A DNA stretch of 64,000 nt. Origin: an uncultured Lachnospiraceae bacterium (GTDB lineage: Bacteria; Bacillota; Clostridia; Lachnospirales; Lachnospiraceae). The position numbers were made by a program, and so were the translations under genes. How positions within the stretch are numbered: the stretch's first letter is position 1; the number at the start of each line of letters is the position of its first letter. Shown one piece after another: positions 1-64,000 of the stretch. The notes under the pieces are model-generated. The model was not told the origin of the DNA. It saw nothing but the letters and a program-made list of their open reading frames with translations, and made no database searches. The stretch is taken from positions 38,104 to 102,103 of the forward strand of contig CACYMQ010000011.1 of the NCBI GenBank assembly GCA_902775555.1, in the 5' to 3' direction.

Positions 1-2
1 GT

Positions 3-2372
3 GAGATCGGGATCAAAAAGGAAACCATCGCCGGGATCGAGGAGCGCCTGGGGGGTTACGAGAGAAGTGTCAAAGCACTGGAAGATGAAATTGTAAGTCT
101 TCAGGTGAGTATGCGTGAAAATGAATCGAGTAAGCTTGTGGAAAGCCTGAAGGCCCGCCTGGACCGACTGAATGAGGAACTTGCCGGGGAGAAGAAACGG
201 AAAGAAAGCCTGGAAGAGGAGACGGCGAAGGTGGTCCGCTATATCCGGACATTGAATGATAAACTGGGATATAAGATTGAAAGACAACAGGATACAGGAC
301 TTTTCCTTGAGGCGGGATATGAGAAGGAAAATGCCGAGACGGTAAGAGCGCTGGCAGAACATTTCCATAAAGAATATGAGGAATATCGTCAGGAAAACGC
401 ACTGCTTGAGTTGAAGATCAAAGACCTTGATGGGAAGATCCGGGAAGCAGAGGAACGGCAGGAAGCGCTGGAAAAACGCCGGCTTTCCTACCCCCAGGCG
501 ACGGAGCGGCTGAAAAAACTGATTGAAAATGCATATCAGAAGAGGGGCATTTCCTCCAAGGTGTATATTCTGTCGGAACTGCTGGAGATCACGGATGAGC
601 GGTGGCGGAATGCGGTGGAGGGATACCTGAACACGCAGAAATTCTATCTGGTGGTGGAGCCGGAGTATTATCCCCTGGCGCTGGAGGTGTACGACCGGAA
701 CCGGGACAGCATTCATTCCGCCGGGATCATCAACACGCGGAAGATCCCCATGGATTACGAGGAAAACAGTCGGAGCCTCGCCTATGTGGTGAAGGCGGAG
801 AACCGTTATGCGGCGGCGTATATCCAGTATGTGCTCGGGCGGGTGATCCGCTGTGAAAATGTACAGGAGTTGGAGGAGCACAAGATTTCCATCACGCCGG
901 AATGTATGCTTTATCAGGGCTATGTGGTGCGGCATCTCAATCCGAAGGACTATCGGGATCCCTATATCGGAATGGAGGCTTTCCGGGTTCAGCTGTTAAA
1001 TGTGAAGGCAGAACGGGAGGAACTTTCGGCCGGGCGAAAGAAGCTGCGGGAGGAGACGGAAAAGTATAAGGATGTGCTGCGTGCCGGAAATGAAGTAAAT
1101 CTCGATCTTCTCCGGATCTATATGGGTGCACCGACGCGTATTTCCGAACTGAAAAAAGAGACAGGAAAGGTGAGGGCGGAGCTTAAGGAAGCCGAGAAGG
1201 ATCCGACACTGATCGAGCTCAGCATTAAACTGAGTGAGAAGGAAGATACCCTCGCCCGGATCAGGGAAAAGCAGAGCCTGGAGATCGAGGAGAAAGCAAG
1301 GCTCGTGAATCAGGTGGAGGACGCGGAAGGTAAGGTCTCCGGGGATGAGGACGTGCTTCGGGAGAGGAGCCGTGATCTTGACACGGTCTTCGAGCAAAAC
1401 GGAGCGGATTACAGCGCCGCAGAAGGAAAATATAAGCAGAACAGAAAAAACAAGGAGCCGGGACAGATTTTCCAGAATTTCAGTCCGCAGAAGGCAAGAT
1501 TTGTTAATGAAAGGAGCAGCTTTGTGGATCGGCTGTATAGGCTGCAGAGCCGGTTCAATGCCGATTTTTCCATGGATTTCACAACGGGTACCGCAGAAGC
1601 GCATCAGTATCGGGAGGCAAGGGATAAACTGGCGAAGGTGGAGATCGTAAAGTATGAGGAGAAGCTCCGCACGGCGAGGGCGGACTGCGAGAGGATCTTC
1701 CGAAGTGATTTCCTGTCCCGGATGAAGGAACATATCGAGAATGCCCGGCAGGAGTTCCGGAATCTCAATAAAGCGTTGGAAAATGTGTACTATGGCGATG
1801 ACAGCTATCATTTCAACCTGACCTACGATAAGCGTAAGGAAAGCCTCTACCGGATGATAACCTCGGAATACAACATGGAAGGGGAGAACAATCTCTGGAC
1901 CAACGCTTTCGAGGCGGAGTATAAGGACGAGATCGAGGATCTTTTTGCCAAGCTGATGGTGGGAGATGACAAGGGTGAAAAGGTGATCGAGGAGTACACG
2001 GATTACCGTTCGTATCTGGATTATGATATAGAGATCCGGAAGAGGGACGGAAAGACGCAGAAATTCTCGGACATTTACGGGGAGAAGAGCGGCAGTGAGA
2101 CGCAGGTGCCGTACTATGTGGCCATCGCGGCGTCATTTTACCAGCTGTACCGGTATGGTAATTCCGTCCGGCTGATGCTGCTGGATGAGGCCTTCGATAA
2201 AATGGACGACGACCGGATCAAGTCCATGCTGGAATTCATGAATGATCTCTCGCTTCAGGTGATCATGGCCACGCCGCCGCAGAAGATCGAAATAATAGGG
2301 GAGCAAGTGGACTGTATACTCACCGCCATCAGGGACGGAAACCGGAGTATAGTGGAGGAGTATGAGCTGTGA
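3..2372 (+). CDS. jetC: Wadjet SMC-like ATPase JetC, 5' truncated by window edge
   Basis: Reading frame is open from base 3 to a TGA at 2372 (789 codons seen); the N-terminal Walker A part lies upstream of the window. Visible: a long charged coiled coil, a central hinge-like segment (around YPQATERLKKLIENAY and the following globular part), a second coiled coil, then the ATPase tail with signature SGSETQ and Walker B MLLDEAFDKMDDD. This layout is that of SMC/MukB-like ATPases of Wadjet systems, which act with JetA, JetB and JetD to bind, extrude and cut closed circular plasmids. The assignment to JetC rests mainly on the JetD gene directly downstream. JetA and JetB would be expected upstream of base 1. 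A palindromic R1 repeat separates it from jetD. Confidence 0.85.
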   Translation, partial: EIGIKKETIAGIEERLGGYERSVKALEDEIVSLQVSMRENESSKLVESLKARLDRLNEELAGEKKRKESLEEETAKVVRYIRTLNDKLGYKIERQQDTGLFLEAGYEKENAETVRALAEHFHKEYEEYRQENALLELKIKDLDGKIREAEERQEALEKRRLSYPQATERLKKLIENAYQKRGISSKVYILSELLEITDERWRNAVEGYLNTQKFYLVVEPEYYPLALEVYDRNRDSIHSAGIINTRKIPMDYEENSRSLAYVVKAENRYAAAYIQYVLGRVIRCENVQELEEHKISITPECMLYQGYVVRHLNPKDYRDPYIGMEAFRVQLLNVKAEREELSAGRKKLREETEKYKDVLRAGNEVNLDLLRIYMGAPTRISELKKETGKVRAELKEAEKDPTLIELSIKLSEKEDTLARIREKQSLEIEEKARLVNQVEDAEGKVSGDEDVLRERSRDLDTVFEQNGADYSAAEGKYKQNRKNKEPGQIFQNFSPQKARFVNERSSFVDRLYRLQSRFNADFSMDFTTGTAEAHQYREARDKLAKVEIVKYEEKLRTARADCERIFRSDFLSRMKEHIENARQEFRNLNKALENVYYGDDSYHFNLTYDKRKESLYRMITSEYNMEGENNLWTNAFEAEYKDEIEDLFAKLMVGDDKGEKVIEEYTDYRSYLDYDIEIRKRDGKTQKFSDIYGEKSGSETQVPYYVAIAASFYQLYRYGNSVRLMLLDEAFDKMDDDRIKSMLEFMNDLSLQVIMATPPQKIEIIGEQVDCILTAIRDGNRSIVEEYEL

Positions 2373-2375
2373 GGA

Positions 2376-2453
2376 CGTGGGACGACTGGGGACGGTTCTG
2401 GGACGATTGGGGACGGTTCTGGAACGCCCAGAACCGTCCCCAATCGTCCCACC
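2376..2453. repeat. R1 palindromic repeat between jetC and jetD
   Basis: The core is a near-perfect hairpin with arms of about 23 bp (2400-2422 and 2428-2451) built on GGGACGATTGGGGACGG and its complement. A half-copy of the same motif precedes it at 2376-2399. It belongs to the same family as the repeats at 3734, 5749, 7520 and 12190. Such intergenic palindromes resemble REP/BIME-type elements mobilised by Y1 tyrosine transposases; no such transposase is in this window. Confidence 0.85.
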
Positions 2454-2478
2454 ATCCCAGGGATAGGCAGAGGGAAAT

Positions 2479-3720
2479 ATGAGTCTGACAAAAGAACAGA
2501 AGATAATTCTAAATGTGCTGGTGGATAAGTACGAGCGTAGCGCGACATTTCGCGGAGAAAGCCGGGTGAATCAGACCTTTTCCCTGAAACCTGAGGCAGT
2601 CTTTCCGAAATATGCGGATGAGAGAGAGTACGATTTCTTCACTGTGCTGAATCAGGACATCCGCGTGCTCAGGGATATGGGATATGTCACGGTCAGCGAG
2701 AGAAATATGCGGATCACGAAGGTAGTGCTTTGTAACGGACAGCTGCAGGAGATTTATCCGGCGCTGGGAAGAGATCCGAAGAGGAATGTGCTGGAAGAGG
2801 TCGCTGGTCTGCTGAGGGAGGAAAAGACATTTATCGAAGAGGCGTATCCTTCCGGAGATCTTTCGGCGGCGCTGCGGAAATACATCGAGGAGCAGGAAAA
2901 GCGTCTTGCGGCAGGAAAGCTTCCGGAATACTATGAGGATAGTATGACGGATTACCGGGATATCTGGAAGGCATTTCGGAAACTGCAGGAGATCCGGGAG
3001 GATATCTATATCCGGGATCTTTCGGTCAAGCTCTATCATGATTCCAAACGTCTGGAATATTTGCGGACCAGGATCTCCGGTTGCCTTTATCGGTACGGAG
3101 ATTATCCGGACCGGGATACGGTGCTGGAAGAGTGCAATGTGATACGGACGCCGTCCTATGTGATGATCCGCGGACCGGTGATCATTTCTCTGGGTGAGCA
3201 GACCCTGAATGTGGGGAAGCTGAGCGGAGATATTGCCTTCTCCACCCGGTCATTGAAGGATATAACTGGAATTTCCGTGTATGGGGAAAAAGTGATCACC
3301 ATCGAAAATCTGACCAGCTTTCACAGGGATGATTTTGGCAGTGATGAGGTACTGCTCTATCTCGGTGGATATCATAATTCGGCAAAACGGGAGTTCCTCA
3401 AGAAACTTTACTCGGAAAATATGGAACTTGTGTATGAACATTTCGGGGATATTGATGCCGGCGGATTTTATATCTATGAGCATCTCAGGAGAAAGACCGG
3501 GATTCCCTTTCGGACGCGAAATATGAATGCTAAGACGCTTGAAAGATATGCGTCGTATACGAAGAAGCTCACAGCAAATGATATCGACCGGATCAAACGA
3601 CTGATCGCAAAGTACGAAAATGGTGAGATTGAGAACCCCGAAAGGGAGAAGATTACCGAAACCCTGCGGCAGATGTTGGAGAAAAATGTGAAACTGGAAC
3701 AAGAGGCAGTGAATGGATAG
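2479..3720 (+). CDS. jetD: Wadjet nuclease subunit JetD (DUF3322/DUF2220, Toprim-like)
   Basis: 413 residues, ATG start. In Wadjet (JetABCD) the JetD subunit holds the Toprim-like nuclease site that cleaves plasmid DNA after loop extrusion by the SMC-like complex. The C-terminal half carries the family pattern: acidic residue in ITIENLTSFH (E276), then LGGYHN (about 295-300) and the metal-binding GDIDAGG (D324, D326). The N-terminal half is the helical/winged-helix arm typical of DUF3322. It lies 106 bp after jetC with only an R1 repeat between, so the genes are probably co-transcribed. All expected acidic residues that can be recognised are present, so the nuclease looks intact. Confidence 0.85.
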   Translation: MSLTKEQKIILNVLVDKYERSATFRGESRVNQTFSLKPEAVFPKYADEREYDFFTVLNQDIRVLRDMGYVTVSERNMRITKVVLCNGQLQEIYPALGRDPKRNVLEEVAGLLREEKTFIEEAYPSGDLSAALRKYIEEQEKRLAAGKLPEYYEDSMTDYRDIWKAFRKLQEIREDIYIRDLSVKLYHDSKRLEYLRTRISGCLYRYGDYPDRDTVLEECNVIRTPSYVMIRGPVIISLGEQTLNVGKLSGDIAFSTRSLKDITGISVYGEKVITIENLTSFHRDDFGSDEVLLYLGGYHNSAKREFLKKLYSENMELVYEHFGDIDAGGFYIYEHLRRKTGIPFRTRNMNAKTLERYASYTKKLTANDIDRIKRLIAKYENGEIENPEREKITETLRQMLEKNVKLEQEAVNG

Positions 3721-3733
3721 ACTTGGGATGACT

Positions 3734-3812
3734 GGTGGGACGATTGGGGACGGTTCTGGGCGTCCCAGAACCGTCCCCAATCGTCCCACCGTCCCCAATC
3801 GTCTCACTCGTC
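3734..3812. repeat. R1 palindromic repeat after jetD
   Basis: Perfect hairpin at 3734-3790, arms of about 27 bp starting GGTGGGACGATTGGGGACGG with a 2-nt loop, followed by an extra half-copy (GTCCCCAATCGTCTCA) to about 3806. Same family as 2376. It may also act as a transcriptional barrier after jetD. Confidence 0.85.
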
Positions 3813-3831
3813 ACAAAGGGAGATCAAGGAT

Positions 3832-4779
3832 ATGCATTTTGTGGATGCAAAAGGAATACTTACCGGGAGCGGCGGGCACTATGGCATGAATATATACAGG
3901 GGGTGCACCCATGGCTGCATTTACTGCGACAGTCGCAGCAAATGTTATCGGTTTACACATCCCTTCGAGGATATCGAGGTTAAGCGGAATGCTCCGGAGC
4001 TGCTGGAGGCTGCGCTCCGTTCAAAAAGGAAGAAGTGCATGATCGGAACCGGCGCCATGTCTGATCCGTATATGCATTGTGAGGAGGAACTCCGTCTGAC
4101 CCGAAGATGCCTTGAGATCATTCTGAAATATGGATTTGGCGCAGCGGTCCAGACAAAATCCGACAGGATCCTGCAGGACATAGATCTTCTGGAGGAGATC
4201 AATAAAAAGGCAAAATGTGTTGTTCAGGTCACACTGACAACATTTGATGACGATCTGTGCCGGATCATAGAACCAAATGTGTGCAATACAAAGCGGCGGA
4301 TTGAGATCCTGGAAGAAATGCGGAAAAGAAATATCCCGACGATTGTCTGGCTGAGCCCTATCCTCCCGTTTATCAATGACACGGAAGAAAATGTAGAGCA
4401 GCTTCTAAATGCGTGTGTGCGCGTCGGAGTAAAGGGAATCATTTGCTTTGGAATGGGGCTTACACTCCGGGACGGAGACAGGGAATACTATTATGCGGCG
4501 CTGGACAGGCATTTTCCGGGAATGAAACAGAGATATATCAGGACCTACGGCAATGCCTACGAATTGCCAAGCCCGGACAATGACCGGCTTATGCAGAAGT
4601 TTACGGGTGTCTGCAGGACGAACGGCATAATGTGTACGCCGGAAGAGTGTTTTGGATATTTGCAGGATCTGCCGGAGAAGTATACACAAATGAGCCTGTT
4701 TGATCGTTCAGGCTTTGCCCTCCCGCAGCAAGAGGATCACATCCTCAAAGGCGGGGAGGATGTCACCCCGCGGGAATGA
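3832..4779 (+). CDS. Radical SAM protein, SPL/Rv2578c-like
   Basis: 315 residues; ATG preceded by AAGGGAG. The 4Fe-4S motif is CTHGCIYC (C25, C29, C32), a CxxxCxxC radical-SAM cluster as in the SPL-like branch (spore photoproduct lyase relatives). GTGAMSDPYMHCEEE downstream resembles the conserved region of this branch. The true substrate of the many non-lyase SPL-like proteins is unknown, so DNA photoproduct repair is only a possibility. It is flanked by an R1 repeat upstream and the GNAT-deaminase gene 53 bp downstream. Confidence 0.75.
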   Translation: MHFVDAKGILTGSGGHYGMNIYRGCTHGCIYCDSRSKCYRFTHPFEDIEVKRNAPELLEAALRSKRKKCMIGTGAMSDPYMHCEEELRLTRRCLEIILKYGFGAAVQTKSDRILQDIDLLEEINKKAKCVVQVTLTTFDDDLCRIIEPNVCNTKRRIEILEEMRKRNIPTIVWLSPILPFINDTEENVEQLLNACVRVGVKGIICFGMGLTLRDGDREYYYAALDRHFPGMKQRYIRTYGNAYELPSPDNDRLMQKFTGVCRTNGIMCTPEECFGYLQDLPEKYTQMSLFDRSGFALPQQEDHILKGGEDVTPRE

Positions 4780-4832
4780 CTAAACATGGTATCACAGCCG
4801 GGAGAACGTAAAAAAGAAGGAGATACGAAGAG

Positions 4833-5747
4833 ATGATGCTTGAAACAGAACGTCTGATCCTGCGCCGCTGGGAGGACAGTGATGCAGAGGAAATGTACAA
4901 ATACGCCAGTGATCCCGACGTTGGCCCCATCGCAGGATGGCCCCCGCATCAGAGCGTGGACGAGAGCCTGGATGTGATCCGAAATGTCCTGAACGGGAAA
5001 GAGGCGTACGCGCTTTGCCTGAAAGAAGACGGCAAGGCAATCGGCGCCATTGAACTGAAACTGAACGGTCATAATGATCTGTCTGACCGGGACGATGAGT
5101 GCGAGCTGGGGTACTGGATCGGAAAGCCTTTTTGGGGACAGGGCCTCATGCCCGAGGCTGTGATGGAAATGCTCCGCCACGCATTTGAAGACTGCGGGAT
5201 GCAGAAGGTTTGGGTCGGCTATTATGAGGGGAACACCAAGTCGAAGCGTGTCCAGGAGAAATGCAGGTTCCGATATCAGTGGAGATCGGAAAATGTGGAT
5301 GTTCCCCTGATGCATGAGAAGCGGACCGGCCATGTGAGCAGCATGACAAAGGATCAGTGGCAGTGGGACAGACTGTATGATGCTGCCGCAGCCGTACGGA
5401 ACGAACGCAGGATATCCGAATACGTGACCTGCGGCGAGGTCTCCGCAGCGATTCTGTCCGGTACCGGCCGAATATACACCGGCGTTTGCATCGACACCTG
5501 CTCAACCCTCGGAATCTGTGCCGAGCGGAATGCGATCTTCAATATGATCACCAACGGAGAACAGGAGATCAAAAAGGTGATCGCGATCCTGCCCGATGGC
5601 TCCAGCGGAGCACCCTGCGGCGCCTGCCGGGAACTCATGGTACAGCTGATGCCGGGGAAATATAAAGATATCGAGATCATGATGGATTATAAAGAAGAGC
5701 GGATCATGACGATGGGAGAACTGACACCGGAGTGGTGGATCAAGTAG
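4833..5747 (+). CDS. GNAT acetyltransferase-cytidine deaminase fusion
   Basis: 304 residues, AAGGAGA upstream; a second in-frame ATG follows at 4836. Residues 1 to about 175 are a RimJ/RimL-type GNAT domain (LRRWEDSDAEEMYKYASDP start; acetyl-CoA loop around GQGLMPEAV, 103-110; EKCRFRY near 142-148). Residues about 180-304 are a cytidine/blasticidin-S deaminase-like domain with zinc ligands C229 and C262/C265 and catalytic E231 (CAERNA, PCGAC). Both active-site sets appear intact. The usual Gly of the GNAT EKCGF motif is Arg144. A natural guess is modification or detoxification of a nucleoside-type compound by two chemistries; no substrate can be read from the sequence. No frameshift or stop lies between the domains, so the fusion is a single frame. 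Confidence 0.8.
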   Translation: MMLETERLILRRWEDSDAEEMYKYASDPDVGPIAGWPPHQSVDESLDVIRNVLNGKEAYALCLKEDGKAIGAIELKLNGHNDLSDRDDECELGYWIGKPFWGQGLMPEAVMEMLRHAFEDCGMQKVWVGYYEGNTKSKRVQEKCRFRYQWRSENVDVPLMHEKRTGHVSSMTKDQWQWDRLYDAAAAVRNERRISEYVTCGEVSAAILSGTGRIYTGVCIDTCSTLGICAERNAIFNMITNGEQEIKKVIAILPDGSSGAPCGACRELMVQLMPGKYKDIEIMMDYKEERIMTMGELTPEWWIK

Positions 5748-5748
5748 G

Positions 5749-5847
5749 TTTGGAACGACAGGGGACGGAGGTGGAACGATTGGGGACGGTTCTGGGCGTC
5801 CCAGAACCGTCCCCAATCGTTCCACCTCCGTCCCCAATCGTTCCAAA
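5749..5847. repeat. R1 palindromic repeat, GGAACGATT variant
   Basis: About 99 bp folding end to end: outer arms TTTGGAACGA / TCGTTCCAAA, middle GGGGACGGAGG / CCTCCGTCCCC, inner TGGAACGATTGGGGACGG with its complement and a 2-nt loop. Outer arms differ at a few bases (ACAGGGG against ATTGGGG), unlike the inner perfect arms. Same family as 2376. Confidence 0.85.
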
Positions 5848-5883
5848 GCAATCTGTATTTATAATTGGTTAGGAGGTGCTGTG

Positions 5884-6495
5884 ATGGTTTCAGTTCCAAT
5901 GGCTTTGGTGGATTATATACCGGTGGTGTTGTACAGCATATCTGCCGTAATACTGCAGAGATATTTTTATGACAGGATGAGCAGGGGGGCATTTGCCCTT
6001 CTCTCGGCCGGTATGATCATGAGTATCATGGCCGGACTGTTCAAGGCTACATGGAAACTGCTGTTTGCCCTTGGGGTCTGTGATTTTGACAGGCTTAACA
6101 AGTCCTTTTTTCCCTTGCAGTCGGTAGGGTTCCTCCTGGCCGGTATAGCTCTTATGCTTATGGTTTTTACAAGGCAGAAAGGAACTTCTTTACACAGTGC
6201 TGCGCCCGCAGTTTTTGCCGGTACAGGTGTTTTTATCGCGCTCATGGTCCTGGGTCTTTGCGGTATGTTTCTTGGCTTATCGGTTGAGGCTAAACGCAGG
6301 AAGAAGAAATCGGCAATGGTTTTGTTTATCATCACATTTGTGTTCATGCTCATGATGGGTTATCTGTCATCAAAGAATTTTGAGAAGGCTTCCATGAACT
6401 GGATATCCGAGGGTGTGAACGTTATGGGATGGAGTATTTTCCTTATGGGATCAAGGATACTGAGCGGTGCCGGGAAAGAAAAGGAAAGCATCTAA
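5884..6495 (+). CDS. Hypothetical multi-pass membrane protein
   Basis: About 203 residues. The start is the ATG at 5884 or the GTG just before it at 5881, after AGGAGGTG. Hydrophobic segments suggest about six transmembrane helices (roughly residues 8-24, 36-58, 75-92, 107-128, 140-158 and 170-188), separated by short basic loops such as KRRKKKS. No known family recognised. It stands alone after an R1 repeat; its stop overlaps the stop of the convergent EEP gene. Confidence 0.6.
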   Translation: MVSVPMALVDYIPVVLYSISAVILQRYFYDRMSRGAFALLSAGMIMSIMAGLFKATWKLLFALGVCDFDRLNKSFFPLQSVGFLLAGIALMLMVFTRQKGTSLHSAAPAVFAGTGVFIALMVLGLCGMFLGLSVEAKRRKKKSAMVLFIITFVFMLMMGYLSSKNFEKASMNWISEGVNVMGWSIFLMGSRILSGAGKEKESI

Positions 6496-7145
6496 CGTAC
6501 GCCGCTGAACTGAAAGTCGGCATACAGGAGGTTGTGATCGGAGCATTTCGTTTCCGATACTCCGCTTGAAAGCTCGGTGAAGCCTTCGCTTACCACGATG
6601 TTATCGATAGCCACATTCCAGCGATGAAAGGTGGTATAACTTCGGCCAGGGCGATTGACATAGTAGGCGGCATCCAGATGGGTGATATCCTCGAGATGAA
6701 AGCTGTTGAGATCGCCGAGAAGAGCATAATTGTCAAATGTGTCCAGCATGCCGGCTATGGCTCCCATCTGATCGATCACCAGTGAACGGCCGTTGTTGGA
6801 AAGATGTGTCACGAGCACGTGAAGCTTTACACCATCCACGGAAATGACAGCGTGTCCTACGGAGCGGTCTTCGCCGATTTCTGTATACAGGGGGATGACA
6901 TCAAATTGTTCTATGGGATAGCGGGAGAGCAGTGCCGTGCCGTATTCTCCGTCACCGAGGGAGATCGCCTTTGCAAAAGCGTGGTAAGGATAGCCGGCCA
7001 GTCGGGCAAGCTCTGCCGGTTCGTCAGCATATCCGGAGCGCTCACATCCCACATCAACCTCCTCGAGACCGATGATATCGGGAGATACTGAAAGAGGATC
7101 ATGGACATATCGGGAAAATGTACGGATTCCTCGTCCTTGTTGCAT
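6492..7145 (-). CDS. Endonuclease/exonuclease/phosphatase (EEP) domain protein, N-terminus damaged
   Basis: 217 residues from the first usable ATG. EEP-fold hallmarks: PDIIGLEEVD (metal-binding Glu), GTALLSRYPI, HVLVTHLS, ALLGDLNSF (GDLN) and the C-terminal SDHNLLYADF (catalytic His). EEP enzymes cleave phosphodiesters or phosphomonoesters. The usual N-terminal strand (MK-[IV]-x-[ST]-[YF]-N-x-x-x-G) is absent in this frame. A one-base shift just upstream would restore MKVKMAN ahead of MQQGRGI, so a small deletion at the 5' end is likely. The segment between the start and IIGLEEV is also short. It may be inactive. It lies head to head with an MFS remnant. Confidence 0.6.
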   Translation of the reverse strand: MQQGRGIRTFSRYVHDPLSVSPDIIGLEEVDVGCERSGYADEPAELARLAGYPYHAFAKAISLGDGEYGTALLSRYPIEQFDVIPLYTEIGEDRSVGHAVISVDGVKLHVLVTHLSNNGRSLVIDQMGAIAGMLDTFDNYALLGDLNSFHLEDITHLDAAYYVNRPGRSYTTFHRWNVAIDNIVVSEGFTELSSGVSETKCSDHNLLYADFQFSGVR

Positions 7146-7517
7146 TTGCCATCTTCACTTTCATAACCGGCACGGGACTTTCTTACGCCCGTTTGAATGC
7201 GCAGGAGCTGCTCGCAGATCGTCGATACGGAAAGCATAGTTCCGTTTCTATGCGTAGGATATCTGATGACGGCATTTGCGCGGGACCCGTATGTGACCAT
7301 CGTTCAGAATATGTCGCTGGACAGCAGTGAGGCGCGAAGACAGAAGAATATCCTGGTTGCGTTGAATGGGGCCAAAAAGATCGGGGCGCTGGTCCTGTCG
7401 GCCGTGGCGACCCTGTTCGTGGAGCATGGATCCATAGCTGCCGTCATGATGCTGATGACCGCGGTTGCGGGGGTAGATATCCTGCTGAGCGTGATCATCT
7501 GGCGCCGATCGAAATGA
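7118..7517 (+). pseudogene. C-terminal remnant of an MFS-type transporter
   Basis: From about 7215 one frame encodes TESIVPFLCVGYLMTAFARD followed by a loop and ALNGAKKIGALVLSAVATL, then IAAVMMLMTAVAGVDILLS and a basic end (WRRSK). This reads like the last three helices of a major facilitator transporter. The hydrophobic segment at 7118-7190 (FLVLVAFAIFTFITGTGL) is in another frame. No N-terminal two thirds is present, and the 5' end collides with the damaged start of the EEP gene. Most likely a rearrangement scar. Confidence 0.5.
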
Positions 7518-7519
7518 TC

Positions 7520-7617
7520 ATGGTACGACAGGGGACGGAGGTGGAACGACAGGGGACGGAGGTGGAACGATTGGGGACGGTTCTGGGCGTCCCAGAACCG
7601 TCCCCAATCGTTCCATC
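7520..7617. repeat. R1 palindromic repeat with duplicated left arm
   Basis: The inner hairpin at about 7563-7617 (TGGAACGATTGGGGACGG, GGGCGTCCC centre, complement) is preceded by two direct copies of the 27-bp block ACGACAGGGGACGGAGGTGG at about 7525 and 7547. The right flank lacks the matching outer copies, so the element is asymmetrical. Confidence 0.8.
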
Positions 7618-7689
7618 CCGGGTGTGACAGTTCTGTGACAAAGGCTATGCTATGATGTGATCGTACAAAAGAATTGTACACCCTAAAAC

Positions 7690-7765
7690 CTTCCCCCAAC
7701 TTTACCAAAAGAACCCGGTTCATCAACAGCGGATGATGAATCGGGATTCTTTTTGAGGGGGAAGA
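7690..7765 (+). terminator. Nested hairpin with T-run upstream of ABC operon
   Basis: Stem CCCGGTTCATC (7714-7724) with GATGAATCGGG (7735-7745), flanked by AAAAGAA / TTCTTTT, giving a terminator-like T-run at 7748-7754. Outside it CTTCCCCC (about 7690) can pair with GGGGGAAG (about 7757). An inverted repeat GTACAA / TTGTAC lies at about 7665-7681. It could be a two-way terminator after the R1 repeat, or a structured leader. Confidence 0.5.
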
Positions 7766-7782
7766 CTATTTTCAAGTTATCC

Positions 7783-7810
7783 TTGCACGCATCTTCAAAA
7801 TATGTATAAT
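7783..7810 (+). promoter_or_regulatory. Promoter of the ABC transporter operon
   Basis: TTGCAC at 7783-7788, 16-bp spacer, perfect TATAAT at 7805-7810. Transcription would start near 7817, leaving a leader of about 85 nt before the TTG start at 7901. Confidence 0.7.
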
Positions 7811-7900
7811 GTAAGGAAGTAACTGCAGACGGACCTTTTCTCCGTATGTATTTTCGCGTTGGGGCGAAAGGTGGTATGCCGAAAGGGAGGTAAAAAAGCT

Positions 7901-8725
7901 TTGGGCGAAACAGTACTGGAACTGAAAGACATCAAAAAGTACTACGGCCAGCACAAGGTTTTGAAGGGCGTAAATATGACCGTCAACAAGGGTGATATTT
8001 ACGGACTTGTAGGTAAGAACGGTGCCGGTAAGACAACGCTTTTCAAGGTTGTACTCGGTCTCTCCAGAACAAATGGTGGAACGGTATCCATTTTTGGAGG
8101 TCAGAACAACAGAGAGAATAACAGAAACCGCAGAAGGATCGGATTCTTCGTAGGTGCCAATTTCTATGGGTATCTGAATGCCAGACAGAATCTGGATTAT
8201 TTCCGGAGACTGAAGGGTATCAAGGATCCGAAAGAGGTGGATCGCGTACTTGAAATTGTAGGTTTAAATACAGATGCGGCGAAGAAACCGGCGAAAATGT
8301 ATTCTCTGGGTATGAAGCAGCGTCTCGGGATTGCAAATGCCATGCTGGGCAATCCGGAGCTTCTGATCTTCGATGAGCCCACAAATGGTCTGGATCCTCA
8401 GGGTATCATGGACGTCCGCCATATGATCCAGCATGTAAATGAGGAGTACGGAACGACGATCATCGTATCCTCTCACATCCTGGGTGAGTTGGAGCATACC
8501 GCTCACCGGTTCGGTATCGTACATGAGGGCATCCTGATGAAGGAAATGTCCCAGGAGGATATGCGGACGCAGAGCAAGATCACTTCCATCAATGTAAATG
8601 ACGCCGACGTGGAGAAGGCGCTTCAGCTGTTGAAGGACGGTGGAATTGAAGTAAAGGGAACCGAGCAGGCGACCACTTCTCTGGAGGACTTCTACTTCGG
8701 ATTGATCGGAGGTGGCGAAGAATGA
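7901..8725 (+). CDS. ABC transporter ATP-binding protein
   Basis: 274 residues from a TTG codon at 7901 preceded by GGGAGG at 7886-7891. The longer reading from 7859 would place basic residues with no homology at the N-terminus and has no ribosome site. Walker A GKNGAGKTT, signature YSLGMKQR, Walker B LLIFDEPTNGLDP and switch His in SSHIL are all present, so it should hydrolyse ATP. The C-terminal 70 residues form the small regulatory extension seen in ABC-2 exporters of the CcmA/bacitracin-type group. The stop overlaps the permease start (ATGA), indicating translational coupling. Confidence 0.9.
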   Translation: MGETVLELKDIKKYYGQHKVLKGVNMTVNKGDIYGLVGKNGAGKTTLFKVVLGLSRTNGGTVSIFGGQNNRENNRNRRRIGFFVGANFYGYLNARQNLDYFRRLKGIKDPKEVDRVLEIVGLNTDAAKKPAKMYSLGMKQRLGIANAMLGNPELLIFDEPTNGLDPQGIMDVRHMIQHVNEEYGTTIIVSSHILGELEHTAHRFGIVHEGILMKEMSQEDMRTQSKITSINVNDADVEKALQLLKDGGIEVKGTEQATTSLEDFYFGLIGGGEE

Positions 8726-9612
8726 TGAGACGAATTGTACTTACGGACCTGCGCCGTGCGCAGAGAAAGAAGAGCTACATCATCTGCATGTCGATTGTGG
8801 TACTGCTGATGTTGATCGTATGCATCTTTTCTTTCGTCAGACCTTCCTCTTCGGAAGCTTTGGCGGCACAGACGAGAGAAACAAGCGGAAGGGCGCTTCA
8901 GTTCCTGGACAGCATAGGGATCGCATTTTCTATGCTCCCGTTCCTGGTGGGAATCCCCATTTTCCAGACCGTATTCTCCGATGACTTCAAGAGCCGCACC
9001 ATGCAGACGGCCATCGGACGTGGCATTTCCAGAAGAAGACTGGTACTTGCCAGATTCTATGAGGTGATCGCACTGCTCATCGAGGCGTGCCTGATCTTCA
9101 CCGTGATCGGTATCATCATGGGTATTATCATGGGTGCTTCCATCGGCGGACTGGCATCCATGACGGGAAGCCTCTTCTTTGATGCGATCCTGGTCGTTTC
9201 AAATATGTCGATCGCGATGCTGATCCTGTATATGTCACAGAATACGACAGGCGGCCTGGTTATGTACATCCTGCTTGCAGCGGATGTCTTCCGTATGATC
9301 CTCGCACTGGCGGATATGATCCCGTTCCTGAAGAACAATGATATCAAGCTCTCCAACATCCTTCCCGGCGGCGTACATCAGCTTGCAAGAAATAACCTGT
9401 TCGGCTATGTTCCGACGTTCTCCGATATCGCGGCCAACAATGAAGGGCTGAAGGAGGGAAGCCAGGCGGCACTTCAGAAGATCCTTGAGGAAACCATCGA
9501 GCCGAATTATCTGAAGGCATTATTGTATATCTGCATATTGGTGGGTGTATTCATCATCCTCCCGCTGGTACTTGCACAGGTTGTATTCAGAAAGAAAGAA
9601 CTGGAATTCTAA
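8722..9612 (+). CDS. ABC-2 type transporter permease
   Basis: 296 residues with about six membrane helices (near 21-42, 68-86, 110-135, 150-172, 178-200, 265-288), a cytosolic N-terminal MRRIVLTDLRRAQRKK and a large extracytoplasmic loop around 205-262. It is the membrane partner of the ATPase encoded immediately upstream, with a 4-bp overlap. The substrate cannot be deduced; ABC-2 pairs of this kind often export peptides or lipids or confer drug resistance. Confidence 0.85.
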   Translation: MMRRIVLTDLRRAQRKKSYIICMSIVVLLMLIVCIFSFVRPSSSEALAAQTRETSGRALQFLDSIGIAFSMLPFLVGIPIFQTVFSDDFKSRTMQTAIGRGISRRRLVLARFYEVIALLIEACLIFTVIGIIMGIIMGASIGGLASMTGSLFFDAILVVSNMSIAMLILYMSQNTTGGLVMYILLAADVFRMILALADMIPFLKNNDIKLSNILPGGVHQLARNNLFGYVPTFSDIAANNEGLKEGSQAALQKILEETIEPNYLKALLYICILVGVFIILPLVLAQVVFRKKELEF

Positions 9613-9671
9613 ATGCGGATCGATCCGTATGGCAAATGTGCCGCATTTTCTCATATGTGATCGGTACAGAG

Positions 9672-9703
9672 GACGGGAACGAAAAAGGTTCCCGTCTTTT
9701 TTT
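9672..9703 (+). terminator. Rho-independent terminator of the ABC operon
   Basis: Perfect 9-bp stem GACGGGAAC / GTTCCCGTC (9672-9680, 9688-9696) followed by seven T. Confidence 0.9.
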
Positions 9704-9730
9704 GTGTAAGCGCGTGCAGTATGTTATACT
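9702..9730 (+). promoter_or_regulatory. Promoter of the phosphotransferase operon
   Basis: TTGTGT at 9702-9707, 17-bp spacer, TATACT at 9725-9730. It begins inside the T-run of the preceding terminator. The predicted transcript start (about 9737) excludes the ATG at 9736 as start codon of the next gene. Confidence 0.6.
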
Positions 9731-9777
9731 GAGATATGATCAAGCAGAGGAACTATCAAATGTGCGGGAGGACGCGT

Positions 9778-10713
9778 ATGAGCGGGACAGACGGGAATAC
9801 AAAAAAAGAGAAGGAACTTCGGGAGATCAGTATCACGGACTGCCCTGAGATCGGCAGAGGTGCGCACGGGATCGTTTACCGGATCGCGCCGGATATGCTG
9901 GTGAAGGTTTATTATCCGGGTATCTCCCTGGACAGGATCAAAATGGAACGGGAGCTGGCCAAGTGGGCGTTCGTGAAAGGGATACCCACCGCGATCCCAT
10001 TTGACATCGTGCGTGTGGGAGAGCAGTACGGTACGGTATTTGAACTGCTGGATGCGACTTCGTCCGTGGATTATATCGGGGAAGCGCATGAGAATCTGGA
10101 TGAATTCATCCGACAGTCGGTGGAGCTGATGAAGCAGGTGCATGCAGTGGAAGCCGAAAGGGGCGAGCTTCCGGATATGAAGCGGCAGACGATGGGATGG
10201 CTGGAGAAGGTGAAGGGGAAGCTCCCCGACGAATTATTTGACCGACTGTGCGTGCTTGTAAATGAGGTGCCGGACCGGTGGACGATCCTTCATGCAGACT
10301 TCCATCTGAAGAATATCATGGTTGCCAAGGAAGGACTGATGCTCATTGATATGGACACGCTCTGTACCGGGGACCCGATCTTTGAACTGTCGACCGTTTA
10401 CGTGTCCTATCGTCAGTTCCCGTCCATCGACCCCATGGCGGCGGAGATCCTGGGGATCGATGTCGAGACGGCGGCTTATATAGCAGACCGCACATTTGAA
10501 CTGTATCTCGGCGAGACCGACCGGAAGACGATGGAGGATACGGTAAGAAAGGCGCGGATCCTCGGATGTGTCCGGATCATAGATTACATGGACAGGCATC
10601 GGGATCATCCGGCGACGGAAATGTGCATCGGACGGTGTCTGCAGGATCTGACGAAGGATCTGGGAGAACTCTGCGGGAAATCCGCGGGAGGTCATCGTGA
10701 AACTGCTGAATGA
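9778..10713 (+). CDS. Aminoglycoside phosphotransferase-family kinase
   Basis: 311 residues from ATG 9778, chosen because GGGAGGA lies just upstream and the promoter rules out the earlier in-frame ATG. A kinase-like fold is clear: glycine loop IGRGAHGIVYRI, ATP lysine in LVKVYYPG, catalytic loop LHADFHLKNIM (HxDxxxxN) and metal motif LIDMDTLC. The IGRGAHG start and overall length resemble the TIGR02172-type paralogous phosphotransferases. The substrate is unknown; drug resistance is not implied. It overlaps the next gene by 17 bp. Confidence 0.75.
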   Translation: MSGTDGNTKKEKELREISITDCPEIGRGAHGIVYRIAPDMLVKVYYPGISLDRIKMERELAKWAFVKGIPTAIPFDIVRVGEQYGTVFELLDATSSVDYIGEAHENLDEFIRQSVELMKQVHAVEAERGELPDMKRQTMGWLEKVKGKLPDELFDRLCVLVNEVPDRWTILHADFHLKNIMVAKEGLMLIDMDTLCTGDPIFELSTVYVSYRQFPSIDPMAAEILGIDVETAAYIADRTFELYLGETDRKTMEDTVRKARILGCVRIIDYMDRHRDHPATEMCIGRCLQDLTKDLGELCGKSAGGHRETAE

Positions 10714-11572
10714 GTATCTTCGGGAGACCTTCGGGTGCAAGGTATACAAGATCGCTCTGGATGCGGGCTTCACCTGCCCCAACAGGGACGGGACCCTCGG
10801 CACGGGCGGATGCATCTTCTGTTCCGCCGGAGGGAGCGGTGAATTCGCCGGAAGCAGGACCAGGAGCATCACGGAGCAGATCGAAGAGGGAAAGCGGCGT
10901 GTCGGCCGGAAGATCCGGGACGGGCGGTACATCGCATATTTTCAGGCGTATACAAATACGTACGGGCCGGCGGAACATTTGCGTGAACGGTACATGGAAG
11001 CGATCGAACACCCGGACATCGCGGCAGTATCCGTAGCCACAAGGCCGGACTGCCTTCCGGGGGAGGTGCTGGACCTGCTGGAGAGCTGCAACCGGATCAA
11101 ACCGGTCTGGGTCGAACTGGGCCTGCAGACCGTACATCCGGGATCGGCAGCCTATATCCGGAGAGGGTACGGACTCCCGGTTTACGACAGCGCCGTGAGA
11201 GAGCTGAGAGCCCGGGGGCTGGAAGTGATCACCCATGTGATCCTGGGTCTGCCCGGGGAGACGGTCTCCGACATGCAGGAAACGGTGCGATATGTATGCG
11301 GCAGCGGGGCCACCGGCATCAAGCTGCAGCTGCTCCACGTGCTCCGGGGGACGGATCTGGAGAAGGAATATGCGGAGGGGAAAGTGCATGTCCTCTCCGA
11401 GGACGAATATATAGAGATCCTGAAGGCCTGCGTGCCGCTCGTCCCGGAAAATGTGGTGATACACCGCCTGACCGGAGACGGAGACAAGCGACTTCTGCTG
11501 GCGCCTCTTTGGAGCGGGGACAAGAAGCATGTATGGAACAGGATCCGGAAGGAAGTACTTTCCATAGGATGA
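10697..11572 (+). CDS. Radical SAM protein, TIGR01212/YhcC family
   Basis: 291 residues, GTG start after GGGAGG. Diagnostic pattern: KIALDAGFTCPNRDG with the first cluster cysteine, then GGCIFCSAGG supplying the others (CxxxxxxxxxxxxxxCxxC spacing of the Elp3/YhcC branch), YFQAYTNTY, and ELGLQTVHPG. YhcC-type proteins are widespread radical SAM enzymes without a firmly assigned substrate; tRNA modification has been suggested because of likeness to Elp3. Overlap with the kinase gene upstream and 4-bp spacing to the next gene indicate an operon. Confidence 0.85.
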   Translation: MKLLNEYLRETFGCKVYKIALDAGFTCPNRDGTLGTGGCIFCSAGGSGEFAGSRTRSITEQIEEGKRRVGRKIRDGRYIAYFQAYTNTYGPAEHLRERYMEAIEHPDIAAVSVATRPDCLPGEVLDLLESCNRIKPVWVELGLQTVHPGSAAYIRRGYGLPVYDSAVRELRARGLEVITHVILGLPGETVSDMQETVRYVCGSGATGIKLQLLHVLRGTDLEKEYAEGKVHVLSEDEYIEILKACVPLVPENVVIHRLTGDGDKRLLLAPLWSGDKKHVWNRIRKEVLSIG

Positions 11573-11576
11573 GCGT

Positions 11577-12104
11577 ATGAAGAAACAGACGGGATTCGAC
11601 CGGGCACTGGCCGATTTTGTAAATGATATGGCGAGCGGGGATGCGGTAAGGCATTTGGCGGACAGCGGGATGACGGTGAGTGAGATCGCAGCCCGTCTTT
11701 CTTTTCCCACGGAGAAGAAACGTGTCGCGGAAATGGTATGGAAGCATTTTCTGAATACGGGAAAGATCCGCTTGGAAGCGCCGGAGGAAGACCGGGGAAA
11801 CCGGGGTAAGAAGATTTCCTACGTCAGAGAAGAGGGGCCTTACGGCAAGGTGTCCTTCCGACGGGTGACCGAGGAGCTGCCGGCAGCCGGGACCGGGTAT
11901 GTGCGATGCAGCTTCGGAAGAGAAATGTACCGGGATGAAGAGGGCTTCCGCAGAAGGCTGGAAGCGCTTGATCCGTCGGACCGGGAGTATATCCTGGACC
12001 TGCCATGGCCGCTTACGGATGTATGGCACGTCGCGGATGAGCGGATGAACCGCATAGATAAGATCCTTCGCTGCGCTCAGGATGACAACAAGATGTCGAG
12101 ATGA
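11577..12104 (+). CDS. Hypothetical protein with repeat-derived C-terminus
   Basis: 175 residues, ATG 4 bp after the YhcC-like gene. The N-terminal half holds a helix-turn-helix-like stretch (SGMTVSEIAARLSFPTEKKRVAEMVWKHFL), then a basic linker and a C-terminal part ending DVWHVADERMNRI. The last residues, KILRCAQDDNKMSR, are encoded by an R2 repeat running into the gene, so the original C-terminus has been replaced or extended. No family recognised. Confidence 0.6.
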   Translation: MKKQTGFDRALADFVNDMASGDAVRHLADSGMTVSEIAARLSFPTEKKRVAEMVWKHFLNTGKIRLEAPEEDRGNRGKKISYVREEGPYGKVSFRRVTEELPAAGTGYVRCSFGREMYRDEEGFRRRLEALDPSDREYILDLPWPLTDVWHVADERMNRIDKILRCAQDDNKMSR

Positions 12105-12125
12105 CACCGGGGCGCCGGGATGACA
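12058..12125. repeat. R2 repeat (inverse orientation) overlapping a gene 3' end
   Basis: AAGATCCTTCGCTGCGCTC followed by AGGATGACA is the complement of the R2 core. Degenerate GATGACA echoes follow to about 12124. It encodes the tail of the preceding protein. Confidence 0.75.
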
Positions 12126-12130
12126 ACAAA

Positions 12131-12181
12131 AATCCGGTGACACCTACCTCTTGAGGAGGGCGGTATCACCGGATTCTTTTT
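12131..12181 (+). terminator. Rho-independent terminator
   Basis: Arms AATCCGGTGA (12131-12140) and TCACCGGATT (12166-12175) form a perfect 10-bp stem with a small inner hairpin, followed by CTTTTT. It ends the kinase/YhcC/hypothetical operon. Confidence 0.85.
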
Positions 12182-12189
12182 GTGGGGTG

Positions 12190-12385
12190 GGTTGATTGGG
12201 GTGAGACGATTGGGGACGGAGGTGGGACGATTGGGGACGGTTCTGGGACGCCCAGAACCGTCCCCAATCGTCCCACCTCCGTCCCCAATCGTGATTGGGG
12301 ACGGAGGTGGGACGATTGGGGACGGTTCTGGGACGCCCAGAACCGTCCCCAATCGTCCCACCTCCGTCCCCAATCGTCCCAATCG
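12190..12385. repeat. Two tandem R1 palindromic repeats
   Basis: Two consecutive copies of about 92 bp (12202-12293 and 12294-12385). Each reads ATTGGGGACGGAGGTGGGAC, core hairpin with GGGACGCCC centre, and the complement. The two copies are almost identical, suggesting recent duplication. They lie between the converging ends of the plus-strand operon and the PP2C gene. Confidence 0.9.
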
Positions 12386-12387
12386 TT

Positions 12388-14088
12388 TTATTCTTTATCA
12401 TCCTGCTTGCCGAAGTAGGTGATGCCAAGCATGGTGATGTCGTCGAACTGGGGTGCATCCTTGACGAAAGCATCGATGCCTTCCCGAACGATGGGAAGCA
12501 GTTCCTGCGGAGTGGCGTCGACATGCTTGTTCATAACCTCCAGCATACGGTCGGTGCCAAAGAGTTCATTCTCAGCATTTGTAGCTTCCGGTACACCGTC
12601 GGTGTAAACGTACAGGGTGTCGCCGGGGTGAAGCTCGAATTCATGCTCACGGAACTTCATGCCTTCCATGGTTGCAACTGCAGGAGAGTGACGATATACG
12701 ACGAGCTCGAACTGTCCGCCGGCTCTCTTCAGTACCGGATGTTCGTGACCTGCATTGGCCGCGATCCCCTTTCCGGTGGTGAGATCGATGATGGCGAACC
12801 ATACGGTAACGAAGAGCTCGGCTCCGTTTCCTTCACAGAGCTGCTCATTTGCATAGGACAGAACCTCGGAAGGAGTTCCACCCATCAGTGCGCGGTTCTT
12901 GATCAGGGTTTTGGCGATGACCATGAAGAGCGCTGCGGGAACACCTTTACCGGACACATCGGCCATGACCAGTCCCAGATGGTTGTCATCGATGTGGAAG
13001 AAGTCATAGAAGTCTCCACCGACTTCCTTGGCGGGATCCATGGTGGCATAGAGGGTGTATTCCTTTCGATCCGGGAATACCGTGGGAAGCATATCCGCCT
13101 GAATGGTGGTGGCGACATTCAGCTCCGCACCGATCCTCTCTTTCTCGGAGGTGAGGGCCTTCACATCTTCGATATATTCATTGATACCGATCTCCATATG
13201 AAGGATACTCTCACTGAGTACCTGGATCTCATCACCCGTCTGGATGGATTTCAGCTTGTCGGAAACCTGTGTATTGTTCGATACGAAGTTCCGTGCCTCG
13301 GAAGCGGAGAGCTTGATCGGCGCGATAACGAATTTGTATGCAAGGAATGCAGAGATCAGCAGACTGAAGATCACTACGATTCCGGTGATCAGAGAGATCC
13401 AAAGTACGAAGTTTCTGAGGCTGGTGTTCAGGGTCTTCATGGGGATCTCAACACCGACAAATGCCACAGTCTCGCCCCCGTCGGTAATGGGCAGGATGGC
13501 TGTCATATTATATCCGAAACCGGCTTCAGAGATATAGAAGCCGTCATAACGCTTTCCGGACTTATGGGATTCAAACAGGGAATCACGGTATTCCGGAAGG
13601 ATCGTACCGACATCTCCCAGATAGAAGCGGTCTTCCTCGACCTCATATACATCCGCGATGTAGCAGAGGGGATTCCAGGTCCGGGCTTCAAAGCCTTCGG
13701 GTGTATAGGCTTTCAGGACGTCCATATCAACGGTGATAACGAAAATGTCATTTGCTTCGAAGCTGGACCGGAGGTTGGCCATTTGGGAAAGGATACGTTT
13801 ATAATCCTCGGAATTCTCGATCGCGTCCAGAGCTGACTTATCGATCTTTCCTTTCTGGTATTCCGCTACCTGCTTCGCATACTCTGTCAGTGCCCCGTCG
13901 GGGAAATACTCTTTGACGGTCTCTGCGACATCGTATGCCACCGTGTCGTAATGCTCCTTGATGGAATGATCATACACGATACGACCGACGATCAAAACGC
14001 CGGCATAGATCAGGATGCCCATGCAAAGAAGGATCATAAGGAACTTGATCGACAGCCTTCTTTTTCTGTTAGTCTTATTTGTTTTCAT
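12388..14088 (-). CDS. Membrane-bound sensor SpoIIE/RsbU-type PP2C phosphatase
   Basis: 566 residues. N-terminal helix (about 14-36), an extracytoplasmic sensor region (about 37-220) of the Cache/PAS-like kind, a second helix (about 230-255), a HAMP-like linker, then a PPM/SpoIIE phosphatase domain (about 330-560). Metal ligands are in VGGDFYDFFHID and LVMADVSGKGV; NAGHEHPVL and the terminal QFDDITML are conserved. Such proteins dephosphorylate STAS anti-anti-sigma proteins in partner-switching. The gene starts inside the end of the GH3 gene (ATG overlapping its last codons), so it is the last gene of a minus-strand operon. No STAS protein is encoded in the window. Confidence 0.88.
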   Translation of the reverse strand: MKTNKTNRKRRLSIKFLMILLCMGILIYAGVLIVGRIVYDHSIKEHYDTVAYDVAETVKEYFPDGALTEYAKQVAEYQKGKIDKSALDAIENSEDYKRILSQMANLRSSFEANDIFVITVDMDVLKAYTPEGFEARTWNPLCYIADVYEVEEDRFYLGDVGTILPEYRDSLFESHKSGKRYDGFYISEAGFGYNMTAILPITDGGETVAFVGVEIPMKTLNTSLRNFVLWISLITGIVVIFSLLISAFLAYKFVIAPIKLSASEARNFVSNNTQVSDKLKSIQTGDEIQVLSESILHMEIGINEYIEDVKALTSEKERIGAELNVATTIQADMLPTVFPDRKEYTLYATMDPAKEVGGDFYDFFHIDDNHLGLVMADVSGKGVPAALFMVIAKTLIKNRALMGGTPSEVLSYANEQLCEGNGAELFVTVWFAIIDLTTGKGIAANAGHEHPVLKRAGGQFELVVYRHSPAVATMEGMKFREHEFELHPGDTLYVYTDGVPEATNAENELFGTDRMLEVMNKHVDATPQELLPIVREGIDAFVKDAPQFDDITMLGITYFGKQDDKE

Positions 14089-15760
14089 TTGTTTCTGTCC
14101 TCCAAATGTGCTGGGGTTTTGCCTGCCCTGTGGACAGGGACAGCTCTTCTTTGTATCTTAAAAATGCGTCTTTCTCCATATACCGGATGACCGGCATATC
14201 GATGGATCCCAATTGACGGAGCTCACGGTAATCCTCACTCAGCCGTTGGAGACATCGGTCCAGGGCCGCGGCGTCATACCGCAGCATTTCATCTCCGCGC
14301 ATTCCGTGATATCCGTAACCTGTGGAGGGATCATTTATCCCTGCAGGGGGAGTGCCCGGAACGGATTGCCCGGTGTCCGGAGCAAGGATGCCGGAATACC
14401 TGGAAGGTACTACACTTCTGTCTTCATAGAAGAAGTACTGCCAAATCCGCACTCCCTGTTCTTCCGACCAGTGACGTACGGCCCGGTCCAGAGTCTCTAT
14501 GTCCAGCTTTTCGCCTGCGATATTCAGTACCAGATTCTTGCGGAAGAGGAAACGGAAGATCGGCAGCTGTCCGTAGAAGCCTACGATCCTCAGGATGTCT
14601 CCCATTGAATAGCGGTAGAGACCGGCATGGCTGGTAAGAATGAGCTCATACATTTCTCCGATCCTGAGCTCCTCCGGGGGATAGATCTTCTGATCCGAGA
14701 CCGATCGGAATTCGTATCCGCCCATGTTTGGATAGAAGATATAATCATATGAGTCAAAATTATACGGAACCGCGCTCAGGCATTCCGAGGCGGCATATAT
14801 ATACGCCCAGAGCGGGATGGGGTCCTTGCCGATGTAACGCTGGAAGGACAGCTCCTCGACCTTGAAGGCGTTGCTTACAATGCCTCCGATCATTTGAACA
14901 TTTGGCCAAAGCCTGGGCACGATGCCTTTAAAGCCATCCGCACACACCTCCCGTATGTGGTCCAGCCGCGCCTTACTTACCGGGAGCCGGCTCAGTGCCT
15001 CACGTACAGATTCCGGAAGGTCTACCTGCTCCGAAGGCCTGCCCTGTTCCATATCCTTCAGGACCTCACGAAAATGTGACTCCATGTAGTGGAAGAAGAG
15101 CAGATAGTCATAGAGGAAGATCGTCTCCATGGTTATGATGTCTTCACTGGCAAAGGCCAGCCAGAGCTTCGCGTAAAGGTAGTCGCAGGGTTCGGGGAAG
15201 AAGTTTAAGGGCCCTTCTCCGACCCAGGTCGTAAGATCCATGAGCCCGTGGTCTGCCAGGTACCGGTAGTAGATCGACGAGAAGACGCTGGAATCCGTCT
15301 CCTGATGCGGCAGAGACAGGTCGGACTGGAGAAAGGAGAGGAAAAATCTCTTTCCCTGATGATCCCGGGCGAAAGCCGCCGGAAAGCGGTCTACGATATT
15401 TCCGTACTGCTTCATGGCTTCTTCGGATTCGGGGATGTGCTTTCTCTTCTGGGTTGAACCGGAGGTCTCGGCAAATGCATAGAGATTCCCTGTGAAGAGA
15501 ATATCCTTCTCCCCGCTCATGATCCGGTCCATATATTCCTGCAGATCGGAATATTTGCAGACTGGAACCAGCCGGTCGTAATCAGCCAGAGTTTGAACCT
15601 CGGAGAAATGATACTTCCTTCCGTACTCCGTGTCGCTGTTCCTTCTCACGATGTCCAGGATCGTCTCCTGGTTCATTCGGAAGAAGGAGTGCTTGGCCTT
15701 CTCAAGCTCGGGGTAGACCATGGGACGAAATATATTGTTTTCCTTCCATTTTTCGTTCAT
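14075..15760 (-). CDS. GH3-family adenylate-forming enzyme
   Basis: 561 residues. The GH3 fold (ANL superfamily, acyl-acid amido synthetase) is indicated by AFAETSGSTQKRKHIP (P-loop-like ATP motif), WPNVQMIGGIVSNAF, the central SHAGLYRYSMGDILRIVGF and NLVLNIAGEKLD at the hinge to the C-terminal lobe. Plant GH3 proteins join acids such as auxin or jasmonate to amino acids; bacterial homologues have few known products. Here it is encoded with an ATP-grasp ligase, a MATE transporter and a PP2C phosphatase, so it may activate a carboxylate for conjugation. A low-complexity insert (about 495-520, rich in Pro and Gly) interrupts the C-terminal lobe. The 3' end overlaps the PP2C start. Confidence 0.85.
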   Translation of the reverse strand: MNEKWKENNIFRPMVYPELEKAKHSFFRMNQETILDIVRRNSDTEYGRKYHFSEVQTLADYDRLVPVCKYSDLQEYMDRIMSGEKDILFTGNLYAFAETSGSTQKRKHIPESEEAMKQYGNIVDRFPAAFARDHQGKRFFLSFLQSDLSLPHQETDSSVFSSIYYRYLADHGLMDLTTWVGEGPLNFFPEPCDYLYAKLWLAFASEDIITMETIFLYDYLLFFHYMESHFREVLKDMEQGRPSEQVDLPESVREALSRLPVSKARLDHIREVCADGFKGIVPRLWPNVQMIGGIVSNAFKVEELSFQRYIGKDPIPLWAYIYAASECLSAVPYNFDSYDYIFYPNMGGYEFRSVSDQKIYPPEELRIGEMYELILTSHAGLYRYSMGDILRIVGFYGQLPIFRFLFRKNLVLNIAGEKLDIETLDRAVRHWSEEQGVRIWQYFFYEDRSVVPSRYSGILAPDTGQSVPGTPPAGINDPSTGYGYHGMRGDEMLRYDAAALDRCLQRLSEDYRELRQLGSIDMPVIRYMEKDAFLRYKEELSLSTGQAKPQHIWRTETNENK

Positions 15761-15807
15761 AGTAAATGTTTCGTGGCCGGCCGGACCGGCTTTTTCTCAA
15801 TTTTTCC

Positions 15808-16172
15808 GAGGGCGAAGCTCTGCATACGGGGAGTACAAATGTACCTTGTCATCCTGAGGGCGCAGCCCTATATGTCATCCTGAGGGCGCAGCCCTGCATA
15901 CGGGGAGTATAAATGTACCTTGTCATCCTGAGGGCGCAGCCCTATATGTCATCCTGAGGGCGCAGCCCGAAGGATCTTACAGGCGGCAAGATTCTTCGCT
16001 TCGCGCTGCCGCTTGGTCGATACTCGGCGCACAAGCCGCGTGCCACCGGCACGCGTGCGCCCGCTCAGAATGACGCCATTCGCTCAGAATGACAGGCGGG
16101 CAAGATTCTTCGCTTCGCTCAGAATGACACCATTCGCTCAGAATGACACCATTCGCTCAGAATGACAGGCTC
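15808..16172. repeat. R2 repeat block with 74-bp tandem duplication
   Basis: This 415-bp gap between the GH3 and ATP-grasp genes is filled by R2 material. A 74-bp unit (TGCATACGGGGAGTA, AAATGTACCTTGTCATCC, GGGCGCAGCCC) is repeated at 15808-15881 and 15882-15955. Then come TGTCATCCTGAGG...GAAGGATCTT, a segment with CCGCGTGCCACCGGCACGCG (16035-16055), and several GCTCAGAATGACA ends to 16172. No promoter or coding potential is convincing. Confidence 0.85.
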
Positions 16173-16175
16173 GTG

Positions 16176-18443
16176 TCACTTCTTATGATACACCTCATCC
16201 AGGATGCGGTGGTTGTACTTCCCGAAGAACGGGCCGTTTATACACTGGGTATCGTCGCTTCCTCCCAGACAGAGATTGGCTTCGATCAGTACGGGGTCTC
16301 CCGTGTCATCGACTGCGATATCCCAGGAGATCAGGCGATGGTAGGCCATAAAAGGATGACACCGCTTCACCATTTCCTTACATTGATCCAGAGCGGGGAC
16401 ATGGATTCCCTCAATGGTATAGCCCAGGTCCGGGTGGACGGTGGTTGTGGTCCCGTTGTCCAGCGAGCCGATCTTCCGGAGCCTGTCGGAGCTGTCGATG
16501 CCGCAGTAAAAGCCGCCGGAGCAGCCGTTGTCGACTCTGTGCTTCCCTGCGCCCACCTTCAGCGAACAGGAAAGAATGACGACCTCCTTCTCCAGAAGAA
16601 GAGAAATGATACGGTAGGTATTTACGGATTCCGGATGCAGCCGTGCCAGGTCCGGATGCTGCCGGATTGTACGCTGGATCACGATATCCCGCTTCAGGCT
16701 CCTTATGATGGAGCGGAATTCCTTCAGGCTTTCCCTGCGGTCCTTCTTTATTTCAAGAAAATGTACGTCCGCCCCGCCTTCGGATCCCTGGGCGCCTTTG
16801 ATCACCACTTCACCGGCGGCAAATACCTTTCGCAGGACCTCCTTCGGTGAGACCGGCTGATAGTCCCGGTCGACCCAGATCGGGCCGATCCGCATGGCAA
16901 CTGCTTCGGGCTGCTTTGCGTCGGGGAACAGACGATACTGATAACATTTATTTCCAAGGTAGTATGCCATGTCCCGGTCACTGAGATACCGGTCGATGTC
17001 ACATAGAAACATTTCCTCCGGGACATAATCCACATGGAATACTCCGGATTTTGCCTTGTACATCCGATGCGAAGAGGTATGGACGTTCTTCACATAGGGG
17101 TCGTAGTATCTCCGGATCGCACGGATCTCTTCCTGCGTCAGCTCCGGATAGGAACCGGAGATCGCACGGATCGCCTTACGGTCGAGCCGGCGGAGTGCCG
17201 CGTTGCAGAGAAGTACGATCTGGGTATAACCGGCCTTATAATAAGCGGCGGTTATTGCCAGAAGGTTATCCCGGAGACGGAAATAATTTCTTTCATTCAT
17301 TCCGAAATACGGCCTGTGCCGACGGCGTCCGTCCGGACGGAAATATACCTCATCCAGAACCTCGCGGGTATACTTCCCGAGGAGAGGCCCGCAGCTCTCC
17401 TGAACCGCGTCAATGCCACCGCCCATCGCCATATTCGTTTCGATCAGAACCGCTTCGCCGGAGCTGTCAATGGCCACGTCCCAGTGGGCGAACCGGTTAT
17501 GGCCCATGATCCCGTGGGCCCGCTTCACGATTTCTACAGCTTTATGATAATACGGAAGTCGGATTCCGTCAAATTGATAATGCAGTTCCGGATGCTCCCG
17601 GGTGGCGGTTCCGTCCTTGCGGATACCCAGTTCTCCCAGGCTTCCGTCTTCATGGATACAGCAGAGGACTCCGCCGTATCCCAGGTTATCTACCCGGCTG
17701 TCACCGGCACCGATCCGGACTGCGGATGCCAGGATCTTCACACCCTCTTTTGTAAGAAGGGAAATGATACGCAGGGTATTTACGGAGGACGGGTGAAGCG
17801 CCGCATACGCCGGATGCTGGTCTATGGCAGCCTGAACCACCAGGTCGATCCTTCCGGGATCGGCGGCCTTTGCCAGCTCCATAAACCGGCGCTGCCGTTC
17901 TTCCGGATTCAGGTCGTCGAGGAAATAGACGCCGTATCCGCATTCGGAAAATGTGGCATGTTTAAAGACGGACTTCTCCTGTTCGCCGACGATGGAAGCC
18001 GCTTCCTCCAGACTGATGGGACGGAAATGCCCGTCCAGCCAGCGGCCTTTGATCCGCATGGCATAAAGCTCCGGCTGTTTCACGGAGGAGAAGAAACGGT
18101 AATAGAAGCATTTGTTGTCCAGATATTTGGATGCAAGCCGGTCCGAATAGTAAGGCTCGATCCTGCGGTAGTACATTTCCTCGGAAATGTATTCGGGATG
18201 GAACTTCCCTGAGCATCCGGTGAATACCCGGTGGCAGAGAAGATTGACCCTTTCATATTTGCCGAAATATTTTCTTACTTCTGCCTTCTGCCCGGCGGTC
18301 AGGTCGGGATACCGGAACTTCTTCTGGTAGCCCCTGTATTTCTTTCGAACGATGCGCATCAGGGCAGGGGTGATCAGCCGGTCCAGGTCGGTCACGCCTT
18401 CTTTATAATTACCTGTAAGTAAAGGATATAGATTATTCATCAT
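16176..18443 (-). CDS. Tandem ATP-grasp protein (sugar-transfer-associated type)
   Basis: 755 residues made of two homologous halves (about 1-375 and 376-755). Each half has CHRVFTGCSGKFH / SHRMYKAKSGVFH, an entry segment ending KQPE-[LA]-[YV]-AMRI, the motif QHPxxAxLHPxSVNT-x-RIISLL, DN-x-x-x-GG, and the metal-binding end WDVAIDSSGEAVLIETN / WDIAVDDTGDPVLIEAN. The halves are diverged but both keep the acidic and Asn ligands, so both may be active. ATP-grasp enzymes make amide or ester bonds through acyl phosphates; the sugar-transfer-associated family is often found near polysaccharide genes. Its ATG directly follows the MATE stop codon with no gap, so the two are translationally coupled. 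Confidence 0.8.
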   Translation of the reverse strand: MMNNLYPLLTGNYKEGVTDLDRLITPALMRIVRKKYRGYQKKFRYPDLTAGQKAEVRKYFGKYERVNLLCHRVFTGCSGKFHPEYISEEMYYRRIEPYYSDRLASKYLDNKCFYYRFFSSVKQPELYAMRIKGRWLDGHFRPISLEEAASIVGEQEKSVFKHATFSECGYGVYFLDDLNPEERQRRFMELAKAADPGRIDLVVQAAIDQHPAYAALHPSSVNTLRIISLLTKEGVKILASAVRIGAGDSRVDNLGYGGVLCCIHEDGSLGELGIRKDGTATREHPELHYQFDGIRLPYYHKAVEIVKRAHGIMGHNRFAHWDVAIDSSGEAVLIETNMAMGGGIDAVQESCGPLLGKYTREVLDEVYFRPDGRRRHRPYFGMNERNYFRLRDNLLAITAAYYKAGYTQIVLLCNAALRRLDRKAIRAISGSYPELTQEEIRAIRRYYDPYVKNVHTSSHRMYKAKSGVFHVDYVPEEMFLCDIDRYLSDRDMAYYLGNKCYQYRLFPDAKQPEAVAMRIGPIWVDRDYQPVSPKEVLRKVFAAGEVVIKGAQGSEGGADVHFLEIKKDRRESLKEFRSIIRSLKRDIVIQRTIRQHPDLARLHPESVNTYRIISLLLEKEVVILSCSLKVGAGKHRVDNGCSGGFYCGIDSSDRLRKIGSLDNGTTTTVHPDLGYTIEGIHVPALDQCKEMVKRCHPFMAYHRLISWDIAVDDTGDPVLIEANLCLGGSDDTQCINGPFFGKYNHRILDEVYHKK

Positions 18444-20177
18444 TTAAAACTCCACGGTAAGTATATTCATTCCTAACGAATAAAGATAATGGCAGTCCTT
18501 TGAGATCTTCTGGATCATCTGAACGCCCATGTTGAAGTCATCTTCCTGATTTTCGAAGGCTTCCTTGAAGAGGTTGTATTCCTTTCCGGAGCACATGATG
18601 GAGATGCCGAAGGTACTCTGATAGGAGAAGATCCGTACGTCCACCGGATCATTTTCCTTGTTCAGGGACTTTTGGACCATTACGGTCATAACCTCTTCCA
18701 GAGCAAGCCCGAGCTTTGTACCGGTCTTCCGATCCATGCCGTTTTCGAGGCAGAAATCGATCACGTCCGCGCTGGCCTGACAGATGGCTTCATTGGATGA
18801 AACGATGGAGAATGCCTTTACCTGGTTGTGTTTCTCCAGATAATCATCCAGCAGCAGGATCGGCGACAGCTCGTGATCCTTCCCGCGGGTCATAATGGAC
18901 TGGGATCTCGCTATGAGGACCGTGACGAGCAGGGTTACCGTCATGCTGACCGGAAGGAAGAACCAGACAGGCAGATTGAAATAGTAGCAGATCTGGGCGA
19001 AAAGGATCGGAAATACGAAGGTACGTATGACCATGATGAAATTCGAGAAGAAGACCCGCTTTGCCACATTGAAATAGGAGCCCAGTATGGAGCAGAGGAC
19101 TTCCTGGAGCACGGACAATCCGAGGCAGATAAAGGGGACCAGCATGTCCAGTCGGATCTTATAAAAACGTCCGATGGGTTCGTGAAAGACAACGGCAGTG
19201 AGTCCGAAGAGAAACGTGAGCATAAGACCCAGACGTATCTGCAAACGGACGAGGGAACGCACCCCTTCATTGTCGTGTCCGCCGATATAGATCCCGAGCA
19301 TGGGAGCAGCTGTCCTGGGGATACCCGTTGTGATGCAAAGAGTGATCTCCAGAAGGGAATTGACAACGGCCCAGATGGCAAGACCCTGTGTTCCGGATGC
19401 GGAGTAAATGATCATATTCAGCACGAACATACGGATCACATCCATCAGGTTGCCGATGGCAGCGGAGCTTCCGAACAGAATGATGTTCTTTAAACCAAAC
19501 AGACGGAAATGCCTGAGCCTCAGCCGGAAAATGTGGTCGTGGAGGTGTAAACGGAGAAAACCAAATACTGCGGCCGCAAGGGTTGAGATCACGCTTGCAA
19601 GTGCTGCGCCGGCGATCCCCCATTTGAAGACAAAGAGGAACAGCCAGTCCAGGATGATATCGGAAATGACCATGATCAGCGTCATCGTGGTCATGTCCTT
19701 CGTTCTTCCGCTGAGCTGAAGGAAATAAGTGGGAATATAGACCAGGATGTACGGAAGGGATCCGATGAGAGTGATCCGGCAATAGTCCGTGACCATATCT
19801 GTCAGGGAGGGATCGTTGGTGAGAAAATTCGCTACCTGCGTGGGAAAGAAGAATCCGACTGCCATAAATCCCAGGCTGAACAGGACCGAAAAAAGAATGG
19901 CGCTGTGATAATAGGCCTGTGCATCCTCGACCTTTGAAGCGCCGAGAGCGTGGGAAGACGCGATGAAAGAGCCGACGCCAAAAAGGCTTCCCACCATGCA
20001 AAGTGCCAGGAATACCGGCATATTTACACTGATGGCAGCCAGAGCAGAGGAATCAAGATTTCTGGATACAAAGGTGGAATCGATCAGTGTATTGACGGTT
20101 CCGCCCAGTACAGAAAGCATGACCGGGATAAGCGCCCTTTTAAATTCTCTTTGCTGAAATGTACTGCTTCTTTCCAT
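18444..20177 (-). CDS. MATE-type transporter with C-terminal GHKL-like domain
   Basis: 577 residues. Residues 1 to about 430 form twelve helices of the MATE/MOP superfamily (start REFKRALIPVMLSVLGGTVN, typical of MATE). After SIMTRGKDHELSP a soluble domain of about 140 residues follows: KLGLALEEVMTVMVQKS stands where the GHKL N-box is expected but lacks its Asn, and FNMGVQMIQKISKD resembles the G-box of RsbW-type kinases. ATP binding is therefore uncertain. MATE proteins exchange Na+ or H+ for drugs or lipid-linked compounds. Fusion to an anti-sigma-like domain and co-occurrence with a PP2C phosphatase suggest transport tied to partner-switching. No good ribosome site precedes this ATG. Confidence 0.82.
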   Translation of the reverse strand: MERSSTFQQREFKRALIPVMLSVLGGTVNTLIDSTFVSRNLDSSALAAISVNMPVFLALCMVGSLFGVGSFIASSHALGASKVEDAQAYYHSAILFSVLFSLGFMAVGFFFPTQVANFLTNDPSLTDMVTDYCRITLIGSLPYILVYIPTYFLQLSGRTKDMTTMTLIMVISDIILDWLFLFVFKWGIAGAALASVISTLAAAVFGFLRLHLHDHIFRLRLRHFRLFGLKNIILFGSSAAIGNLMDVIRMFVLNMIIYSASGTQGLAIWAVVNSLLEITLCITTGIPRTAAPMLGIYIGGHDNEGVRSLVRLQIRLGLMLTFLFGLTAVVFHEPIGRFYKIRLDMLVPFICLGLSVLQEVLCSILGSYFNVAKRVFFSNFIMVIRTFVFPILFAQICYYFNLPVWFFLPVSMTVTLLVTVLIARSQSIMTRGKDHELSPILLLDDYLEKHNQVKAFSIVSSNEAICQASADVIDFCLENGMDRKTGTKLGLALEEVMTVMVQKSLNKENDPVDVRIFSYQSTFGISIMCSGKEYNLFKEAFENQEDDFNMGVQMIQKISKDCHYLYSLGMNILTVEF

Positions 20178-20263
20178 AAAAAATCATCAAACAGCGTATC
20201 CTGACAATGAAATTCATGAGATCAAAGGTGGTCAAAGTTGGTTTCAAGGAGGTTCCGCCATAC

Positions 20264-20302
20264 ATAAAAAACAGGGAGCAGATCATGTCATGCTCCCTGT
20301 TT
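20264..20302 (-). terminator. Terminator of the histone-like gene
   Basis: AAACAGGGAGCA (20269-20280) and TGCTCCCTGTTT (20291-20302) form a 12-bp stem; on the minus strand it is followed by six T. This separates the histone-like gene from the MATE operon. Confidence 0.88.
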
Positions 20303-20332
20303 CTCAATATCGGGTCCGGTTTTGGGTGATCC

Positions 20333-20471
20333 CTATTTTGTAAGATCCGCGATGGCTTTTTTGAGTCTTACGATATCGGCTTTCAGTGCTGCGATGTCAG
20401 CTTTCAGGACCGCATTTTCCGCGATCAGCTTCTCCTGCTTTGCAGAAGTGAGAAGTGTGGCAGCTTCCTTC
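20333..20471 (-). other. Out-of-frame 3' continuation of the histone H1-like gene
   Basis: Dropping one G near 20495 (in GCCGCAGAAAGCCGC) lets the frame run on to a TAG at 20333. The added tail reads KAAAKAAPAKKEAA, then a leucine-heptad coiled coil (LIAENAVLKADIAALKADI and on to LKKAIADLTK). Its good coding sense shows that the gene once, or still in some cells, ended here. It is followed properly by the terminator at 20264. Confidence 0.75.
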
Positions 20472-20999
20472 TTAGCCGGAGCAGCCTTGGCAGCGGCTTT
20501 CTGCGGCCTTCTTTGCGGGAGCCTTCTTTGCCGGTGCAGCCTTCTTGTCTGCGGCTGTCTTCTTGTCTGCGGCTGTCTTCTTGTCTGCGGCTGTCTTCTT
20601 CGCAGCGGCTGTCTTCTTCGCAGCTACAGTCTTCTTCGCAGCCGGTTTCTTGGCAGCGGCCTTCTTTGCGGCAACTGTCTTCTTGGCGGCCGGTTTCTTA
20701 GCTGCAGCCTGTTCGCTAACGGCTGCTGTGTCGGTTGCTTCCGCATTTACGGCAGGAGCAGCTTCCTTCTTCGCAGCAGCTTTCCTGGCCGGCGCTTTCT
20801 TTGCGTCATCCTTCTTGGCAACAGCCTTCTTATCTGCAGCATCCTTTACGGGTGCGGCGACGGCTGTAAGAGCCTTCTTCCAGGAAGTAAGTGTGGCGGG
20901 AGAGATGGACAGTTCCTTGGCAGCCTTGGTGATCCCGATTTCGTCTGCCTTTGCAAGTGCGGCTTTCTTATCTGCATCTGAATAGTTCTTACGCGCCAT
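20472..20999 (-). CDS. Histone H1-like Lys/Ala-rich DNA-binding protein, frameshifted tail
   Basis: 175 residues as it stands. Residues 1-45 (NYSDADKKAALAKADEIG and SPATLTSWKKAL) look like the helix-turn-helix of transposase OrfA/HTH_Tnp-type proteins. The rest is a low-complexity chain of KKAAAKK, KKTVAAKK and KKTAADKK units like the tails of eukaryotic H1 and bacterial Hc1/AlgP-type proteins. The tail should coat DNA without sequence preference while the N-terminus may add specificity. The frame ends abnormally in ESRCQGCSG; a single-base change restores a coiled-coil end (20333-20471). A strong promoter lies upstream and a terminator downstream, so it is probably highly expressed. Confidence 0.75.
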   Translation of the reverse strand: MARKNYSDADKKAALAKADEIGITKAAKELSISPATLTSWKKALTAVAAPVKDAADKKAVAKKDDAKKAPARKAAAKKEAAPAVNAEATDTAAVSEQAAAKKPAAKKTVAAKKAAAKKPAAKKTVAAKKTAAAKKTAADKKTAADKKTAADKKAAPAKKAPAKKAAESRCQGCSG

Positions 21000-21034
21000 A
21001 ATGGTATATCCTCCGAATAATAATTATAATTCAT

Positions 21035-21063
21035 ATTGTAACGGGTGATGGTAAAATTGTCAA
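21035..21063 (-). promoter_or_regulatory. Promoter of the histone-like gene
   Basis: On the minus strand a perfect TTGACA (21058-21063), 17-bp spacer and TACAAT (21035-21040). A GGAGGATAT ribosome site precedes the ATG at 20999. Confidence 0.82.
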
Positions 21064-21069
21064 AGTATA

Positions 21070-21078
21070 TGATATAAT
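21070..21078 (+). promoter_or_regulatory. Extended -10 promoter of the flavodoxin operon
   Basis: TGATATAAT is an extended -10 (TGn plus TATAAT). No good -35 is seen; the expected position overlaps the divergent promoter at 21035-21063, so the two promoters may compete. Confidence 0.5.
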
Positions 21079-21203
21079 ATATGAAGTTGTGAACCGGATG
21101 ACCTATGTGCCCGCACCATATGGTATGCTGAGACAGATGTGATCGTACGATATGTCATGTTGTGAAAGATAAGGGTGGTGTCGGGAGATGCAGGAGGTGT
21201 CAG

Positions 21204-21623
21204 ATGACATACGCAGTAAGATATTACACGAAGACAGGCAATACCAGACGACTGGCAGAGGCGATCGCGAAGGAACTCGGAGTGGAGGCACATCCTCTGG
21301 AAATTCCCATTACGGAGAAGGTAGACCTGCTGTTCCTCGGGAACTCCTATTATGCATTCAGTATTGACCCGGAGGTAAGACGTTTTATATCGGTGCTTGA
21401 TAAGAACAAGGTTGGAAGGATCGTGAATTTCGGTTCGGCAGCCATGTTGAACTCCACCTTTAAGAAGGTAAAGGCGGAGGCGGAGAAGGTGGGGATCCCG
21501 ATGTATGAGAAGGAATTTCACTGCAAAGGTGAATTCAAGGGGATCCACAAGGGGAGACCGAATGATGCCGATATAGCGGCAGCGGTCGAGTTTGCAAAGA
21601 AAATTAAAGCCAAAGAGGGGTAG
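21204..21623 (+). CDS. Flavodoxin-family protein
   Basis: 139 residues from ATG 21204 (AGGAGGTG just upstream; a longer frame from 21162 has no ribosome site). YYTKTGNTRRLAEAIAKEL is the phosphate-binding T-x-T-G-N-T/S loop for FMN, LFLGNSYYAF the second loop, and VNFGSAAML the third. Flavodoxins carry low-potential electrons in anaerobes. The ADH gene follows after 2 bp, so the two are one transcript. Confidence 0.8.
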   Translation: MTYAVRYYTKTGNTRRLAEAIAKELGVEAHPLEIPITEKVDLLFLGNSYYAFSIDPEVRRFISVLDKNKVGRIVNFGSAAMLNSTFKKVKAEAEKVGIPMYEKEFHCKGEFKGIHKGRPNDADIAAAVEFAKKIKAKEG

Positions 21624-21625
21624 GT

Positions 21626-22801
21626 ATGGAGAATTTTACATTTTATTCCCCCACATGTTTCGTGTTCGGTAAGGAATCAGAGAAGCAGGCAGGTGCCTGC
21701 GTAAAACGGTTTGGCGGAAGCAAGGTCCTGATCCATTACGGCGGGGGAAGCGCGGTAAGATCCGGGCTCCTGGACCGTGTGAAGAAGTCTCTGGAGGACA
21801 GCGGTCTTCCTTATGTTGAACTCGGGGGCGTTCAGCCGAATCCGAAGAGCGGACTGGTATATAAGGGGATTGAGCTGGTAAAGCAGGAGAAGGTTGATTT
21901 TATCCTGGCTGTAGGCGGGGGAAGCGTGATCGATTCCTCCAAGGCTATCGCAGCCGGTGCATTATATGACGGAGATTTCTGGGATTTCTACTCCGGAAAG
22001 CGGATCGAAGCCGCGCTTCCGGTGGGTACGGTCCTTACCATAGCAGCGGCCGGAAGTGAGGGCAGCGGGGATTCCGTGATCACGAAGGAGGAAGGCTCGA
22101 TCAAGCGCGGGTCCGGCTCCGATGTGATACGTCCGAAATTCAGTATCCTGAATCCTCAGCTTACGGAGACGCTTCCGCCTTATCAGACAGCAGCCGGTAT
22201 CACGGATATCATGGCGCATCTCTATGAGAGGTATCTCACGAATTCCAAGGATGTGGAGGTTACGGACCGGATGATCGAAGGTCTGCTCCTTACCATGGTT
22301 CATGAAGGACCGCGCGTCATTCAGGATCCGCATAACTATGAAGCCCGTGCAAATATCATGTGGGCGGGAACCATGGCCCACAACAATTCCTGCGGAGTGG
22401 GAAGAAGCCAGGACTGGAACAGCCACAATATAGAGCATGAGCTGTCGGCACTTTACGACTGTGCACATGGTGCGGGACTTGCTGTCACCATGCCTGCAGT
22501 CTTCCGTTATGTGATGAAGCATGATGTCATGCGGTTTGCGAAGGTGGCGGTACGCGTCTGGGGATGCTAGATGGATTTCGACCATCCGGAGGTTACGGCG
22601 CTGGCCGGGATCGATGCCCTGCAGCATTTCCTGATCTCCATCGGCATGCCGAAGAACTTCGAGGAGCTGGGAGCAAAGAAGGAAGACATCCCGACGCTGG
22701 TGGATATGCTCTGCCACGGAGAAGGCCGGAACGGAAGCATTTCCGGATTTGTGACGCTGGATGAAGAGGACTGCCGGAAGATCTACGAGATGATGGTGTG
22801 A
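21626..22801 (+). pseudogene. Iron-containing alcohol dehydrogenase (YqhD/BdhA type) with internal amber codon
   Basis: The frame spans 391 codons, the normal length for this family, but codon 315 is TAG (22568-22570). Before it: NAD(P) loop VGGGSVIDSSKAIAAGA, GTVLTIAAAGSEGSG, and metal ligands D, H and H in AGITDIMAHLYERYL, CAHGAGLAVTMPAV. After it: MDFDHPEVTALAGIDALQHF to the end. The family normally has an amino acid such as Q or E at this point (VWG-x-x-D/E). An ATG follows the TAG directly with GGGGA 8 nt upstream, so restart of translation could yield two pieces. These enzymes reduce aldehydes to alcohols. Probably inactivated by a point mutation. Confidence 0.75.
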
Positions 22802-23478
22802 GGGAAAGTAAGTACTTAAGAAGTGCAGAAGATGCGGACATGATATATGTGATTTTTCTGAGAGAATCAAATCATCAGCGGCTTAGCCCTATTGTCGGCT
22901 TACAGCAGGAAACCGGAGGATATGTTCGTTTCATACATCCGGTCTATAGAGGGACCGGTACAGGAGAGAGCAGATTTCTTTGCTCCCGCCATTCCTATGA
23001 TGAATATGTGATCGATCCGGATCTGGATGCCGGCAGTCGTTGTAACAGAATCCTGGATGCGCTCGTTGGCACAGGTACCGATCCGGACAGGGATTATATG
23101 ATGCTGCTTACGGATGTTCCGCAGGATCGGGAAGAGTTATTGCAATGGCTACGATCGATGATACATGAAATCTCCGGCAACGAAAATGAATCGCCGGATA
23201 TCATTCTTGGGAAAACCGTGTGTGGTTCCACATCATTGGATCCGATTGTGATCGAGTCCCGTGAAGTGATCCGGTCACCCGGGGTGTACAAGGATCTTAG
23301 CTGCAGTATCAATGCAACAGCAATCCGGTTGGCAACACTAAAGGCATGTGGAGGCTTTTCGGAGGATCCGAAACTCGAAGGTTATGATATGGATCTGTTT
23401 CAAAGGATCAATAAGATTGGAAGAAACAGAGTGAGGTTGATCCAAAACCCGATCACGGTTCCCTCCGGAACGAATTAG
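22798..23478 (+). CDS. Hypothetical protein, GT2-like C-terminal motif
   Basis: 226 residues from a GTG overlapping the ADH stop; an alternative ATG is at 22840 (MIYVIFLRESN). The C-terminal part, INATAIRLATLKACGGFSE followed by GYDMDLFQRINKIG, matches the acceptor-end pattern of family 2 glycosyltransferases (GGF-x-E ... D-x-DL ... R-x-x-x-x-G). The nucleotide-sugar DxD motif is not evident and the middle is divergent, so it may be a degenerate or atypical transferase. Confidence 0.4.
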   Translation: MRESKYLRSAEDADMIYVIFLRESNHQRLSPIVGLQQETGGYVRFIHPVYRGTGTGESRFLCSRHSYDEYVIDPDLDAGSRCNRILDALVGTGTDPDRDYMMLLTDVPQDREELLQWLRSMIHEISGNENESPDIILGKTVCGSTSLDPIVIESREVIRSPGVYKDLSCSINATAIRLATLKACGGFSEDPKLEGYDMDLFQRINKIGRNRVRLIQNPITVPSGTN

Positions 23479-23481
23479 ATG

Positions 23482-23510
23482 CTTACAAATAACGAGGAAT
23501 ATGATAGAAT
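23482..23510 (+). promoter_or_regulatory. Possible promoter of the superoxide reductase gene
   Basis: CTTACA, 17-bp spacer, TAGAAT. The -35 is weak; the position, 70 bp before the start codon, is suitable. Confidence 0.4.
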
Positions 23511-23579
23511 ATCGGATGATGCCTCTCCGGATGTGCGGGGCAGGATCTGTACTTACAATGAAAAGGAGGAACAGAAGCT

Positions 23580-23915
23580 ATGAAATTCTACAAGATTGAT
23601 GACCAGATCGTGATCGGTGACGGGCTGTCCGCAGGAGAAGAGCTGATCCCGAATACTACGGATGCAGCGGGAGAGAAGCATGTGCCGGTGATCGCCGTTG
23701 ACGGAGATACCGTTACGGTAACCGTGGGTTCCGTTGAGCACCCGATGCTGGAGGCACATTATATACAGTGGATCGTTCTTGAGACGGAGAACGGTTATCA
23801 GAAGAGAGCCCTGACTCCTGCAGTGAAACCGCAGGCAGTATTTAAGACAACAGAGAAGGTAGTGGCAGCTTATGAGTACTGCAACCTGCACGGTCTCTGG
23901 AAAGCAGAAGCGTAA
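23580..23915 (+). CDS. Superoxide reductase (desulfoferrodoxin C-terminal type)
   Basis: 111 residues, AAGGAGG upstream. The catalytic centre II iron ligands of superoxide reductase are all visible: H in KHVPVI, H in VEHPM, H in AHYIQWI, and C plus H in EYCNLHGLWK. The first (desulforedoxin) iron domain of two-iron enzymes is missing, so this is a one-iron type. It reduces superoxide to peroxide in anaerobes without releasing oxygen, taking electrons from rubredoxin-like carriers. It is 13 bp upstream of the SPFH gene. Confidence 0.88.
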   Translation: MKFYKIDDQIVIGDGLSAGEELIPNTTDAAGEKHVPVIAVDGDTVTVTVGSVEHPMLEAHYIQWIVLETENGYQKRALTPAVKPQAVFKTTEKVVAAYEYCNLHGLWKAEA

Positions 23916-23928
23916 AGGAGAATAGAAA

Positions 23929-25005
23929 ATGTTACTGAATATGATAATCGGCGGCATCGGAGCTGTGCTTATCATCGCAGCCATCGCCCTGGGCGTGAGA
24001 CTGGGAGTGACCGGAAAGGTGACTCCGAAGAAAAAAGGTGATGAGACAGTGATCGAAGTGGGAGAGGCGAAAGGGACGAAGACGATCCCTATCGTGATGG
24101 GATGCTTTGGCCTGGTCCTTGTCATTTTCTCTCTGTCCTTTACCATCATCCCCACCGGCTTCACCGGTGTACGGGTGACCTTCGGTCAGGTAGAGCAGAA
24201 TACCCTGCCACATGGTTTTAATTTCCATCTGCCGCTGATCCAGGAAATCGTGACGGTCAACAATAAGCAGCAGGACATCAAGTTCGACAACCCCATCACC
24301 TCCGAGACCAGTGAGCGTAACGAGGTGACCTTCCAGGGGATCACGGTGACCTATCAGATCAACCCCGAGAAGTCGGCGTGGATCTATGCAAATGTAACGA
24401 ATTACGAGCAGGGTCTGGTAAATGAGTCCCTGGTGGCATCCTCCATCAAGACCTCATCCAAGACACTGTCTCCGGTGGACTGTACCAACCGCAGTATCCT
24501 TGAGCCCATAGCAAAGGATAATATCCAGAAATCCCTGGATGAGAAGTATGGTCAGCAGGTGGTCTATGTGAACAAGGTCGTGATCTCCGATGCTACATTT
24601 GATACGGAGTATGATCAGAAGATCGCGAAGAAGCAGCAGGCGCAGATCGATTACGAGACGCAGCAGATCGAGAACAAGAAGAATATCGAGAAGGCACAGG
24701 CGGATGCTGAAGTACGGAAGACCCAGGCGGAAGCGGAAGGTAAGGCAAAGGTGATAGCGGCAGAGGCAGAGGCGGATGCGAACCGGAAGCTGTCCGAGTC
24801 CATCGACGCAAATGTGCTTCGCCACAAATACTATGAGACCTGGGACGGAAAGCTCCCGACGACGCTTGTAGGTGATGATGCCGCACAGGTGATGCTGGAA
24901 GTCGGAACCGGTGAGGACACTTCAAAGAAGCAGACCACACCCACGACCCAGGCAACTACCCAGCAGTCGACGACCGAGAGCACCGAGGCACCGGCAGGGG
25001 AGTAA
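23929..25005 (+). CDS. SPFH/band 7 (prohibitin-like) membrane protein
   Basis: 358 residues. Two hydrophobic segments near the N-terminus (about 4-24 and 53-73), then the SPFH domain beginning GFTGVRVTFGQVEQNTLPHG. A long charged coiled coil rich in QAQIDYETQQ and AEAEGKAKVIAAEAEADAN follows, with a Thr/Gln-rich disordered tail. SPFH proteins oligomerise on membranes and organise microdomains or protease complexes. It follows the superoxide reductase by 13 bp and is probably co-transcribed. Confidence 0.85.
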   Translation: MLLNMIIGGIGAVLIIAAIALGVRLGVTGKVTPKKKGDETVIEVGEAKGTKTIPIVMGCFGLVLVIFSLSFTIIPTGFTGVRVTFGQVEQNTLPHGFNFHLPLIQEIVTVNNKQQDIKFDNPITSETSERNEVTFQGITVTYQINPEKSAWIYANVTNYEQGLVNESLVASSIKTSSKTLSPVDCTNRSILEPIAKDNIQKSLDEKYGQQVVYVNKVVISDATFDTEYDQKIAKKQQAQIDYETQQIENKKNIEKAQADAEVRKTQAEAEGKAKVIAAEAEADANRKLSESIDANVLRHKYYETWDGKLPTTLVGDDAAQVMLEVGTGEDTSKKQTTPTTQATTQQSTTESTEAPAGE

Positions 25006-25083
25006 GACATTTCCGGGGATGGATATCCATGAGCATCTGGCCTCGCACGGCAGCCATGGATGGTTACCTGCGGGGAATAGCTC

Positions 25084-25112
25084 TTGCATCTGAATCGGGA
25101 TGGGTTTATAAT
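25084..25112 (+). promoter_or_regulatory. Promoter of small lipoprotein gene
   Basis: TTGCAT (25084-25089), 17-bp spacer, perfect TATAAT (25107-25112). Confidence 0.75.
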
Positions 25113-25155
25113 CGTGTCTGAAATATTACCCTGAGGGGGGAACGGAGGTTAGGAT

Positions 25156-25503
25156 ATGAAGAAGTTTACGAAGAAACTGGTGGTTGTTCTTTGCCTGATG
25201 ATGCTGGCGACCGCTATGGTTGGCTGTGGCGGCAAGACCGATGCTGTTACAGGCTCATGGAAGCAGACCGATGAGGTGGACGGAAACTGGACCTTCACTT
25301 TCAGCGATGGAAGCAAGGTGAAGTTCGTCGGCGAAACCACAGGGTTTGAGAGCGAAGGAACCTACAAGTTGGATGAGACAAATAAGAAGCTCACCGTTAC
25401 GCTTGAGAAGTGGGATGCTCCGAAGGAGTTTGATTACACGCTCGATGGGAACACACTGGATCTGACCGAGACATATACACATTATCATCTGATCAAGCAG
25501 TAA
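25156..25503 (+). CDS. Small secreted lipoprotein
   Basis: 115 residues. Signal peptide KKFTKKLVVVLCLMMLATA with lipobox MVGC (Cys at 24) indicates lipid anchoring. The mature part (TGSWKQTDEVDG...LDLTETYTHYHLIKQ) alternates short strands as in lipocalin-like or DUF-type beta barrels of Clostridia. Function unknown. It has its own promoter and terminator. Confidence 0.75.
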   Translation: MKKFTKKLVVVLCLMMLATAMVGCGGKTDAVTGSWKQTDEVDGNWTFTFSDGSKVKFVGETTGFESEGTYKLDETNKKLTVTLEKWDAPKEFDYTLDGNTLDLTETYTHYHLIKQ

Positions 25504-25534
25504 ACGGCTTCTTGGATGATCCGGAGGCGTAGAG

Positions 25535-25575
25535 GTCTCTGCCCGGGGGAGGTAACTTCGGGCAGAGACTTTTTC
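25535..25575 (+). terminator. Rho-independent terminator
   Basis: GTCTCTGCCCG (25535-25545) pairs with CGGGCAGAGAC (25559-25569), followed by TTTTT. Confidence 0.92.
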
Positions 25576-25577
25576 TG

Positions 25578-25606
25578 TTGACACTCCGGCACTTGCGTGC
25601 GAAAAT
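25578..25606 (+). promoter_or_regulatory. Possible promoter of aminotransferase gene
   Basis: Perfect TTGACA at 25578-25583, 17-bp spacer, GAAAAT at 25601-25606. It begins right after the preceding terminator. Confidence 0.6.
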
Positions 25607-25659
25607 GTAGCGTAAGATTTTTGACCCCCGATCCCAAAGGGGGAAAGGAGACGACGTCA

Positions 25660-26880
25660 ATGAGAGTATTTGAAAAATCCCTGAAGTTGAATAATGTATG
25701 CTATGATATCCGCGGTCCGGTCATGGACGAAGCCAACCGGATGCAGGCGGCGGGAGAGAAGGTCCTGAAGCTGAATATCGGAAATCCGGCACCCTTCGGG
25801 TTCCGTGCACCGGAATCCCTGGTGGAGCATATGGCAAAGGAACTGGTCAATAACGAGGGATACTCTGACTCCAAGGGTCTGGCGGAAGCCAGGGAAGCCA
25901 TTGTGAAATACGATGAGAAGAAAGGGATCCATGGAGTAACTCCGAATGATATCTATACCGGGAACGGAGTCAGCGAGCTGATCACCATGTCCATGCAGGG
26001 ACTGCTGGATTACGGGGATGAGATCCTGGTGCCTGCACCGGATTATCCGCTCTGGACCGCCTCCGTTACACTGGCGGGTGGAACTGCGGTACATTATATC
26101 TGTGATGAAGAAGCGGGCTGGTATCCTGATCTGGAGGATATCCGGCGGAAGATCACGCCCAGGACCAAGGGAATCGTGATCATTAACCCCAACAATCCGA
26201 CGGGTGCCCTGTATCCGGAGGATCTGCTGCGGGAGATCGTGGCAATGGCTGAGAAGAATGACCTCATCATTTTCGCGGATGAGATCTATGACCGCCTCGT
26301 CATGGACGGGAAGAAGCATGTGTCGATCGCAAGTCTGGCACCGGAATGCCTGTGTCTCACATTTAACGGACTTTCCAAGTCGCACCTGATCGCAGGCTAC
26401 CGTGTAGGCTGGGTATCCGTATCCGGTGACAAGTCGAATGCGAAGGGCTATATCGAAGGGCTGAACCTGCTGTCCTCGATGCGTCTCTGCTCCAATGTAC
26501 CGGCGCAGTCCCTGATCGCTCCGGCACTGAAAATGATGGAGGAGACGGATGAGATGATCGCTCCCGGCGGCCGGGTATATGAGCAGAGGGAGTATATCTA
26601 CAACGCGGTCAATGACATACCGGGAATGAGTGCAGTGAAGCCGGAAGCGGCATTTTATATCTTCCCGAAGCTGGATATAAAGAAGTTCAATATCAAGGAT
26701 GATGAACGGTTCGTCCTGGATCTGCTCAAGGATAAGAAGATCCTGCTGACGCATGGAGGCGGGTTCCATTGGGAGCAGCCGGATCATTTCCGGATCGTAT
26801 ATCTGCCGGACATGGATACACTGGAAACCGCCATGGAACAGATGAAGGACTTCCTGGCGGATTACCATCAGGTATGCTGA
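25660..26880 (+). CDS. PLP-dependent aminotransferase (AlaA-like, class I)
   Basis: 406 residues from ATG 25660 with AAAGGAG upstream; the longer frame from 25597 overlaps the promoter. Fold-type I hallmarks: NIGNPAPFGF, GNGVSELI, PAPDYPLW, INPNNPTGALY, FADEIYDRL, PLP lysine K240 in GLSKSHLIAGYRVGW, and FRIVYLPD near the end. The sequence resembles alanine-forming enzymes (AlaA/AlaT), which move amino groups between glutamate and pyruvate. Followed by R2 repeats. Confidence 0.88.
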   Translation: MRVFEKSLKLNNVCYDIRGPVMDEANRMQAAGEKVLKLNIGNPAPFGFRAPESLVEHMAKELVNNEGYSDSKGLAEAREAIVKYDEKKGIHGVTPNDIYTGNGVSELITMSMQGLLDYGDEILVPAPDYPLWTASVTLAGGTAVHYICDEEAGWYPDLEDIRRKITPRTKGIVIINPNNPTGALYPEDLLREIVAMAEKNDLIIFADEIYDRLVMDGKKHVSIASLAPECLCLTFNGLSKSHLIAGYRVGWVSVSGDKSNAKGYIEGLNLLSSMRLCSNVPAQSLIAPALKMMEETDEMIAPGGRVYEQREYIYNAVNDIPGMSAVKPEAAFYIFPKLDIKKFNIKDDERFVLDLLKDKKILLTHGGGFHWEQPDHFRIVYLPDMDTLETAMEQMKDFLADYHQVC

Positions 26881-26888
26881 CACAATCT

Positions 26889-27087
26889 GTCATCCTGAGC
26901 GAAGCGAAGGATCCATGAACGCAAGATTCTTCGTCGCTACGCGCCTCAGAATGACACGCGGGTGTCATCCTGAGCGAAGCCGATGTCATCCTGAGCGAAG
27001 CGAAGGATCTTGGACCGAAAGATTCTTCGTCGCTACGCTCCTCAGAATGACACAATCTGTCATCCTGAGCGAAGCGAAGGATCTTAG
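26889..27087. repeat. R2 repeat cluster
   Basis: Several units: TGTCATCCTGAGCGAAGCG-AAGGATC, an inner 10-15 nt, then AAGATTCTTCGTCGCTACGC and CTCAGAATGACA, in the order full unit, half unit, full unit, half unit. Each full unit folds as an imperfect hairpin. It lies between the aminotransferase and HAD genes. Confidence 0.9.
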
Positions 27088-27117
27088 GAAGGATCATAAT
27101 TTGGAGAGAAAGATAAC

Positions 27118-27942
27118 ATGGAGAAGAAACTGCTGGTCCTGGACATCGACGGGACGCTTGTAAATGATAAAAAGGAGATCACGCCCCGGACGAAGGAAGC
27201 CTTGTTTCAGGTCATGGAACGGGGGCACAGCGTGATGATCGCATCCGGACGCCCCACCCCGGGCGTGCAGAAATACGTGGATGAACTGAAGCTGGCGGAA
27301 TACGGGGGATATGTGCTGACATACAACGGAGCCAGGGTTCAGGACTGCAGTACCGGTAAGGAGCTGTACGAGAAGAAGCTTTCGAATTCCCTGCTGCGGC
27401 CGATCTATGAATATGCGGAGGCGCATGATCTCGGCATCATTACCTATCAGCAGGATATGACGAAGGAACCCCAGGTCCTTTCCGGCCGCAGGCTGGATGA
27501 ATGGATCCTTCTGGAGGCGCGGATCAACCGCCTGACTGCGGGGGTCTGTGAGAACTTCCTGAATTATGTTAACTACGATATCTATAAAATACTTCTGACC
27601 GCAGACCCGGAGAAGTCCGGGCAGTACATGAAAGAACTGCAGGAGATGTTCGGAGCTTCGGCAAATGTGATGCGTTCCGAGGCTTTCTTTATCGAGGTAA
27701 CAGCGCGGAATATCGACAAGGCCCGGACGCTGAAGAAGGTGATCGGCCCCATCGGTGTATCCCAGAGCAATACCATCTGCTGCGGAGACGCCTTCAATGA
27801 CATCACCATGGTGGAGTATGCCGGTATCGGCGTGGCGATGGGAAATGCGAAGCCGGAGGTGAAGGCGGTGGCGGACTACATCACCGCATCCAATGAGGAG
27901 GACGGCATCGCCGAGGTAGTGGAGCATTTTCTTCTTGACTGA
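27118..27942 (+). CDS. Cof-type HAD hydrolase
   Basis: 274 residues. HAD motif I LDIDGTLVND, motif II MIASGRP, motif III Lys around KARTLKKV and motif IV GDAFNDITMVEYAG; the large C2B cap (about 85-190) is that of Cof/YbhA-type sugar-phosphate or cofactor phosphatases. Physiological substrate unknown. It is followed by the ATP synthase promoter. Confidence 0.88.
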   Translation: MEKKLLVLDIDGTLVNDKKEITPRTKEALFQVMERGHSVMIASGRPTPGVQKYVDELKLAEYGGYVLTYNGARVQDCSTGKELYEKKLSNSLLRPIYEYAEAHDLGIITYQQDMTKEPQVLSGRRLDEWILLEARINRLTAGVCENFLNYVNYDIYKILLTADPEKSGQYMKELQEMFGASANVMRSEAFFIEVTARNIDKARTLKKVIGPIGVSQSNTICCGDAFNDITMVEYAGIGVAMGNAKPEVKAVADYITASNEEDGIAEVVEHFLLD

Positions 27943-27987
27943 TGGGGAATTTTTCTACAAATGTAGGAATTTGTAACCTCTTTTTGG

Positions 27988-28016
27988 TTGATAATCAAAG
28001 GAAAGCATATTATAAT
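27988..28016 (+). promoter_or_regulatory. Promoter of the ATP synthase operon
   Basis: TTGATA (27988-27993), 17-bp spacer, TATAAT (28011-28016), about 50 bp before the first gene. A short hairpin CTACAAATGTAG (27956-27967) lies just upstream. Confidence 0.8.
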
Positions 28017-28064
28017 AGTTCTGTTGCGGTTTTCGGACCGGTCAGGATGTAAAGGAGTGAAGCA

Positions 28065-28370
28065 ATGAAGGAGAAGAGGGAGGTTTTTGAGATCCTTTTC
28101 CTGATCCTGCAGGTGGGGATCACGATGCTGGTTACCGTCGGCCTGTGCTTTACCATCGGCATCCTGTTGGATAAATATCTGGGGACACATCTGCTCTGGG
28201 TGTTTATCGTGCTGGGGATCCTCAGCGGATACCGGGCCGTTTACCTGTTGATCCGCAGATACATCAAAGGGAGTGCGAATGGAAGAAACCAACCGGAATG
28301 GGCGAAGAAAGCTTTTCATTCGGATGACGAGGATCCGGAGGGAACGGGTAGCGGGGAGGACCCTCGCTGA
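28065..28370 (+). CDS. AtpZ/AtpI-like small membrane protein
   Basis: 101 residues, AAGGAGTG upstream. Two helices (about 13-33 and 45-64) with GILLDKYLGTHLLWVFIVLG between, matching AtpZ (putative F0F1-ATPase-associated, Ca/Mg transporter-related) proteins that head Firmicute ATP synthase operons. The tail is acidic and disordered. It overlaps the next gene by about 90 bp in another frame. Confidence 0.8.
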   Translation: MKEKREVFEILFLILQVGITMLVTVGLCFTIGILLDKYLGTHLLWVFIVLGILSGYRAVYLLIRRYIKGSANGRNQPEWAKKAFHSDDEDPEGTGSGEDPR

Positions 28371-28845
28371 ACTGATCTTTGGGATCATCCTGGTTTCTGC
28401 GGTACTGGCAGTGATCGGAGGGATCTTCCTCCCGGGAAGATGGTTCTTCCTGGCCGGCCTTCTGGTGGGGGCTGTGGCAGCGATCCTGCTGGTCATCAAT
28501 ATGTATGATACCATCGATGCAGCTCTGAATATGACAGAGAAGCGGGCGAGATCCTACGGCTCATTACACGGAGTCCTGAGGATCCTGGCAACCGGCGTTA
28601 TGCTGGGGGTCGCCGTATGGATCGATGTATACGCTTTTGTCGGTGCGGCACTGGGCGTGGCATCCTTGAAGGTGTCGGGTCTTCTGCATATGCCGATCGC
28701 AAAATTATTCGCCGTATTTCTTCCCGAAGAGGAGGAGAAAAAGGACGGGATCGTCTATCATACGGGCACCCCGTCAGGCATGACACAGAGTGGAAAGGTC
28801 TCCCGTACGCTGCCCCCGGGTATATCGGACGAGGAGGAGCTTTAA
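28279..28845 (+). CDS. ATP synthase subunit I-like protein
   Basis: 188 residues from ATG 28279 (GGGAG upstream; GTG at 28273 also possible). Four helices (about 32-52, 57-77, 98-116, 118-138), basic N-terminus RRKLFIRMTRIRRE. Position just before atpB and topology fit AtpI, which helps assemble the c-ring. The C-terminal 35 residues are polar and unusual. Similarity is weak, as usual for AtpI. Confidence 0.65.
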   Translation: MEETNRNGRRKLFIRMTRIRRERVAGRTLAELIFGIILVSAVLAVIGGIFLPGRWFFLAGLLVGAVAAILLVINMYDTIDAALNMTEKRARSYGSLHGVLRILATGVMLGVAVWIDVYAFVGAALGVASLKVSGLLHMPIAKLFAVFLPEEEEKKDGIVYHTGTPSGMTQSGKVSRTLPPGISDEEEL

Positions 28846-28865
28846 TTTAAGGAGGAAGAAGTTCA

Positions 28866-29609
28866 GTGGTACTTGGACCCACCGCCATCGGGACCCCAGT
28901 GATCCTGGAAGATGCGGACTTCTACATACACGAGTTTTATCCGGTTGATTTCTTCGGAACCACCGTGCATATCACAACTACACATATCTGTACGATCATC
29001 GTTGTTGCGGTGATCATGATCCTCACCCTGTTTCTCCGGCATGCCTTCTTTAAGGCGGAAAGAGAGGGCAGGATGACCACCGCTTCCACACTCGTGGAAA
29101 TGGGCGTGGATGCATTGACACATTTCGTGGAGGATTCCCTCGGGAAGAAGGGAGCAAAGCACTACATCAACTATATCGGTGTGCTGTTCCTTTATATTTT
29201 CTTCTGCAATACATCGGGAATCTTCGGGCTCCGGCCGCCTACCGCGGATTACGGCACGCCCCTATGCCTTGCGCTGATCACATGGGTCATGATCATGTAT
29301 GCGGATATCCGCTACAACAAGCTGGACATGGTGAAGGACCTCTTCCGGCCGTTCCCCCTGTTCTTTCCGATGAATGTGATCAGTATGTTCTCGACACCGC
29401 TGTCCATGTCCCTCCGTCTCTTCGGAAATGTCCTGGGCGGTACGGTGCTGATGGCCCTGTTCTACGGCATGCTGCCGTGGTTCGTAAAGCTGGGTATCCC
29501 GGCTGCGTTGCATGTATACTTTGATATCTTCTCCGGAGCGATCCAGACGTATGTGTTCTGTATGCTGACTGTCACATTTGTGGCGAACAAGAGGGAAGCT
29601 GTAGAGTAG
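28866..29609 (+). CDS. atpB: F0 ATP synthase subunit a
   Basis: 247 residues, GTG start after AAGGAGGAAG. Multi-pass protein with the essential Arg in MSLRLFGNVLGG and the terminal GAIQTYVFCMLTVTF. Subunit a forms the ion half-channels beside the c-ring. The N-terminus is short and outside-facing. First structural gene of the standard a-c-b-delta-alpha-gamma-beta-epsilon order. Confidence 0.93.
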   Translation: MVLGPTAIGTPVILEDADFYIHEFYPVDFFGTTVHITTTHICTIIVVAVIMILTLFLRHAFFKAEREGRMTTASTLVEMGVDALTHFVEDSLGKKGAKHYINYIGVLFLYIFFCNTSGIFGLRPPTADYGTPLCLALITWVMIMYADIRYNKLDMVKDLFRPFPLFFPMNVISMFSTPLSMSLRLFGNVLGGTVLMALFYGMLPWFVKLGIPAALHVYFDIFSGAIQTYVFCMLTVTFVANKREAVE

Positions 29610-29653
29610 ATAGATTATGATTAACCATAATAAAGACATGGAGGAAAAGAAGT

Positions 29654-29914
29654 ATGGGAAACATTAACGGAAATGATCTGGTTCACGCTTTTTCCGCATT
29701 GGGTGCAGGAATTGCGGTTTGCTCAGGTATCGGTACCGGTATCGGTCAGGGAAATGCAGCCGGTCTCGGTGCGCAGGCAGTAGGACGTAATCCGGGTGCC
29801 AGAGGTACCATCATGTCTACGATGTTGCTGGGCCAGGCAGTTGCAGAGACCACCGGTCTTTATGGTCTGGTTGTTTCACTGCTGCTGATGTTCGTAAAGC
29901 CGTTTGATTCGTAA
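29654..29914 (+). CDS. atpE: F0 ATP synthase subunit c, Na+-type ligand pattern
   Basis: 86 residues, two helices. Ion site residues line up with the Na+-binding rotor of Ilyobacter tartaricus: Q32 (GIGQGN), V63, E65, and T66/T67 ([10 protein letters not shown]). H+-type rings usually lack this Gln and the Ser/Thr after Glu. The predicted coupling ion is therefore Na+, subject to test. Short N-terminal extension ([13 protein letters not shown]) without a signal peptide. Confidence 0.93.
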
Positions 29915-29955
29915 GACGCGCCGTAGGAGTATAAAGAAAGGATAACGGTGACGAC

Positions 29956-30501
29956 ATGGTCGCAAATGGTGCAGTACTTGCAACCGGCCGTATCTTCGGA
30001 CTGGATAGTCAGCTGCTGTTCGACCTGCTCTTTCAGGGAGTTGCTGTCTTTGTCCTGTTTCTTTTTGTCGGATTCCTTCTCATCAATCCGGTGCGGAAGG
30101 CCCTGAAGAACAGACAGGATAAAGTGCAGAAGGATCGCGAGTCCGCAGAAAAGGACAAGAAGGACGCAGCGGAGCTGAAGGATCAGTATGAAGCGAAGCT
30201 CGCGGGAGTTGAGCAGGAGAAGCTGGAGATCCTCAGTGAGGCCAGAAGAAAAGCGGTTCGAAATGAAAATGATATCATAGATGAGGCGAAGGCCGAGGCC
30301 GGAAGGATCCGCGCTTCTGCAGAGCGGGAGGCTGCTTTGGAGAAGGAGAAGGTGAAGGAAGAGGTCCGTATGGAGATCATCGGAGTCGCTTCCGCCATGG
30401 CCGGCAAGATCGTAGATTCCGAAATGGATCCTGCAAAGCAGGAAGAGCTGCTGCAGGAAACCTTGGATGAGATAGGGGATGAAACATGGCAAAGCAAGTA
30501 A
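29956..30501 (+). CDS. atpF: F0 ATP synthase subunit b
   Basis: 181 residues. One N-terminal membrane helix (LLFQGVAVFVLFLFVGFLLI) and a long alanine/glutamate-rich coiled coil, the peripheral stalk. The NPVRKALKNRQDKV hinge is typical. It overlaps atpH by 16 bp. Confidence 0.93.
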   Translation: MVANGAVLATGRIFGLDSQLLFDLLFQGVAVFVLFLFVGFLLINPVRKALKNRQDKVQKDRESAEKDKKDAAELKDQYEAKLAGVEQEKLEILSEARRKAVRNENDIIDEAKAEAGRIRASAEREAALEKEKVKEEVRMEIIGVASAMAGKIVDSEMDPAKQEELLQETLDEIGDETWQSK

Positions 30502-31028
30502 GAACGGTATATGGATCCGCTCTTTTCTCTGCAGCCCTGGATGCCGGACGTCTGACACAGGTTCGTGAACAGGCGGAGACGATCCTTCAGGCACTGGAGG
30601 AGAATCCGGACTTTCTGCGCATCCTCAACCATCCCGAGATCGAAATGTCAGAGAAGACCGACATGGTGAATGCCGTCTTTGCGGGAAGTGCAGATAACCT
30701 GATCACGGGTGCCATTACCGCGCTCCTGGAGAAGGGGCACGGAAGAGAGCTTGCAAATGTGCTGGAGCGCTTTGTGGATCTGGCTCTGGAGGAAGAGAAG
30801 ATCGGAGTGGCAAGCGTGACCAGTGCCGTGCAGCTGACAGAGGATCAGAAGGAAAGGATCCGGAAGAAGCTGCTGGATACAACGGAATATACCGAGATGC
30901 GTGTGGAGTATTCCGTGGATCAAAAGCTCATCGGAGGACTGATCATACAGCTGGGAGACCGGGTGGTGGACAGCAGTCTTTCCTCAAAGCTGGCAAAGAT
31001 GCAGAGAGACCTGGAAGCAGGGATCTGA
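30486..31028 (+). CDS. atpH: F1 ATP synthase subunit delta
   Basis: 180 residues. YGSALFSAALDAGR at the N-terminus and VDQKLIGGLIIQLGDRVVDSS near the C-terminus are the OSCP/delta family marks. It connects the stator stalk to F1. After it comes a 14-bp tandem repeat array before atpA. Confidence 0.92.
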   Translation: MAKQVRTVYGSALFSAALDAGRLTQVREQAETILQALEENPDFLRILNHPEIEMSEKTDMVNAVFAGSADNLITGAITALLEKGHGRELANVLERFVDLALEEEKIGVASVTSAVQLTEDQKERIRKKLLDTTEYTEMRVEYSVDQKLIGGLIIQLGDRVVDSSLSSKLAKMQRDLEAGI

Positions 31029-31033
31029 CGGAC

Positions 31034-31131
31034 GACAGCGTGCGGATGACAGAGCACGGATGAGAGCGCGCGGGTGACAGCACGCGGATGAGAGTGTACG
31101 GGTGACAGCACGCGGATGAGAGTGTACGGGT
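31034..31131. repeat. Seven-copy 14-bp tandem repeat between atpH and atpA
   Basis: Exactly 98 bp, seven units of 14 bp with consensus GACAGCACGCGGAT. Units 4 and 6 are identical (GACAGCACGCGGAT), as are 5 and 7 (GAGAGTGTACGGGT), so a 28-bp pair has been duplicated. It lies wholly in the leader of atpA. Confidence 0.9.
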
Positions 31132-31201
31132 GATATCGTATGTCCGGTTTACGGGATCCGGAGTTCAGGGATCGAATCACAGAGAAAGGAACGACAAGTT
31201 C

Positions 31202-32707
31202 ATGCAATTAAAACCAGAAGAGCTTAGCTCGGTTATCAAAAAGCAGATAGAGAACTACAAGGTCAAGCTGGAAACTGCGGAGACCGGTACCGTCATTCAG
31301 GTGGCGGACGGTATCGCCAGGATCCACGGACTGGACAATGCCATGCAGGGTGAGCTTCTCCTTTTTCCGGGAGAGGTATACGGAATGGTCATGAACCTGG
31401 AGGAGGATAATGTAGGTTGTGTCCTTCTGGGTGACAGCCGGTCCATCAGCGAGGGTGATCTTGTAAAGACCACGGGACGCGTGGTTGAGGTTCCGGTAGG
31501 AGATGCCATGCTGGGCCGCGTAGTCAATGCGCTGGGTCAGCCCATCGATGACAAGGGACCCATCCAGACCACCAAGAGCCGCCGGATCGAGCGTGTGGCA
31601 CCGGGTGTTATCTCCCGGAAGTCTGTAGATACACCGCTTCAGACAGGTATCAAGGCAATCGATGCCATGGTTCCTATCGGAAGAGGACAGAGAGAGCTGA
31701 TCATCGGTGACCGCCAGACAGGAAAGACGGCCATTGCTCTCGATACCATTATCAACCAGAAGGGTCTGGACGTGTACTGCATTTACGTAGCCATCGGCCA
31801 GAAGGCATCTACGGTTGCAAATATCGTAAAGACTCTTACGGAATATGAAGCGATGAGCTATACCACCATCGTGGCTTCCACAGCCAGCGAGATGGCACCG
31901 CTTCAGTATATAGCACCCTATGCGGGCTGCGCCATCGGCGAAGAGTGGATGGAGGAAGGGAAGGACGTGCTGATCATTTATGATGATCTGTCCAAGCATG
32001 CCCAGGCATACCGTACCCTGTCCCTGCTCCTCAGGAGACCGCCGGGACGTGAGGCTTACCCGGGTGATGTCTTCTATCTGCACTCCAGACTGCTGGAGCG
32101 CGCAGCAAAGCTGTCCGATGAGCTGGGCGGCGGTTCCCTTACCGCACTTCCCATCATTGAGACCCAGGCCGGTGACGTATCGGCATATATTCCGACAAAT
32201 GTTATATCCATCACCGACGGCCAGATCTACCTGGAGACAGAGATGTTCAACTCCGGTTTCCGTCCTGCGGTAAACCCGGGACTTTCCGTATCCCGTGTAG
32301 GCGGGGCGGCACAGATCAAGGCCATGAAGAAGATCGCGGCACCGATCCGTGTGGAGCTGGCACAGTACCGTGAGCTTGCAGCCTTCTCCCAGTTCGGTTC
32401 CGAGCTGGATGATGATACGAAGGAGAAGCTGGCACAGGGCGAAAGGATCCGTCAGATCCTGGTACAGCCCCAGTTCAAGCCTCTTCCCGTTGAGAAGCAG
32501 ACAGCCATCATCTATGCGGCGGTCAAGCATTATCTGCTGGACATTTCCGTAGACCGGATCGCCGAGTTTGAGTCGGAGCTCTTTGAGTACATTTCCACAA
32601 ATGAGCCCGAGATCTTTACCCGTATCCGGGAAGAGAAGGTGATCGCAGACGATGTGGAACAGCTGCTGATCAAGGCCATTGAGGCTACAAAGGAAAAATT
32701 CAAGTGA
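31202..32707 (+). CDS. atpA: F1 ATP synthase subunit alpha
   Basis: 501 residues from ATG 31202 (AAAGGA upstream; a longer frame from 31130 lies in the repeat array). Walker [10 protein letters not shown], Walker [25 protein letters not shown], the N-terminal [15 protein letters not shown] helix binding delta. Non-catalytic nucleotide subunit of F1. Confidence 0.95.
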
Positions 32708-32731
32708 TTTAAGTGATCGGAGGATTGTCTT

Positions 32732-33673
32732 ATGCCTTCCATGCGAAGCATAAAAAGAAGAAAAGAGAGCGTTCAGTCTACGCAGCAGATCACCAAGGCC
32801 ATGAAACTCGTGGCTACGGTCAAGCTGCAGAAGGCACGCTCAAAGGTGGAGGCGAATGCCCCCTACTTTGAGGCGCTCTACAAGACGATCTGCTCCATCA
32901 TGTCAAAGACCCTGGATCTGGATAACCGCTTCCTGAAGGAGGGATCCGACGGGAAGAAGGTGGTGATCGCCATGTCCTCCAACCGTGGTCTTGCGGGAGG
33001 TTATAATTCAAATCTGGTAAAGAAGATCGATTCCTATGGATTTGACAAGGAGAAGACCGTGATCTACGGTCTGGGCCGGAAGGGCATCGAGGGACTGAAG
33101 AGACGCGGTTACCATGTGGAGTGGGATGAATCGGATATCATGAATGAACCGCTTTACAATGACTGCATCGCCATCACTAAGAGCCTGATGAAGGGCTTCG
33201 ATGAGGGGGAGATCGATGAGATCTATGTGGCATATACCGATTTTCAGAATACGGTGACCCACGTACCCACCGTTCGTAAGCTGCTTCCGCTGTCCCGTGA
33301 GGACTTCGATGAAGAATTTGAGTCGTCGCTGGGAGAGTCCAAGGAGGACCGGAATCTGCAGATGAATTACGGTATGTCCGGAAGCGGCATCGAGAAGGAT
33401 ATGGTCATCTTCGGTTCGGTCATGGATCACTATCATCCGGAAGTTAAGATCCTGAATGAGATCATTCCGAAATATATCACGAATATCATTTACGGCGCAT
33501 TCCTGGAAGCAATAGCCAGCGAAAATGCGGCACGTATGCAGGCAATGGATTCCGCTACGGAAAATGCACAGGATATGATCAGTTCGCTGGAACTGCAGTA
33601 TAACCGTGCGCGTCAGGGCTCGATCACACAGGAGCTGACGGAGATCGTAGCCGGCGCGGAGGCGCTGACCTAG
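32732..33673 (+). CDS. atpG: F1 ATP synthase subunit gamma
   Basis: 313 residues, somewhat longer than the usual 285-295. N-terminal RSIKRRKESVQSTQQITKAM and C-terminal AARMQAMDSATENAQDM form the rotor coiled coil. SSNRGLAGGYN is the conserved globular motif. An insertion of about 15 residues around EFESSLGESKEDRNLQ explains the extra length. Confidence 0.94.
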   Translation: MPSMRSIKRRKESVQSTQQITKAMKLVATVKLQKARSKVEANAPYFEALYKTICSIMSKTLDLDNRFLKEGSDGKKVVIAMSSNRGLAGGYNSNLVKKIDSYGFDKEKTVIYGLGRKGIEGLKRRGYHVEWDESDIMNEPLYNDCIAITKSLMKGFDEGEIDEIYVAYTDFQNTVTHVPTVRKLLPLSREDFDEEFESSLGESKEDRNLQMNYGMSGSGIEKDMVIFGSVMDHYHPEVKILNEIIPKYITNIIYGAFLEAIASENAARMQAMDSATENAQDMISSLELQYNRARQGSITQELTEIVAGAEALT

Positions 33674-35191
<1,518 letters not shown>

Positions 35192-35217
35192 TTTTATCCT
35201 GAACAGAGAAGATAAGT

Positions 35218-35622
35218 ATGATAGACAGATTTCAGCTGACAATTATAACACCTGAGAGGGAGTTCTTCCGCGGCGAATCCACATTTGTGGAATTCACTAC
35301 CACCGATGGGGACGTAGGCGTCTATCCGGGACATGTGCCCACTACGGTGGTGCTGGACCCGGGAGTTCTGCGGATCCATAACGGGAAAGAAAAACGGGAG
35401 GCTGCACTCCATTCCGGATTTGCGGAGATCCTTCCGGATAAGATCACGATCCTTGCGGAGGCAGTGGAGTGGCCCGAGGAGATCGATAAGAACCGGGCCG
35501 AAGAGGCAAGGATCCGGGCAGAGCGAAAGCTGGAGGACAGCGCGGCAGACGGAAGCAAGGCGGAACTTGCACTGAAGCGCTCGGTACTCCGTATCCGTAT
35601 GGCGGAAAAGGAAGGAAGATAG
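35218..35622 (+). CDS. atpC: F1 ATP synthase subunit epsilon
   Basis: 134 residues. N-terminal beta-sandwich (LTIITPEREFFRGE, GDVGVYPGHVP, GFAEI) and C-terminal helix-turn-helix rich in Glu/Arg. Last gene of the operon. Confidence 0.93.
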   Translation: MIDRFQLTIITPEREFFRGESTFVEFTTTDGDVGVYPGHVPTTVVLDPGVLRIHNGKEKREAALHSGFAEILPDKITILAEAVEWPEEIDKNRAEEARIRAERKLEDSAADGSKAELALKRSVLRIRMAEKEGR

Positions 35623-35727
35623 GGAAGAAGGGGATCGGCTTAGGCTGTATCCCCTCTTGCCGTTTCATAGAGAACGTGTTTATATATGGTTTTTACAGCC
35701 ATATGATGAAAGGACGGGAACGACTAG

Positions 35728-37686
35728 ATGAAGAAACGAAAACTAAGAAAGCTGACTGCCCTGATCCTTAGTCTGGCCTTTGTACTGAGCCTTACGGCCT
35801 GTGGAAAAGATGAGAAGGCGTCCGTTTCGGGAAAGAAGCTGAATAGCATCTTCGATTTCTTTAATGAGAAGATCGAACCGACTACCGGCGGGATCGACGT
35901 GACAACGGAGCAGCATACAGGCGACGTTGTGGTGGATCCTTCTGTGATCGATCCGCCCTCGACGGACCCGAATGAGTATGCGGATACGGAAAATGAGGAG
36001 CTGAACAAGCTCTTTCATGCATATTTCGAGGAATACGTGACCGAGAATTACATGACCTACCATGACTATATCGTGAACGGGAAGGATTTCAATATCACTC
36101 CGCCCGCAACGGTGAGCTGGGGAGACGCCGGAACCTCAAATGCAACCCTTGAGGAGGACAAGAAGCATATACAGGACTGGATCTCGAAGTTTGAGGCCAT
36201 TGATGTAAAGACACTGACCGAACAGCAGCGGTTTGACTATGATTATGTACTGGAATCCCTGAAGGCAGGGCTGATCTCCTTTGAGAATATCAATATAGGC
36301 TCGTCCTTCTCTCCGATGCGTGGTCTTCAGGCGAATCTCCCGTCTTCCTTTACGGATTTTGTGTTCCGGAACAAGGCGGATGTGGATGCCTATCTGCAGC
36401 TCATGAATGATGTGCCCAGGATCATAGATGATTGTCTGAAGATCGAGCAGGAGCATGTGGATGCCGGATATGCCCTGGAGGACTGTGTGATCGACAAGAT
36501 CATCAGTCAGTGTGATGAGTTCCTGAATGTGAAGGGGAGCGAACATTTCCTGATCGGAAACTTCGACGACACCATAGATACGCTGGACTTCCTGACAGCT
36601 GCGGAGAAGACGGAGTATAAGAAGAAGGACAGGGATGCAGTGAACAATTCCATGCTCCCGACGTATAAGAAGATCAAAGAATTCTTCACGGGATGTAAAG
36701 GGAAGAATAAGATCAAGGGCGGTCTGGTGAATTACCAGGATCACGGAAAGGAACTCTATGAGTATGTGGTGCGTGAGTACTCCGGAAGTGCCAAAACTCC
36801 TGCGGAACTGATCACGTATCTGGAAGAGAAGCAGACGAAGCTGCAAATGGAAATGGCAAAGGTCTACCAGAAGGATCCGGATGGTTTTTCCTATTATCAG
36901 CAGAACAGCAAGACGCTCTTCAACTACCTGTCGGATATGGATGCACAGCAGCTTGTGGACTATCTGATGAAGAATGCCATGGGAGATTTCCCTGAAATGG
37001 ATCCCATAAAATACAAGGCGCTATATTTCTCCAAAAGCATGGAGGAGATCAAGGACTCTACCCTGGCGTATTATCTGCTCCCTGCCCTCGATGATCCGGA
37101 CGGCAATCTGATCCGTGTAAACGGAAAGCATAAAGACGGTATGTGGATCACTCTGGCGCATGAAGGCTGCCCGGGGCATATGTATCAGACAAATTATTAT
37201 CGCAGGACGAATCCGGATCCGGTCCGGATGATCGGGAACGATCTGGGCTATATGGAAGGCTGGGCGGTTTACAGCAGTTACCAGACCCTGAAAAAATGTG
37301 ATTTCAATGGTTCCCAATATGCGGAAACTCTCGGGGAACTGACAAGGATCGAAGAAAGTCTCGGATATCTGTACTACGGACGGATCGATCTGGGTGTTAA
37401 TTATGAAGGCTGGACGCTGGAGGATGTGAAAGGATTTCTTCGTAAGCTCGGCCTGAATGAAAATGCGGCAGAAGAGCTGTACGTCATCTTTGTGGGAGAT
37501 CCGGGAGTGTATCTCAGCTATTCCGTGGGATATTTTGAGATGCAGGACCTCAGGGACTACGCGGAGGAACAGCTGGGGGACAAGTTTAATGCGGTTGATT
37601 ATCACGCTGTGATATTAAATGCAGGACCCTGTAAATACGATCAGCTGAAGAAGAGGGTTGATAAGTATATCCTTGAACAGAAATAG
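35728..37686 (+). CDS. DUF885-family zinc peptidase-like lipoprotein
   Basis: 652 residues. Signal peptide with lipobox LTAC (Cys about 27), a Thr/Pro/Asp-rich linker (about 45-90), then the DUF885 domain to the end. The zinc motif is HEGCPGHMYQ (H478, E479, H484), a HExxxGH signature, with a further Glu in GYMEGWAVY. DUF885 proteins resemble M2/M32-type metallopeptidases; a surface peptidase role is likely but substrates are unknown. AT-rich promoter-like sequence (TATATA near 35682) precedes the gene. Confidence 0.85.
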   Translation: MKKRKLRKLTALILSLAFVLSLTACGKDEKASVSGKKLNSIFDFFNEKIEPTTGGIDVTTEQHTGDVVVDPSVIDPPSTDPNEYADTENEELNKLFHAYFEEYVTENYMTYHDYIVNGKDFNITPPATVSWGDAGTSNATLEEDKKHIQDWISKFEAIDVKTLTEQQRFDYDYVLESLKAGLISFENINIGSSFSPMRGLQANLPSSFTDFVFRNKADVDAYLQLMNDVPRIIDDCLKIEQEHVDAGYALEDCVIDKIISQCDEFLNVKGSEHFLIGNFDDTIDTLDFLTAAEKTEYKKKDRDAVNNSMLPTYKKIKEFFTGCKGKNKIKGGLVNYQDHGKELYEYVVREYSGSAKTPAELITYLEEKQTKLQMEMAKVYQKDPDGFSYYQQNSKTLFNYLSDMDAQQLVDYLMKNAMGDFPEMDPIKYKALYFSKSMEEIKDSTLAYYLLPALDDPDGNLIRVNGKHKDGMWITLAHEGCPGHMYQTNYYRRTNPDPVRMIGNDLGYMEGWAVYSSYQTLKKCDFNGSQYAETLGELTRIEESLGYLYYGRIDLGVNYEGWTLEDVKGFLRKLGLNENAAEELYVIFVGDPGVYLSYSVGYFEMQDLRDYAEEQLGDKFNAVDYHAVILNAGPCKYDQLKKRVDKYILEQK

Positions 37687-37731
37687 GAAAAGAAATAGGA
37701 AAATGTGAGGCCGGCGGCCCCGGAAGAGAAA

Positions 37732-38985
37732 ATGGCGGAAGAGAAAAAGGAACAATCGGATAAGAAGGAACGGGCACTTCTGGTGGCAGTGCAGCTGCCG
37801 AACCGGCCGGATGTTACGCCCCTTCTCCGGGAGCTGGGTGATCTTGCGGAGACAGCAGGCGCAGAGGTTGTGGGAGAAATGGTCCAGCCGAGAGACCGGA
37901 TCGATCCCGGAGCCTATCTCGGAAGCGGAAAGCTGGAGGAACTGCGGGAGCTTGTGCTGGAGACCGGTGCGGACGTGGTGATCACGGATGACGAACTCTC
38001 CCCGGCACAGCAGAAGAACCTGGAACGGGCACTGGATGTCAAGGTGCTGGACCGGACCGGTGTGATCCTGGATATCTTCGCGGCACACGCCCGTACATCG
38101 GAAGGAAAGCTTCAAGTGGAGCTGGCACAGCTTAGGTATCATCTGTCCCGCCTGTCCGGGCAGGGTACGGCTCTGTCCCGTTTGGGAGGAGGGATCGGCA
38201 CCCGCGGACCCGGTGAGAAGAAGCTGGAGCAGGACAGAAGAGCGGTGCGAAGCCGCATCGGACAGCTTCGGAGAGAACTGGAGGATGTGGTGACCCACCG
38301 GGAGCTGAACCGGAAGGAACGGATGAAGAAGGGGATACCGGTCGCTGCGGTGGTGGGCTATACCAATGCGGGGAAATCCACGCTGTGCAATGCCCTGACG
38401 GATGCAGGGATCCTGGCAGAGGACAAGCTCTTCGCCACGCTGGATACCACTACAAGAGAGCTGCTGCTTCCGGGAAAACAGCAGATCCTGATCACGGACA
38501 CCGTCGGATTCATCCGAAAACTCCCGACGGAACTGGTCCGGGCGTTCCGGAGCACATTGGAGGAGGCAGCCTTCGCGGATTACCTGATCCATGTGGTGGA
38601 TGCTTCCGATCCCGAATGGGAGACCTACATGAAGACGGTTTATGAGACCCTTGATCTTCTGGAGATCCGGGAGAAGCCGGTGCTTACGGTCTTTAATAAG
38701 ATGGACAAGGTCGGGGAAGAGGCACATTTTCATGATGACCGGGCAGAGAAGACCGTACGGATCTCCGCCGGTACGGGAGAAGGGCTGGAGGATCTGATGG
38801 ATGCGCTTTCGGAACTGCTCCGAAACGGGAAGAAACGGATCGAGCTGCTGCTGCCCTTTGAGAAAATGTCGCTGCTCTCCGAGATCCGGACGAAGGGAGA
38901 ACTTCTGACGGAGGATTACCGGGCAGAGGGGGTCTACATAGAGGCATATGTGCCTGCGGAGATCTATTATCGCATAAAGGTGTGA
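37732..38985 (+). CDS. hflX: GTPase HflX
   Basis: 417 residues from ATG 37732; GTG 37705 is an in-frame alternative. HflX features: N-terminal glycine-rich nucleotide-binding domain (PGAYLGSGKLEEL), helical arm SRLGGGIGTRGPGEKKLE, then G1 GYTNAGKST, G3 DTVGFI, G4 FNKMDK and a small C-terminal domain. HflX splits stalled or stressed 70S ribosomes. Confidence 0.92.
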   Translation: MAEEKKEQSDKKERALLVAVQLPNRPDVTPLLRELGDLAETAGAEVVGEMVQPRDRIDPGAYLGSGKLEELRELVLETGADVVITDDELSPAQQKNLERALDVKVLDRTGVILDIFAAHARTSEGKLQVELAQLRYHLSRLSGQGTALSRLGGGIGTRGPGEKKLEQDRRAVRSRIGQLRRELEDVVTHRELNRKERMKKGIPVAAVVGYTNAGKSTLCNALTDAGILAEDKLFATLDTTTRELLLPGKQQILITDTVGFIRKLPTELVRAFRSTLEEAAFADYLIHVVDASDPEWETYMKTVYETLDLLEIREKPVLTVFNKMDKVGEEAHFHDDRAEKTVRISAGTGEGLEDLMDALSELLRNGKKRIELLLPFEKMSLLSEIRTKGELLTEDYRAEGVYIEAYVPAEIYYRIKV

Positions 38986-39099
38986 GGATCCGGCGTGAAA
39001 TTTGTGGAATATGTACTCTGTGAAAAGTCATGGAGATGTGATAGAATGAGGAAACTGCCCGAACTTCGGGCGTGGGAGTAACAGAGAGGAGACATAGTT

Positions 39100-40383
39100 A
39101 TGAAGTCGTACAGGGAAATGACAAAGGAAGAACTGAAGAGTGAGCTTTCAGAGCTCAAGGCACAGTACAGGAAATTCCAGGAAATGGATCTCGCACTGGA
39201 TATGAGCCGCGGCAAGCCGTGCAGAGAACAGCTGGATCTGTCCATGGGGATGATGGATGCCCTGAACTCGGGCGTGGATCTTTCCTGCGAGGACGGAACG
39301 GACTGCCGGAACTACGGTGTGCTGACAGGAATCCATGAGGCGAAGGTTCTTCTTGCGGATATGATGGAGAACAATCCGGATAATATCATCATTTACGGCA
39401 ACTCGTCGCTGAATGTAATGTATGATACGGTTTCCAGAGCCATGACACATGGTATCCTCGGTAATACTCCCTGGTGCAAGCTGGACAAGGTGAAGTTCCT
39501 GTGTCCGGTTCCCGGATATGACAGACATTTTGCCATCACCGAGTATTTCGGGATCGAGATGATACCGGTAGCCATGACACCGGCCGGTCCGGATATGGAT
39601 GTCGTGGAAAAACTGGTTGCGGAGGATGAGACCATCAAGGGTATCTGGTGCGTGCCGAAGTATTCCAATCCGCAGGGTTATTCCTACTCGGATGAGACGG
39701 TTCGCCGTTTTGCGCGCCTGAAGCCGGCGGCAAAGGATTTCCGGATCTTCTGGGACAATGCATATGGGATCCATCATCTGTATGACGATGATCAGGATTA
39801 TCTGATCGAGATCCTTGCCGAGTGTAAGCGGGCAGGGAATCCGGATCTGGTATATAAATTCGCTTCCACATCCAAGATCACATTCCCGGGAAGCGGGATC
39901 GCAGCGCTTGCTACATCTCCGAACAACCTGGAGGATATCATGAAGCAGATGAAGAATCAGACCATCGGTCATGATAAGGTAAATCAGCTGCGGCATGTAC
40001 GGTTCTTCGGTGACATCCACGGCATGACGGAGCATATGCGTAAGCATGCGGATATCATCCGTCCGAAGTTTGAAGCGGTTGAGGAGATCTTCGACCGTGA
40101 GCTGGGAGGCCTTGAGATCGGTGAGTGGACGAAGCCGAAGGGCGGGTATTTCATCAGCTTTGATGCGCTTCCGGGCTGTGCAAAGGAGATCGTATCCCGT
40201 GCCAAGAAAGCAGGTGTTACCATGACCGGTGCCGGTGCGACCTGGCCGTATGGAAAGGATCCGCAGGATTCCAACATCCGTGTGGCTCCGACCTATCCGA
40301 CACTGGAGGATCTGAAGGTGGCAGCGGAGCTCTTTACCCTGTGTGTAAAGATCGTCAGTGCAGAGAAGCTTCTGGGGGAGTAA
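39100..40383 (+). CDS. Aminotransferase, Asp_aminotransf (PF12897) type
   Basis: 427 residues. Begins EMTKEELKSELSELKAQY, then LDMSRGKPCREQLDLS, CPVPGYDRHF, YSNPQGYSYSDETVRR, FWDNAYGIHHL and PLP lysine in FASTSKITFPGSGIA. This type of PLP enzyme is annotated as putative aspartate aminotransferase and is distinct from class-I enzymes; the real amino donor is uncertain. The pseudouridine synthase gene starts 9 bp later. Confidence 0.85.
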   Translation: MKSYREMTKEELKSELSELKAQYRKFQEMDLALDMSRGKPCREQLDLSMGMMDALNSGVDLSCEDGTDCRNYGVLTGIHEAKVLLADMMENNPDNIIIYGNSSLNVMYDTVSRAMTHGILGNTPWCKLDKVKFLCPVPGYDRHFAITEYFGIEMIPVAMTPAGPDMDVVEKLVAEDETIKGIWCVPKYSNPQGYSYSDETVRRFARLKPAAKDFRIFWDNAYGIHHLYDDDQDYLIEILAECKRAGNPDLVYKFASTSKITFPGSGIAALATSPNNLEDIMKQMKNQTIGHDKVNQLRHVRFFGDIHGMTEHMRKHADIIRPKFEAVEEIFDRELGGLEIGEWTKPKGGYFISFDALPGCAKEIVSRAKKAGVTMTGAGATWPYGKDPQDSNIRVAPTYPTLEDLKVAAELFTLCVKIVSAEKLLGE

Positions 40384-40392
40384 GAGGGATAT

Positions 40393-41289
40393 ATGAAACC
40401 CGAGATCATATATGAAGATGAATATATGCTTGCAGCCATCAAGCCCTACGGTGTGCCTGCCCAGGCGGATCATTCCAACCGGGAGGACATGCTGAGCATC
40501 CTGAAGAATGATCTCTATGACCGTTCCGGTAAGGATGAGGAGCCGTATCTGGCGGTGATCAACCGGTTGGACCGGCCGGTATCGGGCATCATGCTCTTCG
40601 CCAAGAGTGAAGAGGCGGCTGCGAAGCTGTCGGATCTTCTGCAGGACAGGAAGATCGAGAAGAGCTATCAGGCAGTGGTCCGGGGAGAGGTTCCGGAGGA
40701 CGAAGGAACCCTGACGGACTGGCTGCTCTTTGATAAGAAGGAGAATGTGTCCAGGGTAGTCCCGGAGGGGACGAAGGGCGCGAAGAAGGCTGAGCTTTCT
40801 TACGAGGTACTGGATATCCTGGATACGGACGAAGGAACCTTCACTTACCTTCTGGTCCATTTGATGACCGGACGGCATCATCAGATCCGCTGTCAGCTGG
40901 CGCATGCCGGCTATCCCATCCGGGGAGATGTGAAGTACGGCCCGGAAGCAGGGAAGAATGCGGGAAAGACCGACGGGTCGCAGGGCGTTGGAAAGACCGG
41001 CGGACCGCAGAGTGCGGGAAAATCGGGCGGACCGCAGGGCGCGGGAAAGTCCGGCGGACCGCAGAGTGCGGGAAAGTCCGGCGGACCGCAGGGTGCGGGA
41101 AAGTCCGGGAGCCCGTGGGCTGCAGGAAAAGGCAGACGGAAGAACGGTGGCAGAAAGACGCCGGAGATCGGGCTCTACAGCACCCGGATCGTATTTACCC
41201 ATCCCTATACGGGAGAGGAAGTATTCCTGCACCGGGAACCGGAAGGCTCCTCCTTTGAACTGCTGGATGCGGAGGACCCCGACTGGTAG
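40393..41289 (+). CDS. RluA-family pseudouridine synthase with 9-residue repeat insert
   Basis: 298 residues. Catalytic Asp in VINRLDRPVSGIMLFAKS (RLD motif), then KSYQAVV and LMTGRHHQIRCQLAHAGYPI. Between GDVKYGPE and the final strand IVFTHPYTGEEVFLHREPE is a low-complexity insert (about 189-242) of six 9-residue units, consensus SAGKSGGPQ, ending in a basic GKGRRKNGGRK. Members isomerise uridine in rRNA or tRNA; the insert may add RNA binding. Targets are not known. Confidence 0.85.
   Translation: MKPEIIYEDEYMLAAIKPYGVPAQADHSNREDMLSILKNDLYDRSGKDEEPYLAVINRLDRPVSGIMLFAKSEEAAAKLSDLLQDRKIEKSYQAVVRGEVPEDEGTLTDWLLFDKKENVSRVVPEGTKGAKKAELSYEVLDILDTDEGTFTYLLVHLMTGRHHQIRCQLAHAGYPIRGDVKYGPEAGKNAGKTDGSQGVGKTGGPQSAGKSGGPQGAGKSGGPQSAGKSGGPQGAGKSGSPWAAGKGRRKNGGRKTPEIGLYSTRIVFTHPYTGEEVFLHREPEGSSFELLDAEDPDW
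40957..41118 (+). repeat. 27-bp coding minisatellite, six copies
   Basis: 162 bp, six in-frame units of 27 bp (GCGGGAAAGTCCGGCGGACC core), within the pseudouridine synthase gene. Units 3 to 5 are nearly identical, indicating recent slippage. Copy number changes would keep the frame. Confidence 0.88.
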
Positions 41290-41295
41290 GACTCA

Positions 41296-41482
41296 TGTCA
41301 TCCTGAGCGAAGCAGGTGTCATCCTGAGCGAAGCGAAGGATCTTGGGCCGAAAGATTCTTCGTCGCTACGCTCCTCAGAATGACAGCAGGGTGTCATCCT
41401 GAGCGAAGCAGGTGTCATCCTGAGCGAAGCGAAGGATCTTGGACCGAAAGATTCTTCGTCGCTACGCTCCTCAGAATGACAA
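41296..41482. repeat. R2 repeat cluster upstream of proS
   Basis: Two consecutive blocks, each with a half unit (TGTCATCCTGAGCGAAGC) followed by a full unit ending GCTCCTCAGAATGACA; both nearly identical over about 93 bp. Confidence 0.9.
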
Positions 41483-41551
41483 CAGGAAGAAGCTAAGGCG
41501 CTTACCCGGCGCCTGCATATAGAAAGAATAAAAAATGAGAGGGAAAGACTC

Positions 41552-42988
41552 ATGGCAAATGACAAGAAAATGGTAGAAGCGATCACCTCAATGGAGGAAG
41601 ATTTCGCGCAGTGGTATACGGATGTGGTCCTGAAGGCAGACCTGACAGGATACACCAGTGTAAAAGGATTCATGGTACTGAAGCCGGCAGGCTATGCGAT
41701 CTGGGAACTGATCCAGAGCCAGCTGGATGCCCGCTTTAAGGCTACGGGAGTGGAAAATGTATATCTTCCCCTGATGATCCCGGAGAGCCTCCTTGAAAAG
41801 GAGAAGGATCACGTAGAAGGATTTGCTCCCGAGGTGGCATGGGTGACCCATGGCGGAAGCTCCAAGCTGCAGGAGAGAATGTGCGTAAGACCGACCTCCG
41901 AGACACTGTTCTGCGACTTCTATCAGAAGGATATCACCTCCTATCGTGACCTTCCGAAGGTGTACAATCAGTGGTGCTCCGTAGTCCGTTGGGAGAAGGA
42001 GACCCGCCCGTTCCTGCGTTCCAGAGAGTTCCTGTGGCAGGAAGGCCACACGGCACATGCTACGGCTGAGGAAGCAGAGGCACGTACGGAGCAGATGTTA
42101 AATGTCTATGCGGATTTCTGTGAGGAAGTACTTGCTATTCCCATGATCCGCGGACAGAAGACAGAGAAGGAGAAGTTCGCCGGTGCCGTGGCAACCTATA
42201 CCATCGAAGCGCTGATGCATGACGGTAAGGCACTGCAGTCCGGAACCAGCCACAATTTCGGTGACGGATTTGCGAAGGCTTTCGGCGTACAGTATACGGA
42301 TAAGGACAATACCCTGAAGTATGTTCACCAGACCAGCTGGGGTGTAACGACCCGTCTGATCGGTGCGGTGATCATGGTTCACGGTGACAATAACGGACTG
42401 GTGCTTCCTCCGAAGGTAGCGCCCACACAGGTGATGATCATCCCCATCCAGCAGAAGAAGGAAGGCGTTCTTGAGGCTGCCGAGGATCTGCGTCAGAAGC
42501 TGGCTTCGAAGGTCAGAGTCGGAGTGGACAGGACCGATAAGTCCCCCGGATTCAAATTCGCAGAGCAGGAGATGAGAGGCATCCCGGTTCGTATCGAGGT
42601 AGGTCCGAGAGACCTTGCAAACGGTGAAGCTGTCGTAGTCCGGAGAGACAACGGAGAGAAGCAGACCGTGAAGCTGGATCAGCTGGAGACACTGATCCCG
42701 GAACTTCTGGATACCATTCAGAAGGATATGCTGGAGAAAGCACGTGTTCACAGAGACGAGCATACCTACAGCGTAAAGGATTATAACGAGTTCAAGGAAA
42801 CCATAGAGAATAAGCCCGGCTTTATCAAGGCTATGTGGTGCGGAGACCGTGCCTGTGAGGATGCCATTAAGGAAGAGACAGGTGCTACGGCACGCTGCAT
42901 GCCCTTTGACCAGGAGCATATCGCAGATACCTGTGTTTACTGCGGTAAGGAAGCGAAGAAGATGGTATACTTCGGCCGGGCATATTAA
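41552..42988 (+). CDS. proS: Prolyl-tRNA synthetase, archaeal/eukaryotic type
   Basis: 478 residues, the length of class-3 ProS. Class II motifs: motif 1 [13 protein letters not shown], motif 2 [22 protein letters not shown], motif 3 [16 protein letters not shown]; the anticodon-binding domain follows. The C-terminal zinc-binding-like region keeps four cysteines ([17 protein letters not shown]) and ends in the characteristic YFGRAY. It charges tRNA-Pro. No insertion (editing) domain is present, as usual for this type. No T-box leader could be recognised upstream. Confidence 0.95.
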
Positions 42989-43002
42989 AAGGACGGAGAA
43001 TT

Positions 43003-44343
43003 ATGACGATCCGGATCCCACAGGATGTTTTGTGGATACTGAATAAACTGAATCAGGCAGGCCATGAGGCTTATGTGGTCGGCGGATGTGTGAGAGACAG
43101 CCTGATGGGGCGGGAACCCAATGACTGGGATATCACTACCGATGCGGAACCGCTTCAGGTGAAGGGACTCTTTCGCCGGACGATCGATACGGGGCTGCAG
43201 CACGGCACCGTGACGGTCATGAATCACGGGGTGGGTTACGAAGTGACCACCTACCGGCTGGACGGAGAGTATGATGATCACCGGAGACCGGACAGCGTCA
43301 CATTTTCAAAGAATCTGGCGGATGATCTGATGCGGAGGGATTTCACCATCAATGCCATGGCATATCACCCGGAGAAGGGGCTTGTGGATCTTTACGGCGG
43401 GACAGAGGATCTGGAAGAGAAAAGGATCCGGGCCGTGGGGGATCCGGATGCAAGATTTAATGAGGATGCACTGAGGATCCTTCGGGCAGTGCGCTTTGCC
43501 GCACAGCTGGGCTTTCAGATCGAGCCGGAGACCCGGGAAGCCATCAGGAAGCATGTGAAGGAGCTGTCCTTCGTCAGCATAGAGCGGATCGAGACCGAGC
43601 TTACGAAGCTGATCTGCTCCCCTCACCCGGAGGAAATGGAGGAGCTCTGTCAGCTGGGGATCACGTCGGTGATCCTTCCGGAATTTGACCGGATGATGGA
43701 GACACCGCAGAATACTCCGTATCATTACACGGATGTGGGGCATCATACCATCGCCGTTATGCAGCATGTGTCACCCACGAAGGTCATGCGGTATGCGGCT
43801 CTTCTCCATGATGTGGCAAAGCCGGACTGCAGGTTCACGGATGAACAGGGGGTGGACCATTTCTACGGACATCCCGTGAAAGGGGAACCAATGGCCAGGT
43901 CCGTCATGAAGAGACTCAGGCTGGACAATAAGACCATAGATGAGGCGTCCCTTCTGGTGCGCTGGCATGACTTCGGGCTGAAGGGAGACCTGACGGAGAA
44001 GACCTTCCGAAAAGGCGTTTCGAAGATGGGACTGGAACATTTTCCCGCGTATCTGGAGATCAGACGTGCGGACATGGATGGTCAGAGTGACTATCATAAG
44101 GAAGAGAAGGAAGAGGGCTTCCGGCGGATCCTTGAGATGTATGAGAAGCTGCTGGAAGAGAAACCGGCGCTTACGATAAAGGATCTGGCGGTAAACGGGA
44201 AGGATCTGATGGAGATCGGCATTCCGGCCGGCCCGAAGCTGGGTGGAACGCTGAAAGCGCTGCTGGATCTTGTTTTGGAGGACCCGGCCAGGAATACCCG
44301 GGAGGAACTGCTCCGGGAAGCCGGGCAGATGGAAATATCGTGA
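43003..44343 (+). CDS. cca: CCA tRNA nucleotidyltransferase (or polyA polymerase-type), HD domain
   Basis: 446 residues. Class II nucleotidyltransferase core: VVGGCVRDSLMGREPNDWDI (GG and DxD-like carboxylates), RRDFTINAMAYHP, ARFNEDALRILRAVRFAAQL, and an HD domain (LLHDVAKP, followed by H in GHPVKGE). It adds or repairs the 3' CCA end of tRNA. It is 14 bp after proS, so two tRNA-maturation functions share a transcript. Confidence 0.9.
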   Translation: MTIRIPQDVLWILNKLNQAGHEAYVVGGCVRDSLMGREPNDWDITTDAEPLQVKGLFRRTIDTGLQHGTVTVMNHGVGYEVTTYRLDGEYDDHRRPDSVTFSKNLADDLMRRDFTINAMAYHPEKGLVDLYGGTEDLEEKRIRAVGDPDARFNEDALRILRAVRFAAQLGFQIEPETREAIRKHVKELSFVSIERIETELTKLICSPHPEEMEELCQLGITSVILPEFDRMMETPQNTPYHYTDVGHHTIAVMQHVSPTKVMRYAALLHDVAKPDCRFTDEQGVDHFYGHPVKGEPMARSVMKRLRLDNKTIDEASLLVRWHDFGLKGDLTEKTFRKGVSKMGLEHFPAYLEIRRADMDGQSDYHKEEKEEGFRRILEMYEKLLEEKPALTIKDLAVNGKDLMEIGIPAGPKLGGTLKALLDLVLEDPARNTREELLREAGQMEIS

Positions 44344-44368
44344 CATTTTCGGATAATAATGCTACAAT
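44340..44368 (+). promoter_or_regulatory. Promoter of phosphoglucomutase gene
   Basis: GTGACA (44340-44345), 17-bp spacer, TACAAT (44363-44368). The -35 overlaps the stop codon of cca. Confidence 0.6.
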
Positions 44369-44426
44369 ACATAGGACTGTGTTGAAAAAGCAGAATGACA
44401 GCGATTAAATTCAGGAGGCTTAGGAT

Positions 44427-46163
44427 ATGGCTGACTATATGAAGACATATGAGCAGTGGGTGAACAGTTCCTTCTTTGATGAAGAAACGACGAAGGAGCT
44501 TCAGTCCATTGCAGGAGATGAGGCGGAGATCCGGGAGCGTTTTTATTCCGATCTGGAATTCGGTACAGCCGGACTTCGGGGGATCATCGGAGCGGGTACC
44601 AACCGCATGAATAAATATGTGGTGGCACGTGCGACCCAGGGACTTGCAAATTATATCATCTCCAGGCGCGGACAGGAGAAGGGTGTAGCCATCGCCTTTG
44701 ACTGCCGGCATTTCTCACCGGAGTTTGCGGATGTGGCAGCCTGCGTGCTTGCGGCAAACGGGATCAAGGCCTATCGTTTTGAATCGCTTCGCCCCACACC
44801 GGAGCTCTCCTTTGCGGTACGTCATCTGGGATGTATCGCGGGTATCAACATTACCGCCAGCCACAATCCGCCTGAGTATAACGGCTACAAGGTTTACTGG
44901 GAGGACGGCGCACAGATCACGCCTCCGAATGATATCGGGATCATGCTGGAGGTCCGGAAGTTGTCCATCGAGGATTCCAGGATGATCACGGTGGAAGAGG
45001 CAAAGGAGAAAGGCCTCTATCAGGTGATCGGCAAGGAAGTGGATGATGCATATATCGCGGAGCTGAAGAAGCTGGTGATCCATCAGGATACCATCGATCA
45101 GTACGCGAAGGATATCACAGTGGTTTATTCGCCTCTTCACGGCACCGGAAATATTCCGGCCCGCCGGATCCTGAAGGAGCTGGGCTTTACAAATGTGTAT
45201 GTAGTGCCGGAGCAGGAACTGCCGGACGGGGACTTCCCCACGGTTTCCTATCCGAATCCGGAGGCAAAGGAAGCCTTCGAGCTTGCACTTGCGCTGGCTA
45301 AGGAAAAGGATGCGGACCTGGTGCTCGCTACGGATCCCGATGCGGATCGCCTGGGCGTGTATGTAAAGGACAGCAGGGGAGAGTATAGATGTCTGACCGG
45401 AAATATGTCCGGATCCCTTCTTGCAGAGTATGAGATCTCCCAGATCAAGGCAACCCGGGGACTCCCGGCGGACGGACGTCTGATCAAGTCCATTGTTACC
45501 ACGAATATGGCTGCCAAGATCGCAGATGCCTATGGTGTGAAGATGGAGGAATGCCTCACCGGATTCAAGTTCATCGGACAGAAGATGCTGTCCTATGAGC
45601 ATAACGGAGTGGGAACCTATCTCTTCGGTTTTGAGGAGAGTTACGGATGTCTGATCGGAACCCACGCAAGAGATAAGGATGCGATCGTAGCAACCATGGC
45701 TCTTTGCGAAGCGGCGACCTATTATAAGTCCATCGGAAAGAATCTGTGGGATGCCATGATCGACATGTATCAGAAGTACGGCTACTGGACCGACAGTATC
45801 TGCACCATCACCATGAAGGGTGTGGACGGCGTAGAGAAGATCAAGTCCATCATGAGCATGCTGAGAAAGAATATCCCCACAAATATCGCAGGATATGAAG
45901 TGATCGCAGTCCGGGATTACGATACGGACATCGTCCGGAATCTTCATACGGGTGCGGAGACGCCTACATTCCTGCCGAAGTCCAATGTGCTCTATTTTGA
46001 ACTTGCAAAGGACGCATGGCTGTGTGTAAGACCTTCCGGAACCGAGCCGAAGATCAAGTTCTATTTCGGACTCAAGGGAGATTCACTGGAACAGTCGGCA
46101 GAGCTTTCCAAGGAGTTTGAGGTAAAGCTTCAGGGACTGATCAACAGTCTGGTAAATGCATAG
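44427..46163 (+). CDS. Phosphoglucomutase/phosphomannomutase (PgcA type)
   Basis: 578 residues. FGTAGLRGIIGAGTNRMN at the N-terminus, active-site serine loop TASHNPPEYNGYKVYW, metal loop ATDPDADRLGVYV, sugar loop FGFEESYG and phosphate loop RPSGTEPKIKFY. These identify the alpha-phosphohexomutase PgcA subgroup, converting glucose-6-P and glucose-1-P for polysaccharide and envelope synthesis. Own promoter and terminator. Confidence 0.93.
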   Translation: MADYMKTYEQWVNSSFFDEETTKELQSIAGDEAEIRERFYSDLEFGTAGLRGIIGAGTNRMNKYVVARATQGLANYIISRRGQEKGVAIAFDCRHFSPEFADVAACVLAANGIKAYRFESLRPTPELSFAVRHLGCIAGINITASHNPPEYNGYKVYWEDGAQITPPNDIGIMLEVRKLSIEDSRMITVEEAKEKGLYQVIGKEVDDAYIAELKKLVIHQDTIDQYAKDITVVYSPLHGTGNIPARRILKELGFTNVYVVPEQELPDGDFPTVSYPNPEAKEAFELALALAKEKDADLVLATDPDADRLGVYVKDSRGEYRCLTGNMSGSLLAEYEISQIKATRGLPADGRLIKSIVTTNMAAKIADAYGVKMEECLTGFKFIGQKMLSYEHNGVGTYLFGFEESYGCLIGTHARDKDAIVATMALCEAATYYKSIGKNLWDAMIDMYQKYGYWTDSICTITMKGVDGVEKIKSIMSMLRKNIPTNIAGYEVIAVRDYDTDIVRNLHTGAETPTFLPKSNVLYFELAKDAWLCVRPSGTEPKIKFYFGLKGDSLEQSAELSKEFEVKLQGLINSLVNA

Positions 46164-46178
46164 ACTATGATGATTATG

Positions 46179-46223
46179 GTGCAACCTCTTCCGGTTCCTC
46201 AGGAAGAGGTTACACTGCTTTTA
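46179..46223 (+). terminator. Rho-independent terminator
   Basis: GTGCAACCTCTTCC (46179-46192) pairs with GGAAGAGGTTACAC (46202-46215) with one mismatch; TTTTATTT follows. Confidence 0.85.
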
Positions 46224-46264
46224 TTTATTACCGATAGAGGATGTAACTAAGTTAGGAGGGACTC

Positions 46265-47218
46265 ATGACAAAAAAAGGACTGGGCAGATTATTTGCCATC
46301 GTCTTCCTTTTTGCTTTGAGCATTTTCACGGCAGGAACAGTAGCTGAAGCAAATATACCAAATGTTTCCATGGGGACCATTCAGGTGGAATCCTATTATG
46401 ACAAGCTCCGTGAGGCATTCTACCAGGATGGGTATATGGAGGTCGGTGCCTGCAACGGATGGGTGGAACGGGTGATCAACAAGTCCGGTCTGATCGGAGA
46501 GATCACCGTAAAGGGGACTACGGTACTTGAGCTGAATGATGCCCTCAAGGAGAGCGAATTCTGTACACTGGTGGCCAGCCTGGAGGGGGGACAGTCCGAT
46601 TACCAGGAAGCCACTGATCAGATGATCAAGGACGTTAATGACGGGAAGATCAAGGCGGGAGACATCGTGATCTTCACCAAGAATATGAATGACCCGGATC
46701 ATACGCCGGATCCTCACTGGCTGCATGCAGCCATCGTCATGAAGGAGCTCTACGACGGACAGGCGGACAATTTCTATAACTACGCGTTGACCCGTTGGAA
46801 GATCGAGTATACCGGTTATCCCACAATGGCGCATGCTCTGGCGGAACAGTTCGGTGTGGAGTATTATACCCCGCTTACTTCTCCTTCTTCTCTGGAGGGT
46901 GAGGATGACGGATCCACCGGTTACTATGTATACCGTCTGGAGCCTGAGAAATATCAGGAGTCCCTGAAGAAGAAGGCCGAGGAAGACAAGAAGGCCAGCG
47001 AGAAGAAACAGGAGGCTTCCACGGCACAGCCCCAGGTTGCACCTCCGACCACCGTGGAACCGGTTGAGACCACGGAATCCTCGGGAGAAGGTTCCGCTAC
47101 TATGGAGCAGCAGGACACGGGAAACAGCGGAGGAGGCGGATCCTTTGGCAGGGTACTGGCGGTACTGATCTCTGTTTTATCCGTTATCATGTTGATCCTC
47201 TGTATGATGATATTGTAA
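46265..47218 (+). CDS. Secreted NlpC/P60-like hydrolase with C-terminal membrane anchor
   Basis: 317 residues; AGGAGG upstream. Signal peptide (about 1-29). Catalytic-looking Cys63 in GACNGWVERV and His154 in HWLHAAIVM match the Cys-His layout of NlpC/P60 cell-wall hydrolases, though the usual D-C-S-G-F/L is changed to A-C-N-G-W. A Glu/Lys coiled region and Pro/Thr-rich linker (about 225-285) lead to a terminal helix VLAVLISVLSVIMLILCMMIL. Strongly similar to the N-terminal domain of the protein at 48321. It would act outside the cell, tethered to the membrane. Confidence 0.7.
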   Translation: MTKKGLGRLFAIVFLFALSIFTAGTVAEANIPNVSMGTIQVESYYDKLREAFYQDGYMEVGACNGWVERVINKSGLIGEITVKGTTVLELNDALKESEFCTLVASLEGGQSDYQEATDQMIKDVNDGKIKAGDIVIFTKNMNDPDHTPDPHWLHAAIVMKELYDGQADNFYNYALTRWKIEYTGYPTMAHALAEQFGVEYYTPLTSPSSLEGEDDGSTGYYVYRLEPEKYQESLKKKAEEDKKASEKKQEASTAQPQVAPPTTVEPVETTESSGEGSATMEQQDTGNSGGGGSFGRVLAVLISVLSVIMLILCMMIL

Positions 47219-47272
47219 GTTCCAACACACTGTGAATCTGATTCATCAAGATTAAAAGAAAGGTGAAGCGCT

Positions 47273-48235
47273 ATGAACAGCAAACCCAGTGTATTTTCGG
47301 TCATCGTGATCACGATCATTTCCATGATCTTCATAACTTCCATTGTGATCGGTTCCCAGGGCAAGACGAAAATGAACTATACGGCAGAGGTAAAGGTGGA
47401 GAACGGGGCTCTGACGGGAGACAGCGGGCAGTCGATCTATATGACGGCGCCCGGTGAGGAATGTACCTTCGAGGTAACGGCGGAGGGCGCTCCGGAGATC
47501 AGCTCCACCATCATGATCTACAAGGATTCTACTGCGAAGGATTCCTATATCAGTGTGGAGGCATCTGAGAAGGGAACGGTCTCAGAAGCTGTAAAGCTGA
47601 CCGGAGATGCCGCACTGCTCCAGGTGGTGCGGAGCGTAAAGGCAGGAACCACGGTTCAGGACGGAACCTACAAGATCGATTATACAATCCGTGCAGTCAG
47701 CACCGGCAGAGGAGGAAAGATACTCCTTACGGTTCTGCTGGCGGTCGTTCTTACGATTCTTGGTGTGGTTGTTATCAATCATGAGAACAATAAGGCCAGA
47801 ACCTGTACCAAGAAGCAGATGCGTCTTCGCGGAAAGGCATATACAAATGCTTTTATGGTGATGTTCGTACTCGGGCTTGCATTTGGATTCCTGAGCGGGA
47901 TCACGGAGCAGTTCCCCTTCAGTATCTTCCAGGTGGAACTCATCGCATTTCTCATCTCGGCTACGGTATTTCTCATTACTGCAGACCGGAGCAGGGCCTT
48001 CCGCAGTATCCGCAGAAAGCGCGGTACACTGGTGGTCGTTTTTGCGATCATCGCAGGTGTAAATCTTTTTGCGGTGCTCCTGAGTCTGATCATGAAGAAT
48101 ACCGCAGCGGCAAGCTTTACCGGCACGGGCGTGATCGGAAACTGGATCGTGAATCTGGTAGCCGCAGTATGCTTCTTTGTAATGATGCTGGAGCTGCTGA
48201 TGCAGGATGCCCGTGAGCAGGCGGAAAGAGGATGA
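47273..48235 (+). CDS. Hypothetical membrane protein in wall-hydrolase cluster
   Basis: 320 residues. One N-terminal helix (FSVIVITIISMIFITSIVIG), an extracytoplasmic beta-rich domain (about 33-145), then four more helices in the C-terminal half. No known family recognised. It lies 54 bp after one NlpC/P60-like gene and 85 bp before its paralogue, so a role in their delivery or control is plausible. Confidence 0.6.
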   Translation: MNSKPSVFSVIVITIISMIFITSIVIGSQGKTKMNYTAEVKVENGALTGDSGQSIYMTAPGEECTFEVTAEGAPEISSTIMIYKDSTAKDSYISVEASEKGTVSEAVKLTGDAALLQVVRSVKAGTTVQDGTYKIDYTIRAVSTGRGGKILLTVLLAVVLTILGVVVINHENNKARTCTKKQMRLRGKAYTNAFMVMFVLGLAFGFLSGITEQFPFSIFQVELIAFLISATVFLITADRSRAFRSIRRKRGTLVVVFAIIAGVNLFAVLLSLIMKNTAAASFTGTGVIGNWIVNLVAAVCFFVMMLELLMQDAREQAERG

Positions 48236-48242
48236 AACCGCA

Positions 48243-48289
48243 TGTCATCCTGAGCGCAGGTGTCATCCTGAGCGAAGCGAAGGATCTTT
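48243..48289. repeat. R2 repeat
   Basis: TGTCATCCTGAGCGCAGG then TGTCATCCTGAGCGAAGCG and AAGGATCTT. It sits just upstream of the TTG start of the next gene. Confidence 0.85.
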
Positions 48290-48320
48290 ACCACGGCTAT
48301 ATGATAAAGGAGGAAGAGGT

Positions 48321-49556
48321 TTGAAGACATGGAGGAAGCTTCTGGCGGTATTGCTGATCTTCGGCATGCTGGCCGGGACTACCGTTGTGACAGAGGCGGC
48401 CGTACCGACGGCACCAAAGGGCTCGATACAGGTGGAGCCTTATTATGAGAAACTCAGGAAGGCGTTCTTCCTGGCAGGCTATGAAGAAGCTGGTGCCTGC
48501 AACGGATGGGTGGAACGCGTGATCCATAAATCAGGACTGGTAGGAGATTTTGTGGTCGGAGGCACTGTTCAGGAACTGAATGAGGCCATGGCCAAAAGTC
48601 CGAAATTCAAGCTCGTGGCAAGTCTGGAGGGCGGACAGTCCGGCTATCAGGAAGCCACGGACCGGATGATCCGGGATGTAAATGCAGGAAAGATCAAGGC
48701 CGGTGACATCATCATTTACACAAAGAACATGAAGACACCGGATTCTTCGGGCGTGCATTGGCTGCATGCGGCCATCGCCATGAAGGAGCTTTTTGACGGA
48801 ACGGTCGTAAACTATGCGAATTCGGGTCCGACGAGATGGAAGACCGGTTATATCGGATATCCCACCATCGGACATGCACTTGCACCGATCTGGGGTGTGG
48901 AGTACAACACCCCCATGACAACGCCTTCCACGCAGGAGGCTGATGACGGAGGATCCACGGGATACTACGTATACCGGATCGTTACGGGTGCGGATGACGA
49001 CGGAGAGACCGGAGGAGAGACCGGTGAGGAGACCGGTGAGCCGGGTGCGGATGAGACGCGCTGGGAAGAGAAGGATGGTTCCTGGTATTTCTACAGGGGA
49101 ACTACCCCGGAGACCGGCTGGGTGAAGGACGGCGGAAAATGGTACTTCCTGGATGAAAGCGGTATGATGCGGACCGGCTGGGTGAAGGACGCAGGCAAAT
49201 GGTATTATCTTCGCCCGAACGGATCCATGCAGACCGGCTGGAGAAAGATCGATAATGTCTGGTACTTCTTCCGTCCGGACGGATCCATGCAGACCGGTTG
49301 GAGAAAGATCGGAGGCGTCTGGTATTTCTTCCGCCCCGGTGGTGCCATGCAAAAGGGCTGGAAGAAGATCAGCGGGATCTGGTATTTCTTCCTTCCTGAC
49401 GGAGGCATGCATACGGGCTGGCGAAGGATCGGCGGCAAGTGGTACTACATGGACGAGAACGGAGCCATGGTCACCGGAGAGAGGGAGATCGGCTCCATCA
49501 GTTATACATTTGATGAAGAAGGCGTCTGCCTGAATCCGGACGGAGAGCCGGTATAG
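48321..49556 (+). CDS. Secreted NlpC/P60-like hydrolase with cell-wall-binding repeats
   Basis: 411 residues from TTG 48321, chosen for AAAGGAGG at 48306-48313 and because the signal peptide KTWRKLLAVLLIFGMLAGTT starts there. An upstream ATG would add residues coded by the R2 repeat. The hydrolase domain (about 30-230) has Cys60 in GACNGWVERV and His149 in HWLHAAIAM, very similar to the protein at 46265. After an acidic Gly/Glu linker come about seven choline-binding-type repeats of about 20 residues (GWRKIDNVWYFFRPDGSMQT). The repeats hold it on wall polymers; the domain probably cuts peptidoglycan stems. Confidence 0.8.
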   Translation: MKTWRKLLAVLLIFGMLAGTTVVTEAAVPTAPKGSIQVEPYYEKLRKAFFLAGYEEAGACNGWVERVIHKSGLVGDFVVGGTVQELNEAMAKSPKFKLVASLEGGQSGYQEATDRMIRDVNAGKIKAGDIIIYTKNMKTPDSSGVHWLHAAIAMKELFDGTVVNYANSGPTRWKTGYIGYPTIGHALAPIWGVEYNTPMTTPSTQEADDGGSTGYYVYRIVTGADDDGETGGETGEETGEPGADETRWEEKDGSWYFYRGTTPETGWVKDGGKWYFLDESGMMRTGWVKDAGKWYYLRPNGSMQTGWRKIDNVWYFFRPDGSMQTGWRKIGGVWYFFRPGGAMQKGWKKISGIWYFFLPDGGMHTGWRRIGGKWYYMDENGAMVTGEREIGSISYTFDEEGVCLNPDGEPV

Positions 49557-49565
49557 AGGACATGA

Positions 49566-49597
49566 AAATGCCCCGGAACGTATGATCCGGGGCATTT
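49566..49597. terminator. Bidirectional terminator
   Basis: Perfect 12-bp stem AAATGCCCCGGA / TCCGGGGCATTT with AT-rich flanks, between convergent genes. Confidence 0.85.
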
Positions 49598-49608
49598 CCT
49601 TATTTTCA

Positions 49609-51174
49609 TCACTGATCATCCGGTCCTGAGCCGGTATCGTCCGCCCTGCCGGCATCCTCCGCGCTGTCGGCGGCACCTGAGTTGTCCTCAGCGGGATAGC
49701 CTTCCTCCAGACAGTCGGTCATGGTCAGGGTGCGCAGCTGGTCATCGCTGACATCCTTTTTCTCCACGATCCGGGAGGCCTGCCGTTCGATACACCGCTC
49801 GATGAAGTTCCGGACTTCTCTTGCATTTGCAAAGTTCGGTTCGTGAGCCCTGGCGCGGGTACAGAGATAATGTCTGATATAGGCCTCTGCTTCCTGATCC
49901 GGCGTGTACTCCTGCTTTTTACACATGGATTCGAAGATCTTATATAATTCATCTCCGGTGTAATCCTTGAAGAAAATGTTCTTATTGAACCGGGATTTCA
50001 GACCCGGATTGGAATTGACGAATTCCTCCATCAGTTCCGTGTATCCGGCTACGATGACGATCAGGTTGTCCCGGTTATCCTCCATTCGTTTCAGGAGCGT
50101 ATCCAGCGCTTCCTTACCGAAGTCCTTCTCGTCCTTGCCGGCAGTCAGGGTATAGGCTTCATCGATGAAAAGGATCCCGCCGATGGCACTGTCGATCACC
50201 TCAGCGGTCTTGGCTGCGGTCTGTCCGATGTATCCGACTACCAGATCGGAACGGTCAACCTCCACCAGCTGCCCGCCGGTCACAACCCCGAGGGCCTTGT
50301 AGATTTTGGCCAGAAGCCGTGCCACGGTGGTTTTGCCTGTACCGGGATTTCCGGAGAATACCAGGTGCAGGGTGATGTCGGGCTGCTTCATTCCCCGTTC
50401 TTCACGCATCTTACGAACCTTCACCAGATTGATGAGGTTCGTCAGGTCCTGCTTAACGGCCTCGAGTCCCACCAGGGAATCCAGCTCCTCCATCAGCTCT
50501 TCCAGCGTCTTTTCCTTCTCTTCGGGAACCTTGGGTTTTACCGCATTTGCGCCGTCCTTTGAAGCCTGCGCTTTTCCGGCGGAGCCTGTGACACTGCCCG
50601 GGTTACGGAAGGACCCGCGGAGCTTAGCGGCATGAATGGAATCAGCCGAGATCAGTTCTCCGGGATTTCCCACATTGTAGAGCCCGAATTCCTTCAGGAA
50701 GTTGTTCAGCATGATCACATAGTTGGAGAGGTTACCGATCTCCGTAACGGTACTGCCGCTCCCGCTTCCGGTGGTGAACTCGGTACCGAGGTCGTTGAAG
50801 ACATCGACGATCACACGGGAGAAGGCACGGCCGAGGGAATCTCTGCGCGCCCCGCCGGACAGATCATATTTTGCGAAATAGGTAAGTGACCGTGGAACCG
50901 TATTGATAAACTCGGGCTTCAGGCTTCGGTCATAGCGAAGCTCCAGAAACTTCTTCAGATCCACATACATGGTCAGATATTCCATGATAAAGGTCCGCTC
51001 GTATTTCGTATCGGATCCGTCCGGTTCGTAGAGGAACCCCAGAAAGAGAAGATAATCGAATTTCAGCATCTCTCGCAGAGTCATGGTACCGGGAGGCATC
51101 ACGCCGCTGGCGTTTACCTGATCGGCAAGTTGAAAGGACTGCTGGATCTTGCGATACAATTCGTAATTCGTCAT
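49609..51174 (-). CDS. AAA+ ATPase, CbbX/SpoVK-like
   Basis: 521 residues. N-terminal helical domain (1 to about 190), linker rich in Ser/Lys/Ala, then the AAA+ module: Walker A FSGNPGTGKTTVARLLAKIY, Walker B GGILFIDEAYTL, sensor 1 VIVAGYTELM, arginine-finger region SRFNKNIFF, and C-terminal lid. This belongs to the CbbX/SpoVK/Ycf46-type group, some of which remodel proteins; in Firmicutes the group also occurs beside type VII secretion and sporulation genes. Specific partner unknown. It has an acidic disordered tail. Confidence 0.8.
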   Translation of the reverse strand: MTNYELYRKIQQSFQLADQVNASGVMPPGTMTLREMLKFDYLLFLGFLYEPDGSDTKYERTFIMEYLTMYVDLKKFLELRYDRSLKPEFINTVPRSLTYFAKYDLSGGARRDSLGRAFSRVIVDVFNDLGTEFTTGSGSGSTVTEIGNLSNYVIMLNNFLKEFGLYNVGNPGELISADSIHAAKLRGSFRNPGSVTGSAGKAQASKDGANAVKPKVPEEKEKTLEELMEELDSLVGLEAVKQDLTNLINLVKVRKMREERGMKQPDITLHLVFSGNPGTGKTTVARLLAKIYKALGVVTGGQLVEVDRSDLVVGYIGQTAAKTAEVIDSAIGGILFIDEAYTLTAGKDEKDFGKEALDTLLKRMEDNRDNLIVIVAGYTELMEEFVNSNPGLKSRFNKNIFFKDYTGDELYKIFESMCKKQEYTPDQEAEAYIRHYLCTRARAHEPNFANAREVRNFIERCIERQASRIVEKKDVSDDQLRTLTMTDCLEEGYPAEDNSGAADSAEDAGRADDTGSGPDDQ

Positions 51175-51260
51175 ATTTTACCCCTTCCGCAGAGGCGCCG
51201 CCCCTGCCGTGATATGGAAGAAACCGACCCGACCGGGGCCGTTCCATCTTTCCTATCATA

Positions 51261-51282
51261 CCACAGACCGCGGAATCTGTGG
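51261..51282. promoter_or_regulatory. Dyad in divergent promoter region
   Basis: CCACAGA and TCTGTGG arms (7 bp perfect) around CCGCGGAA. It lies between the divergent AAA+ and hisA genes and next to a TATGAT-like -10 on the minus strand; possible operator. Confidence 0.35.
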
Positions 51283-51305
51283 GGAAAAACTTTTTGTATA
51301 TTCAC

Positions 51306-51334
51306 TTCAAATGAAGAGGGGTTTATGGTACAAT
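51306..51334 (+). promoter_or_regulatory. Possible promoter of hisA-GH9-yfhO
   Basis: TTCAAA (51306-51311), 17-bp spacer, TACAAT (51329-51334). Confidence 0.5.
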
Positions 51335-51427
51335 GTGACGTGTGCCAGCGGGATCGCGGGAGATCCGCAGAAGCGGGAGTATACGAAAAGCGGGAGCATG
51401 CTTGATCAGGAAGAGGAGGGCATGAGG

Positions 51428-52207
51428 ATGCGGCTGCGTCCATGTATCGACATCCATAACGGACGGGTGAAGCAGATCGTAGGCGGGAGCCTGTCGGATC
51501 TGGGAGTCGGAGAAACCAACTTCGTATCCGGTGAGACCGGTGCCTTCTACGGGGATCTGTACCGAAGGCTGGAGCTGCCGGGAGGCCATATCATACTTCT
51601 GAACCGCGCAGGGACAGAGGAGTATGAAGCGGATCTTCGGACAGCCCGCGAAGCCATGGAAGCCTATCCCGGCGGATTCATGATCGGAGGCGGCGTAACG
51701 GCCGAAAATGCGGCACATTTCCTTGACATGGGAGCAACGCATGTCATCGTGACGTCCTATGTGTTCCGGGAAGGAAGGATCGACCGGGAACGGCTGGACC
51801 TTCTGGTACGGGAAGTGGGAAGAGAACACCTGGTACTGGACCTTAGTTGCAGGCGGACGGAACAGGGGTATTGCATCGCGACGGACCGCTGGCAGCGGCT
51901 GACGGATACCTATGTGACGCCTGAGACACTGGATCTGCTTATGGATTCATCCGCGGAGTATCTGATCCATGCGGTGGATGCCGAGGGAAAGAGGAACGGC
52001 ATCGAGGAACCGCTGGCAGAGCTGCTTGGGAACTGGGGGAAGCTCCCGGTCACCTATGCAGGAGGCGTCGGCAGCTTCCGGGATCTGGAATGTCTGCGGA
52101 GTGCGGGACAGGACCGGCTGGATGTGACCATCGGCAGTGCGCTGTCCATTTTCGGAGGAGATATGGAACTGGCGGAAGTGATCCGGTTCCTTAAGGATAA
52201 AGAGTAA
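51428..52207 (+). CDS. hisA: Phosphoribosyl-formimino-AICAR isomerase, eukaryotic HIS6-like
   Basis: 259 residues from ATG 51428 (GGAGG 8 nt upstream; a nearby ATG at 51422 is too close). RPCIDIHNGRVKQIVGG, TNFVS, VIVTSYVFREGRID, VLDLSCRRTEQGYCIATDRW, YLIHAVDAEGKRNGIEE, YAGGVGS and VTIGSALSIFGG align with yeast HIS6/TIGR02129 rather than with ordinary bacterial HisA (which starts with AIDL and has a different middle). It isomerises ProFAR in histidine synthesis. It is not inside a his operon here; a GH9 cellulase follows. Confidence 0.8.
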   Translation: MRLRPCIDIHNGRVKQIVGGSLSDLGVGETNFVSGETGAFYGDLYRRLELPGGHIILLNRAGTEEYEADLRTAREAMEAYPGGFMIGGGVTAENAAHFLDMGATHVIVTSYVFREGRIDRERLDLLVREVGREHLVLDLSCRRTEQGYCIATDRWQRLTDTYVTPETLDLLMDSSAEYLIHAVDAEGKRNGIEEPLAELLGNWGKLPVTYAGGVGSFRDLECLRSAGQDRLDVTIGSALSIFGGDMELAEVIRFLKDKE

Positions 52208-52235
52208 ACCTTTTGCAAATGTATGGAGGTAACAC

Positions 52236-54533
52236 ATGAGAAAGAAAAGTCTGCATCGCATTCTGGCCTTTTCCCTTTCCGGCGCCATGCTGCTGGGAAT
52301 GGCAGGCTGCGGAAAGAAGGATGAGGGAACGACTGCAGCCGCTAAGGATACTACGGTGTCCACTGCAGCCGCAACGGAGAAGAAGACGGAAGCCGCTACG
52401 GAGCCTGCCACCGAGGCAGTGACCGAAGCCAAGAAGGAAGATATCAATGTGAAGCCCGGGGACGTCATCGTCAGTATGGATTTCGAGGACGGCGAGACCG
52501 GGAAATTTGCAGAGTACCGGAACGGCGGCGACTTTGAGATGACCAATGATAATGGCAAGCTTAAGATCCACATCCTGCGCTGCGGCAGCTGTGACTACGC
52601 AAACCAGATCTACTATGATGGTTATCAGCTTCTGCAGGGTGCGGAGTACACCATCAGTTTTGATGTTTCCTCCTCCATCGAGCGTATCATCCAGTATCGT
52701 GGCGGTCAGCTCAACGGCGGGGACTACCACGCCTATCAGGAGGACAATATCAAGATCGGACCCGAAGAGCAGCACATTTCCGCTGACTTTGTTATGAGCG
52801 AGGAATCCGATCCGGCGCCCCGTCTGGTATTTAACATGGGCATCTGGGAGGGCATGAACGGCGACCCGGGTGAGCATGACATATTCATCGACAATATCAA
52901 GCTGGAGGTAAAGGACGTAACCAATGCCCAGGTGCTTGAGGGCCTTCCGGATTATCCGAAGGTAAATGTGAGTCAGATCGGTTATCTCCCCGGAGATTCC
53001 AAGCAGGTAGTGGTAAAGAGTCAGAATACGGAGACCTTCCAGGTGATCGATACCTCGACAAATAAAGAGGTCTATACCGGAAGCTTCGGACCATTTGCAT
53101 TCCATGCCGCATCCGATGAGCTTGTTCGTGTGGGTGATTTTACGGAGGTAAATACGCCCGGTACCTACAAGATCGTAACGGATGTGGGAGAGACCTACGA
53201 GTTCAAGATCGGTGAAGGGATCTACGATGAGATCTTCACCTCCGCCGTACGCATGCTGTTCCTTCAGCGCTGCGGTATCAATCTCTCCTCAGCCGAAGCG
53301 GGAGACTTCGCACATCCCGAATGTCATATGACGGAGGCAACTGTATACGGAACTTCCGAGAAGAAGGATGTGACCGGAGGATGGCATGACGCCGGAGATT
53401 ACGGACGTTATGTGGTAGCAGGAGCAAAGGCCGTACAGGATCTGCTTCTTGCGTATGAGGATTACGGGATCAAGAACGATGATATGGACATCCCCGAAAG
53501 CGGGAACGGAGTTCCGGATATCCTGGACGAGGCCCGTTATGAGCTGAACTGGATGCTGAAGATGCAGGATGAGAAGTCCGGCGGTGTATATCATAAGGTT
53601 TCCGGACTGGTATTCCCCGAAACGGTTGCACCGGATGCAGAGACGGCAGAGCTGGTACTGGCTCCGATCTCCGTGACGGCAACTGCTGATTTCGCAGCGG
53701 TTATGGCAAAGGCATCCCAGACCTATCAGGCCATCGATGCTGATTTTGCAAAGAAATGTTACGACGCAGCCGTAAAGGCCTGGGGTTATATCAAGGGACT
53801 GAACGGCAATTACGAAGGCTATAAGAATCCGGAGGATATTGTGACCGGAGAATATCCGGACAACGGCGTAAAGGATGAGATCTTCTGGGCTGCATCCGAA
53901 CTCTATCTGGCAGGTTATGCAGATGTCAAGGATGATCTGAAGCCGAGCCTGGATGCGGTTCCCATCGGCAGTGAGCTGGGATGGGCCGATATCAGCGGAT
54001 ATGCGTACTATGATATCCTTCGTCAGAAGCCGGAAGGCATCAACGATGTGGTGGATGAAGTAAATAAACGCTTCTTCACACGTGTGGAGCAGCTTGCGGA
54101 AAGAGCGGATTCCTATGGAATGATGCTCGAATCGAACTACCCGTGGGGAAGTAATATGTCCATCGCCAACTTCGGTATGCTGATGCGGATGGCATCCAAT
54201 CTCACAGGAGATGACACCTATAAGAATCTTTCCAAGCGTCAGCTGGATTACCTGCTGGGAGCAAACCCGCTGGGTTACTGCTTCGTAACGGGATTCGGTG
54301 TCGTAAGCCCGAAGCAGCCGCATCACAGACCTTCGCAGGTGGCCGGAAAGGCTATGGAAGGTATGCTGGTGGGAGGAGCGGACAATGCTCTTGAGGACAG
54401 CTATGCCAAGGCGGTGCTTTACGGACAGCCGGCGGCTATGTGCTATGCCGACAATGCGCAGAGCTTCTCCACCAATGAGGTTACGATCTATTGGAATTCA
54501 CCGCTGATCTACCTCCTGGCGGCTTCAAAATAA
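52236..54533 (+). CDS. GH9 cellulase lipoprotein
   Basis: 765 residues. Signal peptide with lipobox MAGC, a Thr/Ala/Glu-rich linker (about 28-70), a carbohydrate-binding-like beta domain (about 75-230, DVIVSMDFEDGETG), an Ig-like CelD_N domain (about 240-320, VNVSQIGYLPGDSK), then the (alpha/alpha)6 GH9 domain. Catalytic motifs are GGWHDAGDYGRY and, at the end, NEVTIYWNSPLIYLLA with the acid/base Glu. It should cleave beta-1,4-glucans at the cell surface. It may feed glucose to PgcA-type metabolism. 28 bp after hisA. Confidence 0.87.
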   Translation: MRKKSLHRILAFSLSGAMLLGMAGCGKKDEGTTAAAKDTTVSTAAATEKKTEAATEPATEAVTEAKKEDINVKPGDVIVSMDFEDGETGKFAEYRNGGDFEMTNDNGKLKIHILRCGSCDYANQIYYDGYQLLQGAEYTISFDVSSSIERIIQYRGGQLNGGDYHAYQEDNIKIGPEEQHISADFVMSEESDPAPRLVFNMGIWEGMNGDPGEHDIFIDNIKLEVKDVTNAQVLEGLPDYPKVNVSQIGYLPGDSKQVVVKSQNTETFQVIDTSTNKEVYTGSFGPFAFHAASDELVRVGDFTEVNTPGTYKIVTDVGETYEFKIGEGIYDEIFTSAVRMLFLQRCGINLSSAEAGDFAHPECHMTEATVYGTSEKKDVTGGWHDAGDYGRYVVAGAKAVQDLLLAYEDYGIKNDDMDIPESGNGVPDILDEARYELNWMLKMQDEKSGGVYHKVSGLVFPETVAPDAETAELVLAPISVTATADFAAVMAKASQTYQAIDADFAKKCYDAAVKAWGYIKGLNGNYEGYKNPEDIVTGEYPDNGVKDEIFWAASELYLAGYADVKDDLKPSLDAVPIGSELGWADISGYAYYDILRQKPEGINDVVDEVNKRFFTRVEQLAERADSYGMMLESNYPWGSNMSIANFGMLMRMASNLTGDDTYKNLSKRQLDYLLGANPLGYCFVTGFGVVSPKQPHHRPSQVAGKAMEGMLVGGADNALEDSYAKAVLYGQPAAMCYADNAQSFSTNEVTIYWNSPLIYLLAASK

Positions 54534-54569
54534 TATCTTCAGAGAGAAGTACAGCAAGGAGAATCGATC

Positions 54570-57275
54570 GTGCAGAGCGACACGCTGGTAGATACCGGAG
54601 AAATTGAATTAACCGGAAAGAAGCGCACCCGTAGGATGCGCTTCTTTAGGTTCCTTGAGAGAAACTGGTCATGGCTTATCGCCGCGGCCCTTGTATTTAT
54701 AGTGCTTTTTGTCGTTATGCTGATCATGTCGGTGGCGCCCTTCGGAAAGAATTCTTTCTCACGCATCGACAGCATGCATCAGTATGTTCCCTTCTTTTCG
54801 GATTTTCAGCGTAAGGTGTGGGGCGGAGAAGGACTCTTCTATACATGGAATATCGGAATGGGTTCGAATTTCCTGTCCCTTCTGACCTATTACCTCGCCA
54901 GTCCGCTGAATCTGATCATGTTCCTGGTTCCCAGGACGGGGATCTTTGCCGCATTCTCCTGTCTTGTGGCTATTAAGATCGTGATCTCCTCAGCCACCTT
55001 CGGATACTGGCTTTCCAGAAGAAGAGGGGTGATTTCCAACAATCTGTTCATCACCGTTTTTGCCGTCGCATTTGCACTGAATAACTTCATCATAGGTTAT
55101 TACTGGAATATCATGTGGCTGGACTGCATCATGATGCTTCCGCTTGCGATCCTCGGACTGGAACGGATCTTCCGCGGAGAAAGCCCAAGGCTCTATGTGC
55201 TTTCCCTGTTCTATATTCTTTATGTAAACTACTATATTGCGTTCATCATCTGCATTTTCCTGGTGCTCTGGTTCCTGACACATAAAATGGGTTCCTTCCG
55301 GAATTTCCTTCGGAGCGGGCTTACATTTGCGGGTTGTTCCATACTTGCGGCTCTCATGGCGGCATTTACTCTGATGCCAGCCTTTATCGGGATCATGCAG
55401 ACCTCGTCTGCCGGAGCGGGAATACCGAAATGGTCTTATTACGGCAGCGTCTTTGATCAGTTGAAGCAGCATTTCGCGCTTCTTACACCGGTGGATGTGC
55501 AAAGCTATGACGGCGGGCTGAATGCCTACTGCGGTATCTTCACCGTGATCCTGTTCTTTGTATTCCTTTTCAGTGACCGTTTCTCACTGAAGGAGCGGAT
55601 ATTGAAGACCCTGCTGCTGGCTTTCTTCTTCCTCAGTTTCAATACAACAACGCTGAATTTTATCTGGCACGGATTCCATGACCAGTACGGGATCCCCAAC
55701 CGGTTTTCCTTTGTCTATATCTTTACGCTGCTGACCATCGGTTATGAGGCCATCGTCAGACTGCGTCAGACCGGACCTGTGCGGCTGGCCATGGCAGGAT
55801 CCTGTTCCATTCTGTTCTATTTCGGCTGCTATATGAAGACGGACAGTGCGGAGAGTGTGCTTCCCTACTGGGCGGTCTTTGCCATAACACTGGGGATGAT
55901 CCTGGTTTACATGGTCTTCTTCTTTGTCAGGAGACAGGGCGGGATGAAGCTTATCACCACGTCCCTCATTTTGATGTCCATCATGATCGTGGAGCTGATC
56001 GGAAATGCAGCGGTAGGCTATATGTCAAATGACGTCTCCAACGGACAGTATTACGGCGAATATACGGAGGCCATGAAGACTGCGAAGGAAAATGTGGATC
56101 ATTATGCCGGGGTGAACGGGGCGACCTTCTACAGAGAGGATCAGGCTTATCCCCGGATGATCGACGAAGCAACCTATAACGGATTCCGGAGTGTGGGAAC
56201 CTTCTGCTCCACGGTAGGAGGTGACCTGGTTGAAACCATGGGACGCATCGGATGCTATACCGGTGTAAATGAGTTCCTCTTCTATGGCGGGAATCCGGTG
56301 CTGAACACCCTGATCGGCGTGCGGTTCATTTATGCCAGAGAGGACGAGTATGCGGGCATCGCCAGCAGAGCGGTTCCGATCTATGATGCGGACGGGGTAA
56401 AGGTATATGAGAATCCCTATGTCCTTCCCCTTGGGTACGGAGTCCCGGATGAGGTCCGTGACTGGAAGCCCACGGCGGGAGACAGGATCTCGGCCGTCAA
56501 CCGGATGGCGAAGGTCTTCTCCGGCGTGGATCCTCCGTACATCCGTTATTCCCCGCTCCTTACCGCGACAGGTGAGAACTGTGATACATGGGTTACGGAC
56601 AGCCGGCCGAATATCGTTAATTTTGATAAGGAAGGCAACGGGAAGATGAAGATCACCGTCAGCTGCGAGATCGGAGCGGAAGGAACCTATATCATGGATA
56701 CCAGGGTGAACGGAGTGGACCGTATGGAGTATTCCCAGAATGGAAGACTCATGGCCAAGGACCGTCTGGAGACGCAGATCCTGGACCTCGGGAAGCTGTA
56801 TCCGGGGGACAAGCTGGATTTCCTCTTTGAATTCGAGGACAGCGCATCCGACAGCGGAACCGTGGGACTGTATCTCAGCAAGCTGGATGAGAAGGCGTAT
56901 ACGGAAATGTATATGGCACTTGCGGATGAGCCTCTGGAGATCACCTACGTAAAGGACGGGAAACTGGACGGGACCATTAACATGAAGGAGGACGGACTTC
57001 TGTTCACATCCATCCCCTATGAAGAGGGCTGGTCCGTAGAAGTGGACGGAGTGAAGACAGAGATCGTGCCCGTGGCGGACGCATTTATCTCGGTTCCGCT
57101 TACGAAAGGACATCATGAGATAAGGATGCGATACATTTCTCCCGGTTTTCTTCCCGGTCTTCTGATCGCAGGATCGGCATGGGTCGTATTTATCCTCATT
57201 TTCGTTGTAAAAAAACGCAAAAAAGTCAAAAAAAAGGAATCGGTTACTTTACATAAGGAACAATTCGATATATAA
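54570..57275 (+). CDS. YfhO-family membrane protein
   Basis: 901 residues, GTG start with AAGGAGA upstream. About 13 helices: one at 35-58 and many from 95 to 470, with SRIDSMHQYVPFFSDFQRKV and LSLLTYYLASPLNLIMF near the start, as in YfhO. A large extracytoplasmic beta-rich region (about 490-860) and a final helix follow. YfhO-type proteins are GT-C fold transferases, proposed to glycosylate teichoic acid in Bacillus subtilis. The C-terminal polylysine tail (KKRKKVKKKE) is cytosolic. The HK promoter overlaps its last codons. Confidence 0.8.
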   Translation: MQSDTLVDTGEIELTGKKRTRRMRFFRFLERNWSWLIAAALVFIVLFVVMLIMSVAPFGKNSFSRIDSMHQYVPFFSDFQRKVWGGEGLFYTWNIGMGSNFLSLLTYYLASPLNLIMFLVPRTGIFAAFSCLVAIKIVISSATFGYWLSRRRGVISNNLFITVFAVAFALNNFIIGYYWNIMWLDCIMMLPLAILGLERIFRGESPRLYVLSLFYILYVNYYIAFIICIFLVLWFLTHKMGSFRNFLRSGLTFAGCSILAALMAAFTLMPAFIGIMQTSSAGAGIPKWSYYGSVFDQLKQHFALLTPVDVQSYDGGLNAYCGIFTVILFFVFLFSDRFSLKERILKTLLLAFFFLSFNTTTLNFIWHGFHDQYGIPNRFSFVYIFTLLTIGYEAIVRLRQTGPVRLAMAGSCSILFYFGCYMKTDSAESVLPYWAVFAITLGMILVYMVFFFVRRQGGMKLITTSLILMSIMIVELIGNAAVGYMSNDVSNGQYYGEYTEAMKTAKENVDHYAGVNGATFYREDQAYPRMIDEATYNGFRSVGTFCSTVGGDLVETMGRIGCYTGVNEFLFYGGNPVLNTLIGVRFIYAREDEYAGIASRAVPIYDADGVKVYENPYVLPLGYGVPDEVRDWKPTAGDRISAVNRMAKVFSGVDPPYIRYSPLLTATGENCDTWVTDSRPNIVNFDKEGNGKMKITVSCEIGAEGTYIMDTRVNGVDRMEYSQNGRLMAKDRLETQILDLGKLYPGDKLDFLFEFEDSASDSGTVGLYLSKLDEKAYTEMYMALADEPLEITYVKDGKLDGTINMKEDGLLFTSIPYEEGWSVEVDGVKTEIVPVADAFISVPLTKGHHEIRMRYISPGFLPGLLIAGSAWVVFILIFVVKKRKKVKKKESVTLHKEQFDI

Positions 57276-57276
57276 T
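57248..57276 (+). promoter_or_regulatory. Promoter of the hybrid histidine kinase gene
   Basis: TTTACA (57248-57253), 17-bp spacer, TATAAT (57271-57276), overlapping the yfhO stop codon. Confidence 0.7.
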
Positions 57277-57387
57277 CTTTTTATGTATGTTCTCATGGCG
57301 TAATAGAGACAGCTCTATAAAAGTCTGATCAGGTACGCGGCGCGGCGTCGGATCGGGCAGAGAACGGATTGATTTAAGGGGTGCATT

Positions 57388-59142
57388 ATGGAAAAGTTAA
57401 GAGAGATGGATGGAAAGGTACTGGCGATCTGTGCGGCAGTTGTAATTGGCGTGCTCGGGCTGATCGGAGTTCTTGTCGGGAATACGGCTGTAGGGATCAT
57501 CATGCTGGTCCTTCAGATTGGCGTTGCATTTTTCCTGATCATGCAGATCGGCGGTGCAGGAGAAGATTCCAAGAATGACAAGTACCGCAAATTGTTTATG
57601 AATCTGCCGATCGGTTTTGCCCAGGCAAAGATCGTGACGGATTCCACCGGCCAGGTTTCCGGCTACAAGATGGTAGATGCCAATGAAACCTTCGGTGTAT
57701 ATTTCAACCTGGACAGAATGGATTATCAAGACCGCATCATCGGTGAGTCCAATATCGAAGTCCTTCAGGATATCAATGCGTGGTTCCGTGCGTACAATAC
57801 ATCCGGCACCAAGCAGGGCGACCTGATGGATGTTGAGATCACCATGGAGAAGCTGGGTAAGGTCTTCAATACCGTTATGTACAAGTCTGAGGCTGACCAT
57901 ATCAACATGGTAGTCATCGACGTGACCGAGCAGAAGGAGACCGAGGCGAAGCTGTCCCGTGCGATCCAGGATGCAAATGCGGCTTATAAGACCCAGGCGG
58001 AATTCCTTGCAAATATGAGCCATGAGATCCGTACCCCGATCAACGGTATCCTGGGTATGATCCAGCTGACACTGATGGCTGAGGATCTTCAGGCTGACTA
58101 CAGAGACAACCTGATCACAGCCAAGAACTGTGCTGACAACCTGCTCCGTCTGATCAATGATATCCTGGATATCAGCAAGCTGGAAGCAGGAAAATATAAG
58201 ATCAAGGAAGAGATCACGGACATCCGCGCAGCCATCGAGGAGACGGTTGCCGCACATGTACCGGCAGCAGATAACAAGAACATCTCCCTGGATCTCAACT
58301 TCGGTAATAATATTCCCAAGCTGGTTCGTGCTGACGGACAGCGGATTCAGCAGGTACTTAACTGTCTTCTTTCCAACGCCATCAAGTTTACTTCCGAGGG
58401 CGGTGTACGTGTGAAGATCGCTGCGATCGATGACACGGCAGAGAAGGCTACGCTTCGAATTGCCGTTGCCGACACCGGTATCGGTATCTCCGAAGCAAAT
58501 ATGAGTAAGCTCTTTATCCGTTTCTCACAGGTAGACGGATCGGATACAAGACGGTACGGCGGTTCCGGCCTCGGTCTTGTGATCTCCAAGCAGATCACGG
58601 AGCTGATGGGTGGTACGATCTCCGTACAGAGTAAGGAAGGGATCGGCTCTACATTTATCGCCGAGATCCCGCTTAAGGTAGTAAAGGCAGCAGAGATTGA
58701 GGCACAGAAGGCGGAAGAAGAGAAGCAGGATGCTGCACTCTATTCCATCAATAATGCAAATGGCAAAAATGCGAGAATCCTCGTAGCCGAGGACGAGCCG
58801 GTAAACCAGCAGGTAATCGGCAAGTTACTTGGTATGGCGGGCTTCTCTTATGATATCGCGGAGAATGGTCAGAAGGCGATCGAGCTCTTCAAATCGAAAC
58901 ATTACGACGCGGCTCTCTTTGATGTGCAGATGCCGATCATGGATGGTATCGCGGCAACCCAGGAGATCCGTAAGATCGAGAAGACAGAGCGAAGGAATCG
59001 GCTTCCCATCATTGCCGTCACGGCGCGGGCCATGTTCGGTGATAAAGAGCGTATCATAGAGAACCAGCTGGATGATTATATCGCAAAGCCTTATAATCTG
59101 AACACAGTTGTGGATACACTGAACAAGTATATCCAAAAGTAA
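57388..59142 (+). CDS. Hybrid sensor histidine kinase/response regulator
   Basis: 584 residues; AAGGGGTG upstream. Two N-terminal helices (about 10-32 and 34-52), a PAS-like domain (about 60-190), HisKA with H212 (AEFLANMSHEIRTPINGILG), HATPase_c with N-box LLSNAIKFTSEGG, G1 ADTGIGIS and G2 GGSGLGLVISKQ, and a C-terminal receiver domain with D512 (ALFDVQMPIMDG) and KPYNL. The hybrid layout needs a further phosphotransfer partner elsewhere. No cognate regulator is nearby. Confidence 0.92.
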   Translation: MEKLREMDGKVLAICAAVVIGVLGLIGVLVGNTAVGIIMLVLQIGVAFFLIMQIGGAGEDSKNDKYRKLFMNLPIGFAQAKIVTDSTGQVSGYKMVDANETFGVYFNLDRMDYQDRIIGESNIEVLQDINAWFRAYNTSGTKQGDLMDVEITMEKLGKVFNTVMYKSEADHINMVVIDVTEQKETEAKLSRAIQDANAAYKTQAEFLANMSHEIRTPINGILGMIQLTLMAEDLQADYRDNLITAKNCADNLLRLINDILDISKLEAGKYKIKEEITDIRAAIEETVAAHVPAADNKNISLDLNFGNNIPKLVRADGQRIQQVLNCLLSNAIKFTSEGGVRVKIAAIDDTAEKATLRIAVADTGIGISEANMSKLFIRFSQVDGSDTRRYGGSGLGLVISKQITELMGGTISVQSKEGIGSTFIAEIPLKVVKAAEIEAQKAEEEKQDAALYSINNANGKNARILVAEDEPVNQQVIGKLLGMAGFSYDIAENGQKAIELFKSKHYDAALFDVQMPIMDGIAATQEIRKIEKTERRNRLPIIAVTARAMFGDKERIIENQLDDYIAKPYNLNTVVDTLNKYIQK

Positions 59143-59156
59143 CTCAGGCTGGTTGT

Positions 59157-59188
59157 AAAAGAAGGACGGCGTGGGCCGTCCTTCTTTT
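59157..59188 (+). terminator. Rho-independent terminator
   Basis: AAAAGAAGGACGGC / GCCGTCCTTCTTTT, 14-bp perfect stem with 4-nt loop ending in a T-run. Confidence 0.9.
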
Positions 59189-59223
59189 GCAGTCACCGAT
59201 ACGTGAGAGAAAGGAAATCTTGT

Positions 59224-61824
59224 ATGAGAAAAGTACGAACAAGGGCGCTGAGTGCAGTATTGGCATTTGGACTGATGATCGGTCTGATGCCGGGGCCCGG
59301 AGGCGAAGCCTATGCAGCAGAAGATACAACTGCTGCAGAATCCTATGTTTCGGAGACTGTCTCAGAAGACACTGGGGATGGGGAGAAGGAAGAGATCCGG
59401 ACGGGAACGGAGACTTCCGAAAATGAAGGAGTTGTGTCGGAAACAACGGATGAGACCGGAGAAGACACTGTATCGGAGGATACGGCGGCTGAACCGGAGG
59501 GTTCGGAGAATGATGGAATATCAGGTTCCGAAGCTGAAACCGAAGCAGTTTCCGAAGAGGATTCCGAAGAGGTTACAGAAGCACCTGCAGAGGGTATAGA
59601 AGAGGAACTGCCGGAATCGGGTTCTGCGGAAGCAGTTCCGGAAGCGGCCCGGGCATCCGATGATGCGGGAAATGCTTCCCTTCAGGCTGCTAAGCAGGAC
59701 AGTGCTGTCGCGTTGGGCGATCTGACCGCGGTGACGGTCATTAAGACATCTGACGACGGCGTTTGTGATACAGATAACGGCTGGGTGAAGTCCGACGGAA
59801 ACTGGTATTATTATAAGAACGGAAAGATGGTCACCGGCTGGCTGGATCTTAACGGTAAGAAGTATTATCTGGGCAGTGACGGCATCATGCTTACCGGCTG
59901 GCAGAAGATCAGCAACAAGCAATACTACTTCCTGGCAGACGGCGCGATGGCGGTCGGCTGGAAGAAGATCGATTCAAGCTGGTATTTCTTTGAATCAGGT
60001 GTAATGGTTACCGGATGGAAGACCATTTCCGGTGAGAAGTATTATTTCTACAACACCGGAAAGATGGCACAGGGCGTTTGGATCGACAATCTGTGGCTTC
60101 GAAGCGCGGACGGAAGCGCTACGGATGAGATCTTCTCCAGGGAGTACATGGGTTCTCCGTATTATCGGAAGCTGCAGGAGACACTTGCGGGTCTCAAGGG
60201 TGAAACGGATATCATGAAGCGCGTTCTGAAGATCGCGCAGTCACAGGAAGGTTATAAGAATTTTGCTATGGCAGGCTACAGCGTTGAGCAGGCCAGAGCA
60301 GACGGCAACCTCTGGACGGGAGCAACCAAGCGTTCCAGTGGAGGAACAGGGAATACGGAGTATACACGCTGGGCACAGCGCTTCTGGAAACGGACTTCGG
60401 AATCCTCTCAGTATGCGGATTATGACTGGTGTGCGATCTTCAGCAGCTGGTGTCTGTATCAGGCCGGATTGTACACCGGACAGGACACATCAAAGAAGAA
60501 CTGGTACTATTCCTACTGCGCGGATCCCCGTGTGGAGAAGAATTCCATCGCAACTTCATTTAACTGTGATCAGGCACAGGTATGGTACACACCTCTTGCA
60601 AGCAATAAGATCGCGGCGTATGCAGGCTGGAACGATTACGTACATACGGAAGTCGACCCGAACGAGATACCCTACAGACCCGGCGGACTCATTTTCTTCT
60701 GCTGGGATGGCGTGGGAAGATATTTCAGCCACGTCGGCATCGTGGTTTCCTTTGACCGCGAGAAGCATATCCTGACTTATATCAGCGGAAATACCTCCGG
60801 TGAGGTTGCAACCTACGACGTATATTATGATAAGACCCTTTGGTCAGGTTACACCGGGTACAATTCCATCATGGCTTATGCAGAGTATTATGAAGGAAGA
60901 GAGGGATGGAAGAAGGAGAAGAACGATCTCTACTATTATCAGAACGGAAAGCCGGTGACCGGCTGGAAGAATATCGACGGTTACAATTATTATTTCAATA
61001 CGGACGGAACCATGAAGACCGGATGGTTCCAGTATAACAATAACTGGTACTATCTGAATACGGCCGGATTCGTTACCAAAGGCTGGAGGAAGATCGACGG
61101 CGCAATGTATTATTTTGATAATAACGGTGCCAGAGTGTCGGGTGAACAGGAGATCGGCGGCAAGAAGTATCTCTTCTCCGAGGAGGGTATCATGTATTGC
61201 TCCGGCTGGTGGGCAGGACATCTGTATTCGGACGATGGCAGCATCGCAAGCACAAAGACGGCTGCATGGCATAAGGACAGTACCGGCTGGTGGTTCGGAG
61301 GCGACGGATGGTACGCCAAGAGTGAGACCATAAATATCGAAGGCAAGCCATATACCTTCAGTGAAAAAGGATATTGGGTCGATCCGGACGCAAAAACAAA
61401 AACCGGCAGATGGAGAAAGAACAAGATCGGTTGGTGGTATTGCTACTCCGACGGAACGTATCCGAAAAATGAGACCGTCCTGATCAACGGAAAGCAGCAG
61501 AGCTTCGATAAGGAAGGCTATTGGATCGATCCGGAAGGAAAGGTGAAGCCGGGGAAATGGCATAAGAATAAGATCGGATGGTGGTATGCCTTCACGGATG
61601 GAACGTATGCCAAGAGTGAGACCATTGAGATCAATGGAAAGCAGCAGAGCTTTGACAAGGAAGGTTACTGGATCGATCCGGAAGAGAAGACCGGAAAATG
61701 GCATAAGAACAAGACCGGCTGGTGGTTCGAATACAGTGACGGTACCTATGTCAGAGGTGTCACAGTCAAGATCAAAGGCGTGTTCTACATGTTTGATCTG
61801 AAAGGCTATCTGATCGAAGAATGA
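59224..61824 (+). CDS. Secreted CHAP-domain protein with cell-wall-binding repeats
   Basis: 866 residues from ATG 59224 (AAAGGAAA upstream, signal peptide MRKVRTRALSAVLAFGLMIG). An acidic Glu/Ser/Thr-rich stalk (about 35-170), five wall-binding repeats, a CHAP-like peptidase domain (about 310-570) with Cys403 (DYDWCAIFSSWCLYQ) and His503 (SHVGIVVSFD), then a further set of WYYL/YYFN repeats and four longer degenerate repeats with GWWY (TGWWFGGDGWYAKSE, IGWWYCYSDGTY). CHAP domains cut peptidoglycan peptides or amide bonds. No promoter fits in the 35 bp after the terminator, so read-through from the kinase gene is likely. Confidence 0.82.
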   Translation: MRKVRTRALSAVLAFGLMIGLMPGPGGEAYAAEDTTAAESYVSETVSEDTGDGEKEEIRTGTETSENEGVVSETTDETGEDTVSEDTAAEPEGSENDGISGSEAETEAVSEEDSEEVTEAPAEGIEEELPESGSAEAVPEAARASDDAGNASLQAAKQDSAVALGDLTAVTVIKTSDDGVCDTDNGWVKSDGNWYYYKNGKMVTGWLDLNGKKYYLGSDGIMLTGWQKISNKQYYFLADGAMAVGWKKIDSSWYFFESGVMVTGWKTISGEKYYFYNTGKMAQGVWIDNLWLRSADGSATDEIFSREYMGSPYYRKLQETLAGLKGETDIMKRVLKIAQSQEGYKNFAMAGYSVEQARADGNLWTGATKRSSGGTGNTEYTRWAQRFWKRTSESSQYADYDWCAIFSSWCLYQAGLYTGQDTSKKNWYYSYCADPRVEKNSIATSFNCDQAQVWYTPLASNKIAAYAGWNDYVHTEVDPNEIPYRPGGLIFFCWDGVGRYFSHVGIVVSFDREKHILTYISGNTSGEVATYDVYYDKTLWSGYTGYNSIMAYAEYYEGREGWKKEKNDLYYYQNGKPVTGWKNIDGYNYYFNTDGTMKTGWFQYNNNWYYLNTAGFVTKGWRKIDGAMYYFDNNGARVSGEQEIGGKKYLFSEEGIMYCSGWWAGHLYSDDGSIASTKTAAWHKDSTGWWFGGDGWYAKSETINIEGKPYTFSEKGYWVDPDAKTKTGRWRKNKIGWWYCYSDGTYPKNETVLINGKQQSFDKEGYWIDPEGKVKPGKWHKNKIGWWYAFTDGTYAKSETIEINGKQQSFDKEGYWIDPEEKTGKWHKNKTGWWFEYSDGTYVRGVTVKIKGVFYMFDLKGYLIEE

Positions 61825-61862
61825 TATCTTAAGCAAAAGCAGATGTGAAAAAGGAGGAGGAA

Positions 61863-62846
61863 ATGGAACTTAGCAGAAGGCCGGATGATATGGTCCGGAT
61901 CACAACACCGGAGCTTGCAAAGGCATTTATCGAGGAGCAGGTAACGGCGATCAAAGAGCAGGTAGGAGATAAGAAGGTGCTGCTGGCACTGTCCGGAGGA
62001 GTGGATTCTTCCGTGGTTGCTGCACTTCTGATCAAGGCCATCGGACAGAATCTGGTCTGTGTACACGTAAATCACGGTTTGCTCCGTAAGGGCGAACCGG
62101 AGCAGGTGATCAAGGTATTCCGTGATGAGATGAATGCCAATCTGATCTATGTAGATGCTGTGGACCGTTTCCTGGATAAACTGGCCGGCGTTACCGATCC
62201 GGAGCAGAAGCGCATGATCATCGGCGGCGAGTTCATCGAAGTTTTCGCAGAGGAAGCACGTAAGCAGGACGGCATCGAGTTCCTGGCACAGGGAACCATC
62301 TGGCCGGATATCCTTGAGAGCGAAGCCGGCATCAAGGCGCATCACAACGCAGGCGGTCTCCCGGAGGATCTGAACTTCGAACTGGTAGAGCCTGTACGTA
62401 CCCTCTTCAAGGATGAGGTACGCGTAGTCGGAAAGCAGCTTGGCCTGCCGGACAACATGGTATATCGTCAGCCCTTCCCGGGACCGGGACTTGGCGTACG
62501 CTGCCCGGGTGCCATCACCCGTGACCGCCTTGAGGCAGTCCGTGAGTCCGACGCCATCCTTCGTGAGGAATTCGCAAAGAACGGCCTGGAGGGCAAGGTA
62601 TGGCAGTACTTCACCGTTGTACCGGACTTCAAGTCCACCGGCGTGAAGAACGGACAGAGAACCTTCGACTGGCCCTGCATCATCCGCGCCATCAACACCA
62701 CGGATGTTATGGAGGTTACGGTAGAGCATCTGTCTGATGAACTCATCGACCACCTGGTACAGCGTATCATCGCAGAGGTCCCCGGTATCAACAGAGTACT
62801 GTTCGACTACACACCGAAGCCCCCCGCTACGGTGGAATATGAATAA
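61863..62846 (+). CDS. guaA: GMP synthase ATP-pyrophosphatase subunit (no amidotransferase domain)
   Basis: 327 residues from ATG 61863 (AAGGAGGAGG). PP-loop LALSGGVDSSVVAALL, then HGLLRKGEPEQVI, EFLAQGTIWPDI, EPVRTLFKDEVR, GLGVRCPGAITRDRLE and the dimerisation end VLFDYTPKPPATVEYE. It converts XMP to GMP with ammonia. The N-terminal glutaminase domain of about 190 residues found in most bacterial GuaA is absent; an archaeal-like separate glutaminase would have to be encoded elsewhere. The ATG is close to the preceding gene (36 bp). Confidence 0.88.
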   Translation: MELSRRPDDMVRITTPELAKAFIEEQVTAIKEQVGDKKVLLALSGGVDSSVVAALLIKAIGQNLVCVHVNHGLLRKGEPEQVIKVFRDEMNANLIYVDAVDRFLDKLAGVTDPEQKRMIIGGEFIEVFAEEARKQDGIEFLAQGTIWPDILESEAGIKAHHNAGGLPEDLNFELVEPVRTLFKDEVRVVGKQLGLPDNMVYRQPFPGPGLGVRCPGAITRDRLEAVRESDAILREEFAKNGLEGKVWQYFTVVPDFKSTGVKNGQRTFDWPCIIRAINTTDVMEVTVEHLSDELIDHLVQRIIAEVPGINRVLFDYTPKPPATVEYE

Positions 62847-62857
62847 TAAAAAAAGTT

Positions 62858-62892
62858 CGAGAGCCCTTGTAAATTAAGGGCTCTCGTTTTTT
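62858..62892 (+). terminator. Rho-independent terminator after guaA
   Basis: CGAGAGCCCTT / AAGGGCTCTCG (62858-62868, 62876-62886) and six T. Confidence 0.93.
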
Positions 62893-62893
62893 A

Positions 62894-62915
62894 TGCCTAC
62901 ATTTTGCCTACATTT
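62894..62915. repeat. Tandem 11-bp direct repeat at the element edge
   Basis: TGCCTACATTT occurs twice head to tail, immediately after the guaA terminator. Direct repeats here resemble integrase arm-binding sites at the end of integrated elements. Confidence 0.6.
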
Positions 62916-62927
62916 CCAGGTCATTTC

Positions 62928-63596
62928 TCAATTTTCGTCTTTTTTACTCTTTGCGGTTTCCGCATCAAGTATCGCACGCATAACGGCAAGACGCCGGTCA
63001 AATCGTTCTTTTTCAGTGAGGGAAGAGGTATTAAACATAGTCAGCGGAAAGGCGCTGTATCGCTCAATCATCTCCTTCTTCCGGCTGTCATAGAACTCTT
63101 GCGTGCATTCATAGTTTTTCAGCTCGTTATGCATCTCCTGAACAATTTCCAGAGCCTGGCAGACATCTGCGGAGAACAGAGGCTTTCCATCCTGCAGGAT
63201 ATCGCCGTAATAGAAGGTTAGACGGACCAGATTGCGGCCACTGTCACCGTCTTCCGGATTCTCCCGGTCGATCCGGTTTTGGATCTCGGTCTTAAAGGTC
63301 AGTTCATTTGCATCATAAAGATCGAATAGGAATCCGACCAGATCCCCCATGGAGTTCAGGTAATTATGCTTGTCCCGTCCGCAGAGCCAGTCAACGGATA
63401 CATTACATTTGTCCGCGATCAAGATCACATTATCTATGGTGGGCTTGTTCTTGCCGCTTTCATAAGCGGAAAGAGAAGGCTGGGGGATTCCGAGCATTTC
63501 GGAGAATTCCTTTTGTGTTTTGTTCATTACGGTTTCCCGGAGGTTTCTGAGACGCCTTCCGAATATATTAGTTTTGTCGTCCGCTAATATGCTCAT
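62928..63596 (-). CDS. Phage/ICE-type XRE-family repressor
   Basis: 222 residues from the ATG at 63596, which has AGGAAAGGGG upstream (a longer frame from 63737 adds a hydrophobic segment and no ribosome site). HTH_3 domain at about 15-70: KTQKEFSEMLGIPQPSLSAYESGKNKP, followed by SVDWLCGRDK, as in many element repressors. The C-terminal 140 residues are helical and not recognised. It is divergent from the excisionase-like gene, with operator-like palindromes between. Confidence 0.8.
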   Translation of the reverse strand: MSILADDKTNIFGRRLRNLRETVMNKTQKEFSEMLGIPQPSLSAYESGKNKPTIDNVILIADKCNVSVDWLCGRDKHNYLNSMGDLVGFLFDLYDANELTFKTEIQNRIDRENPEDGDSGRNLVRLTFYYGDILQDGKPLFSADVCQALEIVQEMHNELKNYECTQEFYDSRKKEMIERYSAFPLTMFNTSSLTEKERFDRRLAVMRAILDAETAKSKKDEN

Positions 63597-63715
63597 GGTA
63601 AATAAACCCCTTTCCTGTCGTACAAATCTGATGATGTGGAATGTATGGTTTTGCTCTTTTGATGTAAGTATAACATAAAGATTTATATATTGATAGTAAA
63701 AAATGAAAAATATAG

Positions 63716-63782
63716 CAAATAATGATATTGACAACATATACCAATATGATATACTGATTATGATAGCAAATACTAATATTTG
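63716..63782. promoter_or_regulatory. Divergent control region with operator palindromes
   Basis: CAAATACTAATATTTG (63767-63782) is a perfect 6+4+6 palindrome; CAAATAATGATATTG (63716-63730) is a near copy. Both lie in the AT-rich gap between the repressor and the excisionase-like gene, one overlapping its -35 and the other its ribosome-site region, as expected for repressor operators. Confidence 0.6.
63728..63755 (+). promoter_or_regulatory. Early promoter of integrated element
   Basis: Perfect TTGACA (63728-63733), 16-bp spacer, TATACT (63750-63755), flanked by the operator palindromes. Confidence 0.75.
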
Positions 63783-63796
63783 GAGGAGGTGAGACT

Positions 63797-64000
63797 ATGA
63801 GAAACGACAAGGAACCTTTATTCGTCGGAGTAGATCAGGTGCAGTTCGATCTGGGAGTATCCCGGGCAAAAGCATACGAAGTGATCAGAACTCTGAATGA
63901 TCAGTTAAAAAAAGCGTATCCGAAAGCAATCGTCGTAGCAGGTCGCGTAAATCGCATCTGGTACGAGGAGGCTTGTCTTAAATCCGGGCGTGACAGAAAG
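63797..64000 (+). CDS. Excisionase-like/AlpA-type DNA-binding protein, 3' truncated by window edge
   Basis: At least 68 codons from ATG 63797, preceded by GGAGGAGGTGAG. The visible sequence (DLGVSRAKAYEVIRTLNDQL, then VAGRVNRIWYEEACLKSG) is a winged helix-turn-helix of the kind found in excisionases and regulators of integrative elements. It is cut by the window end. Confidence 0.65.
   Translation, partial: MRNDKEPLFVGVDQVQFDLGVSRAKAYEVIRTLNDQLKKAYPKAIVVAGRVNRIWYEEACLKSGRDRK

Follow-up and report, generated by a model that had tools for sequence, protein, structure and literature searches.

A conserved four-gene locus of gut and rumen Clostridia combining GH3 and ATP-grasp ligases, a MATE-fold transporter and a PP2C phosphatase: a possible signal-controlled make-and-export operon

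Organization of the locus

In a 64,000-nucleotide stretch of DNA from an uncultured Lachnospiraceae bacterium (the whole stretch analysed, hereafter the window), a first-pass annotation had proposed four minus-strand genes as one system, and we recovered all four open reading frames. Read along the minus strand, the first encodes a MATE-fold transporter of 577 residues (18444..20177; Pfam MatE, AlphaFold model), whose C-terminal tail (about 18447-18830) resembles a degenerate GHKL domain, as judged from a HATPase_c_2-like signal and from its motif residues. It is followed by a tandem ATP-grasp ligase of 755 residues (16176..18443), in which Pfam and the alignment of the two halves place PF14397 twice. 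The third gene (14075..15760, 561 residues) encodes an enzyme resembling the GH3-family acyl-acid amido synthetases, based on Pfam and on plant GH3 structures, and the fourth a membrane PP2C phosphatase of the SpoIIE type (12388..14088, 566 residues), based on Pfam SpoIIE, NCBIfam and PDB entry 6k4e.

The tight coupling noted earlier for two of the gene pairs was borne out: the ATG of the ATP-grasp gene directly follows the TAA stop of the MATE gene, and the GH3 and PP2C genes share 14 bases. Between the ATP-grasp and GH3 genes lies a gap of 415 bases (15761..16175, not assigned to a strand) with a dispersed repeat of the TCATTCTGAGCGAAGCGAAGAATCTT type, present in 143 copies across the genome. 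Because of this repeat-bearing gap, co-transcription of the window operon is uncertain; the corresponding two ORFs abut or overlap in all seven subgroup I relatives holding both. An anti-phage defence system was ruled out, since none of six proteins had a PADLOC match at E 0.001.

Conservation of the gene set

We collected a clade of 21 loci by GH3 sequence alone. In this clade, PP2C adjoins GH3 at 20 loci and a MATE-GHKL gene is a neighbour at 17, and contig ends account for four of the five PP2C or MATE absences. The ATP-grasp gene is present at 14 of the 21 loci and absent from 6. Among the loci of other GH3 proteins, PP2C was found at 3 of 32. Within the genus, close orthologues of GH3, MATE and the double ATP-grasp are confined to the same 5 of 61 genomes; the two absences among those five fall at contig ends. 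Gene order is preserved among the relatives.

The first-pass annotation had held that the cluster would be a chance neighbourhood if homologous genomes carried the genes apart, with no repeated co-occurrence. This was not what we observed: the genes co-occur and their order is kept, which excludes the chance explanation. Since the neighbours recur in searches made with GH3 only, and given the co-occurrence in the five genus genomes, we leave it practically no probability. The four genes form a conserved unit in gut and rumen Clostridia, and in the open-licence literature we found no description of this gene set.

The GH3 and ATP-grasp enzymes

The three GH3 domains of Pfam were all detected above their cut-off of 23.6 (N domain, 172 bits; GH3_M, 63.8; GH3_C, 27.3). 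Plant GH3 structures match the protein with E values from 3e-84 to 2e-77 (10 plant sequences among the matches listed), and its homology with the plant acyl-acid amido synthetases (JAR1, GH3.1, GH3.12 and others) is near full-length. Residues S100, E326, YRY 382-384, D388, K418 and K548, to which we assign catalytic roles by assumption, are invariant in nine sequences. The plant enzymes, unlike that of the window, have no operon context, and they are too distant for a substrate to be transferred from them.

In NCBIfam, the sole match of the window GH3 is OlsH, at 60.4 bits versus an equivalog cut-off of 620, and we therefore ruled out that it is the OlsH lyso-ornithine lipid synthetase, although both are bacterial GH3 proteins. 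According to PMC12493201, OlsH couples an amino acid with a fatty acid and is encoded in planctomycetes in an operon with OlsI, whereas the window GH3 stands with PP2C, MATE and ATP-grasp genes; the same source leaves open the role of bacterial GH3 proteins beyond planctomycetes.

ATPgrasp_ST (PF14397) was found in two stretches of the second ligase (243 bits, above the Pfam cut-off). The Lys position, presumably phosphate-binding, and the Glu-x-Asn position, whose role we likewise take as given, do not vary among the 14 sequences aligned, of which 10 are halves and 4 single proteins. The alignment shows the double ATP-grasp to be the result of tandem duplication, with the motif residues retained in both halves, and the window protein probably has two active sites. 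Its predicted structure is middling (pLDDT 75.3, pTM 0.58); the model matches carbamoyl phosphate synthetase, Ddl and ArgX weakly and at the superfamily level only, with TM-scores by query length of 0.17-0.31 among the matches listed. A PDB sequence search returned only two ribosomal matches near E 1, which we took as chance. At one locus (L038), a GH3 and a RimK-type ATP-grasp are fused into a single protein. Together, the GH3 and ATP-grasp enzymes probably couple acids with amino acids.

The transporter and its tail

The transporter scores 96.4 bits with MatE (PF01554; cut-off 24.9) and 122.6 bits with the MATE subfamily TIGR00797, below the cut-off of 147.4. Its AlphaFold model (mean pLDDT 85.8) matches the MATE structures 6hfb and 4mlb. 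The lipid flippases WzxE and MurJ are found among the weaker fold matches, and their presence, together with the OlsH match and an Acyl_transf_3 gene less than 1 kb from the operon end at locus L049, would suit a role in membrane lipid remodelling. In such a role, GH3 would make an N-acyl amino acid lipid like OlsH does, the ATP-grasp would lengthen its head group and the transporter would flip the lipid. However, the OlsH score of about 60 bits is far from 620 and the transporter fold is nearer to drug MATEs than to flippases, so that we regard this explanation as unlikely.

MATE proteins are often drug exporters, and plant GH3 enzymes inactivate hormones through conjugation. Both facts would fit a detoxification by conjugation and expulsion, where GH3, with the ATP-grasp, would tag a toxic gut or rumen acid with amino acids, the MATE protein would expel it and PP2C would sense envelope stress; the patchy distribution within the genus points the same way. 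However, detoxification would require neither a dedicated double ATP-grasp nor a switch of its own, and the same MATE-GHKL family lies beside NRPS genes at 5 of 20 other loci, including one of this genome. We consider detoxification unlikely.

When the whole MATE protein was scanned, its tail had no Pfam match at E 0.01. Scanned alone, it gave HATPase_c_2 at E 6e-4 (20.3 bits, below the cut-off of 27.4), and the same family appeared at E up to 10 in 8 of 9 tails scanned, window included, the best at 1.5e-6; a PDB sequence search of the tail gave no match at E 1. In the window tail, the N-box Asn is replaced by Val and the G1 Asp by Cys. Both residues are lost in all 18 tails of these transporters and both are kept in 20 of 25 other MATE-GHKL proteins; the remaining five have likewise lost the Asn, so that these operons are not alone in lacking it. 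Judged by motif only, the tail does not look like a working kinase. The predicted alpha/beta fold is nevertheless kept, and 22 MATE-GHKL proteins all share E494, E495, D513 and N571, which is unexpected for a relic. The tail is probably a pseudokinase docking domain.

The phosphatase and a proposed partner switch

The SpoIIE domain of the window PP2C scores 156 bits, above the Pfam cut-off. The stretches GDFYD, DVSGKG, YxDG and QFDDIT, which we presume to be catalytic, are conserved in 17 sequences and the phosphatase residues are invariant. An ectodomain of about 180 residues lies between two hydrophobic segments, one at residues about 10-40 and the other at about 222-261. Pfam gave it no name, apart from dCache_3 in a single one of the 17 sequences (E 0.2).

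The best NCBIfam match of this protein is SiaA (54.7 bits versus an equivalog cut-off of 700) and its best PDB sequence match is 6k4e. According to PMC7647112, 6K4E is the structure of the SiaA PP2C domain, SiaA spans the membrane twice and carries a HAMP domain, and SiaABCD of Pseudomonas aeruginosa is a partner switch governing a diguanylate cyclase. The window PP2C has its two hydrophobic segments, and HAMP was detected by Pfam in 4 of 17 relatives.

A STAS gene is present at 10 of the 21 loci of the GH3 clade, with SSAG in all 10, and a HATPase gene at 10 of 21, all of which retain the N-box Asn, the G1 Asp and GGLG; these identities were confirmed with Pfam on samples of loci. In subgroup II, a GGDEF gene stands beside STAS at 6 of 6 loci (confirmed with Pfam in L045, whose contig is shared with L103, and in L099). 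Subgroup II thus resembles SiaABCD in having phosphatase, kinase, STAS and GGDEF proteins, but unlike SiaABCD the operons add GH3, ATP-grasp and a MATE protein with a fused pseudo-HATPase. Subgroups II and III also resemble RsbU/RsbV/RsbW and SpoIIE/SpoIIAA/SpoIIAB, which we take as comparison switches, in having PP2C, an SSAG-bearing STAS and a HATPase_c_2 kinase with intact motifs; they are set apart by what the switch apparently acts on, whether the ligases, a cyclase or the tail of a transporter.

At the window locus itself, we found neither a STAS nor a HATPase kinase gene, nor in any of the nine subgroup I loci, window included, of which four (window, L087, L089, L094) have at least 2.5 kb on both sides. 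Of a SiaABCD-type switch the window locus thus has the phosphatase only, with a score far below the SiaA cut-off and no cyclase beside a STAS gene, and the switch would therefore have to act in trans. A STAS-HATPase pair with intact motifs lies elsewhere in this genome (contig C34). Its STAS is the nearest candidate for a dedicated orphan partner of the operon, but with a relative in 46 of 61 genus genomes (E 1e-12) it probably serves as a general switch, and we ruled it out in that role. The partner switch suggested by the first-pass annotation is thus supported by the STAS, HATPase and GGDEF genes of related operons, while its GHKL part looks like a pseudokinase and the window locus lacks the other components.

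At L106, STAS, GH3 and a PP2C-HATPase fusion occur with no MATE gene in the 19 kb covered; therefore MATE cannot be the only switch target. The switch could instead control gene expression or c-di-GMP, the enzymes and exporter being only regulated cargo and the MATE tail a relic. The GGDEF genes of subgroup II, as in SiaABCD, and the lost ATP-site residues of the tail would agree with this, but the retained fold and invariant residues of the tail would not, and we judge it very unlikely.

Discussion

We favour, with a probability of about 0.5, a signal-controlled make-and-export operon in which ligases build an amide conjugate, the MATE protein exports it and a partner switch gates the process. 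GH3 would adenylate a carboxylic acid and couple it to an amino acid or another amine; the ATP-grasp, with its two probable active sites, would add one or two more amide bonds, and the product would leave through the MATE protein. The membrane PP2C would sense an outside signal and dephosphorylate a STAS protein, which a separate HATPase kinase would re-phosphorylate. Unphosphorylated STAS would dock on the GHKL tail, itself presumably unable to phosphorylate STAS, and this docking would gate export or recruit STAS to the ligases. In the lineage of the window, STAS and kinase would be encoded outside the operon and supplied in trans.

Plant GH3 makes jasmonoyl-isoleucine, and the locus might by analogy be a self-contained chemical signalling circuit: a hormone-like acyl-amino-acid made by GH3 and ATP-grasp would be released by the MATE protein and received by the ectodomain of the operon's own PP2C, the switch closing the loop via the pseudokinase tail as STAS receptor. 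Receptor and synthase would then diverge together. The mean identity between subgroups, 31-36% for the ectodomain versus 51-74% for the phosphatase domain, fits this, but it is no proof, because the N-terminal membrane segment (25-28%) diverges as fast as the ectodomain. We hold such a circuit to be quite unlikely.

Partner switching is known mainly from sigma factors and biofilm cyclases. If the make-and-export reading is true, such switching also governs small-molecule synthesis and export, via a transporter to which a pseudokinase is fused. The MATE-GHKL genes beside NRPS genes would then mark a wider module for exporting and controlling the natural products of gut Clostridia, and this module would help to find clusters that NRPS- or PKS-keyed tools may miss. 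The operon would also offer a genetic handle on bacterial GH3 function beyond planctomycetes.

A conserved four-gene operon

Four open reading frames on the minus strand occupy 12388-20177, and their families are those that the first-pass annotation had assigned: a MATE transporter with a C-terminal GHKL tail (MATE-GHKL, 18444-20177), a double ATP-grasp ligase (16176-18443), a GH3 enzyme (14075-15760) and a PP2C phosphatase (12388-14088). The stop-to-start junction and the gene overlap that it had described are both present. The window locus is on contig C11 of a genome (G000) of 3.0 Mb in 96 contigs, 99.49% complete. The 415 bases between the ATP-grasp and GH3 genes (15761-16175) hold one copy of the dispersed repeat TCATTCTGAGCGAAGCGAAGAATCTT, and relatives holding both genes have no such gap. 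This repeat is found 143 times in the window genome (at most 3 mismatches) versus 0 for the reversed control. Big palindromic repeats with units of GGGACGGAGGTGGGACGATTGGGGACGGTTCTGGGACG and its complement lie at 12190-12385, immediately past the PP2C stop. We also noted a Lys/Ala-rich histone-like gene (20334-20999, minus strand); an apparent frame shift near 20500 and, by this gene, a terminator-like hairpin at about 20265-20301 were both seen by eye.

GH3 genes are uncommon: at E 0.001, any match was detected in 13/150 family genomes and 13/61 genus genomes. Close orthologues of GH3 (> 460 bits) are present in five of the 61 genus genomes, and those of the MATE protein (> 600 bits; next best 142) and the double ATP-grasp in four each, all among the five with close GH3. 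The two missing genes fall at contig ends (MATE in G173, ATP-grasp in G207). The check for co-occurrence suggested in the first-pass annotation therefore turned out in its favor, since the genes recur together in the same five genomes. The operon is real and the four-gene set is a conserved unit.

The GH3 clade and its gene content

Because selection by neighbours was to be avoided, named genomes were searched with the GH3 alignment alone. This search gave 18 loci from Lachnospiraceae, Clostridia, Eubacterium, Marvinbryantia and Candidatus Crickella, the last belonging to the Anaerovoracaceae, in a different order of Clostridia; six of them are the same contigs as in G175, G173, G207, G209, G116 and G322. 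A class-wide GH3 scan found a match at E 1e-20 in 21 of 391 genomes, the best outside the window being G322 (same contig as locus L090), G575 and G369, the latter two from other families. When 60 GH3 sequences are placed in a midpoint-rooted tree, the window, the 18 loci, L106 (G575) and L107 (G369) form one clade of 21 with a support of 1.0. Locus L049 lies outside this clade, yet carries the set minus ATP-grasp; it was excluded from the counts because its selection rested on neighbours.

Gene order was read from a six-frame profile search and subgroups were defined on gene content. Subgroup I (9 loci including the window) has MATE-GHKL, double ATP-grasp, GH3 and PP2C; STAS and HATPase are absent from all nine, of which only the window, L087, L089 and L094 have flanks of at least 2.5 kb at each end. 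Subgroup II (6 loci) has STAS, a single ATP-grasp, MATE-GHKL, GH3, PP2C and HATPase, and a GGDEF gene with an intact motif precedes STAS in all six; in L104 (2738-4306) GGDEF and STAS are a single ORF of 522 aa. Subgroup III (6 loci) is devoid of ATP-grasp and has STAS, GH3 and MATE in either order, PP2C and HATPase, with losses of STAS (L100, L102), HATPase (L100) and MATE (L106, within the 19 kb fetched). L106 belongs to subgroup III by content, and the tree places it with subgroup II; beside its GH3 and STAS genes lies a gene for a PP2C-HATPase_c_2 fusion protein, detected by Pfam (6330-8459). Phage-tail-like genes (Baseplate_J, Tail_P2_I; 5401-8608) lie directly upstream of the STAS-GH3-MATE-PP2C operon of L107.

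Across the clade, PP2C is found in 20/21 loci (the exception, L104, is cut by a contig end), MATE-GHKL in 17/21 (L088, L092 and L093 are cut), ATP-grasp in 14/21, and STAS and HATPase in 10/21 each. All ten STAS proteins keep the SSAG motif; in SpoIIAA/RsbV the serine of such a motif is the phosphorylation site. In the ten HATPases, GGLG, the N-box Asn and the G1 Asp are likewise intact throughout. Among 32 loci of other GH3s, some short or cut, only three have PP2C (L044, L048, L050). STAS is near GH3 outside the clade too (L044, L050, L108, L109; at about 7-9 kb in L052 and L053), so that the link between GH3 and the switch exists beyond the clade.

For the window locus, the switch would have to be supplied from elsewhere in the genome, which has nine STAS matches. 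The one most similar to the STAS proteins of the operons (153.8 bits) adjoins a HATPase_c_2 protein with intact motifs (C34:1598-1981), and the pair lies downstream of a glutamate dehydrogenase gene. Relatives of this STAS are present in 46/61 genus genomes (E 1e-12), including 5/5 with the operon, and it is therefore not operon-specific.

The ligases

GH3 aligns with plant GH3 structures across nearly its full length. In five aligned double ATP-grasps, the N half shares 37-46% identity with the C half, and four single ATP-grasps stand at about the same distance from each. The Lys and Glu-x-Asn positions do not vary among the 14 ATP-grasp sequences aligned. Judged from sequence, these features indicate that the double form is a tandem duplication, probably holding two active sites. 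Elsewhere, L038 encodes GH3 and a RimK-type ATP-grasp as a single protein, an argument that both chemistries can operate in one pathway. In L054 (8434-11016) and L057 (8368-10923), a glycosyltransferase family 2 and GH3 are one protein.

The transporter tail and its relatives

In the AlphaFold model (mean pLDDT 85.8), a distinct alpha/beta domain comes after a MATE fold, and MATE transporters are the top PDB fold matches. With E values of up to 10 allowed, HATPase_c_2 is detected in this tail in eight of nine members. The N-box Asn and G1 Asp are replaced in the window protein and in 17/17 operon relatives (16 from the clade plus L049), and the N-box Glu is retained. Other MATE-GHKL proteins keep both Asn and Asp in 20/25; the Asn is lost in L044, L055, L078, L079 and L083, and the L079 and L083 genes adjoin a different ATP-grasp ligase. 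These motifs suggest that the operon tail may be a pseudokinase docking domain.

We examined 20 other MATE-GHKL neighbourhoods, from the best among the matches listed, with Pfam on part of the neighbours. NRPS genes adjoin in five (L072, L074, L081, L082, L084) and ATP-grasp ligases in two (L079, L083), most of the remainder showing neither; PP2C is nearby in five (L074, L075, L079, L081, L082). In L075 (6829-8004) a STAS domain is fused to an APH-type kinase domain; several STAS matches in the genus have open frames of about 400 aa, a hint that the fusion is a recurrent one. One of the five NRPS cases is in the window genome itself, which holds, on C25 (L122, 3-10226), an NRPS gene, a MATE-GHKL with an intact N-box and an adjoining PP2C of 806 aa with a 5TM sensor.

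OlsH, a GH3-type lyso-ornithine lipid synthetase of planctomycetes, is described in PMC12493201, where bacterial GH3s are said to have possibly diversified, with implications yet to be worked out. In PMC7647112, SiaABC is described as a partner switch, and 6K4E is identified as the phosphatase domain of SiaA. A literature search limited to open-licence papers and aimed at the gene set or its parts listed no paper that describes it, and the operon is probably undescribed. While each component is known, the novelty, as far as tested, lies in how they are combined and in the pseudokinase tail. We infer that the operon would have a product, an export step and gating, and the MATE-GHKL neighbourhoods suggest a more general export-and-control module.
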